Both the position numbers and the translations under genes were made by a program. From the IMG/VR virus record IMGVR_UViG_3300006736_000017, positions 1 through 41,326 of that record: a DNA stretch of 41,326 nt; one strand, written 5' to 3'. Positions 1 to 41,326 of this stretch are shown here, one piece after another (position 1 is the stretch's first letter; each line of letters opens with the position of its first letter). A model generated the notes under the pieces. It did no database searches and had not been told where the DNA came from. It worked only from the letters and a program-made list of their open reading frames with translations. Origin of the DNA: a virus.

Positions 1-30
1 AAGAGGCGGGGAACCCTCAGTCACGACTTC

Positions 31-447
31 ATGGCAGACGCCCGGAGTCAGGTGATTCATCGCGACGAGTACACGTTCCACGAGAACGCCCCGGAAGACC
101 ACCTTGTGAACAAGACCGTGACCAAGGCAGAGGCTAAGGCGATCTTGAAGAAGCATGGCTTGGTTGAGGCCGGGGTTGCGCCTAAGCGCAAGTCAACAAG
201 CAGTACGCGGATATACACCCAAGCTGAGATTGTGGAGCGCTGGGCTGCCAAGCGGGCAGCTCAGGCGGACGAGCCCACTGAAAACAATCAAGTAGCCGTT
301 GACACAGATGTAGTAGAAGGGGATACGATTATCGCCAAGACTTGGCCCGCCCTCAAAGCGCAAGCCAAGTCATTGGGGCTTATAGTTCCAAGTACAACGA
401 AGAGGCCCGAACTTGAGCGACTGGTTCGGGAGCAACTCAATACTTAG
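31..447 (+). CDS. hypothetical protein upstream of scaffold gene, possibly 5' truncated
   Basis: A 138-residue reading frame directly upstream of the scaffold gene. The frame is open back to the first base of the window and there is no good Shine-Dalgarno site before the ATG at 31, so the gene may begin outside. The protein is charged and mostly helical. Its last 35 residues (WPALKAQAKSLGL, then a Lys/Arg/Leu-rich end) resemble the short helix-extension-helix folds (SAP/HeH-like) found at the end of many small phage head-region proteins. This is a loose resemblance, not a firm domain call. Its place just before scaffold and capsid suggests a head-assembly or portal-linked role, by inference only. 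Confidence 0.6.
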   Translation: MADARSQVIHRDEYTFHENAPEDHLVNKTVTKAEAKAILKKHGLVEAGVAPKRKSTSSTRIYTQAEIVERWAAKRAAQADEPTENNQVAVDTDVVEGDTIIAKTWPALKAQAKSLGLIVPSTTKRPELERLVREQLNT

Positions 448-465
448 TCGCAACCTGGAGATTCC

Positions 466-1431
466 GTGAATCCAGAGCTTGGCAACGACAACCCAGAAGT
501 CAGCGAAGACGTAGGTGTTGGCGATAACTCCCCGGTGGCCACCGAGGAGATCGACACACAGACTGATGAGCAGGCTAGTGGGACCGATGGCTCGAGCGAT
601 GGTGAAGACGGTTCAGGGTCGTTCTGGTCGGGGAATCCCCTCGAACTGGCGCCCGAAAACCTCGCCATCTACCGAGAGATGCAATCCGGCCTTACCAAGA
701 AGACTCAAGAGCTTGCCGACATGCGGCGGGATTACGAGTCTGACAGGGTCAGACTGCAGGATAACCAAACCCAACTCCAACAGGCTTTCCTAGCGCTTCA
801 GGCGCAACAGGCAGGCCAAAGGCCGAATGGTGGGGCCGACAATAGCGACCAGGAGACTGGACCCTCTGTTGACGAACTGCGCGAGCGGTTCACCGCAAGA
901 GCTCAAGATGGAGATGGTTTTGGTGCCCTACTCGAGGTGATGGACGCCCGCCTCAAGGCAAACCCCGGCTCTTCGGAGAAGGAAGTTGCGTTGAGGCAGG
1001 AGATTGAGCAACTCAAGCAGCAGGTTCATTCGGTGTCGGAGACGTTTGCTCCGCACCGGGAGGCCAGCCGCTTGAATGCGATATTTGAGGACATGAAGGG
1101 CGGTCAGTACAGGGAGTTCCGCGACGAGCGTGTTCAGGGTCAGGTTCGCCAGATCTTGGACTCGAACGACCCGACTATCACCAAGCTTCTCTCGTCGGGG
1201 ACGGAGGACGCCTATCGGGCAGCCTTGTCTCTGGCGGGAGAACGAGCCATTCGAGCGGTCAATGAGGGCCGTTTGATCGACAATGCCAAGCGAAGAGCCG
1301 AAGCAGCTCCTCCAGCAACTCAGGCCGGGACGGCCTCTTCACCCGTAGGATCCACGGCAACTATGTCCATGGACGAAATCCTCGATGCGGTGTTGGGGCA
1401 GAATTCCGAGCTGGGCGGTCGGTTGAGTTAG
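466..1431 (+). CDS. putative capsid scaffolding protein
   Basis: 321 residues from a GTG start with GGAG five bases upstream. The first 55 residues are acidic and disordered (Glu, Asp, Ser, Thr). A motif FWSGNPLELAPENLAIY follows at about 53-69, then a long helical, Gln-rich region with coiled-coil character (about 70-125 and 165-210). The protein ends in a short amphipathic segment (MSMDEILDAVLG). An acidic N-terminus, a GNPxxL...TKKTQELA pattern, a coiled coil and a location immediately before the major capsid gene are typical of scaffolds in podoviruses with HK97-fold capsids. Scaffolds line the inside of the procapsid and leave before DNA packaging is complete. No protease is seen next to it. 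Confidence 0.75.
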   Translation: MNPELGNDNPEVSEDVGVGDNSPVATEEIDTQTDEQASGTDGSSDGEDGSGSFWSGNPLELAPENLAIYREMQSGLTKKTQELADMRRDYESDRVRLQDNQTQLQQAFLALQAQQAGQRPNGGADNSDQETGPSVDELRERFTARAQDGDGFGALLEVMDARLKANPGSSEKEVALRQEIEQLKQQVHSVSETFAPHREASRLNAIFEDMKGGQYREFRDERVQGQVRQILDSNDPTITKLLSSGTEDAYRAALSLAGERAIRAVNEGRLIDNAKRRAEAAPPATQAGTASSPVGSTATMSMDEILDAVLGQNSELGGRLS

Positions 1432-1450
1432 CTAGGCTTGCGAGGATACA

Positions 1451-2533
1451 ATGGGCGCTCCATTTTCAACCACACTTAGTGACTACACGAAGGCATTTTC
1501 GCTGACGTGGGGCGCTTCCTGGGAAAAGCTTGTTTGGCTTATCCTGGAGCAGTCGCCTCTCTTGTACCTTATGTATAAGAAGGGGGCTATCCATCTGGAA
1601 GCAGCACCCTACGCGCGGATTCCGTTCGTACACGCCGAAAACCCTAACGTTCAGACCTACCAGGGATCCCAGGTACTGAACACCGCTGACAGCGAGTTCG
1701 CCAAGCCGTTCATTTGGGACAGCTGGGGTCAGATCTCCTGCCAGTCGGTCGTCGCTTGCGACAAGGTGGACCTTAACCAGAACGCGAAGCGTCAGATCGG
1801 CAAACTTCTTGATGCCGAGCTCACGCAGTGCGCGATCACAATGCGGAACTACATCGAGGAGCAACTCCACACTGCAAGCAGCGTGAGTGGCGACATCGAC
1901 GGTATCCGCGGGATGATCGACTTTGCTACCCCAGCCACTCAGACCGGCACGGTTGGCAACGTCACCAAGAACGCGACCTACCACCACAACCAGTACCAGT
2001 CGATTGGCGGCGGCTTCATGACGCAGGGTATTCCGACCTGGACTAAGCTCTATCGAGAGTGCGCCAAGTTCGGACGTCGCCCTGACGTGATGCTGGTCGA
2101 TCCGGCTGTCTACGATGGCTACGAGGAGTGGTGTGGTCCCGAGCGAGCCCTGGTTGACGAGGACATGGGAAGCGCCGGCTTCACTAGCCTCCGATTCAAG
2201 GGCGCTCAGGTCATTCCCGACTACAACATCACTGAGAACAGTGGTGAAGGCTTCATGTTGAACCTGACGGGCGGCTCTCCGAGCGGCGCTTCGGGCCACA
2301 ACTTTGAGCCTGGATACCTCGACCCCGTCAAGGGCAAGAGCAAGGGCCAGACCAACCTGGGCAATATGAAGCTTTGGATTAACCCCAACGCTCACTTCTT
2401 CATGGATGACTGGCGCCTCGCGCAGGAACAGTGGGCTTGGATTTCCAAGACCAAGTTCCACGGCATCCTTACCGTAAACAATCTCCGCGAGCAGGGTTGC
2501 TTTGACTTCGCTGGCGGGGCTTACAGCGCCTAG
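1451..2533 (+). CDS. major capsid protein
   Basis: 360 residues, ATG with GAGGA at 1441-1445 as ribosome site. Length, position between scaffold and decoration genes, and a mixed alpha/beta sequence rich in aromatic residues fit an HK97-fold major capsid protein. Residues 1-110 contain a long helix region (SWEKLVWLILEQSPLLYLMY) and a beta-rich arm-like part. Later comes a region with GIRGMIDFAT and PTWTKLYRECAKFGRRPDVMLVDP, the pattern of the capsid axial domain in which a position in the particle is described by 'DVMLVDPAVYDGY'. The C-terminal third is beta-rich with many Trp. I cannot place it in a named capsid family by eye. The strong start site and spacing suggest high expression. Confidence 0.85.
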   Translation: MGAPFSTTLSDYTKAFSLTWGASWEKLVWLILEQSPLLYLMYKKGAIHLEAAPYARIPFVHAENPNVQTYQGSQVLNTADSEFAKPFIWDSWGQISCQSVVACDKVDLNQNAKRQIGKLLDAELTQCAITMRNYIEEQLHTASSVSGDIDGIRGMIDFATPATQTGTVGNVTKNATYHHNQYQSIGGGFMTQGIPTWTKLYRECAKFGRRPDVMLVDPAVYDGYEEWCGPERALVDEDMGSAGFTSLRFKGAQVIPDYNITENSGEGFMLNLTGGSPSGASGHNFEPGYLDPVKGKSKGQTNLGNMKLWINPNAHFFMDDWRLAQEQWAWISKTKFHGILTVNNLREQGCFDFAGGAYSA

Positions 2534-2547
2534 AAAGGAGCACTGAA

Positions 2548-3126
2548 ATGTCTGTTGGAAACGGAAAAAGTAGAATCATTTCAGTCGTCAATAACGTCGT
2601 CGGAAGTGACGCCGCTGGCGTTGATCTGAAGTTTGGCGAGGTTGTTGCTATCGACCAGAACGGGGCGGTCACTGACGCTGGCCCCTCGGCCATCGATCCC
2701 TATGCTGAGGTCACCGAGGTCCCAACCATCGGCGTTGTGACTGCCGCAAATGGCATCAAGTCTGGTGACACGGGTCCGGTTTGTGTTGCTGGCGAGTGTG
2801 TGGCTTATATCGATCCGCACGACTCGGCACCAATGGTGATCGGCGCGTGGCTCAACATCAGCACCGTTCAGCGCGGGGCTGGGGCGTCTGCCACCAACCT
2901 TGGAGCCCTCGGGTTCGTTGCCACGACGGTCTCGACGGCTCACGACAACGAGGGTGCGCTTGCCAATGAGGCGAACGGCTTCATCTATACGAAGCTGGTT
3001 CGCGCCAGGTTGATCAACGGCTCGCCAGCGGCCGCGACAGCCACGACCCTTGCTGCTAGCTCGACGACGGCAGCACTGGCCGTGGTCGAAGTGTTTAACA
3101 ACCCGGCTGGTTTCGCGACCATCTAA
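2548..3126 (+). CDS. probable head decoration (cement) protein
   Basis: 192 residues, ATG preceded by AAGGAG. The sequence is small-residue rich and almost wholly beta (Val, Thr, Ala, Gly), with a repeated turn pattern such as DLKFGEVVAIDQNGAVTDA and GDTGPVCVAGECVAYI. Trimeric capsid decoration proteins of many tailed phages are built like this and are encoded next to the capsid gene. The only two Cys lie 7 residues apart in one loop. It follows the capsid gene by 14 bases, so the two are surely co-transcribed, and a pair of GC-rich hairpins lies just after its stop. The role is inferred from composition and position. Confidence 0.6.
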   Translation: MSVGNGKSRIISVVNNVVGSDAAGVDLKFGEVVAIDQNGAVTDAGPSAIDPYAEVTEVPTIGVVTAANGIKSGDTGPVCVAGECVAYIDPHDSAPMVIGAWLNISTVQRGAGASATNLGALGFVATTVSTAHDNEGALANEANGFIYTKLVRARLINGSPAAATATTLAASSTTAALAVVEVFNNPAGFATI

Positions 3127-3134
3127 CAAACTCG

Positions 3135-3201
3135 CCCGTCAGTCGCCATAGAGTCGCTGACGGGCAACACGCCTGAGGGTGGGGGGTTTCGGCCCCCCAC
3201 C
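3135..3201 (+). terminator. two GC-rich hairpins after the capsid-decoration pair
   Basis: Two perfect stems in the 102-base gap after the decoration gene. The first is CCCGTCAG (3135-3142) pairing with CTGACGGG (3157-3164) across a 14-base loop. The second is GGTGGGGGG (3178-3186) pairing with CCCCCCACC (3193-3201) across a TTTCGG loop. No T-run follows, so this is either a weak terminator/attenuator or a 3' stabilising structure that keeps capsid mRNA abundant relative to downstream genes. Confidence 0.5.
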
Positions 3202-3228
3202 TAACCAGGTCGAGAAAGAGAGAGAGAA

Positions 3229-3771
3229 ATGGGAACTACTACTGCACCTACAGGCTTCGGTCGCGCTATCTGGAACGCCATCAAGGGTGGAAACCAAGTC
3301 CATGGCGTAGGCCTTGTCCCCGTGAGCGTCTCCTTTAGCCCGCCGGCTACCGGCACCTACAGTGTTCCGATCTTTACGGCGCCCACCTCCACGTTGGTGG
3401 GTAGTTGGAAGGTTGAGGCGGCATCCATCACCTGGGCTGGTGGCGATGTTGCTACTCACGCCACCGACTACTGGTCGTTTCAGTTGCGGGCAAAGCAGGA
3501 CACAAATAAGAACGGGTCCGTGGACCGGGACCAGGCGCTGCTTGGGACGGCAATGGCGTTTACTCCAGCGGGAGTTACCCTTCGAGAGTTTGCGCCAATC
3601 AAACTTGACGTAAGTGGGCCGGAGGCGGCAACGCCCCTGCCGGTGTTCCTTCAGAAGGATGACACGCTCTCCCTCGATGCTACGGACGTTGGCGGCGGTT
3701 CTCCCCAGGACATGTCTGGCCTGACCGTTACGGTCACCGTCTTTCTGCGGCATTCGCCTCCCGGTCGCTAG
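3229..3771 (+). CDS. hypothetical virion protein, beta-rich
   Basis: 180 residues; the ATG follows a purine-rich GAGAAAGAGAGAGAGAA ribosome site. Not recognised. The sequence is beta-rich with an N-terminal segment (about 1-30) and then a sandwich-like body: TYSVPIFTAPTSTLVGSWKVEAASITWAGG and later TPLPVFLQKDDTLSLDAT. The phrase DTNKNGSVDRDQA near residue 85 looks like an Asp/Asn-rich metal-binding loop, but only one copy is present. It sits between the decoration protein and the neck adaptor and is flanked on both sides by strong hairpins, so it may be expressed at its own level. A minor head or head-fibre protein is a fair guess. Confidence 0.55.
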   Translation: MGTTTAPTGFGRAIWNAIKGGNQVHGVGLVPVSVSFSPPATGTYSVPIFTAPTSTLVGSWKVEAASITWAGGDVATHATDYWSFQLRAKQDTNKNGSVDRDQALLGTAMAFTPAGVTLREFAPIKLDVSGPEAATPLPVFLQKDDTLSLDATDVGGGSPQDMSGLTVTVTVFLRHSPPGR

Positions 3772-3788
3772 ACTCGGGTAATCTCTGG

Positions 3789-3820
3789 GGGTGCGGGGTG
3801 ACCTGACTTGCCCCGCACCC
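3789..3820 (+). terminator. 10-bp perfect hairpin before neck adaptor gene
   Basis: GGGTGCGGGG (3789-3798) pairs perfectly with CCCCGCACCC (3811-3820) across a 12-base loop, in the 74-base gap between two structural genes. Only TTAGA follows, not a T-run. It probably acts as an attenuator or mRNA-end structure in the same way as the pair at 3135-3201. Confidence 0.5.
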
Positions 3821-3845
3821 TTAGACCCCCGAACTGGAGGCTCAG

Positions 3846-5186
3846 GTGGACTTCGCAACACTCAAGCAGCGCCTGGGCAGAAGGCGCGGATTCGATGGAA
3901 ACGAAGCCCGCCTCGGGGACTTCATCAACGATGCCTATCTGACCATCTGTGGTCGTCGTCAGACTTGGAGCTGGCTGCGTAGGACGCACCAGTTCAGCAC
4001 CTACACCCCAGAGTCTGCAGCGGGAACAGGGACCTCTACTGGGGCCACGTTTACCAACGGCAGCCGAACGGTTGCGAACATGACCACGCTAGCTGGGACG
4101 CCGGCTACGCTGCATACCCGCTCGGGAGCTCGACTCTCCTGCCCAGACGGGACGGTCCACCGGATAGCCAGTCACGACGCAACCACGAACGCCTATCTCG
4201 AGGCGATGTACGGTGGCGCGACGACGACGGCAACGAACCGGGACGCCTGGAAGATCTACTGGGACGAGTACCCCCTCCCGGCGGGCACAGCGGGCATCGA
4301 GGCGATTGTCTGCACCGGAAACGGGTTCACCTACCATGTGCCCGAGCAGAGCCTTCTGCCGCAGCACATGAAGGCCCTGACCGTCAGGGACTACGACTCA
4401 TACCCGCAGTACTACGCGGTTGAGCGACACACTCAGATCCCAGCCCCGGACACGGCCCCGACTATCGCGAGTACCGCCACTGCGGGCGGGAGCATGACCT
4501 CTGGGGCCTACAAGTATAAGTACTGCTACTTCAACACGAAGACGCAGGAACTCGGGCCGTTCTCCCCAGAGGCGTCGGTCACGATCAGCTCCGGGGCCGC
4601 AAACCTAGTCAACATCTCCTACGTCCGTCGAGCGGACTTCGGGGTAGCCATCTACCGGACAAAGGCTGATGGCTCGGAGTTCTTCCACCACCGAGTGACG
4701 TCGGACTTTGCGACAACAACACTCCAGGACATCACCGCAGACACGGGCCTTGGGTTCAAGCATGTCGACCTAGACATCGGCGGGGTTGCTCGGGGGACCA
4801 ACATTGGCTCGGTGGCCCCCAGGGCGATTGAGATAAGCGGCTCAGAGCACATCAGGCTCTGGCCTCCCCCGGACGAGGAGTACGTTGTCGATGTGACTTA
4901 CTTCGTTGCTCCGAGAGAAATGGTACTGGATACGGACATCCCTGCGGTGCCCCTTCAGTTCCAGCCGGCCATTCTGGACTTGGCGGAGAGTTACGCCCTT
5001 GGGGAAGGCGAGAACCACACTGCGGCGGGGCAGAAGCGAGGGATTGCCATGGAGATGGTTGAGCGCATGGAGCGGGACGAAGACTCTGACCCCGGAACGG
5101 TTGTTCAGATTGGGCGGGGAGATCCGGACGTTTACGGGGAGCATGTCGGAAACGGTCGCTGGCCGCGAACCGTGAGCACCTCGTAG
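3846..5186 (+). CDS. head-tail adaptor (neck) protein with inserted beta domain
   Basis: 446 residues, GTG start with GGAGG five bases upstream. Residues 1-47 are helical with INDAYLTICGRRQTWSW, the usual opening of podovirus adaptor proteins of the SU10 type, which form a ring under the portal. Residues 66-155 form the beta domain of that family (NGSRTV, then a threonine-rich turn, then AWKIYWDEYPLP). The family C-terminus returns at about 325-390 (IRLWPPPDEEYVVDVTYFV, then LDLAESYALGEG). Residues about 199-315 are an extra fibronectin-like beta insert (AYKYKYCYFNTKTQELGPFSP, VAIYRTKADG) that plain adaptors lack. The next gene encodes the nozzle-like protein expected below the adaptor. Confidence 0.7.
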   Translation: MDFATLKQRLGRRRGFDGNEARLGDFINDAYLTICGRRQTWSWLRRTHQFSTYTPESAAGTGTSTGATFTNGSRTVANMTTLAGTPATLHTRSGARLSCPDGTVHRIASHDATTNAYLEAMYGGATTTATNRDAWKIYWDEYPLPAGTAGIEAIVCTGNGFTYHVPEQSLLPQHMKALTVRDYDSYPQYYAVERHTQIPAPDTAPTIASTATAGGSMTSGAYKYKYCYFNTKTQELGPFSPEASVTISSGAANLVNISYVRRADFGVAIYRTKADGSEFFHHRVTSDFATTTLQDITADTGLGFKHVDLDIGGVARGTNIGSVAPRAIEISGSEHIRLWPPPDEEYVVDVTYFVAPREMVLDTDIPAVPLQFQPAILDLAESYALGEGENHTAAGQKRGIAMEMVERMERDEDSDPGTVVQIGRGDPDVYGEHVGNGRWPRTVSTS

Positions 5187-5195
5187 GGGGTTGGC

Positions 5196-7601
5196 GTGGC
5201 TAGGATTGGCCAAGGCCCCGGGATTCGCGCGGTCCCGGTCCTCACCGGAGGACTGTCTGACCAGGTTTGGGTTGCTGGGGGAGAGGCCCGGAGTGTTGAC
5301 GGCTGTTACTTTCAGGTGGTTGGCACCGTAGAGAAGGCGAAGGCTGTCCGGAACCTAGTGGACTGGCACTGGCTCAACCACCACCTCCTCAACACCAGAA
5401 TTAACGCAATCACCTCGTTCCAGGTAAGGGGCGGTCCGCGTGAGCTCGTGGTTTCTCTTTCTGGGGACAGCGGTGATGCGGAGCCGCACTACTCAGACCT
5501 CAGCATCGACCCCCTAACGGATGGTGGGGCGACAAAGGACAAGTACCGGGCTGGCCGGGTGCTAGTTGTTCGCGGGGACAGTCTTGAGCATAAGGGCCTT
5601 CCGCACATTGGGGAGGGGAGCCCTTGGGACGAGCGCTACTCCGGGGGCTCCGAAGGGGATCGGTTCATCGCCGCCAGGCGGGTGGACCCAGAGGACCAGC
5701 TCGGTGGGGACTACTTTGCGAGCTGGGCTGGCTACCTGTTCATCGTCAATGGCGTTGACGCGAACATCAAGTGGAACGGTGACTATACGTCTAGGGTTGG
5801 TGTCCATGAGCGCCCAGCCCCACCGCGCGCTGTATCGGTCACCCCGGACCCCGACAGCAAGCCACTAAACCCAGACTTCTCAATCAACGACGAGTTTGTG
5901 GGCATTGGCGAGGGTGACCGTGGAAACGCGGGGAGTGTGGTTCAAAAGTTTCAGTATCGGGCTACGTTCGTTAGCGCCAGTGGGGCTGAGGGTCCGCCGA
6001 GTGAGCCTGGTGAGTTCGCTGTCACGGGGGAGATGTACAAGAACGCTTCGTTCCACGACACCCGGACGGGGGGGCCGAACTGCTGGATTGAGGAGCCCGA
6101 GCCGCCAAACGACGGGTCGGGCGGCACCCCACTAACAAGGAACCCCCACCGAGCGGTGATCCACATCAGCGGCCTAGACCGGCCGAGCCAGGCTGACATC
6201 GTTTGGAGGAACATCTACAAGCGAGCTCGGGACGGGGAGTACTACTTCTGGCGACAACTGGCTGTGAACGAGAAGGTTTCCTACGACCACGAAGACACCC
6301 TCGAGTCAGCGACCCTCGGGTCTGTCCTTAACGAGAGCTTGACCCCGCCCCCAACCGCAAGGTTTGCGGCGTTTTTCCGAGGGCGCGGATACTACGCCTC
6401 CCCAGAGAACCCGGCCTTTGTTTTTTACAGCGACCAGGACCTCCCAGAGCAGATGTCTTCGGGACTTCAGTTCCTCGACGTAAACAGTGACGACGGGAGT
6501 GAGGTCACGGGCCTCTTTGCCTTTGAGGACTCCCTGATCATCTTCAAGAAGACCTCCATTTGGCAGGTGACGGCGCTTGCTGACGGAACCCCAGTACTAA
6601 CCCCGGTAGACGAGTCTGTCGGGAGCGTTGCCCCAAGGGCGGCGATTATGGCCTATGACCGCCTAGTCTTTGTTGGGCACCAGGGGGTCTACCAGTACAA
6701 CGGGGGGTCGATTAAGCCCCTGTCTGCGGACCTGAACAGGTGGTGGAAGAACGTCTACAAGGGCGGGCTCTCTACGGCGACTTCGTGGCTGGACGAGGGC
6801 GAGAGGCGCCTGTTCATCTCGCTCCAGTCTGGCCCGGACTCTGTGAACGACACGGTCATTTGCTATCACTACCAGCTCGACGCGATTACGATCATCAAGG
6901 GCCAGAAGATCACAGCGTCAACCCACTACAAGGGGGAGGCCATCCTCGCCGTCCAGCACGACGAGAAGAAGCTAAAGCGGAAAGACAGAAACGAGCCGGA
7001 GCGGGGCGTAAGTCCCCTGGTCGGGAAGAAGACAGCCCCCAAGAAGAAGGGCGACCCTATCCGCAACTCAGACCTTGTCATCTGGGGTCTCGGCAACTCG
7101 TACTCCTATGAGTTTGCCCCCGGGGTGATCAAGGGCAAGAGAGACACCGTGTCCGCTGGCGCGTGCGCCGGGAAGATCCGGTTTGGGCCTTACAGCGCAA
7201 ACCAGACCGGATGGAACTCGGTCGAGGAGATGGAGGTCACAGGCATTGACGTCTTCTTCCCCTACGCAGGAGACCACGAGCTTACGGTGCGGTGGTACAA
7301 GAACCGCAACCCCGTCGCTGAAGGAGAGAGGACATTCAAACTCCACCAAAGCGGCACCTCGGCCCAGAAGACGGAAAACACGGACCTCACCCAGAAGGTG
7401 GGGTGGAACGGGGCAGACAAGGCCTGGGGCAAGTCTTCGTGGAGCGGAGAGCAGCAACTTTTCCAGAGACTTGTCTTTCCGAACTCTGTTGTGTGTCGAG
7501 AGATTGAGATTGAGTTTGAGAACGGCAGCGAAGACGAGCCGTTCAAGCTAGACGGGTTTGTCCTCTGGCGGGCCAGCAAGGGTGCGGAGAGGCAGCGATG
7601 A
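5196..7601 (+). CDS. tail nozzle-like beta-propeller protein
   Basis: 801 residues from GTG, with a GGGGG ribosome site. Long, beta-rich, with repeated propeller-like phrases: GLFAFEDSLIIFKKTSIWQV at about 438-457, and VFVGHQGVYQYNGGSIKPLS at about 492-511. The second pattern (a 'here is an on-screen state' loop followed by Gly-Val-Tyr) is common in nozzle and stabilisation proteins of podoviruses, which close the tail channel below the adaptor. A Lys/Arg-rich stretch at about 589-622 (KKLKRKDR ... KKTAPKKKGD) interrupts the fold and may be a surface loop. Residues about 650-801 form a separate beta domain, perhaps for fibre attachment. Located right after the adaptor, as expected. Confidence 0.65.
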   Translation: MARIGQGPGIRAVPVLTGGLSDQVWVAGGEARSVDGCYFQVVGTVEKAKAVRNLVDWHWLNHHLLNTRINAITSFQVRGGPRELVVSLSGDSGDAEPHYSDLSIDPLTDGGATKDKYRAGRVLVVRGDSLEHKGLPHIGEGSPWDERYSGGSEGDRFIAARRVDPEDQLGGDYFASWAGYLFIVNGVDANIKWNGDYTSRVGVHERPAPPRAVSVTPDPDSKPLNPDFSINDEFVGIGEGDRGNAGSVVQKFQYRATFVSASGAEGPPSEPGEFAVTGEMYKNASFHDTRTGGPNCWIEEPEPPNDGSGGTPLTRNPHRAVIHISGLDRPSQADIVWRNIYKRARDGEYYFWRQLAVNEKVSYDHEDTLESATLGSVLNESLTPPPTARFAAFFRGRGYYASPENPAFVFYSDQDLPEQMSSGLQFLDVNSDDGSEVTGLFAFEDSLIIFKKTSIWQVTALADGTPVLTPVDESVGSVAPRAAIMAYDRLVFVGHQGVYQYNGGSIKPLSADLNRWWKNVYKGGLSTATSWLDEGERRLFISLQSGPDSVNDTVICYHYQLDAITIIKGQKITASTHYKGEAILAVQHDEKKLKRKDRNEPERGVSPLVGKKTAPKKKGDPIRNSDLVIWGLGNSYSYEFAPGVIKGKRDTVSAGACAGKIRFGPYSANQTGWNSVEEMEVTGIDVFFPYAGDHELTVRWYKNRNPVAEGERTFKLHQSGTSAQKTENTDLTQKVGWNGADKAWGKSSWSGEQQLFQRLVFPNSVVCREIEIEFENGSEDEPFKLDGFVLWRASKGAERQR

Positions 7602-7804
7602 CTGATGCCAGCGAAGCTGATCGGCTTGTTAGGCGACTCGAGGTCGCCATGAAGCGCGTGAACGTGGGAGCCCCGTCGTCGCTTTCGCTAGACAAGCGTG
7701 CGGGGTTTGTGCTGAAGCGGCTTGGCGTTGGAGGGCTAGTGTCCCTCGACAAACCATCAACCGTACTTCGCGCCATCCGCGCGATGGAAAACCACCGGGG
7801 TTGA
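7598..7804 (+). CDS. small helical hypothetical protein
   Basis: 68 residues. The ATG overlaps the stop of the nozzle gene (ATGA), with GGAGAGG upstream, so translation is coupled. Two Lys/Arg-rich helices flank a Gly/Pro/Ser turn: RLVRRLEVAMKRVNVG and LRAIRAMENHRG. No family recognised. It lies between the nozzle and the first fibre-like gene, so a small connector or chaperone for tail assembly is possible. Confidence 0.55.
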   Translation: MTDASEADRLVRRLEVAMKRVNVGAPSSLSLDKRAGFVLKRLGVGGLVSLDKPSTVLRAIRAMENHRG

Positions 7805-7807
7805 GTT

Positions 7808-8566
7808 TTGTTTTACCGCAAGTCCAGTTATCCGAAGAGCGGCCATGCGGATGTTCCGGATGAGCTCTGGACGGAGTTCCAGCGGATCCGAGGCCACCTC
7901 TCGTCTGTCGACCAGAGCAATGTGGCCCCCGACACGGTCGCCCGAGACCTGATCGTCCCCCCCTTTGATCCGGACCACAACGGAATCAGTGACATTGTCG
8001 GGGAGAAGGGCGAGTTTCTGTACAAGGAGAAGGTGGTCTCGTCGGGCCAGATTAAGCAGTTTGACCGCGGCGACAACGGGACCTGGTACGACCTTGGGAG
8101 AAAGGGCCTCCGACTAAAGGCGGTCTCTCGTGGCGACGCCCCGTGGATCGTGGGAGTGTCGCTATCTGCCAGGGTCAACGCGACAGGAAAGATAACCGAT
8201 CCCGCTAGGGACAACTTCGTTGACGACGCATGGACGGTCGATGAGGCGAACGCGGCCATGGCGAAGATGTTGGCAAGCCCGTTTAACACCGCCGATGCGA
8301 TAGGGGTTCCGGACGACGTTGAGCAGCGAGGGAATCTTCACCTAAAAATAAGGAGCAGCCAAGACGGCATCTCCCCAGCAGAGGCTGTCGGTGGGATAAA
8401 CGCCTATGCCGTTGGGTGTTCAATTGCCACGGTCGGCTGTTTCTTTGTTCGGGCCGGTCCGGTTGAGTTCTCACCGACCGTGTTGTTTCGCTCGTTGCTG
8501 AATGACTCGGACTGGAAGCTGGACATTTACCAAGCGAACATCTTCGCGTTCGGGCTGTACCGATAA
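7808..8566 (+). CDS. putative tail fibre/appendage protein 1
   Basis: 252 residues from a TTG start with CGGGG seven bases upstream; no ATG lies near the 5' end. Residues 18-50 are helical (DELWTEFQRIRGHLSSVDQSN) and are followed by beta strands to the C-terminus. A short helical 'anchor' with SSVDQSNVAPDT, then a beta domain, is the plan of the next two genes as well, although they share little exact sequence. Such runs of overlapping, similarly built genes after a nozzle gene usually encode appendage proteins. The role is inferred; no receptor-binding or enzyme motif is visible. Confidence 0.55.
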   Translation: MFYRKSSYPKSGHADVPDELWTEFQRIRGHLSSVDQSNVAPDTVARDLIVPPFDPDHNGISDIVGEKGEFLYKEKVVSSGQIKQFDRGDNGTWYDLGRKGLRLKAVSRGDAPWIVGVSLSARVNATGKITDPARDNFVDDAWTVDEANAAMAKMLASPFNTADAIGVPDDVEQRGNLHLKIRSSQDGISPAEAVGGINAYAVGCSIATVGCFFVRAGPVEFSPTVLFRSLLNDSDWKLDIYQANIFAFGLYR

Positions 8567-9159
8567 TGCCGGTCTACACCTACACCAGAGACTTCCGAGA
8601 CCAGGACGGGGCCACTTCGAGTGCGACCAACGTGAAGGAGAATCTTGGGGACATCCAGGATGCCATCAATGGGTTGTCGTGGGTGAACGTGGACAAGGAC
8701 TCCCTAGACCAGTACCACGCCGCACCTGGGAGTCAGTACAAGGACATTGGCGGACTTTACGCAAGGCTTGAGCCGTCTAGCTACCCCCAGCACCACCCAC
8801 ACTTTACGACAATAGGGTCGATCTCGGTGCCCGTAAGACCGGACAACGCGGTCTATGTAATGGCGAGCGCGTCCTGGGACTCGAGCGATACGACAAACTA
8901 CCCACTCGCCCCCCGCCAGATCTACCTAAGACTTAGGTCCCAGGCGACCGCGAACGGAAACCAGGCGGGAGCGTGGGAGTTGTCTCACGGATACAACATC
9001 GAGTCGACTGGCGGAGGGGGTATTGTTTGGGCGTACCAGGTTGAGAGCGGAACAGAGCACATGGTTTACTTTGAGATGTCCCACAGTGGCCCGGATTCTG
9101 GATTTACGGTTGGCCGACCCGCCCGGGTGAACCTTGTTGTGTTTGTGATTGACCGATGA
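8566..9159 (+). CDS. putative tail fibre/appendage protein 2
   Basis: 197 residues; the ATG shares its A with the preceding TAA (TAATG), so it depends on coupling because no clear ribosome site is present. Residues 20-55 are helical (VKENLGDIQDAINGLSWVNVDKDSL), followed by a jelly-roll-like beta domain (SVPVRPDNAVYVMASASW, ARVNLVVFVIDR at the end). The helix-then-VDKDSLDQY anchor recalls SSVDQSN of the first appendage gene. The beta part could bind sugar or protein, but nothing identifies a ligand. Confidence 0.55.
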   Translation: MPVYTYTRDFRDQDGATSSATNVKENLGDIQDAINGLSWVNVDKDSLDQYHAAPGSQYKDIGGLYARLEPSSYPQHHPHFTTIGSISVPVRPDNAVYVMASASWDSSDTTNYPLAPRQIYLRLRSQATANGNQAGAWELSHGYNIESTGGGGIVWAYQVESGTEHMVYFEMSHSGPDSGFTVGRPARVNLVVFVIDR

Positions 9160-9992
9160 GCCTGATCAACTTCACCCACCCACCGAACTTCGACACCGCC
9201 GGGGAGATGGAGGCGGACCAATGGAACAACCCACTGGATGTTGTCGAGGGGGTGTTCCAGTCCGGGCTCCACGGGGAGAACTTCCAGGGCGCCTCAATTC
9301 GGGGGGAGAGTTTCCGCAAGCGGGGACTTACGGAGGTTTTCCGGAGGAGGTCCAGTGGCGATCCCTGGATTTGCTGGCCAACAGGAAACGAGAACCGGGC
9401 AGACATTCCAGGGGGGGCTCTTCGCTTCAGGCTCCGGGCCCCGGCCTCTGTGATGGTTTTCTTCTCGGCGGCGATCTACAGACACAACACAAGAGACCTA
9501 AGCCTAACCAAGCACAGCCTGTTCAAGACAAACGTAAACCGTAACCCAACTAGGCAACTGGCGAACTTCTACGGCTCCTTCTCGGGCTATTGGGAGGGGG
9601 AGAACAAGGAGCCGGGGGACGAGTACCTTCAGGCTTCTGCGATCATCCGGCTTAGGTCCTCATACGACAGGCCGGATGTGTCGAAGGGCGTGTTCCTTCC
9701 CTGGAAGATCAGGCCAATGGATGGGACGACAGCAAAGCCACTGCAAGACCTCCGAATGTTTGACTACTCAATGCCGAACCTCGGACTCCCAGAGGCAACG
9801 CTACTGCAGGCCGGGTGGCACAACATAAGGCACACAGCAGGGCTTCTGGCGACAGACTCTGGCGACCCAGCCCTAGTAATCAAAGACACCGAGCTTGTTG
9901 TGGTCGCAGACTACGGCCCAACACAAACCGGAATAGAATACGATGACAAACACCGAGAGGGCGACGCCCTCCGCGGTCGCGTCGACAGTTAG
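9156..9992 (+). CDS. putative tail fibre/appendage protein 3
   Basis: 278 residues; the start overlaps the preceding stop (ATGA). Residues 15-50 contain EADQWNNPLDVVEGVFQSGLHGENF, again a short helical anchor with a W-N pair, then a beta domain with several Arg-rich strands (ALRFRLRAPASVMVFFSAAIYR). A long loop with GSFSGYWEGENKEPGDEYLQ lies near residue 140. Third of three translationally coupled genes with the same architecture. The ends of the gene use less GC-rich codons (many ACA, AAC) than the giant genes downstream. Function as an appendage is inferred from position. Confidence 0.55.
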   Translation: MSLINFTHPPNFDTAGEMEADQWNNPLDVVEGVFQSGLHGENFQGASIRGESFRKRGLTEVFRRRSSGDPWICWPTGNENRADIPGGALRFRLRAPASVMVFFSAAIYRHNTRDLSLTKHSLFKTNVNRNPTRQLANFYGSFSGYWEGENKEPGDEYLQASAIIRLRSSYDRPDVSKGVFLPWKIRPMDGTTAKPLQDLRMFDYSMPNLGLPEATLLQAGWHNIRHTAGLLATDSGDPALVIKDTELVVVADYGPTQTGIEYDDKHREGDALRGRVDS

Positions 9993-10014
9993 ACCGGCAT
10001 AGACTGAGGAAGAC

Positions 10015-10407
10015 ATGGCACTGACCGAACAGCCTAGGATTTTTCCAGAGGACGTCGCTTTTGGGCGGGCGACCGGGGGCCTCTATGGAGCTGGGGAGTC
10101 CGTTAGGCAGCGCCCCATGGGATACTCCAGAATGGGAGGGGCTGGGCTGCTTCGCACGGGAGGGATGTACAGCTCCTTCCTCGACGCAGCTAGGCGCGCA
10201 AACGAGCAGCTTGCGGCAGCGCAGGGCGCCCGAGCTCTCGCGTCAGAGGCGGCTAGGCGGAAGAAGCGGGCAGTCATTGAGGGCATGCGCGCCCAGGCTG
10301 CAGCAAACCTCGGATCCTCCGCCTTTGGGATCGCCTCTGACTACATCGCAAAGGCTAAGCCGTGGGAGGGCGGTGGCTTTGTCGCCCCGGCCGGGGTAGG
10401 AGCTTAG
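10015..10407 (+). CDS. small putative internal virion protein
   Basis: 130 residues, ATG after GAGGAAG. The first 60 residues are Gly/Arg-rich and probably unfolded; residues 60-110 are an Ala-rich helix (ARRANEQLAAAQGARALASEAARRKKRAV). Short Ala-rich helical proteins beside very large ones commonly form the ejectosome set of podoviruses (as gp14 of T7 does), which leave the capsid and assemble a channel in the cell envelope. This gene opens such a set: four consecutive Ala/Gly-rich genes of increasing size (130, 221, 916, 3204 residues). Confidence 0.5.
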   Translation: MALTEQPRIFPEDVAFGRATGGLYGAGESVRQRPMGYSRMGGAGLLRTGGMYSSFLDAARRANEQLAAAQGARALASEAARRKKRAVIEGMRAQAAANLGSSAFGIASDYIAKAKPWEGGGFVAPAGVGA

Positions 10408-10409
10408 TT

Positions 10410-11075
10410 ATGCCTATCCCGATCCTCGGCGCGCTTATCCCCAGCCTGATTGCGGCAGGTTCTGGCCTTGCCGCGCAGGGCATTGCCGCGGGCATTGAGG
10501 GCCGCCGCCCCGAGAACCGAATGAGCCCCGATGAGTGGCTTAGGCACAAGGGGATGGCCGAGGCTGGCCGTGCGGGGGAGATCGCAGCCCTCCAGGGCGC
10601 GGCAACGGGCCATCGTGGCGCAGTTAAGGACCTCGGCAAGCGAGCTGGATACCGACTGGGCGGGATGGCCGGTGACGCGGTCAGCGGGACCTTGATGCCG
10701 GCATTTCGCAGGGCTGTTCGGCAGAGCCTTCTAAGTGAAGGGCAGAGGCAGTCCGCTCGAGAGGGCGCGGCCATGGAGGAGAAGGCTGGCCTGATGGGCG
10801 CGAGCAAGCAGAGGCAGGCCATCTTGGCTCAGATCGCATCCATGGGGGCTAAGGCCGTAGGCGGGCTCTCCGAGAAGGGCCTAGAGGGGACAGACCTTGA
10901 GGGCCTCGGCATCGGGGCGATTGGTAGCGGGCTCGTTGGGGGAGCAGGGGCCCTCGGCATGGGGGTGGACGCGGCCCAAAGAAGGAGGGCGGAGGGGGTC
11001 TCTGGAGGGAGTCGGCCGCTGTTTGGCGGAGGGTCCGGTTATGGGCTCTACGGCTACGGCGGACTCTATGGATAG
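10410..11075 (+). CDS. putative internal virion (ejection) protein, Gly/Ala-rich
   Basis: 221 residues from the ATG at 10410, which has GGAG seven bases upstream; an earlier in-frame ATG inside the preceding gene has no good site. The N-terminus is a hydrophobic Gly/Ala segment (ILGALIPSLIAAGSGLAAQG, 4-23) of glycine-zipper type, capable of entering a membrane. A charged helical middle follows, then another Gly-rich hydrophobic helix near 165-185 and a Gly/Tyr-rich tail (GGGSGYGLYGYGGLYG). This pattern fits an ejection protein that inserts in the envelope. Second of the four-gene internal-protein set. Confidence 0.5.
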   Translation: MPIPILGALIPSLIAAGSGLAAQGIAAGIEGRRPENRMSPDEWLRHKGMAEAGRAGEIAALQGAATGHRGAVKDLGKRAGYRLGGMAGDAVSGTLMPAFRRAVRQSLLSEGQRQSAREGAAMEEKAGLMGASKQRQAILAQIASMGAKAVGGLSEKGLEGTDLEGLGIGAIGSGLVGGAGALGMGVDAAQRRRAEGVSGGSRPLFGGGSGYGLYGYGGLYG

Positions 11076-11097
11076 TTTTTCGGGATAGGAGTTCGTT

Positions 11098-13848
11098 ATG
11101 GCTCGACGGCGAGGTGGTTACGAGTACTACCCAGGAAGTTCTCTTTCTGGGGAGTTGATGGAGGCGAACGCCCTGATCCCCCTGTCCCAGATCCCGGGAC
11201 AGATGCTTGCTCACGAGCGTCAGGCGAGGGAACTGGCCCTGCAGGAAGAGAAGTTCGCGGAGCAGAAGCGCATCCAAGAGCGACTCGAAATGCTCCAGGC
11301 TGCTGCGAGAAGCGAGGCTCAGGCCCGCGGGGCCGGCGGTCGCGCTGGCGGCGGCGGCGGCGGTGGTGGTGGCGGTGGTGGCGGTGGGGCCGGCACCCCA
11401 TACGGCTATATCGATCCAGCAACGGGCCTCCCTCGGACAGGAGGGGTTGGCGAGGCAGGCGGTTGGTCCCCGCGAACCTTTGCCCCAACCTTCGGTGAGA
11501 CGGAGGAGAGTCGGGCCCAGGACGCCGAGGCACTCCGCCGATACCTCGAAACAGAGAGGGAACTCGAGCAAGCAAAGACCCCAGTCCCAGTGGCCACGGG
11601 GGGCTTGGCCCCCACTGGCGCGCTCCTCGGGGCTCACGCGCCCGCCTTGGCGGAGGCTGCTCTTCGGCAGGCCCAAGGTCGCCCAGTCACTGCCGCCCAA
11701 GCGGAGGAGGGTGCCCTTAGGCGGGCGTCGGAAGATTATTTCGCCAGAGAAGAGGCCATGGGCAGGGGGATTGACGCCGCAACCACAGCGGCGATTGACC
11801 GGCTCCTGGGGGGACCAAGGGGCGAGGAGGGCCTAGACACTACAGTCCGGGTGGCCCCGGGCGGGGAACGAACCCCGACAATCGAAAGCGCGGGGCTCGC
11901 TGAAGGAGAACTCCCCCCGACAGTCCTCCCTGAGTATTTTGGCTTACCCGGCTACGGTGAGCCGTCCGAGGAGCCCCCGGAAGATCTCCCGGGGACGCGA
12001 GAGGCCCCGCCATACTCGGGGTCCAAGACAGAAGACATCCTGGCTGGCCTTGGGGTCTTGCATAAACCAACGACCTGGGCCCCTGGGCTCGGGGAGCCCG
12101 AGGGCGAGCATGCTGTTGAGCCGGTGATTTCCGAACGAGAGTCTGCTCGCCGCATTGCCCGAGCGCACAAGAAGGCGAGGAGGGAGGTCCGCCCCGGAAG
12201 GAAGCGCGGCACCTCACTACAGGACATTGTCGACACCGAGACCGAGAGGGCCGCAGAAAGAGCTGGCCCAGCCCCGACAAAGGCCGAGCGACTTGCCAAG
12301 ATCCGCCGCGACAGGGGGGCTACGGGGAAGGTTGGTCCGAGGGCTAGTGGGGTAGGGGCAGACCGCCTCGTTGAGGCTGTAAGCGCCCAGATTGAGGCCA
12401 GAGAGCTGAAGCGCCCGGACGTCCTAGAGCAGTTGGGCGGGGCGACCCCCAACAGCATGGTCGAGTTCGTTGACATCCTAACTGGCCCAATGGGTAAGGA
12501 CGTCTACGCCGAGCTCCAGGGCCGTCGCCCCTTCAAGCGGGGGCAGGGAGACCTTAGGACTGCATACAACGACGTAGCCGCCTATCTCCAGGGCCTTCGG
12601 GAAGAAGGCGACGAGGTTGGTGCTGAGCGCCTCGCTGAGGCGATGAACCAGGAGTACGCGCACTCGGAGGCTGTCCGAAAGGACTTCGTGGAGAGAACCT
12701 ACACGATGCTCCGTGGAGACAAGACCTTTCGAGGGAAGAAGGACGCCTACGTCAGACACCTTGCGGAGCAGATGTCGCACGACGACACCAAGCCGATTGC
12801 CGAAAAGGTCGTTAGCCGGAAGCAGGCGCGTGACATTGCTCACATTGGCAACATCGTCGGCCTCTCCAACCTCAGAGATAGGCAGAAGGTCCGGGAGGAG
12901 TCAGCGGACGCTTACGCCGAGCAGCAGGCCAGCCGGTTCGTGGCGGAGGCCTCGGAAGAGCGGGTCGAGATCCTTCAGGCCCAGTGGCAAAACACCGCCG
13001 ACATCAGTAAGAAGCTGCGGATTGCCGACGAGATTCGGATCCTTCAGGGCGAGCCGCCGAGTCATCCCGACATGTGGGATGAGGGGGTGATAGAGGAACT
13101 GCGGGCCCCATTCCGGCCCACCGAATCACAGGTGGAGTCTTGGCGCGGGAAGGGTGTCCTCCTTGGGACGCCAGCAGGCGGTCGCCACTTGCAAGAAGAA
13201 GAGGCGAGGCAAAAGACAGCGGGCACCGCGGCAAAGACCGGGGTTATTAGTGCGGCGATTGATGCGAAGAGGGACCTTGATAGGGCCCTTCAGGACGGCA
13301 ACAACGCTGCGATTGCCAAGGCCCAGCAGAGGTGGCAGGCGCTGGAGCCGCGGGCGAGGGCCCTGGACCCCGACTTTGACAGTGCCCTCCGCAAGGAGGC
13401 GGAGCACGAGCTCGCCGTGGAGAAGTGGGAGGCGGAGAGTGCGGGGGCTGACGCGATGGCGCTGAGCTCTGCGGAGCGGGAGCAACTTAAGACCCTTATC
13501 GGGAACGCTCATGCTCAGAGAAGGGCAAAGAGCCGCGAAGCTTCAGCGGACCAGGTCGATCTCGAATTCGCGGAGGGCGTAATTGCTCGCCAGGAGGCCC
13601 AGGGCCGATCTGGTCGCAAGGAGCTTGCGAAAATGCACTTTCGATACGGAACAAAGACACCCCGGAAGCTGAGTGACGACGACATCGACGATCTGATTGG
13701 GTGGCTCGGCGCTGCGGCGGGACAGTCAGGCGGCGACGACGCGCGTCCGCTTGTGAAGACTCAGGCGGAGTACAACGCGCTGCCATCGGGCACGAAGTAC
13801 ATCGAAGTGCAAGAGGACGGCAGCCACAGGAACGCGACGAAGGAGTAG
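11098..13848 (+). CDS. large internal virion protein with poly-Gly hinge
   Basis: 916 residues, AGGAG seven bases before the ATG. Residues 35-75 form a charged helix (QARELALQEEKFAEQKRIQE). Residues 81-97 are almost all Gly, a flexible hinge. Residues 100-330 are Pro/Gly/Glu-rich and poorly structured. From about 340 to 900 the chain is helical with long charged segments (VSRKQARDIAHIGNIVG; EKWEAESAGADAMALSS). The C-terminus ends in VKTQAEYNALPSGTKYIEV, a short motif often seen at the end of large phage virion proteins. No lysozyme or transglycosylase signature was found. The gene lies eight bases before the 3204-residue giant. Confidence 0.55.
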   Translation: MARRRGGYEYYPGSSLSGELMEANALIPLSQIPGQMLAHERQARELALQEEKFAEQKRIQERLEMLQAAARSEAQARGAGGRAGGGGGGGGGGGGGGAGTPYGYIDPATGLPRTGGVGEAGGWSPRTFAPTFGETEESRAQDAEALRRYLETERELEQAKTPVPVATGGLAPTGALLGAHAPALAEAALRQAQGRPVTAAQAEEGALRRASEDYFAREEAMGRGIDAATTAAIDRLLGGPRGEEGLDTTVRVAPGGERTPTIESAGLAEGELPPTVLPEYFGLPGYGEPSEEPPEDLPGTREAPPYSGSKTEDILAGLGVLHKPTTWAPGLGEPEGEHAVEPVISERESARRIARAHKKARREVRPGRKRGTSLQDIVDTETERAAERAGPAPTKAERLAKIRRDRGATGKVGPRASGVGADRLVEAVSAQIEARELKRPDVLEQLGGATPNSMVEFVDILTGPMGKDVYAELQGRRPFKRGQGDLRTAYNDVAAYLQGLREEGDEVGAERLAEAMNQEYAHSEAVRKDFVERTYTMLRGDKTFRGKKDAYVRHLAEQMSHDDTKPIAEKVVSRKQARDIAHIGNIVGLSNLRDRQKVREESADAYAEQQASRFVAEASEERVEILQAQWQNTADISKKLRIADEIRILQGEPPSHPDMWDEGVIEELRAPFRPTESQVESWRGKGVLLGTPAGGRHLQEEEARQKTAGTAAKTGVISAAIDAKRDLDRALQDGNNAAIAKAQQRWQALEPRARALDPDFDSALRKEAEHELAVEKWEAESAGADAMALSSAEREQLKTLIGNAHAQRRAKSREASADQVDLEFAEGVIARQEAQGRSGRKELAKMHFRYGTKTPRKLSDDDIDDLIGWLGAAAGQSGGDDARPLVKTQAEYNALPSGTKYIEVQEDGSHRNATKE
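11338..11391 (+). repeat. GGC/GGT triplet run encoding a poly-Gly hinge
   Basis: A nearly pure GGN tract inside the 916-residue gene. Low-complexity triplet DNA of this kind is prone to slippage, so hinge length may vary between isolates. Confidence 0.75.
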
Positions 13849-13855
13849 GTGATTC

Positions 13856-16800
13856 GTGGCAGACGGCGGCACAAGTCGGTTCGGCGGAACCCTTGAGGGT
13901 GACCCTCTGGTTAGTCGTTTTGGTGGTGCCCTTGAGGAAGAGGGCGTCCCCACGGAGGCGGCGGCGGCGGACGTAGGTCAGGTCAGCCGTTTTGGCGGCG
14001 TCCTTGAGGACGACACAGCAGTTGAGGGCCCTGGGCCGCCGCCCCTAACCGGAGTCAATGCCCCCGTCACAGACGCCTCCGAGATCGACCCGCTGATCAC
14101 TGGTGTGTCGGAAGACCTTGAGGCCGAGATCGAAGCCAGAGTTGCTCAGATGATCGAGTCGGCAAGGGCTCGTCAGGAGGAGCAGGATGCGGGGCGGCAC
14201 CTTGGCCCAGAGCCAGAGTCTCCGGCCCTTCGCATCGGCTCGGACGTTGGCGCTCCCGCTGGGCCACCTCCCAGGTATGGGGGGTTCTTCACGGGGGAGG
14301 TGGCCCCCGAGAGCCCCGAGGAGTTGGAGGCCCGGCTTGGGTACGATCCGATGGCGGAGGTGTGGGACGCCGGCCCGCTACTTTCCAGCAAGACCCCGCA
14401 GCAGACCGTGCTCCAGTCCAGGCGGGTGCGGGCCGCGGGGATGGACGATCCCGAGGAAAAACGCAAGTACAAGGAGGAGACTGCGGAACTGGTAGAGGAC
14501 ATTCGCGCGCAGCACATGATCAGGGATGCCGACGAGTGGCAGCGACTCCGGGAACTCGGGATGAGCGCAAGCGAAGAGCAGGCCATTGTTGGCCTCGTGG
14601 AGGACGTGGGCCCAGCCGCCCTTCAGGAGTGGGAGAACTGGGACCTTCCAGAGGACCACCCAGACAGGGTGTCGTCTCCGGCCGCAATGATGAGAAAGGC
14701 CTACCGCGATGGCCTCGAAAGGGAGGGGCTGATTGAGGAGCTGCGGATCCGCGAGGAGCGCCTGGCCGAGATCGAGGGGGGGGACCGGACGGGGTGGTTT
14801 GACCCTGCGACCGAAGAGGGGGCGAGCCGAGCGCAGGAGTTGATCGCGCAGCTGGACCGGGCTGCCGTCATTGTCGACAAGGAAAAAGACTACCAAATGA
14901 CCAAGCGGGTCCTCGGCATGTCGGAAAAGGTCTCCGAGGCCCTTGGGATCCCAGAGGAGCAGGTAGAGGCAATAGCGCTCGCTCGGTTCGTTAACGAGTA
15001 CGCCCACACACAAATGCCCGACCCAAAAGCCTACGACCTCATCGCCCAGGGCTTCACGCCGCCTATGGCCGGGGAGTTGACGCCGGGGTGGGAGAAGGCG
15101 ACCGTGGCGGAAAAGGTCCTGTCCTGGTTTAGCCGGCCGTTTTACTCGACGGTTTCGGTGTCTGCTGACCTGGACTACTTCTTCCAGATGGAGCCGCAGG
15201 AGCGTCAGGACTGGGCCGACAAGCTCCACCCAGGTGACCCGAGAAAGCCGGTCTTCCTCGAGATTGGCGGGGTTCGTTATGACAAGGATGGCGAGCGGGT
15301 CCTATCAATCATCGATGAACAGAACCGGATAGAGGGACTGTACGACGCGGATGTCCACGGCCGACTGAGCGGCCTGAAATGGCAACTCAGGAAGGCTTAC
15401 TGGGACGCCAACGCACTGGATCCTTACGGGTTCAACATCTACCTCCCGCACCCGTGGCAGAAGATCGAGAGGGGGGGAATCATCGCGGAGGGGGAAAGGT
15501 TGACCGGGCCACACGAGATTCGGTCCCGTGGCCTTGCGGCACAGCTCGTAGGAAGCCCCATCAAGACGGACGACCCGGCGATGATGGCCCACATCTCAAA
15601 GGAAGAGCAGCGGTGGATGTCGCATGTGGACGCCCAGTGGTGGGGGCTCGGAACCGCCATTGGGATTGACAACAAGTACTACAAGGGGCCGCCGGATCCG
15701 CTTGCCGCGTTGTTTATTCCGAAGTCCAAGAGGCAGGACATCCTCAAGCAGATTGAAGCGGGCGACCCCCTCGCCGGAATGTGGACGGCGAACATGTTCC
15801 AGATCATCGCCCCCGACCTCGCGGCACCCTACGGGGGGGTCATTGCTGCCACCGGAAAGCTCCTCGGGGCGCCCGGGAAAATCAAAGCGGGCGGGTCGTT
15901 CTTCACACCCCAGGGCGACCGGATGAGAACAGCCCAGCAGGCAAGGCAGGGCCAGAAGGTTGTTGCGGAGATGGAGCGCCGCGCCCTTGCTGCCGGGAGA
16001 GAGGTCAGTCAGACCGAAAAAGACGCGGCCGTGCGGTTGGTTTTTGATGGTATGGACCTGGCCTACAACGACGTAGCCGCCCTCGCCAGCGTGGGGGCTA
16101 AGTACACCCCAGAAAACCTTGGGAGGGGGACCAGGGAGATCAAGAAGACCCTCCGGGGGCCGGATGACCCTGCGTGGCGCTGGGTCAAACACATTGACTT
16201 TGACGAGGCCATCTACTTCGACGAGGGGCTCCCCAACTTTGACAGCACAAAGGTTCGTGTGACCTACGGGGACGACCCCATTCCCTCCGTGGGGGCCGTT
16301 GTCGACAGAATTGCGGCTGCAGGAAAGGGGTCGCCCGGGGCAGAGGCTGTTCGTGATTTCCTCTATGGAAAGGGCGCCGCCCGGAAGGTCCGACAGAGAA
16401 GGGGTCTAATTCCCGAAGAGGCCACAGTCATCCCCGAGGAGAAGGCGGCTACGGCAGCTCGACTCCAGGACCAGCTTGATGCAGAAAAGGCCAAGCTGGC
16501 ACCCATGGAGGCGGGCGCGGGCCGGCGTGCCGGCGAGGCGCCGCGTCTGCACAAGAAGAGGGTGGCTGCCCAAGCCAAGAAGGTTCGCGACCTGGAGAAA
16601 AGGATAGAGAAGCTCAAGGTTCCAAAGGAGCTAACGCCAGACGAGGTTGTAGACCACATGTTGGCGGAGATGTTCGACCCACTCAGGCCCGCCAGCATGT
16701 TCCCGAAGAGGACGAGCGGGAACGTGTTCAAGGTCTTTGACGGGGCTGGCCGGATGGCGGCCCAGGTCGAGCATAGGATTTCGCCAAAACAGGTCCGTCC

Positions 16801-19800
16801 GGTTACGGACGTTATTCAGAGGGCGTTTGGGGTGGACACCACAGTCCTTGGGTGGAACGTCAACCGCGGAACGAAGGAGGCCCCGAACTGGGTGCCGATG
16901 AAGCTCATCGACATGATCACAGAGCAGGAGGCCCAGCGGGTTGTCCAGGGGCACTGGAAGAGGGACGTGACAAGGAGGGCCCTCGGGGCACAGTTCCACA
17001 AGCTCGCCTATGACGTAATGGTGGCGAAGGACGGTAGTGAGGAGGCGGCAGAGGCCATGGGCAGGTTCGTGGAGGCCCTTGGGGAGCCCGTCGACATGGC
17101 CGACGTTGGAATGAGCGTCCTCCAGGGGGTAACGAACCACGTTTCTAGGGGGATTCAGTACCGACCCGTAGCCAGGACCGCCGCCAGGGCCGACATCCCG
17201 CCACTACCATCCGGGGGACTCAGCAAGAAGGTTGCTGAGCACATGATCGCAAGGAACAAGGGGAAACTCACAGAACTCCGGGACCTCAGCATCCCACCGC
17301 CGGAGGGCTTCCTCGAGCACGGACTCACATTCAACAGGACGGGCAGGGGGAGTCTTTTTCAGACCGTGAAGGCGCTCACGGGAGTGGAGACCCTCACCCC
17401 AGGCCAGTTGAAGAAGGCCCTTGAGGATCTTGTTGAGCGTGGGATCGTAACCAAGACCGACGACGGAGGCTTCCGAATCAAGCCCGAGTACTACGAGCTC
17501 CCCGGAAAGCCGAAGGTCGAGAAGCCCCCAGCTCCAGCCGCAGCCCCTGCCGCAGCCCCCGAACCACCCCCCGCAGCCGCCGTAGCAGCAGAGGCCGCCC
17601 CGGCAGCGCCCAAGTTGCGCGCGCCAAAGAAGAGGAGCGGGAGGGAACACAGCTGGCCGGGGCACCATGAGTACGACGCCCAGACCATCATCTACGACAG
17701 CAGGGGGAACCCCTCCGTGGTTGACGTTGAGGTCCTGTTTGAGTCCATGGCCAACACCCGGGCGAACCCAGCGTTGAAGGGTTGGGGCTACTCGATTGAG
17801 GTTCCGACAAAGTGGGGCAAGGGGGAGGGAATTCAGAGGGAAGTCATCGCGCCTCCTCGTGTGCTCGTTGACATGGGGGATACCATTACTGACGGCGGAT
17901 TCCGCACGCTTGTGGAGGCAAGGGACCAGGGGTTCAAAGGACTCAAGGAGGGGTTTCACTTTGAGCCCCACCTGGGCTGGTTGGCGGGCAGGGGAGACGC
18001 CCCTCCCGTCCCCGCAGCCGCAGCGCCCCCGGTCACCCCGCCAGTGTCTGCTGCAGAGGTTGTCGAGGGCGTCGCGAAGCCGGCCCCGGCCACTGCAGCA
18101 TGGAGCGGACGAGCGCTCCCCGTGCTCGAGCCGGATGAAGTGGTGGCTGGCGTGGACAAGGTTCGCAAGGGGGAGGGCCTGACCGAGAGGGAATTCCGGG
18201 GGCTTCAGAACCTTGAGCGCAGGCCCCCGACGCTGCCGGAGTTGCGGGCGGCGATAAGGCGTGGGGATCTTCTTGGGTTCGAGGGGTGGCTGGGGAACAA
18301 AATCAAGACAAAGGTTGGCGTCCCGACAATGGAAGCCGAAGGCTATCGGTTTCTCACTGTTAGCGGGGGGTTCTCTGCAGGCACCACGCTGTCGTCATCT
18401 GGGGCGATCCTGGGCGTCAAGATCAAGGGGCACGGCCACCTCGGATTCCTTGAGCCAGCGTTGATTCGCCTACTCCGTCGCGCAGAAGCACCTCCCGCTC
18501 CCGCAGCCGCAGCGCCCCCGGTCACCCCGCCAGTGTCTGCTGCTGGGATCATCGAGGGCATCGCGAAGCCGACCCCCGCAGCCGCAGCGCCTCCCCCCGC
18601 AGCCGTAGAGGGGGGCGCCATCAAGCTAGCCCCGGGTGCTTCGGATGGAGAGAAGGTGGCAGCGTTTGACCGGCTTGCGTCCACGCAACGGGGCGCACCC
18701 GAACGGGCCATGGACGACATCGGTCGTTCGCAACTCTCGCAACTGTACCACTACGCTGCCGAGCATATTGGCGACCTCATTCACCGGATGACGGACGCCT
18801 CTGCGCTCCAGATGGAGCGGGGGATGGCGCTTGGCGGCTACGGGGCGGTTGCCGAGAAGGTCAACAGGGCAGACAGGCTGCTGACTAGCGGTTACGGCTT
18901 TGAGAGGGAGGCGCTGGAGCAGCTTTCGTCAAACATTTCCTCGTATAAGGAGCTAAGGGGCCGGGCCGGGCTCGCCCCCGAGGACCTGGCTCGCTACGAA
19001 AGAAGGGCGGCGCAGACACCAGCGGGTGCCGAGTTGGACCTAAGGGGGCTTGGGCAAAGGTACGCAGACGAGCATAAGAAGCTCCCCGTGTATAACGAGG
19101 TCCAGTCGCTTGCCAATGACGCGGCGATTGCCCTTGGAGAGTTTCGGTTTGACGATGCGAGGGCGGCCATAGCAAGGCTCAAGGGTTACATTGACGAGGG
19201 CTCAGGGCCTTGGGCTGGGCGCGCGTCTAGGGTAGAGCCCGCGTACTTCAAAGAGCCCGCCCCTCCCGTCCCCGCAGCAGCTGACGAGGCTATGCGTGGA
19301 GCAGGGGCTCGCGTCGATGTCTTGGGCGAACCGGTTGGGCTATTGCCCGAGGTCGATGGTGTGCGGTACAGGTCGCGGGCAGACAACGCCCGAGTGATGC
19401 GTGAAGAACTCGCAAGAGCGGACCATGACGTAGACGATCTGATGCGTCAGGATCCGGGCGCTCTTTTAGGATTGGAGAACATAGAGCCTCGCGTAGTAAA
19501 CATTGACGACATTCCCGTGCAGGGTGCCTTGTCATCAGAGAAGCTTCGGAGGGCGACTGAGTTTATTGAATCGGGCAAATCCTTCGGCCCCTCACTTGGG
19601 GAGGGTCTTGTCCCCCCAAGGGTAGCCCTGAACGCAGACGGGTCGTTCCACAGCGTCAACGATGGCATCCATCGCCTCGAAGCCCTGCGGAAAATGGGCA
19701 AAAAGAGGATCGTTATTGATGTGGAGGTAATGTCCCCTCCCCCCGCGGCCGTCGCTCCCCCAGTCGCTCCCCCCGTCTCGGCCGCTGGGATCATCGAGGA

Positions 19801-26392: not shown

Positions 26393-26809
26393 ATGCCGAC
26401 GAATCGTGAGAAGAGGCTAGCTAGAGAGAGGCAAGCCGCCGCCTTTGTTGAGCAGCACCATGGCCCAATGGCTGCCCTCCTCCAGGAGGTCACCGAGGAC
26501 ATTGGGGCAGAACTCACATCTCTGTCTCAGGTCCAACGCGATAGCCGGCTGGCAGCCGAGATGGCCTTCCGCCTCGATAACGCTATTGATGTTCCAAACG
26601 AACTGATCGAAGCATTGGATTGGTTTGGCTTCTACCTTGGTAGTCTGATTGTAATCGGGATCTACCGAGCCATCGAGCGAGCCATGAAGCGCAAGAAAGA
26701 GAAGGCAGAGAAACTTAAAAGACGCCTTGAGGAACGCGGTCCTCGCATGGCGAAGGCTGCTAGGCGTAGAATCGAGCGGCGAATCGCCAGGCTCGAGAGA
26801 GCCACGTAG
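26393..26809 (+). CDS. hypothetical protein with one membrane helix and basic tail
   Basis: 138 residues, AAGGAG seven bases before the ATG. Residues 1-72 are helical and charged; residues 75-93 (LDWFGFYLGSLIVIGIYRAI) are a membrane helix with aromatic ends; residues 98-138 are Lys/Arg-rich (MKRKKEKAEKLKRRLEERG), with about half the residues basic. The strongly basic tail would bind nucleic acid or acidic phospholipid. It lies between the lysis genes and a 42-residue Lys/Arg peptide gene. A role in packaging, in lysis or in membrane anchoring of DNA is possible; none is proven. Confidence 0.55.
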   Translation: MPTNREKRLARERQAAAFVEQHHGPMAALLQEVTEDIGAELTSLSQVQRDSRLAAEMAFRLDNAIDVPNELIEALDWFGFYLGSLIVIGIYRAIERAMKRKKEKAEKLKRRLEERGPRMAKAARRRIERRIARLERAT

Positions 26810-26827
26810 AATTGGCTGGGAGTGAGT

Positions 26828-26956
26828 ATGCCGATCAAGTACAAGAAGACCACACCCAAGTCCGCTTACGGGAAGAAGAACGTGAAGAAGAAGAAGAAGG
26901 TCAGCCGACGCGGTCGTCGCCCAGCTCCTCCTTCAAGCAGAACTCGGAGTAGGTAA
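26828..26956 (+). CDS. 42-residue protamine-like basic peptide
   Basis: ATG after GGGAG. About 43 percent of residues are Lys or Arg, in two blocks (KKNVKKKKKVSRRGRR and SSRTRSR), with no acidic residue. This is the composition of protamines and small DNA-binding or RNA-binding peptides. Its stop overlaps the next start (TAATG), so it is translated with the beta-fold protein downstream. Likely roles are condensing DNA inside the head or binding mRNA. It is below the usual length cut-off. Confidence 0.6.
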   Translation: MPIKYKKTTPKSAYGKKNVKKKKKVSRRGRRPAPPSSRTRSR

Positions 26957-27324
26957 TGGCCACAGTCAGCACAGCAAAACAGGGAGATCCAATTGGCTCT
27001 GCCCTGTTCACCCTCACGGAGACGTCCACGACGGCCTCTGCGGTGAACATGGACGGAACATCTGGAACCCTCATCATGGTTGAGATCGACAACACGGGGA
27101 ACTCCGTGGCCTCGTACCTCAACCTGTATGACGCAGGCTCAGCGACGGTCGGGACAACGGACGAGGAGTTCGTCTTCATGGCACCGGCCTCAACCAGGAT
27201 CACCTACGCCTGCCCCGAGGGCGCCGCCTACGGAACTGGCCTGACCGGGGCTATTGTCTCGACCCCGGGCTCAGCAACCGGGCCGAGTTCGACGGTTACC
27301 GCATACATCCTCGTAAGCACCTAG
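26956..27324 (+). CDS. small beta-fold structural protein, paralog A
   Basis: 122 residues, TAATG overlap with the peptide gene. The core pattern (IDNTGNSVASYLNLYDAGSA, then TTDEEFVFMAPASTRITY and GTGLTGAIVST) is shared with the next gene, which reads LDNAANGAVTYFKLYDSASP, TTEPSLMIKVAASTRAVW and STGLSVMAST in the same places. The LYD turn followed by GTT and an AST strand recalls small beta-sandwich proteins found in many phage virions and in cargo or head-fibre genes. The last plus-strand pair before the leftward genes. Confidence 0.6.
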   Translation: MATVSTAKQGDPIGSALFTLTETSTTASAVNMDGTSGTLIMVEIDNTGNSVASYLNLYDAGSATVGTTDEEFVFMAPASTRITYACPEGAAYGTGLTGAIVSTPGSATGPSSTVTAYILVST

Positions 27325-27333
27325 GGAGAAGAC

Positions 27334-27705
27334 ATGGCTATCGCAGTAAAGAGTTCCGGCGTAACAAGCCCATTCTCCGCCCGAGGGGTCGAGGTCACTG
27401 ACCTCGAGAACACCGGACTGAACGACTTCCTGAGCACCTCGACCACGGTTTACACCTTCGACCTCGACAACGCTGCCAACGGCGCAGTCACCTACTTCAA
27501 GCTGTACGACAGCGCGAGCCCGACCTACGGGACGACCGAGCCGAGCTTGATGATCAAGGTCGCCGCGAGCACCCGAGCCGTCTGGTCGATTGCCCAGGGG
27601 CTGAAGCTCAGCACGGGCCTGTCTGTGATGGCCTCTACGGTGGACGGCCCGGCTGCTGGCAGCTCTCCCGGCTCCAACTTCAACTGCAGTATGGTCGTCT
27701 CCTAG
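27334..27705 (+). CDS. small beta-fold structural protein, paralog B
   Basis: 123 residues, ATG after GGGAG. It aligns without large gaps to the preceding protein along its middle (DNxxNxxxxYxxLYDxxSxTxGTT, AASTRAxWxIxxGLxLSTGL). The two genes are a tandem duplication that has since diverged; identity in the core is roughly 40 percent by eye. It is the last gene of the rightward virion block and its stop shares bases with the stop of the first leftward gene. Confidence 0.6.
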   Translation: MAIAVKSSGVTSPFSARGVEVTDLENTGLNDFLSTSTTVYTFDLDNAANGAVTYFKLYDSASPTYGTTEPSLMIKVAASTRAVWSIAQGLKLSTGLSVMASTVDGPAAGSSPGSNFNCSMVVS

Positions 27706-27917
27706 GCTTTTCCGACCTCAGTAAAGCCAGTAGACAGGAGCAGCCTGGCGAGCTCCTCTACGGCCGCGTCCTCTGAGCAGACCTCGTCCCACTCGATCTC
27801 GTGGCCGTTGACCGCCCTCACCGGGTCGAACATCAGGCGGGTCCAGGCCTGGTCAAAAGCCTCGTCTTCGTCGCCCCCGAACCCAACGACCGGGAACCTG
27901 AAGCAGTACATCTTCAT
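27702..27917 (-). CDS. hypothetical protein, last gene of recombination operon
   Basis: 71 residues from the ATG at 27917, which has GGAGA 11 bases upstream and overlaps the stop of the gene before (ATGA). Acidic, with an opening like MKMYCFRFPVVGFGGDEDE and a helical end (AAVEELARLLLSTG). The aromatic, mixed-strand N-terminus resembles small phage proteins of the 'MxxYxFxVxGxGxTxxEA' kind found in accessory operons, function unknown. Three out of four bases of its stop lie inside the stop of the rightward paralog gene. Confidence 0.6.
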   Translation of the reverse strand: MKMYCFRFPVVGFGGDEDEAFDQAWTRLMFDPVRAVNGHEIEWDEVCSEDAAVEELARLLLSTGFTEVGKA

Positions 27918-28150
27918 TGGTTCAGCGCTCTCCTTGAGTTGATGACAGCGTCGATAGCAAGGTAGCAGTCCTCGCAACAGACTTGGTATCTGACCTCAAG
28001 AGAGAGCGCGTCCTTCCACTCCCTCGGGAGGAGTTGCGCTGGGGCGCAGTACTTCTCCCCAATGGGGTCGCCGCAAAGCTCACAGTCCCCGCTTGACAGC
28101 TCGACAATCAGCTTTGCTGCCTTTCGCACATCGCGTAGCCCCCTAATCAT
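27914..28150 (-). CDS. zinc-binding hypothetical protein (CxxC...CCxxC)
   Basis: 78 residues from the ATG at 28150, with GGAG eight bases upstream; a longer form overlapping the neighbour lacks such a site. C23-x2-C26 and C58/C59-x2-C62 (ELCGDPIGEKY; VCCEDCYLAID) suggest one zinc site holding two halves of a helix-rich protein. The N-terminal 18 residues are basic and helical. Part of the tail of the recombination operon, all ATGA-coupled. Such small zinc proteins may bind DNA or partner enzymes; no specific role can be assigned. Confidence 0.6.
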   Translation of the reverse strand: MIRGLRDVRKAAKLIVELSSGDCELCGDPIGEKYCAPAQLLPREWKDALSLEVRYQVCCEDCYLAIDAVINSRRALNQ

Positions 28151-28341
28151 TCGGCCTTCTCCAGGATGTTCCGCATTCTCAGCGGGATGTGAAGCCATGC
28201 TCGGTACTCAGGGTCTACCTGCGCCCGGCTGAGCTGATCTACGGCCGAGTTTATCCTCTCGCGCTCCTCAGTGGTCAGTCTCTGTTCCCTGAACAGGGTG
28301 AGGATCTTGAGGGCCGCGCTGATGGGGATGAGGTCTTTCAT
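28147..28341 (-). CDS. hypothetical small helical protein
   Basis: 64 residues from the ATG at 28341; a GTG one codon earlier (28344) directly abuts the preceding stop and is the alternative start. The GGAGGGAAGG tract at about 28353-28362 serves either. All-helical and charged (ISAALKILTLFREQRLTTEERERINSAV). It resembles short helical phage proteins with a 'TEERERI' turn. The stop overlaps the next gene by ATGA. No function known. Confidence 0.55.
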   Translation of the reverse strand: MKDLIPISAALKILTLFREQRLTTEERERINSAVDQLSRAQVDPEYRAWLHIPLRMRNILEKAE

Positions 28342-28344
28342 CAC

Positions 28345-28566
28345 TCACCCGACCTTCCCTCCCCGGGAGTGTGACTTACCCCGGGGTTTTGATTCTCCAA
28401 AGTACTGCCGACGGGCCCACTCCTCACAACAAGCGAGCGAGCACCAGGCCCCCTCTCCCCTGCGGCCCCGCCCCTCGTGGGGGGTTCCTTTGGCATACGC
28501 GGGCATGGACCCCCTGCAGTAGATGCACTTGGGGATGTGCCCCTCCGGTAGTTTTAGTCGTCTCAT
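28345..28566 (-). CDS. small zinc-finger-like hypothetical protein
   Basis: 73 residues, ATG with AAGGAG six bases upstream. C14-x2-C17 (KCIYCRGS) and C42-x3-C46-C47 (WCSLACCEEW) form a probable zinc site of the type seen in small HNH-like or treble-clef proteins, followed by a basic tail (RGKSHSRGGK). No HNH catalytic His is visible in a fitting place, so a nuclease is not claimed. It is ATGA-coupled to the RuvC-like gene upstream. Confidence 0.6.
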   Translation of the reverse strand: MRRLKLPEGHIPKCIYCRGSMPAYAKGTPHEGRGRRGEGAWCSLACCEEWARRQYFGESKPRGKSHSRGGKVG

Positions 28567-29087
28567 TGGTCACTCCTTCCTAGTGTCCTTCGGCAGTACT
28601 CTGCGATATTGCAGGCGTCTGCCAATCCGTCGTCTGGTTTTGTCTTGCGGCCTGGTGTGAGATCCAAAGCAGGAACGAGCCGTTTGCATGCGGCAATGCT
28701 CCTTGGCTTAGGGTCACCGGACCCCGGGCACACTTCGGACTGCCATCGCTTGGGCTGGACGATGTCGTATCGACACCCCAGCCCGGACAGCCACCCGTCC
28801 AGTCGTCCCCAGTTCTTTCCCATGGTGATGGCTGAGCTCGCTCCCATCTTAGGAGCTGGGCGACTCCCAAGAGCCTCGACAACAGCACTGATGCTGTCTG
28901 ACGAGCAGCCTTCATCACAACACGCGCTCTCGAGCCAGTCACTTAACGCCCTCAGGTCCAGGTCCTTCCCTGTGTGCGGGAGTTTAGTGGATGAGGCAAG
29001 AGAGCCGTCCCCCCGAAGGAGGACGGCCGCGCCTTGTTTCCCTGGGTCCATGCCCAGGTACAGTTTAGAAGGGGATGTTGTCGTCAT
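28563..29087 (-). CDS. RuvC-like Holliday junction resolvase
   Basis: 174 residues from the ATG at 29087. LYLGMDPGKQGAAVLL at 9-24 is the RuvC/RNase H opening strand with the first acidic residue (D14). E71 in AVVEALGSR is the second, and D153 or D157 in KPDDGLADACNIAEY the third. RGDGS at about 25-29 forms the usual turn. The fold resolves four-way DNA junctions made during replication or recombination, or removes branches before packaging. The start lies 23 bases inside the SSB gene; the in-frame extension further upstream runs through the SSB gene and is rejected. The upstream gene for SSB and the Sak4-like gene set the pathway. Confidence 0.8.
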   Translation of the reverse strand: MTTTSPSKLYLGMDPGKQGAAVLLRGDGSLASSTKLPHTGKDLDLRALSDWLESACCDEGCSSDSISAVVEALGSRPAPKMGASSAITMGKNWGRLDGWLSGLGCRYDIVQPKRWQSEVCPGSGDPKPRSIAACKRLVPALDLTPGRKTKPDDGLADACNIAEYCRRTLGRSDQ

Positions 29088-29553
29088 CGCTGAGCTCTGC
29101 TGCTGGCGCACCACTGAACTCGTCATCAACGACCTCGTTGAAGTAGAAGTTCGGGTATCCACTGGCTGAGGTCTTCTGGCGCATCCGGATCTTCTTCCCC
29201 ACAAGGGAGGAAACGATTGAGCCGGCGTGGTTCGTCCCCTTGTCGTAGACCGTCTCCACCGAGGGCATCTCCCCCGTGAGGAGCATGAGGTCTTCGGCCA
29301 AGATCTTCAGGCCAACCTCACTCGCAGTCTGGAACTTCTCCACGTACTTGCCCTTACACAGGCCATCGACGACCTCGAGGCCCCACTTGTAACGCTCCTT
29401 GGTCTGCTTTCCGTCGTCGTAGAACCAGTAGTCGAACGAGGTCACCGTCACGACGTACTCGCCGTCCTGGATCTCATCCCGGTCTCGTCTTCCACCACCG
29501 CTAGATTTGGGGGGTCTTGGGGTGATGGTGTTCCACATGTCTGTAATGCTCAT
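29065..29553 (-). CDS. ssb: single-stranded DNA-binding protein (DUF669-like) with SSB acidic tip
   Basis: 162 residues, AAGGAG before the ATG. Residues 30-100 (GEYVVTVTSFDYWFYDD, then WGLEVVDGLCKGKYVEKFQT) have the layout of the phage DUF669 family, an OB-fold protein used as SSB. The last residues are ELSDDDNIPF, the canonical acidic tip through which SSB recruits replication and repair partners. It follows the Sak4-like gene by an ATGA overlap. Together these are a known annealing pair: Sak4-type ATPases work with their phage SSB. Confidence 0.8.
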   Translation of the reverse strand: MSITDMWNTITPRPPKSSGGGRRDRDEIQDGEYVVTVTSFDYWFYDDGKQTKERYKWGLEVVDGLCKGKYVEKFQTASEVGLKILAEDLMLLTGEMPSVETVYDKGTNHAGSIVSSLVGKKIRMRQKTSASGYPNFYFNEVVDDEFSGAPAAELSDDDNIPF

Positions 29554-30299
29554 TCTTCAGTCTCCTTGGTCTTGGCCTCAAAGGCCTTCTCAAACGCGAC
29601 CTCAAGGGCCTCGTAGTTCAGTTCAAGTAGTTGGGGAAGGGGTCGTCCGAGTTCGCCCCGAGAGCCGCACTCGATCTGAACCTTCCCGTCTCGGTGGGGC
29701 GCGGTACGAAGGGTCCGGTTTCCCTCCTCGTCCATCTCCGCTCGGACGATGAAGTCAACCACCCCGTGGAGCACCTTCCTGGCGCTGCCCGGGAGGGCCG
29801 AAGTCACGAGGACCTCGCCGCTTCTCTTCCCCTGCTCGTCTACCTCAATCTCCCTTCGCTCGTGGCTGATGAAGATGACCGACATGCCAAGGCCGCGAAC
29901 GGTGGCAATCGCGTTGGTCAGCTTCCTTCGGGCGAGTTTGTAGCCCTTCCCGTAGCCGGCATCACCGAGGTCATCCCAGCCGTTGGCACGGCAGACATCG
30001 TCCACGAGGAACTCGTAGAGGTTGTCAACCGTGTCGATGACGAGGGTTTCCCAGCGGTGCTTTTCTTTGCTCTTCTTGAGCTCCATCACGACGTTCCGGA
30101 AGTCTGTCCAGTTGGCAATCTGCATGTCCGCGGCTTCCATGGCTGCGGTTCCGGGCTCGGTTGCGAGGAAGAGGGCCATTGGCCACCCGTTTGCCCAAGT
30201 GGTCTTCCCAATCTTCGGTGGTCCGTAGATCATCCAGAGGTAGGACGATTTCGTCCTGTGTGGCTTGTGTCTCTCAGTCGGTATCTGAACAGCGCTCAT
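29550..30299 (-). CDS. Sak4-like RecA-fold ATPase (single-strand annealing protein)
   Basis: 249 residues. Walker A GPPKIGKTT at 26-34 follows LWMIY, and Walker B reads LVIDTVDN at 86-93. A helix with YKLARRKLTNAIATVR and the strand GMSVIFISHERR (about 138-149) give the sensor region expected of phage AAA_24/Sak4 proteins. They bind and hydrolyse ATP and pair homologous single strands, usually with the SSB encoded next door. Ends ATGA-overlapped with SSB and begins ATGA-overlapped with a small gene, between SSB and nuclease. Length is normal for the family. Confidence 0.8.
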   Translation of the reverse strand: MSAVQIPTERHKPHRTKSSYLWMIYGPPKIGKTTWANGWPMALFLATEPGTAAMEAADMQIANWTDFRNVVMELKKSKEKHRWETLVIDTVDNLYEFLVDDVCRANGWDDLGDAGYGKGYKLARRKLTNAIATVRGLGMSVIFISHERREIEVDEQGKRSGEVLVTSALPGSARKVLHGVVDFIVRAEMDEEGNRTLRTAPHRDGKVQIECGSRGELGRPLPQLLELNYEALEVAFEKAFEAKTKETEE

Positions 30300-30523
30300 G
30301 CCTTCTCCTCTGTGCCCTGGCCCAGATCCTCTATCACCTCGAGAAACTCTGCCGTAGCAAGCGGATCTCCGACGGAGGCCCTCTTCTGTCGGTAGGTCCA
30401 GAGTTGTCTGGCCGCTCGCTGTCTTACCTTTTCGAGCTGGCCCTTGGGCCCAGTTGCCCAGGCCCTTGTCGCCCCGTCGGGGCCTTGGTGCATGACTATG
30501 ATTTGTTTCGCTGCCGTGTTCAT
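30296..30523 (-). CDS. hypothetical small protein between nuclease and Sak4 genes
   Basis: 75 residues. The ribosome site GGAAGGAG lies in the last codons of the nuclease gene, and the start overlaps its stop (ATGA). Beta strand at the N-terminus (AKQIIVMHQGPDGATRAWAT), then a basic helix (QLEKVRQRAARQLWTYRQKRAS), then an acidic end (FLEVIEDLGQGTEEK). The basic helix may bind DNA or RNA. No family recognised. Kept because of strong coupling on both sides and the small, well-formed sequence. Confidence 0.6.
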   Translation of the reverse strand: MNTAAKQIIVMHQGPDGATRAWATGPKGQLEKVRQRAARQLWTYRQKRASVGDPLATAEFLEVIEDLGQGTEEKA

Positions 30524-31398
30524 TGAGTCGCTCCTTCCATTCTCAGTTCTTGGTGCGGTCTATCGACCGTCTCGTATGCGTCGCGGGTAACTGCCCCGCA
30601 ACAAAGGTCAAGGAAAGCGCAGCGACCGTACCGGCCGACGCAACTTTCCGTGTTTCTGATGGCAAAGCCACCATTCTCAACTGCAAGGATTCGCTTGTGG
30701 ATCTCCCAGGCCTCTTGCCTCCAGAGTTCCATCTGCTCCTCCGTCCTAGTAACCATCTCGTGGTGGAAGTAAAAGTCAGGCCTGTCTAGGTAGTCCTCCT
30801 TCATTCGTCCGATGTACTGCTCCGGGGTTTCGCCCTTCCTCTGCTTGCTTCCAGGCCACTTGGCTACGGCATAGAACACCTTCCGAACCGACCGCCCAAG
30901 CAGCCTTGAAGCAGCCTCTAGGTACGCCGAGACCTGGAAGTCGATGTCGAGCCTGTCGATGTAACTGGCGTCGAGCCTTGAGGTCGTCTTGAACTCGTAG
31001 ACAGCCGTCGCGTCGAGCCCATCAAGCACCCCAGAGAAGCGGTGTTTCCTTGAGGGTCGGCCCGTCTCCGGGTTGATGAGGGGGAGAGTGAACTGAACCT
31101 CCCGCCGTGCCGGCCAGTAACTCCAGCGCTCTAGGGCTCCAGACACCAGGGCCTCGGCAACGCCCGCGGCCATGGCAAGCTCGTCCCGAGCCTCTTGCCC
31201 GAACACCTTGCCTTGAAAGGAGAGGATGTAGTCCGAGGCTGCCTTCGGGTCTCGGTGTTCAATCCCCAGGTGGGCGGCCGTCCCCCGCCTCATGGCCCTC
31301 GACTTTGCCGGAGGCCGCAGCAACTCCACGTATTTGTACTTGTGTAGCCTCTGGCACTTCCCGTAAGTCACCAGTTCTGATTGCGTAATCGGTCGCAT
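30520..31398 (-). CDS. Cas4/RecB-like PD-(D/E)XK nuclease with Fe-S cysteines
   Basis: 292 residues. Residues 5-25 (TQSELVTYGKCQRLHKYKY) are the classic opening of Cas4/AddB-type exonucleases. Then come H43 in GTAAHLGIEH, D126 in GVLDGLDA, and E135-x-K137 in VYEFKTTS, which is the metal-binding nuclease core; Q155 in DFQVSAY completes the set. C15 with C253, C260 and C266 (SCVGRYGRCAFLDLC) matches the four cysteines that hold an Fe-S cluster in this family. It should make single strands for the Sak4 ATPase to anneal. The start at 31398 has GGGAAG only about three bases upstream, and overlaps the upstream zinc-ribbon frame by 140 bases. Confidence 0.8.
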   Translation of the reverse strand: MRPITQSELVTYGKCQRLHKYKYVELLRPPAKSRAMRRGTAAHLGIEHRDPKAASDYILSFQGKVFGQEARDELAMAAGVAEALVSGALERWSYWPARREVQFTLPLINPETGRPSRKHRFSGVLDGLDATAVYEFKTTSRLDASYIDRLDIDFQVSAYLEAASRLLGRSVRKVFYAVAKWPGSKQRKGETPEQYIGRMKEDYLDRPDFYFHHEMVTRTEEQMELWRQEAWEIHKRILAVENGGFAIRNTESCVGRYGRCAFLDLCCGAVTRDAYETVDRPHQELRMEGATQ

Positions 31399-31516
31399 AG
31401 TCTTCCCAGTCCTGGAGCAGATGTTCTGCCCCGCAGTATTCGCAGGTAAAGGTGCCGTCCAAGCGGACAGACACCGTCTCGTGGTCGCAAAAGTCGCAGT
31501 AAGTGGGCGTCCTCAT
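31259..31516 (-). CDS. zinc-ribbon protein, first gene of recombination operon
   Basis: 85 residues from the ATG at 31516, which has AAGGAGG seven bases upstream. C7-x2-C10 and C25-x2-C28 (PTYCDFCDHE; TFTCEYCGAEH) form a good zinc ribbon followed by a helix (LLQDWEDYATDYAIRTG). The last 46 codons lie within the nuclease gene in another frame (31259-31398), and this C-terminal part has the look of an overlapped sequence. It lies just downstream of the leftward promoter, so it is the first product made. A longer frame at 31368-31598 begins before the promoter and is less likely. Confidence 0.65.
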   Translation of the reverse strand: MRTPTYCDFCDHETVSVRLDGTFTCEYCGAEHLLQDWEDYATDYAIRTGDLREVPEATQVQIRGVAAASGKVEGHEAGDGRPPGD

Positions 31517-31547
31517 CGCGTGCCTCCTTCCTAAGAGGGCCACCCGG

Positions 31548-31576
31548 ATAATACATTTGCCTGTAAATGAAGTCAA
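31548..31576 (-). promoter_or_regulatory. leftward sigma70-type promoter of recombination operon
   Basis: On the minus strand, TTGACT (31571-31576) and TATTAT (31548-31553) are separated by exactly 17 bases. Transcription should begin near 31541, about 25 bases before the zinc-ribbon ATG. Matches to consensus are 5/6 and 5/6. Confidence 0.75.
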
Positions 31577-31590
31577 GCTGTTGTCTTACA
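31554..31590. promoter_or_regulatory. candidate operator sites in the divergent promoter region
   Basis: CATTT (31554-31558) and AAATG (31565-31569) form inverted arms around a 6-base centre, inside the spacer of the leftward promoter. TGTAA (31562-31566) and TTACA (31586-31590) form a second pair across 19 bases, spanning both -35 boxes. A dimeric Cro-like protein could bind here. The assignment is a guess from position. Confidence 0.4.
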
Positions 31591-31609
31591 TCTGTCATGC
31601 CCCTATAGT
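31581..31609 (+). promoter_or_regulatory. rightward sigma70-type promoter of regulator/replication operon
   Basis: TTGTCT (31581-31586) and TATAGT (31604-31609) are 17 bases apart. Transcription should begin near 31616, giving a leader of about 12 bases that contains the GGAGG site of the Cro-like gene at 31618-31622. The -35 box lies 4 bases from that of the leftward promoter. Confidence 0.7.
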
Positions 31610-31627
31610 CCTTGTCTGGAGGTCATA

Positions 31628-31876
31628 ATGACAATAATTAAAGTAACAGGAACCGGACTTTTGCGAGAGTGGACCTCTCGCGAGAGCATTACAAGGCGAG
31701 AGGCTGCAGACCGACTCCAAGTCGGTGTCGCCACGCTGGACTCGTGGCTGCAGGGCAACCGTCGCCCTGGCCTTGCCGCTGCTCGGGTTATCGAGGAAGC
31801 CACCAACGGTCTAGTGAAGACCGATGACTGGCTTACTGAGGAGGAACTCGCGACCGTCCGGTCGGCTCGTCCTTAG
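31628..31876 (+). CDS. Cro/CI-like HTH transcriptional regulator
   Basis: 82 residues, GGAGG five bases before the ATG. Residues 18-50 (ESITRREAADRLQVGVATLD, then SWLQGNRRPGLAAARVIEEAT) are a helix-turn-helix of Cro/YdaS type: a short helix, 'ADRLQVG' turn, the recognition helix 'VATLDSWLQGNRRP', and the final helix with 'IEEATNGLVKTDDW'. It is the first gene of the rightward operon and sits 19 bases from the start point of its own promoter, so it probably controls both divergent promoters. A partner CI-type repressor was not found in this window. Confidence 0.75.
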   Translation: MTIIKVTGTGLLREWTSRESITRREAADRLQVGVATLDSWLQGNRRPGLAAARVIEEATNGLVKTDDWLTEEELATVRSARP

Positions 31877-31893
31877 CGCTGCGGGGGGTAGGG

Positions 31894-32793
31894 ATGGCGC
31901 GAATCCGATCAATCAAGCCCGAGTTCTTCCACCATGAGGGCCTCGCTTCATGCACTCCGCATGCTCGCCTGCTGTTCGTTGCGATGCTGCAGCTCGCGGA
32001 CAGGTCGGGGCGTTTCCGGTGGATCCCAATGCAGGTCCATGCCCACGCCTTCCCCCATGAGCGCGAGCTCGACATCCCGGCCCTGGCCGCGGAACTCGAG
32101 GGGATCGGGTGCATTCGGACCTACACCGTGGGCGGCAAGCGTTTTGTAGATGTAGAAAACTTCACCAAGCACCAGAAAGTACCTAATTCTGAAAGGAAAT
32201 CCGTACTTCCGCAGGTGTCCCAAGAAACTTTGACAACTTTTGTTGGACACGATGTCAAACAAAGTAGGCATTGGAGGGATGGAGGTATGGAGGGAGACAG
32301 TGTCTCTAGTGGTCTGAATGGTAAGGATGTAGACCTTGGTACTTCTGTTAGCAGAGTCTGGAATACATATAAAAAGTATCACCCTAGAAGTAGGCACGCT
32401 CCTCCCAAGAGTTGGCGAGAGATGGTGGAGGATGCTCTTGGGGAGTACAGCGCTGACGAGCTTTGTCTTGTTGTCCGCTGGGCGAAGGAGAGCAGGGACT
32501 ACTCGTTCCAGCGAAGTAAGAAGCTCGACAAGCTCAACAACATCCTCGCCTTCACAAAACTGCCGGGCAGGATCGAGTCTGCCCTGGAGTGGGCCGGGGT
32601 GGCGACTTCCCTGGAGTCGTACCTTGAGGCGAACGCTCAGGCTGCCATCAGGTACAAGGATGAGTTCGAGCAGGGGGGCAGGGCCATGGACCCGGGCACC
32701 CTCACCCACTACATGCAGGAGTATGGCCTTCCGGTTCCGTCTCCTGACATCGAGGCGAAGGTGATCAAATGGTTGATGAAGAGGAAGGTGTAG
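31894..32793 (+). CDS. phage replisome organiser / replication initiation protein
   Basis: 299 residues. The first 95 residues (ARIRSIKPEFFHHEGLAS, ARLLFVAMLQLADRSGRFRW, YTVGGKRFVDVENFTKHQKV) match the winged-helix N-terminal domain of phage replisome organisers, which bind the origin and load the helicase. Residues about 100-140 form a Ser/Gly-rich linker. Residues about 145-235 (SRVWNTYKKYHPRSRHAPP; KKLDKLNNILAFTKLPGR) resemble the helicase-loading C-terminal domain. The gene ends 25 bases inside the helicase gene. No DnaC-type AAA loader is present, so this protein may load the helicase itself. Confidence 0.75.
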   Translation: MARIRSIKPEFFHHEGLASCTPHARLLFVAMLQLADRSGRFRWIPMQVHAHAFPHERELDIPALAAELEGIGCIRTYTVGGKRFVDVENFTKHQKVPNSERKSVLPQVSQETLTTFVGHDVKQSRHWRDGGMEGDSVSSGLNGKDVDLGTSVSRVWNTYKKYHPRSRHAPPKSWREMVEDALGEYSADELCLVVRWAKESRDYSFQRSKKLDKLNNILAFTKLPGRIESALEWAGVATSLESYLEANAQAAIRYKDEFEQGGRAMDPGTLTHYMQEYGLPVPSPDIEAKVIKWLMKRKV

Positions 32794-34109
32794 GAGAGAT
32801 GTTTTCATTCAGTACTGAGTCTTCAGAGCGGGCTCTTGTTGGTGCGGTGTTCCTTGGCGGTGAGCGTGTTTTCTACGAAGCGGAGTCCCTTGGGTTGAGG
32901 GAGGACCACTTCTCGAAGCCGGGTAACAGGCTGCTCTGGGCGGTCTTTCGTGACGGCCTTGAGGGTGGGGTCAAGCCAGACGTCGGGATGATCTACGAGC
33001 GACACGAGCGGGACATCGTCAAGTTCGGAGGCTTCTCCTGGTTGAGCAGTTTCAGTGGTGCCTGTGGCTCCATCCACCATGTCCCCAGTTACGTGGACCG
33101 GGTGATCGCCGGCCACCGTCGAGCGAAGATCCTCCACGCAGCTCGGCTGGCCCTCGAGGCCGGCAAGTCACCAGACAACACGGCGGCAGACATTCACGCC
33201 CTCCTAGAGGGGGCTCTGAGTGACTCTGCGGGTGAGGTTGGCGTTGGGTCCGAACTAGAAACAGCAGAGAGCCTCGTCATGGACTGGGCGGCGAGGAGAC
33301 AGTCTGTCCTCGACGGTGAGACTGAGTCCGATGAGCTGACGTGGGACATCCATGCGCTTGATCGGTTCGTGGCAGCGGGCCCAGGTCACTTGGTTGTTAT
33401 CGGGGGTCGCCCGAAGATGGGGAAGAGCCAGCTCGCTCTCTCCATCATGGCGAACATCTCTAGGAAGTACGGCCCGACCCTCTTCTGTTCTGCGGAGATG
33501 GGGAGGGATGCCCTCGCCAGGCGGATCCTCTCCTCAAGCGCAGACATCAAGACAACAGACCCCAAGGCCTTCGCGGAGGGTACTGCTCGGGTGTTCAGGG
33601 AGTGGCTCGATGTCCCGATGTTCTTCGACTACAAGGCGCGTTCCTTCCAAAACGTCTCGGCCTCCATCCGCTTCGCCCACCGCAAGCACGGCATCAGGGC
33701 TGCGGCGATTGACTACCTGCAGTTGCTCGAGATGGCCGGCGCGAGGACCGAGGAGGAGGAGATCGGACGAGCCTCTAAGGGTTTCAAGAACCTTGCGGAG
33801 GACCTCGGCATCCCCATCGTCCTTCTCGTCCAAGTGAACCGTCGTTGCGAGGAGAGGGCGGACAAGCGTCCGGTTATGTCCGACATCCGCGGGTCTGGCC
33901 GTGTCGAGCAGGACGCAGACGCTGTCGTCTTCGTCTACCGGGAGTCCTACTACAACGAGCGGTTCGCTCGCCCCAGCCAAGTGGAGCTCCTCGTCCGAGC
34001 TAACCGGCACGGTCCCGCCGGAACGGGCATCGCCTTCTGGCGTCCGGGTGGTGGGTGGTTCCGCGACCCGACCCCCTGGGAGTCCCTAGGCAAGAGGGAC
34101 CTCGACTAG
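32769..34109 (+). CDS. DnaB-like replicative helicase
   Basis: 446 residues. Walker A GGRPKMGKS at 212-220, catalytic Glu in FCSAEM (E243), Walker B AAIDYLQLL at 313-320, then VQVNRR (355-359), SDIRGSGRVEQDAD (371-384) and RANRHGPAGT (410-419) are all in DnaB order. The N-terminal 150 residues are the helical hexamer-forming domain (RALVGAVFLGG). The start at 32769 overlaps the organiser gene by 25 bases and has AAGGTGATC before it; an ATG at 32799 with AGGAG only two bases away is the alternative. It unwinds the fork in the 5'-3' direction; no primase is encoded here. Confidence 0.88.
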   Translation: MVDEEEGVGEMFSFSTESSERALVGAVFLGGERVFYEAESLGLREDHFSKPGNRLLWAVFRDGLEGGVKPDVGMIYERHERDIVKFGGFSWLSSFSGACGSIHHVPSYVDRVIAGHRRAKILHAARLALEAGKSPDNTAADIHALLEGALSDSAGEVGVGSELETAESLVMDWAARRQSVLDGETESDELTWDIHALDRFVAAGPGHLVVIGGRPKMGKSQLALSIMANISRKYGPTLFCSAEMGRDALARRILSSSADIKTTDPKAFAEGTARVFREWLDVPMFFDYKARSFQNVSASIRFAHRKHGIRAAAIDYLQLLEMAGARTEEEEIGRASKGFKNLAEDLGIPIVLLVQVNRRCEERADKRPVMSDIRGSGRVEQDADAVVFVYRESYYNERFARPSQVELLVRANRHGPAGTGIAFWRPGGGWFRDPTPWESLGKRDLD

Positions 34110-34126
34110 ACGGATCCAGCCGAGGT

Positions 34127-34188
34127 CCCCCTGCGGGGGCGCGGTGGCTTGGGGGTGGGGGGGGAGCAGCCGCGCCGGGTGCGGGGGG
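34127..34188 (+). other. hairpin plus G-run tract at convergent junction
   Basis: CCCCC (34127-34131) pairs with GGGGG (34135-34139) around a TGC loop, 18 bases after the helicase stop. Then G-runs lie at 34151-34155, 34157-34164, 34177-34179 and 34183-34188, so a G-quadruplex could form on the plus strand. It fills the 85-base gap between two convergent genes and probably acts to end transcription. Confidence 0.5.
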
Positions 34189-34194
34189 AGGATA

Positions 34195-34506
34195 CTACTC
34201 CTCGTTTAGGATTGACATTGCTCTTTCTAGGGCCGATGGAAGTCCGCGCTGGTGGCGGGCCTGGTGGACGGCCTGCTTCGTGACTCCCATGTCCTCTGCC
34301 ACCCGGGCGTCGGACCAGACTCCAAGCTTGGGGTGGTACTCGCCCAGGGGCTTGGTCAGGATGCTGGCGCCGAACCTCCTTAGGGCACTGCGGGCGGTGC
34401 GCCGGTCCACTCCCCACTTCGCAGCAAGGCCGGTGACGCTCCCAATCTTCTGGTAATCCCCGAGGAACAGTTCCCTCATCTCGTCGGTGATAGCTGGTGG
34501 TCTCAT
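34195..34506 (-). CDS. HTH DNA-binding protein with two helix-turn-helix motifs
   Basis: 103 residues from the ATG at 34506, which overlaps the methyltransferase stop (ATGA). Two helix-turn-helix units are visible: IGSVTGLAAKWGVDRRTARS (about 24-43) and ARVAEDMGVTKQAVHQARHQ (about 69-88). Such double-HTH small proteins are common in phages as regulators. The longer frame reaching to 34830 runs through the methyltransferase gene and is rejected. As the last gene of the leftward block it may control the helicase-block end or the methyltransferase. Confidence 0.65.
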   Translation of the reverse strand: MRPPAITDEMRELFLGDYQKIGSVTGLAAKWGVDRRTARSALRRFGASILTKPLGEYHPKLGVWSDARVAEDMGVTKQAVHQARHQRGLPSALERAMSILNEE

Positions 34507-35717
34507 GCGATGGTCTCCTTCTCTGCTTTGATTATTTGTTCTGCGATCCGCTGAGCCACGATTGGCGTAACGGCATTTCCTACCTGTCGGTACTGGCTGG
34601 TCTTCGTTCCCTGGATGGGGTGGTCGCCAGGAAAGTCCATGAGGCGAGCACACTCGGCCACTGACAGCCTTCTGCGTCCAGTTGCGAGCCAGAGTGTGTC
34701 CGAGGCCCTTGCCGGCCCTCCCTGGGCCGTCCAGCCCGTGCTCTCTTTCCCGTTGGTCCCCTTGTACTCGGTCGCACTGACGAGAGCGCTGGGCCTGTCC
34801 AAGAGTTCGGGGTGCTCCCCCTTCCTCCACCTAGGAAGAACAACCCACGGGCCACCGTTCCCAATCTGCACGGCTGGGATCGTAGTACACGGCTCGTCCG
34901 TCAGGTCCCGGTAGTTCCTCTTGTGTGCGAGCTCGGGCGTCTGCGGGTTCCTTCCACCCCCGATGACCCGAAGCATCTGGTTCCCTTTGCCCCCGATGGT
35001 GGGCGCCGGCTCGTCCGTGCCCGCTGGCCTCTCTTGTCTCGGGTTGTTGCTCGAGTTCCTGCTACCGCTGAGCTCGCCGGTCAGCCCGAGGGCGTGGCCC
35101 ACGGTGTTCCAGGGCAGGAGGTTCTTGTCGAAGAGCTCCCGCTCCTTCCCCGGGTCGCTGTGTGTCGGCTCGGGCCACTCGATGGGGTGGGGGCCGGCGA
35201 CGATGAACACCCTGCGCCTCCGCTGGGGAACCCCGAAGTTTGCGCTGTCCAAGACCTTCCAGTCAACCCACCTGAAGTGGCGACGGAGGTCTTGGAGGAT
35301 CACCTGATTGAAGTAGGCATTCGGGCAGAGGGGTGTCCCGATGCAGCACTTCCCCTGCTTGCAGGCGCCCTTGTGGTTGGTGAGTCCGACCACGTTCTCT
35401 CCCACGAACCAAGTGGGCCGGAGGAAATCAACCACCTCAACGGTGGCGGGCCACATGTTCCTGTCGTCCTGAGCCCCCTTCCTTTTGCCGGCGGTAGACC
35501 ACGCTTGGCAGGGGAAGGACGACCACAGGAGGTCTGGTGCCATGCCCTCGTACAAGGACAGGTCACGAACATCCCCCTGGACCGCAGGGAGTCCCGCAGC
35601 CCGCAGCGTGGAGCAGGCATCCTCGTCCCACTCCACACAGGCGAGGTGCTCACACCCCGCAGCCTCGAGTCCGAGGGCAGCGCCCCCAGCTCCGGCGAAC
35701 AGTTCAAGTACTTTCAT
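34503..35717 (-). CDS. DNA (cytosine-5) methyltransferase
   Basis: 404 residues, GGAAGGAGAAGAGAG before the ATG. Motif I LELFAGAGGAALGLEAAGC (4-22) binds AdoMet; motif IV SFPCQAWSTAG has the catalytic C70; motif VI ENVVG at 107-111; motif VIII PQRRRRVFIV (164-173); motif IX RRRLSVAECARLMDFP (348-363); motif X RQVGNAVTP (377-385). A short insert with C119, C124, C125 and C131 (ACKQGKCCIGTPLC) may hold zinc. It methylates cytosine C5 in a sequence not deducible here, likely to escape host restriction. No partner restriction enzyme is present. Confidence 0.9.
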   Translation of the reverse strand: MKVLELFAGAGGAALGLEAAGCEHLACVEWDEDACSTLRAAGLPAVQGDVRDLSLYEGMAPDLLWSSFPCQAWSTAGKRKGAQDDRNMWPATVEVVDFLRPTWFVGENVVGLTNHKGACKQGKCCIGTPLCPNAYFNQVILQDLRRHFRWVDWKVLDSANFGVPQRRRRVFIVAGPHPIEWPEPTHSDPGKERELFDKNLLPWNTVGHALGLTGELSGSRNSSNNPRQERPAGTDEPAPTIGGKGNQMLRVIGGGRNPQTPELAHKRNYRDLTDEPCTTIPAVQIGNGGPWVVLPRWRKGEHPELLDRPSALVSATEYKGTNGKESTGWTAQGGPARASDTLWLATGRRRLSVAECARLMDFPGDHPIQGTKTSQYRQVGNAVTPIVAQRIAEQIIKAEKETIA

Positions 35718-35868
35718 CTCTCTTCTCCTTCCTTGCTATGTCACAGTCGCCAGACCTGACGACCTCCTGGTACTCGTACTCAATGCACTCTTCACACTCG
35801 TCGGGGTGTGTTGTGTAGTACTCGGTGCCGCACCCCTTGCAGCGCCTCGCTTCGGTTGAATCTCTCAC
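35704..35868 (-). CDS. small zinc-ribbon protein
   Basis: 54 residues from the GTG at 35868, six bases after GGAAGGAG. A longer form from the ATG at 35904 would overlap the next gene by 23 bases, so GTG is preferred. C10-x2-C13 (RRCKGCGTEYY) and C25-x2-C28 (ECEECIEYEY) form a zinc ribbon, and a charged tail follows. It overlaps the methyltransferase start by 14 bases, with the methyltransferase ribosome site in its last codons. Confidence 0.65.
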   Translation of the reverse strand: MRDSTEARRCKGCGTEYYTTHPDECEECIEYEYQEVVRSGDCDIARKEKRDEST

Positions 35869-35881
35869 GTACCGCTCCTTC

Positions 35882-36118
35882 CTAAAGCCACTCACACTCG
35901 CCAAACGGCAGGCGGTGGACGTAAAGTCCTGCGTATTTTGCGTAGCTACTAAAGCTTCGCCCTTCCGGCAGCCCGTATCCCTTCTTCGCGCCCTCGTAGT
36001 ACGAGTCTCGAATTGCCCTGATGGCCTCGTTCCTCGTCCTGCCCACCGCCGTCAGGGAGTACCCGTAGACGTCGAGCTCGGCTAGATAGACACCCTCCGC
36101 CTCCTTCTTCTTGCTCAT
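35882..36118 (-). CDS. hypothetical small protein
   Basis: 78 residues, GAGGAAGC before the ATG. Starts MSKKKEAEGVYLAELDVYGY, with a beta strand followed by a helix of the form 'SLTAVGRTRNEAIRAIRDSYYEGAK'. The strand-strand-helix with a 'GRTxxEA' turn is typical of small antitoxin-like or HicB-like proteins, but the rest is too different to call one. The last residues include ECEWL. It belongs to the leftward accessory set, and the function is unknown. Confidence 0.6.
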   Translation of the reverse strand: MSKKKEAEGVYLAELDVYGYSLTAVGRTRNEAIRAIRDSYYEGAKKGYGLPEGRSFSSYAKYAGLYVHRLPFGECEWL

Positions 36119-36126
36119 GCTTCCTC

Positions 36127-36483
36127 CTAATAGTCCGCGCTTTTGAATGGCGCGGATGGGTCGTTCCAGGCGTAGTCAAGCTGGTCCTTCGGGGCGTCTT
36201 CGTCGGCCCACCGGTCGGTGTCCGGGTCGAGGTCTTCCTCTTCCGGGTGGCGGACTACAGAGACCTCGTTCTGGGTTTCAATCCAGACGTGGGCCCCACA
36301 GGACAGTGGCTTGTGCGGTCGGTAGATGACTCGGGCCACCTCCCTGCCTTCTCGGTCGTAGACGATGGCCTCATGGCCGTAGTCGTTTGACTTGTAGGTC
36401 TTCACGGTCAGGACCGGGTCGGCCTTGCCGTGCTTCCGGTTCGCTTTGATGATGTGTTGGTTGACGTGGATGATGGTCTTCAT
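36127..36483 (-). CDS. hypothetical protein
   Basis: 118 residues, GGAGAAGAG before the ATG. Residues 1-75 are beta-rich (KTIIHVNQHIIKANRKHG; HEAIVYDREGREVARVIYRP), and the rest is acidic and disordered (EEEDLDPDTDRWADED). The first strand-rich part resembles small phage domains that sense or mimic something by an antiparallel sheet, though no family is named. It is kept because of the ribosome site, its close spacing (8 bases) to the next gene, and clean codon use. Confidence 0.6.
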   Translation of the reverse strand: MKTIIHVNQHIIKANRKHGKADPVLTVKTYKSNDYGHEAIVYDREGREVARVIYRPHKPLSCGAHVWIETQNEVSVVRHPEEEDLDPDTDRWADEDAPKDQLDYAWNDPSAPFKSADY

Positions 36484-36504
36484 TTCTCTTCTCCTGGTTC
36501 GTTG

Positions 36505-36642
36505 TTAAGTGCCGGTTTGACCACCTTCAATCAGGCGTCCGTTCACCACGCTGCCATCCCGACAGCACCGGCAGGCATACCAGTCATCACCTTGAGTTAT
36601 GATCGGCGGCTCAGGTGACGGCTGGCGGAGGGAGTGAGCCGC
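36505..36642 (-). pseudogene. orphan frame without start, in phase with the upstream amber stop
   Basis: Reading through the TAG of the gene at 36643-37056 gives 45 more codons to TAA at 36505. The sequence looks like coding DNA: GDDWYACRCCRDGSVVNG carries a zinc-like C-R-C-C cluster, followed by GRLIEGGQTGT. No ATG, GTG or TTG precedes the Cys cluster in this frame. Either stop-codon readthrough extends the upstream protein to about 216 residues, or this is the remnant of a small zinc gene that lost its start. The 159-base gap holds nothing else I can see. Confidence 0.4.
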
Positions 36643-37056
36643 CTAGCCGTTGCTTTGCCTCTGGAGTCCGGTCTTCACCGAGTCCAGGTGGAACTTGTAG
36701 ACCTTCCCGTTGGTGATGCTCTCACCCAACACGGGGTACTTCCTCGCCCTCGGCTTGATGCCGCAGACCCGGAACACGCCATTGAAGGTCTTGAACATCT
36801 TCCCGTAGTCATCCGGCTCGAGGCCGAAGCGAGGCGCGAGCTTCCGGAACTCAGTCTCCTTCGGGTCGATAGCCTCTCCGTCCTCGGCCCTCTCGGGGAC
36901 GACGAACTTGAACGCCACCGGGATCTCAGTGCTGGAGTACGTGCAGTGCTTCCTAGACACGACGATGCCGTGCCTCATGGCGATTTGGCCCAGAGCCTCC
37001 TCCGCCTCATCAAGGAGCATCTTCACAGTGCTTCGGTCAACAGAGTTAATAGTCAT
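36643..37056 (-). CDS. hypothetical phage protein
   Basis: 137 residues from the ATG at 37056, with AAGGAAGGAAAG upstream; the longer frame to 37155 has no site. Residues 10-35 are helical (STVKMLLDEAEEALGQIAMR) and residues 40-125 mix strands and helices, with FRKLAPRFGLEPDDYGKMFK and the end phrase ITNGKVYKFHLDSVKTGL. This last pattern ('xNGKxYKFxxxxV') recurs in many phage accessory proteins of unknown function. Followed by TAG and the open frame described above. Confidence 0.6.
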   Translation of the reverse strand: MTINSVDRSTVKMLLDEAEEALGQIAMRHGIVVSRKHCTYSSTEIPVAFKFVVPERAEDGEAIDPKETEFRKLAPRFGLEPDDYGKMFKTFNGVFRVCGIKPRARKYPVLGESITNGKVYKFHLDSVKTGLQRQSNG

Positions 37057-37078
37057 CAGTCTTTCCTTCCTTTGCCGT

Positions 37079-37294
37079 CTAGTTGGCAGTTTTTGGTGAC
37101 GGCCCTGCCTCTCGGGCAACGAACCGACCACCGACACACCCAGCCCAGGCAACAAACGCCTGTTCTCGGGACATCGTTTTAGTGAACATAATCGCCAGCG
37201 AACCGGTCTCGTGAGAGACCGTGAGCCCCGACTTCAGCAACAAGAGAAGCTCTGGGAACGGGAGCCTCTCCCTCTCATCGACAATCCTTCCCAC
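37079..37294 (-). CDS. hypothetical protein, GTG start overlapping Cys-rich gene
   Basis: 71 residues from the GTG at 37294, which shares its G with the TAG of the ten-Cys gene (TAGTG) and has GGGGAG six bases upstream. A longer frame to 37465 runs through that gene. Opening MGRIVDERERLPFPELLLLLKS is a charged helix with a Leu run; later come SLAIMFTKTMSREQAFVAWA and GCVGGRF, a possible buried helix. Not recognised. The Leu run is too short for a clear membrane helix. Confidence 0.6.
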   Translation of the reverse strand: MGRIVDERERLPFPELLLLLKSGLTVSHETGSLAIMFTKTMSREQAFVAWAGCVGGRFVAREAGPSPKTAN

Positions 37295-37605
37295 TACATT
37301 CTCCCCGGCCCATGGTCGGCCTCGTGCTGTCGCTGCAGTTCGAGCTCGACTTCGGGGCCACAGGCAACGCAAAGCCCGTCGTCTCCCATGGTTGCTCCGG
37401 GCACCCGACAGGACGGGCAGAGGCACTCGCACTGGCAAGCAGTGCAGCCTCCACACGCGCTGCACCAGGTCTCGGGTGGTCGTCCTTTTCTCTCCTCATG
37501 AGTACTCCCTGGGGGCCATCCGCCCCCCTCTACTAGGTTGAAGATTCCTTCGGCTTGTTTCCTGCCTTCCTCGGTCATCTCACTCCACGACGGCTGGTCA
37601 GTCAT
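37294..37605 (-). CDS. Cys-rich putative zinc protein (10 Cys)
   Basis: 103 residues from the ATG at 37605, which overlaps the stop of the gene before (ATGA) and follows GGAGGAAGC. Residues 48-66 pack eight cysteines (C48, 51, 54, 57, 59, 61, 63, 66), and C79-x2-C82 follow (GLCVACGPEV). Such density suggests two or three zinc ions in a compact fold. Residues 1-45 are acidic/Pro-rich. It may bind RNA, DNA or a host enzyme. A second ten-Cys protein lies at 40458, with a different spacing, so they are not simple copies. Confidence 0.6.
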   Translation of the reverse strand: MTDQPSWSEMTEEGRKQAEGIFNLVEGGGWPPGSTHEERKGRPPETWCSACGGCTACQCECLCPSCRVPGATMGDDGLCVACGPEVELELQRQHEADHGPGRM

Positions 37606-37859
37606 GCTTCCTCCTGGGCCGCGTTCAGCGCGGTCTGGATGGCGATGGCGATGGCGAGCCCGCGCTGGTTGTCGTCCTGGTCGGTGCGGTCGCACTTGAC
37701 AAGGGCGATGGTCCGCTCACAGGCGTCCACGATGCGGTAGGACCCGTCGTTGTCGCAATACACCTCAACCGGGCCAGAGCCCAGCGTGTAGCGGGGGTCA
37801 TGGCGTCGCCCGTTGCGCTCCTCCGCAGCTTCGCGGGCCATGTCGAATGCAGTCCTCAT
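37602..37859 (-). CDS. hypothetical protein
   Basis: 85 residues. Residues 1-18 are a charged helix (AFDMAREAAEERNGRRHDPR), then strands (VEVYCDNDGSYRIVDACERTI) and a final helix (LAIAIAIQTALNAAQEE). The 'VxxxDNDGSYRIVDA' strand pair followed by a C-terminal Ala-rich helix occurs in small phage accessory proteins. The stop overlaps the start of the ten-Cys gene by four bases. Function unknown. Confidence 0.6.
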   Translation of the reverse strand: MRTAFDMAREAAEERNGRRHDPRYTLGSGPVEVYCDNDGSYRIVDACERTIALVKCDRTDQDDNQRGLAIAIAIQTALNAAQEEA

Positions 37860-37862
37860 GGT

Positions 37863-38066
37863 CTAGTCCCTCCGTCCAAGTTGGACCGAGACGACGGCGC
37901 CTTCCAGGGCCGTCACAAAGATGCCCCAGAGGAGGTCGTCGGACACCTCGGTGGTGGTGGTGGTAGTGGTCATGTTCTCTCCAGTTGGGGTTGGGGGTTG
38001 GGGGTTGGGGAGGATGTCCCAGAGCCGCTTGTAGAGCCTGGCCTTGCTTTGTCTTGGGGTCGTCAT
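37863..38066 (-). CDS. hypothetical protein with Pro/Thr linker and internal start
   Basis: 67 residues from the ATG at 38066, with GGAAGGAGAAGAG upstream. A basic N-terminus (TTPRQSKARLYKRLWDIL) leads through NPQPPTPTG to a poly-Thr run (MTTTTTTTE) and a helix (DDLLWGIFVTALEGAVVSV). The ATG at 37973 (residue 32) has GGAG five bases before it, so a shorter 36-residue form, without the basic half, may also be made. The Pro linker is coded by a TTGGGG-like repeat. Function unknown. Confidence 0.55.
   Translation of the reverse strand: MTTPRQSKARLYKRLWDILPNPQPPTPTGENMTTTTTTTEVSDDLLWGIFVTALEGAVVSVQLGRRD
37987..38010 (+). repeat. TTGGGG(G)-type tandem repeat, G-quadruplex motif
   Basis: Four G-runs (37987-37990, 37993-37997, 38000-38004, 38007-38010) separated by TT, as in telomeric DNA. 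Such short loops favour a very stable parallel G-quadruplex on the plus strand. It codes for the Pro/Thr linker of the gene at 37863-38066. Confidence 0.85.
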
Positions 38067-38305
38067 GTCTCTTCTCCTTCCAGTGTTTTGAGCACGGACT
38101 GTGCATTTAGCTTCGCTATCAACAGGCCATCTAGGTCGCCATCAAGAGACTTGATGAAGACCTTTAGGGCGTCCATGAGGAGGCGCTTCTCCTCTAGGGT
38201 TTTCATCCACTTGATTGCCCATGTTCGGTTGAGTTCGACGTAGTCGGCTGCGTCTGGCCCGGTGTGCCAGTCGCCGCTCCGCTCGTCGTAGTTGTTCTTG
38301 TCCAT
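38063..38305 (-). CDS. hypothetical helical protein
   Basis: 80 residues from the ATG at 38305; the upstream purine tract GGAGGAGGGAG is the ribosome site. A polar N-terminus (DKNNYDERSGDWHTGPDA) is followed by charged helices (WAIKWMKTLEEKRLLMDALK and KVFIKSLDGDLDGLLIAKLN). The long frame to 38398 lacks a better site. The stop overlaps the next start by ATGA. Function unknown. Confidence 0.6.
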   Translation of the reverse strand: MDKNNYDERSGDWHTGPDAADYVELNRTWAIKWMKTLEEKRLLMDALKVFIKSLDGDLDGLLIAKLNAQSVLKTLEGEET

Positions 38306-38328
38306 GTCAGTCAGCTCCCTCCTCCTTC

Positions 38329-39150
38329 TTATGCGACACGCCGGACAAATCCGGTGGTGTCCTTGGTTGCGGGGCCTTTTGCGTACAAGGCGATCCAATG
38401 CCCCGGCGGATCGTCAAACCTAATGTCGTCGTTGTCGCCGGAGATGACGGGGTAACCCATCCACCCGCCGGCATCGAGCAGCCGCTGAACAGCCGCCTTC
38501 GCCGCCGCCCTGGTCGTACCACCCTCGGACGAAAACACCGCCGCAGCGTTGTACCCAGCCCTCAGGTACTGGAGGGCGTGCTGCATGGACGACTCGCCCT
38601 CGCTCAGGCTGTAGGTGAGGTGGTAGTTCGACGACACCTTCCTGTATTCAAGCGGCCACTTCGAGTAGTCGTAGAAGGTCAGGTTGGGGAACTCGTCCAC
38701 AATCCCAGACCTCTCCCACGGAACGTCGCTCGTCCCGTTCAACCGAACCGCGGGCTTCATCCCCTTGACCCCAGCCAGATAGATGTGCTGGTTCAACTCC
38801 ATGCGGAGCTGGTCAAGGAACACATCGGGGAACAACTTCCACAGGGCGGTCTTCGATACCCGACAGACGTAAGCCGTGTTGGTAACTAGTTGTCCGGTCT
38901 TATTGATACAGACCGAGGCACAGTTCGTGGCGAACGGACAGGTATTGAACCCCGACTCGTAGGCCGGGGCCAGGTGCATGATCGCAGTCAGCACCCCCTC
39001 CTTGTTTCCTTTCTCCACCTTCAAGTTCGAGCCCAACAGCTTTCGCAGTCGGCCCGACTTCGTGAACTGAAGCTGGTGTTGTAGGTTGCTTGCATCTACG
39101 TCGACCCCGATGGGGCCGAGCACTTCTCTCGCTCTGTCAGTAATCCTCAT
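38329..39150 (-). CDS. GP88/DUF7227-like conserved phage protein with Cys cluster
   Basis: 273 residues from the ATG at 39150, with GGAAGGAGAAAGCC upstream. The sequence matches a widespread phage family by motif order: HLAPAYESGFNTCPFATNCA with C71, C77 and C81, C96 in VCRVSK, then VRLNGTSDVPWE (135-146), FYDYSKWP (159-166), NYHLTYSLSEGE (175-186) and GDNDDIRFDDPPG (238-250). The cysteines may hold an Fe-S cluster. The function is not known to me; the name refers to a phage gene-88-type family. It is the largest gene in the leftward accessory set apart from the methyltransferase. Confidence 0.7.
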   Translation of the reverse strand: MRITDRAREVLGPIGVDVDASNLQHQLQFTKSGRLRKLLGSNLKVEKGNKEGVLTAIMHLAPAYESGFNTCPFATNCASVCINKTGQLVTNTAYVCRVSKTALWKLFPDVFLDQLRMELNQHIYLAGVKGMKPAVRLNGTSDVPWERSGIVDEFPNLTFYDYSKWPLEYRKVSSNYHLTYSLSEGESSMQHALQYLRAGYNAAAVFSSEGGTTRAAAKAAVQRLLDAGGWMGYPVISGDNDDIRFDDPPGHWIALYAKGPATKDTTGFVRRVA

Positions 39151-39175
39151 GGCTTTCTCCTTCCTGAGGTGTTGT

Positions 39176-39481
39176 CTAGCTAGATGCCCATCCAAAGAAC
39201 AGGTACTTCCCTTCGCCTCCCTTCTCCATGCCGTACATGACGCAGCCAGCGGGGCCCCACTTGTCTTCGACGCGGGGGTCGTCGCTGTTGACCAGGTCTT
39301 CCGCGTACTTGACCGGGTCTGTGTCGATGGGGAGGCCGATGAGGACAAAGTCGTGCTTCTCGGCAACGGTCCCGGTGTACCCGGCGTGACCGTGGTCGTA
39401 CCGAGCTCGCTCGACAGCCTTGTCGAAGGCCTCCTTGGCGGTCTTTCCGACCGATTCCGTTATGAACATGTTCGCACCCAT
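39176..39481 (-). CDS. conserved phage hypothetical protein
   Basis: 101 residues, GGAG seven bases before the ATG. Motifs GKTAKEAFDKAVERARYDHG, HGHAGYTGTVAEKHDF and DKWGPAGC followed by FFGWASS belong to a small family seen in many phages, which contains a TGTxxEK turn. No enzyme motif is evident. It is the first gene after an internal promoter with an operator-like palindrome, so it may be separately regulated from the genes upstream. Confidence 0.7.
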   Translation of the reverse strand: MGANMFITESVGKTAKEAFDKAVERARYDHGHAGYTGTVAEKHDFVLIGLPIDTDPVKYAEDLVNSDDPRVEDKWGPAGCVMYGMEKGGEGKYLFFGWASS

Positions 39482-39505
39482 ATCTAATCTCCTATCCTAG
39501 GCGAT

Positions 39506-39536
39506 AGTATGCCACAGAGGTTGACCCATGTCAACC
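39506..39536 (-). promoter_or_regulatory. internal leftward promoter with palindrome over -35
   Basis: On the minus strand a perfect TTGACA (39529-39534) lies 17 bases before CATACT (39506-39511, four of six matches to TATAAT). A palindrome of 7-base arms, GGTTGAC (39519-39525) and GTCAACC (39530-39536) with a 4-base centre, covers the -35 box, as an operator would. It would drive the gene at 39176 and those after it. Start point about 39499. Confidence 0.65.
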
Positions 39537-39564
39537 CCTATGGGCACACTGGTTGTTGGTTGGT

Positions 39565-39822
39565 TTAGGGCTTGGCTGGGTAGCGCGGGTAGCCCCGGAT
39601 TGGCGTCACTTCCTTGTGGATCTCCACGAACTCGGGACGCTTGCCGTGCTTGTCCTGGTAGGCCTTGACGAAGGCGACAGCATCGCAGTCCTCCTCAAGG
39701 TAGGCGAGGCCTCCTCTCTGGTATGAGTAGCCCGTGATCTCGCCGTCGATCCCCAACTCGGTGAGCATCTTCCTGGGGACCTCGAGCCACCCGTGTCCTG
39801 GGTCTGTGTGAAACGTAAACAT
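39565..39822 (-). CDS. conserved small protein
   Basis: 85 residues, GGAAGGAG before the ATG. The opening FHTDPGHGWLEVPRKMLTEL and the middle YSYQRGGLAYLEEDCDA are hallmarks of a small family found in phages and some bacteria, with a Gly-His-Gly-Trp-Leu turn and an acidic Cys at the end. Function unknown. The gene follows its neighbour after one base. Confidence 0.7.
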   Translation of the reverse strand: MFTFHTDPGHGWLEVPRKMLTELGIDGEITGYSYQRGGLAYLEEDCDAVAFVKAYQDKHGKRPEFVEIHKEVTPIRGYPRYPAKP

Positions 39823-39823
39823 G

Positions 39824-40159
39824 TCAGTCTCCTTCCGTGACTAGGTGAATTAGGCTCAGGCTTTGGAATATCTCCGTTGGGAGGTCTCCCCAAGAGAGCC
39901 CTCCGGTGACTAGATACCTCTTGCCGTCGATGTGAACGTCGGCCAGCTCCCTGGAGGGGGAACAGAAGACCTCGTCAATGGCGTCCTTGAGCAGCTCCAC
40001 GGGATCTTGGCCCGACCGCTCGTCGTCGCTACAGAAGTCAAGCGTCTCAAGCACGTAGAGGCGTTCATCCTCCGATATCGACTCGGCCCGTCCTTTCAGT
40101 AGGTCGATGTCCACGTTCTCTGGGACTCTTGCGAATGTGATCAGCATGTCGGCACCCAT
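39824..40159 (-). CDS. conserved small protein
   Basis: 111 residues, GGAGG five bases before the ATG. It begins MGADMLITFARVPENVDIDL and contains TGGLSWGDLPTEIFQSL, a motif shared by a family of small phage and actinobacterial proteins of unknown function. The acidic middle (SISEDERLYVLETLDFCS) is helical. Follows its neighbour after one base, so it is in the same operon. Confidence 0.65.
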   Translation of the reverse strand: MGADMLITFARVPENVDIDLLKGRAESISEDERLYVLETLDFCSDDERSGQDPVELLKDAIDEVFCSPSRELADVHIDGKRYLVTGGLSWGDLPTEIFQSLSLIHLVTEGD

Positions 40160-40160
40160 C

Positions 40161-40427
40161 TCAGCCTCCGTTCACGGGGAAGGTGAGGTCCTCGTGGCCT
40201 GCCGACTGGCCGAACAGAGCCCCGCCGTCGTTACCCTCGTCGTCCGCAGAGGGGAAGATCATCGACCCGTCAGTGAACTCAATGACGACGGGTCGACTGT
40301 ACTCCCAGCCCAGGTGTACAGCCTCGTCCCCGGTCATCCAACTGACAGCCTTGATCGTCTTTCCGACGAGGTGCTTCTTGGCGTAGTCCATCCAGTACTT
40401 CGTTTGTTCCTTCTTGTTCTTGAACAT
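40161..40427 (-). CDS. conserved small protein
   Basis: 88 residues, GGAAGGAG before the ATG. Contains VGKTIKAVSWMTGDEAVHLG, RPVVIEFTDGSMIFPSADDE and GNDGGALFGQ, a pattern known from small phage proteins with an antiparallel sheet and a final DDEGNDGGAL turn. Function unknown. Confidence 0.65.
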   Translation of the reverse strand: MFKNKKEQTKYWMDYAKKHLVGKTIKAVSWMTGDEAVHLGWEYSRPVVIEFTDGSMIFPSADDEGNDGGALFGQSAGHEDLTFPVNGG

Positions 40428-40457
40428 CTCTGTTCTCCTTCCTATTGGTTGTGCCCG

Positions 40458-40811
40458 TTACTTGGGCGAGAAGCCGCTCTTCAGGCGCTTATGCACCGTC
40501 TTGAGTGCGGCTATTAGCAACTCAACCCTGTGCATGACTTCCGTCTCGCCCAGGTCTGAGTCGTATGCGTCGTCAGTCCACTGGTGCAGGCTGACGAGGT
40601 GGTTGTCGAGCTCGGTTCCATCCCAAGCCCACAGGCAGGACCCGACACATGACACACAGGTGTCGTCCTCCATCTTGTCCGGTGGGTTCGCGTCTCCGCA
40701 TGTCCCGCACACTTCGCAGTCACACGTTGTCGTCCCGCTTGCGTGGAACTGCTTCCCGCAGGCGCCGCATGTGTGCCAGTAGCAGTCCCAGTCGTCAGGT
40801 ACGTTTCTCAT
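40458..40811 (-). CDS. Cys-rich putative zinc protein (10 Cys)
   Basis: 117 residues, GAAGGAGAAGAG before the ATG. Ten cysteines (C10, 15, 18, 30, 32, 35, 38, 52, 55, 59) fall in the first 60 residues with CGACGKQFH and CDCEVCGTCG clusters; the rest (61-117) is a Leu-rich helical domain (HRVELLIAALKTVHKRL). It could hold two or three zinc ions. Its stop lies 30 bases before the next gene. It may bind nucleic acid or interact with a host protein; unknown. Confidence 0.65.
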   Translation of the reverse strand: MRNVPDDWDCYWHTCGACGKQFHASGTTTCDCEVCGTCGDANPPDKMEDDTCVSCVGSCLWAWDGTELDNHLVSLHQWTDDAYDSDLGETEVMHRVELLIAALKTVHKRLKSGFSPK

Positions 40812-40912
40812 GCCTCTTCTCCTTCTGTCATGCGCTCAAGGTCAGCAAGGGACGCTGCCGTGAACTCCTCTGGGGTTCCCCCCGTCAGGATCTCGTCTGC
40901 TCGCTCTCTCAT
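40808..40912 (-). CDS. 34-residue hypothetical protein
   Basis: A short gene from the ATG at 40912 with GAGGAAGC upstream; the stop overlaps the next start (ATGA). Acidic, helical sequence (RERADEILTGGTPEEFTAAS and ADLERMTEGEEA). It is placed here because of the two coupled ends and the good start site, although its size is below normal cut-offs. Confidence 0.5.
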   Translation of the reverse strand: MRERADEILTGGTPEEFTAASLADLERMTEGEEA

Positions 40913-41253
40913 GCTTCCTCCGAGGTTGCGTTGTTGATGGTTGCGTCAATCGCATCCAGCGCGTCGGACAGGCTTTCGTGAAAGTCATCTCCGGGCTGCC
41001 AGTTGCACACAAGCGAGTCCGATATGCTTGCCCTCACCGCCCTCAGTACAGCCAACATCTCAGGCGCGGCGACTATGAGTCTGGCGTTTGCTTGGGCTGC
41101 GGGGTCGTTGCCGGCAGGGCCCCCGCGAGGGATGTGGACGACCATACCGTCGTCCTTGTCCACGACGTGGGCGTCATCCCCCGGCCTCCCTGAAGCCCAA
41201 CCCCTGCGGTCCTCTATTTTCCAGGGCCCAGGTGAGTGTTCGTTGTTACTCAT
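40909..41253 (-). CDS. HTPGPW-type conserved phage protein
   Basis: 114 residues, GGAAGGAGAAGAG before the ATG. EHSPGPWKIEDR near the start and NARLIVAAPEMLAVL at about 56-70 identify it with a large family of small phage proteins with SPGPW/HTPGPW openings and a 'NARLIAAAPELL' helix. The biochemical role is not known. Part of the leftward accessory operon; it overlaps the 34-residue gene by ATGA. Confidence 0.7.
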   Translation of the reverse strand: MSNNEHSPGPWKIEDRRGWASGRPGDDAHVVDKDDGMVVHIPRGGPAGNDPAAQANARLIVAAPEMLAVLRAVRASISDSLVCNWQPGDDFHESLSDALDAIDATINNATSEEA

Positions 41254-41326
41254 TCCTCTTCTCCTTCCTTGTCGCCAACCAGGGATCTGGCAGCGTCAAC
41301 AGCCCCCCGGAGGTTCGATACAAAGC
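41250..41326 (-). CDS. partial hypothetical gene (C-terminal end)
   Basis: The frame runs off the right edge and ends at TGA overlapping the next start (ATGA). The visible end reads FVSNLRGAVDAARSLVGDKE followed by GEEE. It is acidic and helical. Only the final 25 codons are visible, so nothing can be said about function. Confidence 0.55.
   Translation of the reverse strand, partial: FVSNLRGAVDAARSLVGDKEGEEE

Follow-up and report, generated by a model that had tools for sequence, protein, structure and literature searches.

In an ocean phage, two divergent promoters of bacterial type lie between the recombination and replication genes, so close together that the locus raises the question of whether they form an exclusive switch, as an earlier note on this DNA had proposed, or a single control point for both sets of genes. 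The window, i.e. the whole stretch of 41,326 bases analysed here, is IMG/VR record IMGVR_UViG_3300006736_000017, and the promoters were located in it by a consensus scan as follows.

31576-31571 (TTGACT), 17 bp, 31553-31548 (TATTAT), minus strand: leftward sigma-70-type promoter, 10/12 consensus matches, expected start ~31541
31581-31586 (TTGTCT), 17 bp, 31604-31609 (TATAGT), plus strand: rightward sigma-70-type promoter, 9/12 consensus matches, expected start ~31616

The two -35 boxes, about one helical turn apart, the 17-bp spacers and the 4 bp between the boxes were all found where the earlier note had placed them; the promoters it described as face-to-face in fact diverge, standing back-to-back. 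Both carry -35 and -10 boxes near the consensus at the 16-18 bp distance of sigma-70 promoters, the scores referring to a sigma-70-type consensus that may differ from that of the phage's own host, and the promoter stretch contains 56% A+T versus 39% for the window. Single 9/12 sites mean little, because the seven found in the window match the 7.0 per window in simulated windows of the same dinucleotide content; only these two of the seven formed a divergent pair, and divergent pairs within 10 bp numbered 0 in 100 simulation runs. Just one further site in the window, TTGACA-17-CATACT (39534-39506, minus strand), resembles a promoter at 10/12; it shares its strand with the right-hand gene cluster and could be that cluster's promoter. 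The predicted rightward leader is 12 nt long up to the ATG at 31628, with a Shine-Dalgarno sequence GGAGGT at 31619-31624, and the leftward one is ~25 nt long up to the ATG at 31516, with the Shine-Dalgarno sequence AAGGAGG.

The stronger evidence for the promoter pair is its conservation across relatives. These were collected from IMG/VR by searching with three proteins of the window (Cro-like protein, exonuclease, replication initiator), and those with the complete region were tabulated, yielding 13 sequences (12 distinct variants) in four lineages (window/L004/L005/L006/L019; L008/L014/L015/L016/L026; L017; L062/L066). Both promoters, both spacers of exactly 17 bp and a gap of 3-4 bp were kept in 13 of 13, and the expected starts, 75 bp apart in the window, are 74-75 bp apart across relatives; the exonucleases of the promoter-keeping relatives are down to ~55% identical (~57% between the window and L008 lineages). 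The leftward promoter reads TTGAC, a 17-bp spacer and TAT(T/C)(A/G)T in every tabulated relative with a complete promoter, and the rightward one TTGT, a 17-bp spacer and TA...T in every tabulated relative; L007, of which the left end is missing, agrees over its readable part. Over the relatives, 9-10/12 positions of the leftward and 7-9/12 of the rightward promoter match the consensus, and because the leftward is the closer in every relative, the previously noted "strong start sites" describe it better than its weaker rightward neighbour. A pattern scan for the architecture through all IMG/VR contigs returned 22 stretches, every one in contigs already known from the protein searches, therefore representing one orthologous feature of one lineage group. 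Among the readable members of an exonuclease group with 51% identity (L045-L053), the arrangement was not found beside the exonuclease gene. No match was obtained among sequenced phages by DNA similarity to the promoter region or by protein search with the exonuclease, nor in Rfam, and no relatives of the Cro-like protein were found in bacterial genomes.

The genes on the two sides of the promoters, assigned by profile searches and a predicted structure, are the following.

28563-29168, minus strand: RuvC-like Holliday junction resolvase (phrog_1770, 2.6e-23)
29065-29553, minus strand: DUF669-like, probable single-strand DNA binding protein, 162 aa (weak Pfam DUF669 match, 0.0017, below the cut-off; adjoins the Sak4-like gene)
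29550-30299, minus strand: Sak4-like annealing protein (AAA_24), 249 aa (phrog_124, 8.9e-38; Pfam AAA_24, 7.6e-37)
30520-31398, minus strand: PD-(D/E)XK exonuclease, 292 aa (Pfam PDDEXK_1, 1e-15)
31262-31516, minus strand: small zinc-ribbon protein (CxxC...CxxC), first leftward gene (CxFCDH...CxYCG kept in nearly all lineages)
31628-31876, plus strand: Cro-like protein, 82 aa, first rightward gene (phrog_35 transcriptional repressor, 1.6e-5; XRE/lambda-repressor fold predicted)
31894-32793, plus strand: replication-initiation-like protein, 299 aa (phrog_16167, E 3.6e-33)
32769-34109, plus strand: DnaB-like replicative helicase, 446 aa, with which the rightward operon apparently ends (Pfam DnaB_C, 1.1e-54)

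The leftward arm thus runs from the zinc-ribbon protein through the exonuclease, a 75-aa protein and the Sak4-like and DUF669-like proteins to the resolvase, and the rightward arm from the Cro-like protein through the initiation-like protein to the helicase, an order kept in nearly all relatives with enough sequence. That a Cro-like protein is the first product of the rightward arm, as the earlier note had stated, was borne out, and its gene is the immediate first one in every relative that keeps the promoter pair. The AlphaFold2 model of this protein (five helices, pLDDT 78) has a predicted lambda-repressor-like helix-turn-helix fold, which places it in the XRE/Cro-CI family. Its structural matches (DdrO, C.AhdI, SinR and lambda repressor, also C.BclI) have modest E-values, none in the PDB being under E 0.001, and are generic for the XRE fold; against Pfam HTH_3 it scored 19.6 bits (cut-off 23).

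Several other features of these genes were observed. The zinc-ribbon gene shares 137 bases with the start of the exonuclease gene, the two being read in different frames; its CxxC pairs are kept in nearly all lineages, its C-terminal part and length vary, and in L017 its frame breaks early. In the distant G009 (56.7 kb), the Cro-like gene stands alone, the sequence downstream of it apparently encodes DnaB on the other strand, and the initiator gene has been displaced to a place behind a cluster of methyltransferase and HTH genes. In the window, a pair of genes convergent to that of DnaB (34195-35717, minus strand) comprises a cytosine DNA methyltransferase gene and, overlapping its end, the gene of a small HTH protein (weak phrog_638 match); the HTH protein diverges fast (~38-53% identity), and the adjoining methyltransferase is better kept in several relatives. 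Amid the structural genes lies an open frame of 3204 residues (13856-23470, plus strand); checked as a possible virion RNA polymerase that might use other promoters, it had no PHROGs or Pfam match.

The conserved columns of the promoter region are the promoter boxes and a shared element, TACAnnnG(C/T), which occurs once in each promoter spacer, on the same strand and 34-35 bp apart, and which provides the following candidate operators.

31552-31561, plus strand: candidate operator OL, TACATTTGCC, which overlaps the -10 box of the leftward promoter
31587-31596, plus strand: candidate operator OR, TACATCTGTC, which follows closely on the -35 box of the rightward promoter

When 10-column blocks were compared in 1892 pairs, the best match was 31550/31585, two bases left of the element pair and at the same 35-bp offset, and the element pair itself was second; the top score was reached in 7 of 1000 column permutations. 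Only the OL and OR positions match TACANNTGYM in the window, a result that calls for caution, the pattern having been derived from those two sites. Both blocks are among the three most dyad-symmetric of the region, missing a perfect dyad by one base (OR) and two bases (OL) in the window, and OR ranks second only to the dyad formed by the two -35 boxes. The latter was tried as a single large operator and discarded, since the gap between the boxes varies by one base and both spacers stay at 17 bp, which is what a pair of promoters, and not a single operator, would be expected to show. The inverted arms previously noticed in the region are short: the small dyad within the TACAnnnGYA of 31587-31596 is preserved beyond the window's own lineage, while CATTT/AAATG (31554-31569) and GTCAT/ATGAC (31622-31632) are confined to that lineage, and no inverted repeat of at least 8 bp was reported in the region by the repeat tool.

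The element varies in parallel in both promoters, being TACAT in the window and L008 groups and TACAA or TACAG in L062/L066. Residue 44 of the Cro-like protein is N in the TACAT lineages and V, A or L in L062, L066 and G009 (V or A in L062/L066), with TACAA/TACAG, and is possibly a specificity residue; L017 has N44 and no TACAT, and the co-change rests on very few independent lineages. In the distant G009 (L072, L136), the -10 boxes have decayed, and TTGACC and the element TACAAATGT are kept. Taken together, the TACAnnnG(C/T) elements are likely operators to which the Cro-like protein would bind.

We consider it reasonably probable from these sequence comparisons that the locus is one compact early control node, with the leftward promoter the stronger and both arms turned down by the Cro-like protein; promoter activity, steric exclusion, protein binding and repression of both arms are what we infer here. 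On infection, a host-type sigma-70 RNA polymerase would read the node, binding either of the back-to-back promoters one at a time, as their -35 boxes are only 4 bp apart, and would by turns transcribe the recombination genes leftward and the Cro-like and replication genes rightward. The leftward promoter, nearer the consensus, would probably fire more often. As the Cro-like protein accumulates, it would bind the two TACAnnnGYA elements and so repress both its own arm and the recombination arm. Lambda Cro turns down early genes in that manner, and since both arms serve early DNA metabolism and the element is in both promoters, a single node turned down both ways is the simplest model.

The usual footprint of RNA polymerase spans about -55 to +20, and with starts ~75 bp apart two polymerases should therefore not fit together; to this extent the conserved pair supports the earlier statement that joint occupancy is excluded. 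The further step, that exclusion and the Cro-like protein make the two operons alternatives, with one arm expressed per genome at a time, is in our judgement very unlikely. It has in its favour the 4-bp gap, the candidate operators in both promoters and a named precedent, the reportedly mutually exclusive use of PR and PRM in phage 434. Steric exclusion alone, however, only makes polymerases take turns and does not turn operons into alternatives, and without opposed regulators there is no memory in such a clash. Both arms are early functions that stay together in nearly all relatives, and an element in both promoters predicts parallel repression. The left arm holds no opposing regulator except a zinc-ribbon protein of no assigned role; profile searches found no CI-like gene among the leftward genes, opposite the Cro-like gene, and one regulator gene was recognised at the node. 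A tyrosine integrase (PF00589) was not found in 13 records, nor a serine recombinase (PF00239) in 6; these records are all fragments, and the absence of an integrase or repressor gene from them is no proof of a lytic phage. Profile searches of the window also found no terminase or portal gene. In addition, basal transcription was too low for competition in 5 of 5 E. coli bidirectional promoters, where competition was seen only after strong activation of one direction (Warman et al. 2026, PMC12825309). Mutual exclusion of the arms would require either a regulator acting in opposition or an effect specific to one promoter; neither was found, and this reading is not supported.

The locus could also be a plain divergent sigma-70 pair without specific protein control, TACAnnnG being promoter context and the Cro-like protein acting elsewhere, which we hold to be unlikely. 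The left element overlaps a -10 box and the right one touches a -35 box, therefore part of the conservation of the element may reflect the promoters, and a test restricted to the spacers gave modest conservation (p ~0.01). Against this, the right-spacer TACA lies outside the core boxes yet is kept, even in G009 with its -10 boxes lost, the shared-element score was seldom reached by permutation, and the Cro-like gene invariably adjoins the promoter pair. Least probable of all is a two-way regulator like the C proteins of restriction-modification systems, which would repress one arm and activate the other, so that recombination gives way to replication at a set time: the structural matches include C.AhdI and C.BclI, and a rightward promoter that is weaker in every relative leaves room for activation, whereas these matches are generic, the right element sits within the promoter spacer, a repressing position, and no element lies upstream of either promoter at the classical activating position. 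A further, rather doubtful reading is that competition between polymerases at the shared node, adjusted by the Cro-like protein, determines in what ratio and order the recombination and replication proteins are made; if true, a developmental timer would arise from promoter overlap, not from opposed repressors, in a phage without a lysogeny module.

Compared with known systems, overlapping divergent promoters of unequal strength (sigma-A there), with regulator sites over the core promoters, also occur in Pc/Pr of pLS20 with Rco (PMC4207663). There, however, the promoters overlap completely, and the weak one belongs to the regulator and is activated by Rco itself, with DNA looping, whereas here the boxes sit next to each other and each arm is an operon of several genes. 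The E. coli bidirectional promoters (PMC12825309) likewise let a polymerase bound one way block the other way; they share a -10 element, and the separate complete boxes found here fall outside that class. Among phages, Stutzerimonas phage ZRG1 (L028) and Nostoc phage Nsp-JY21 (L027) also have an XRE/Cro-like gene first and an opposite arm running away, with RecT and a PD-(D/E)XK nuclease leftward and a helicase rightward in ZRG1; their Cro-like proteins are only 33-39% identical to that of the window, and the back-to-back consensus pair was not found in these two. In Manatee Spring phage ctMlz233, a capsid relative, all early genes run in one direction. The lambdoid OR region (PR/PRM, Cro) shares divergent promoters too close for joint occupancy (start spacing 82 bp in lambda versus 75 bp here), operators inside them (candidates here) and a small Cro-like protein first on the replication arm. 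It differs in its CI-like gene opposite, where the left arm here is a recombination operon with no integrase found, and in its three operators versus two candidates here, conserved elements that do not make up a tripartite graded-affinity operator of the lambda type. The node would work like a Cro-controlled early region and is not a lambda-type switch by definition. It offers an early-gene circuit open to testing in a phage lineage that is uncultured, apparently marine and without close relatives among the isolates sequenced, an example conserved in nature of a site that two polymerases would have to use by turns, and a warning that promoter overlap alone should not be read as an on/off switch.
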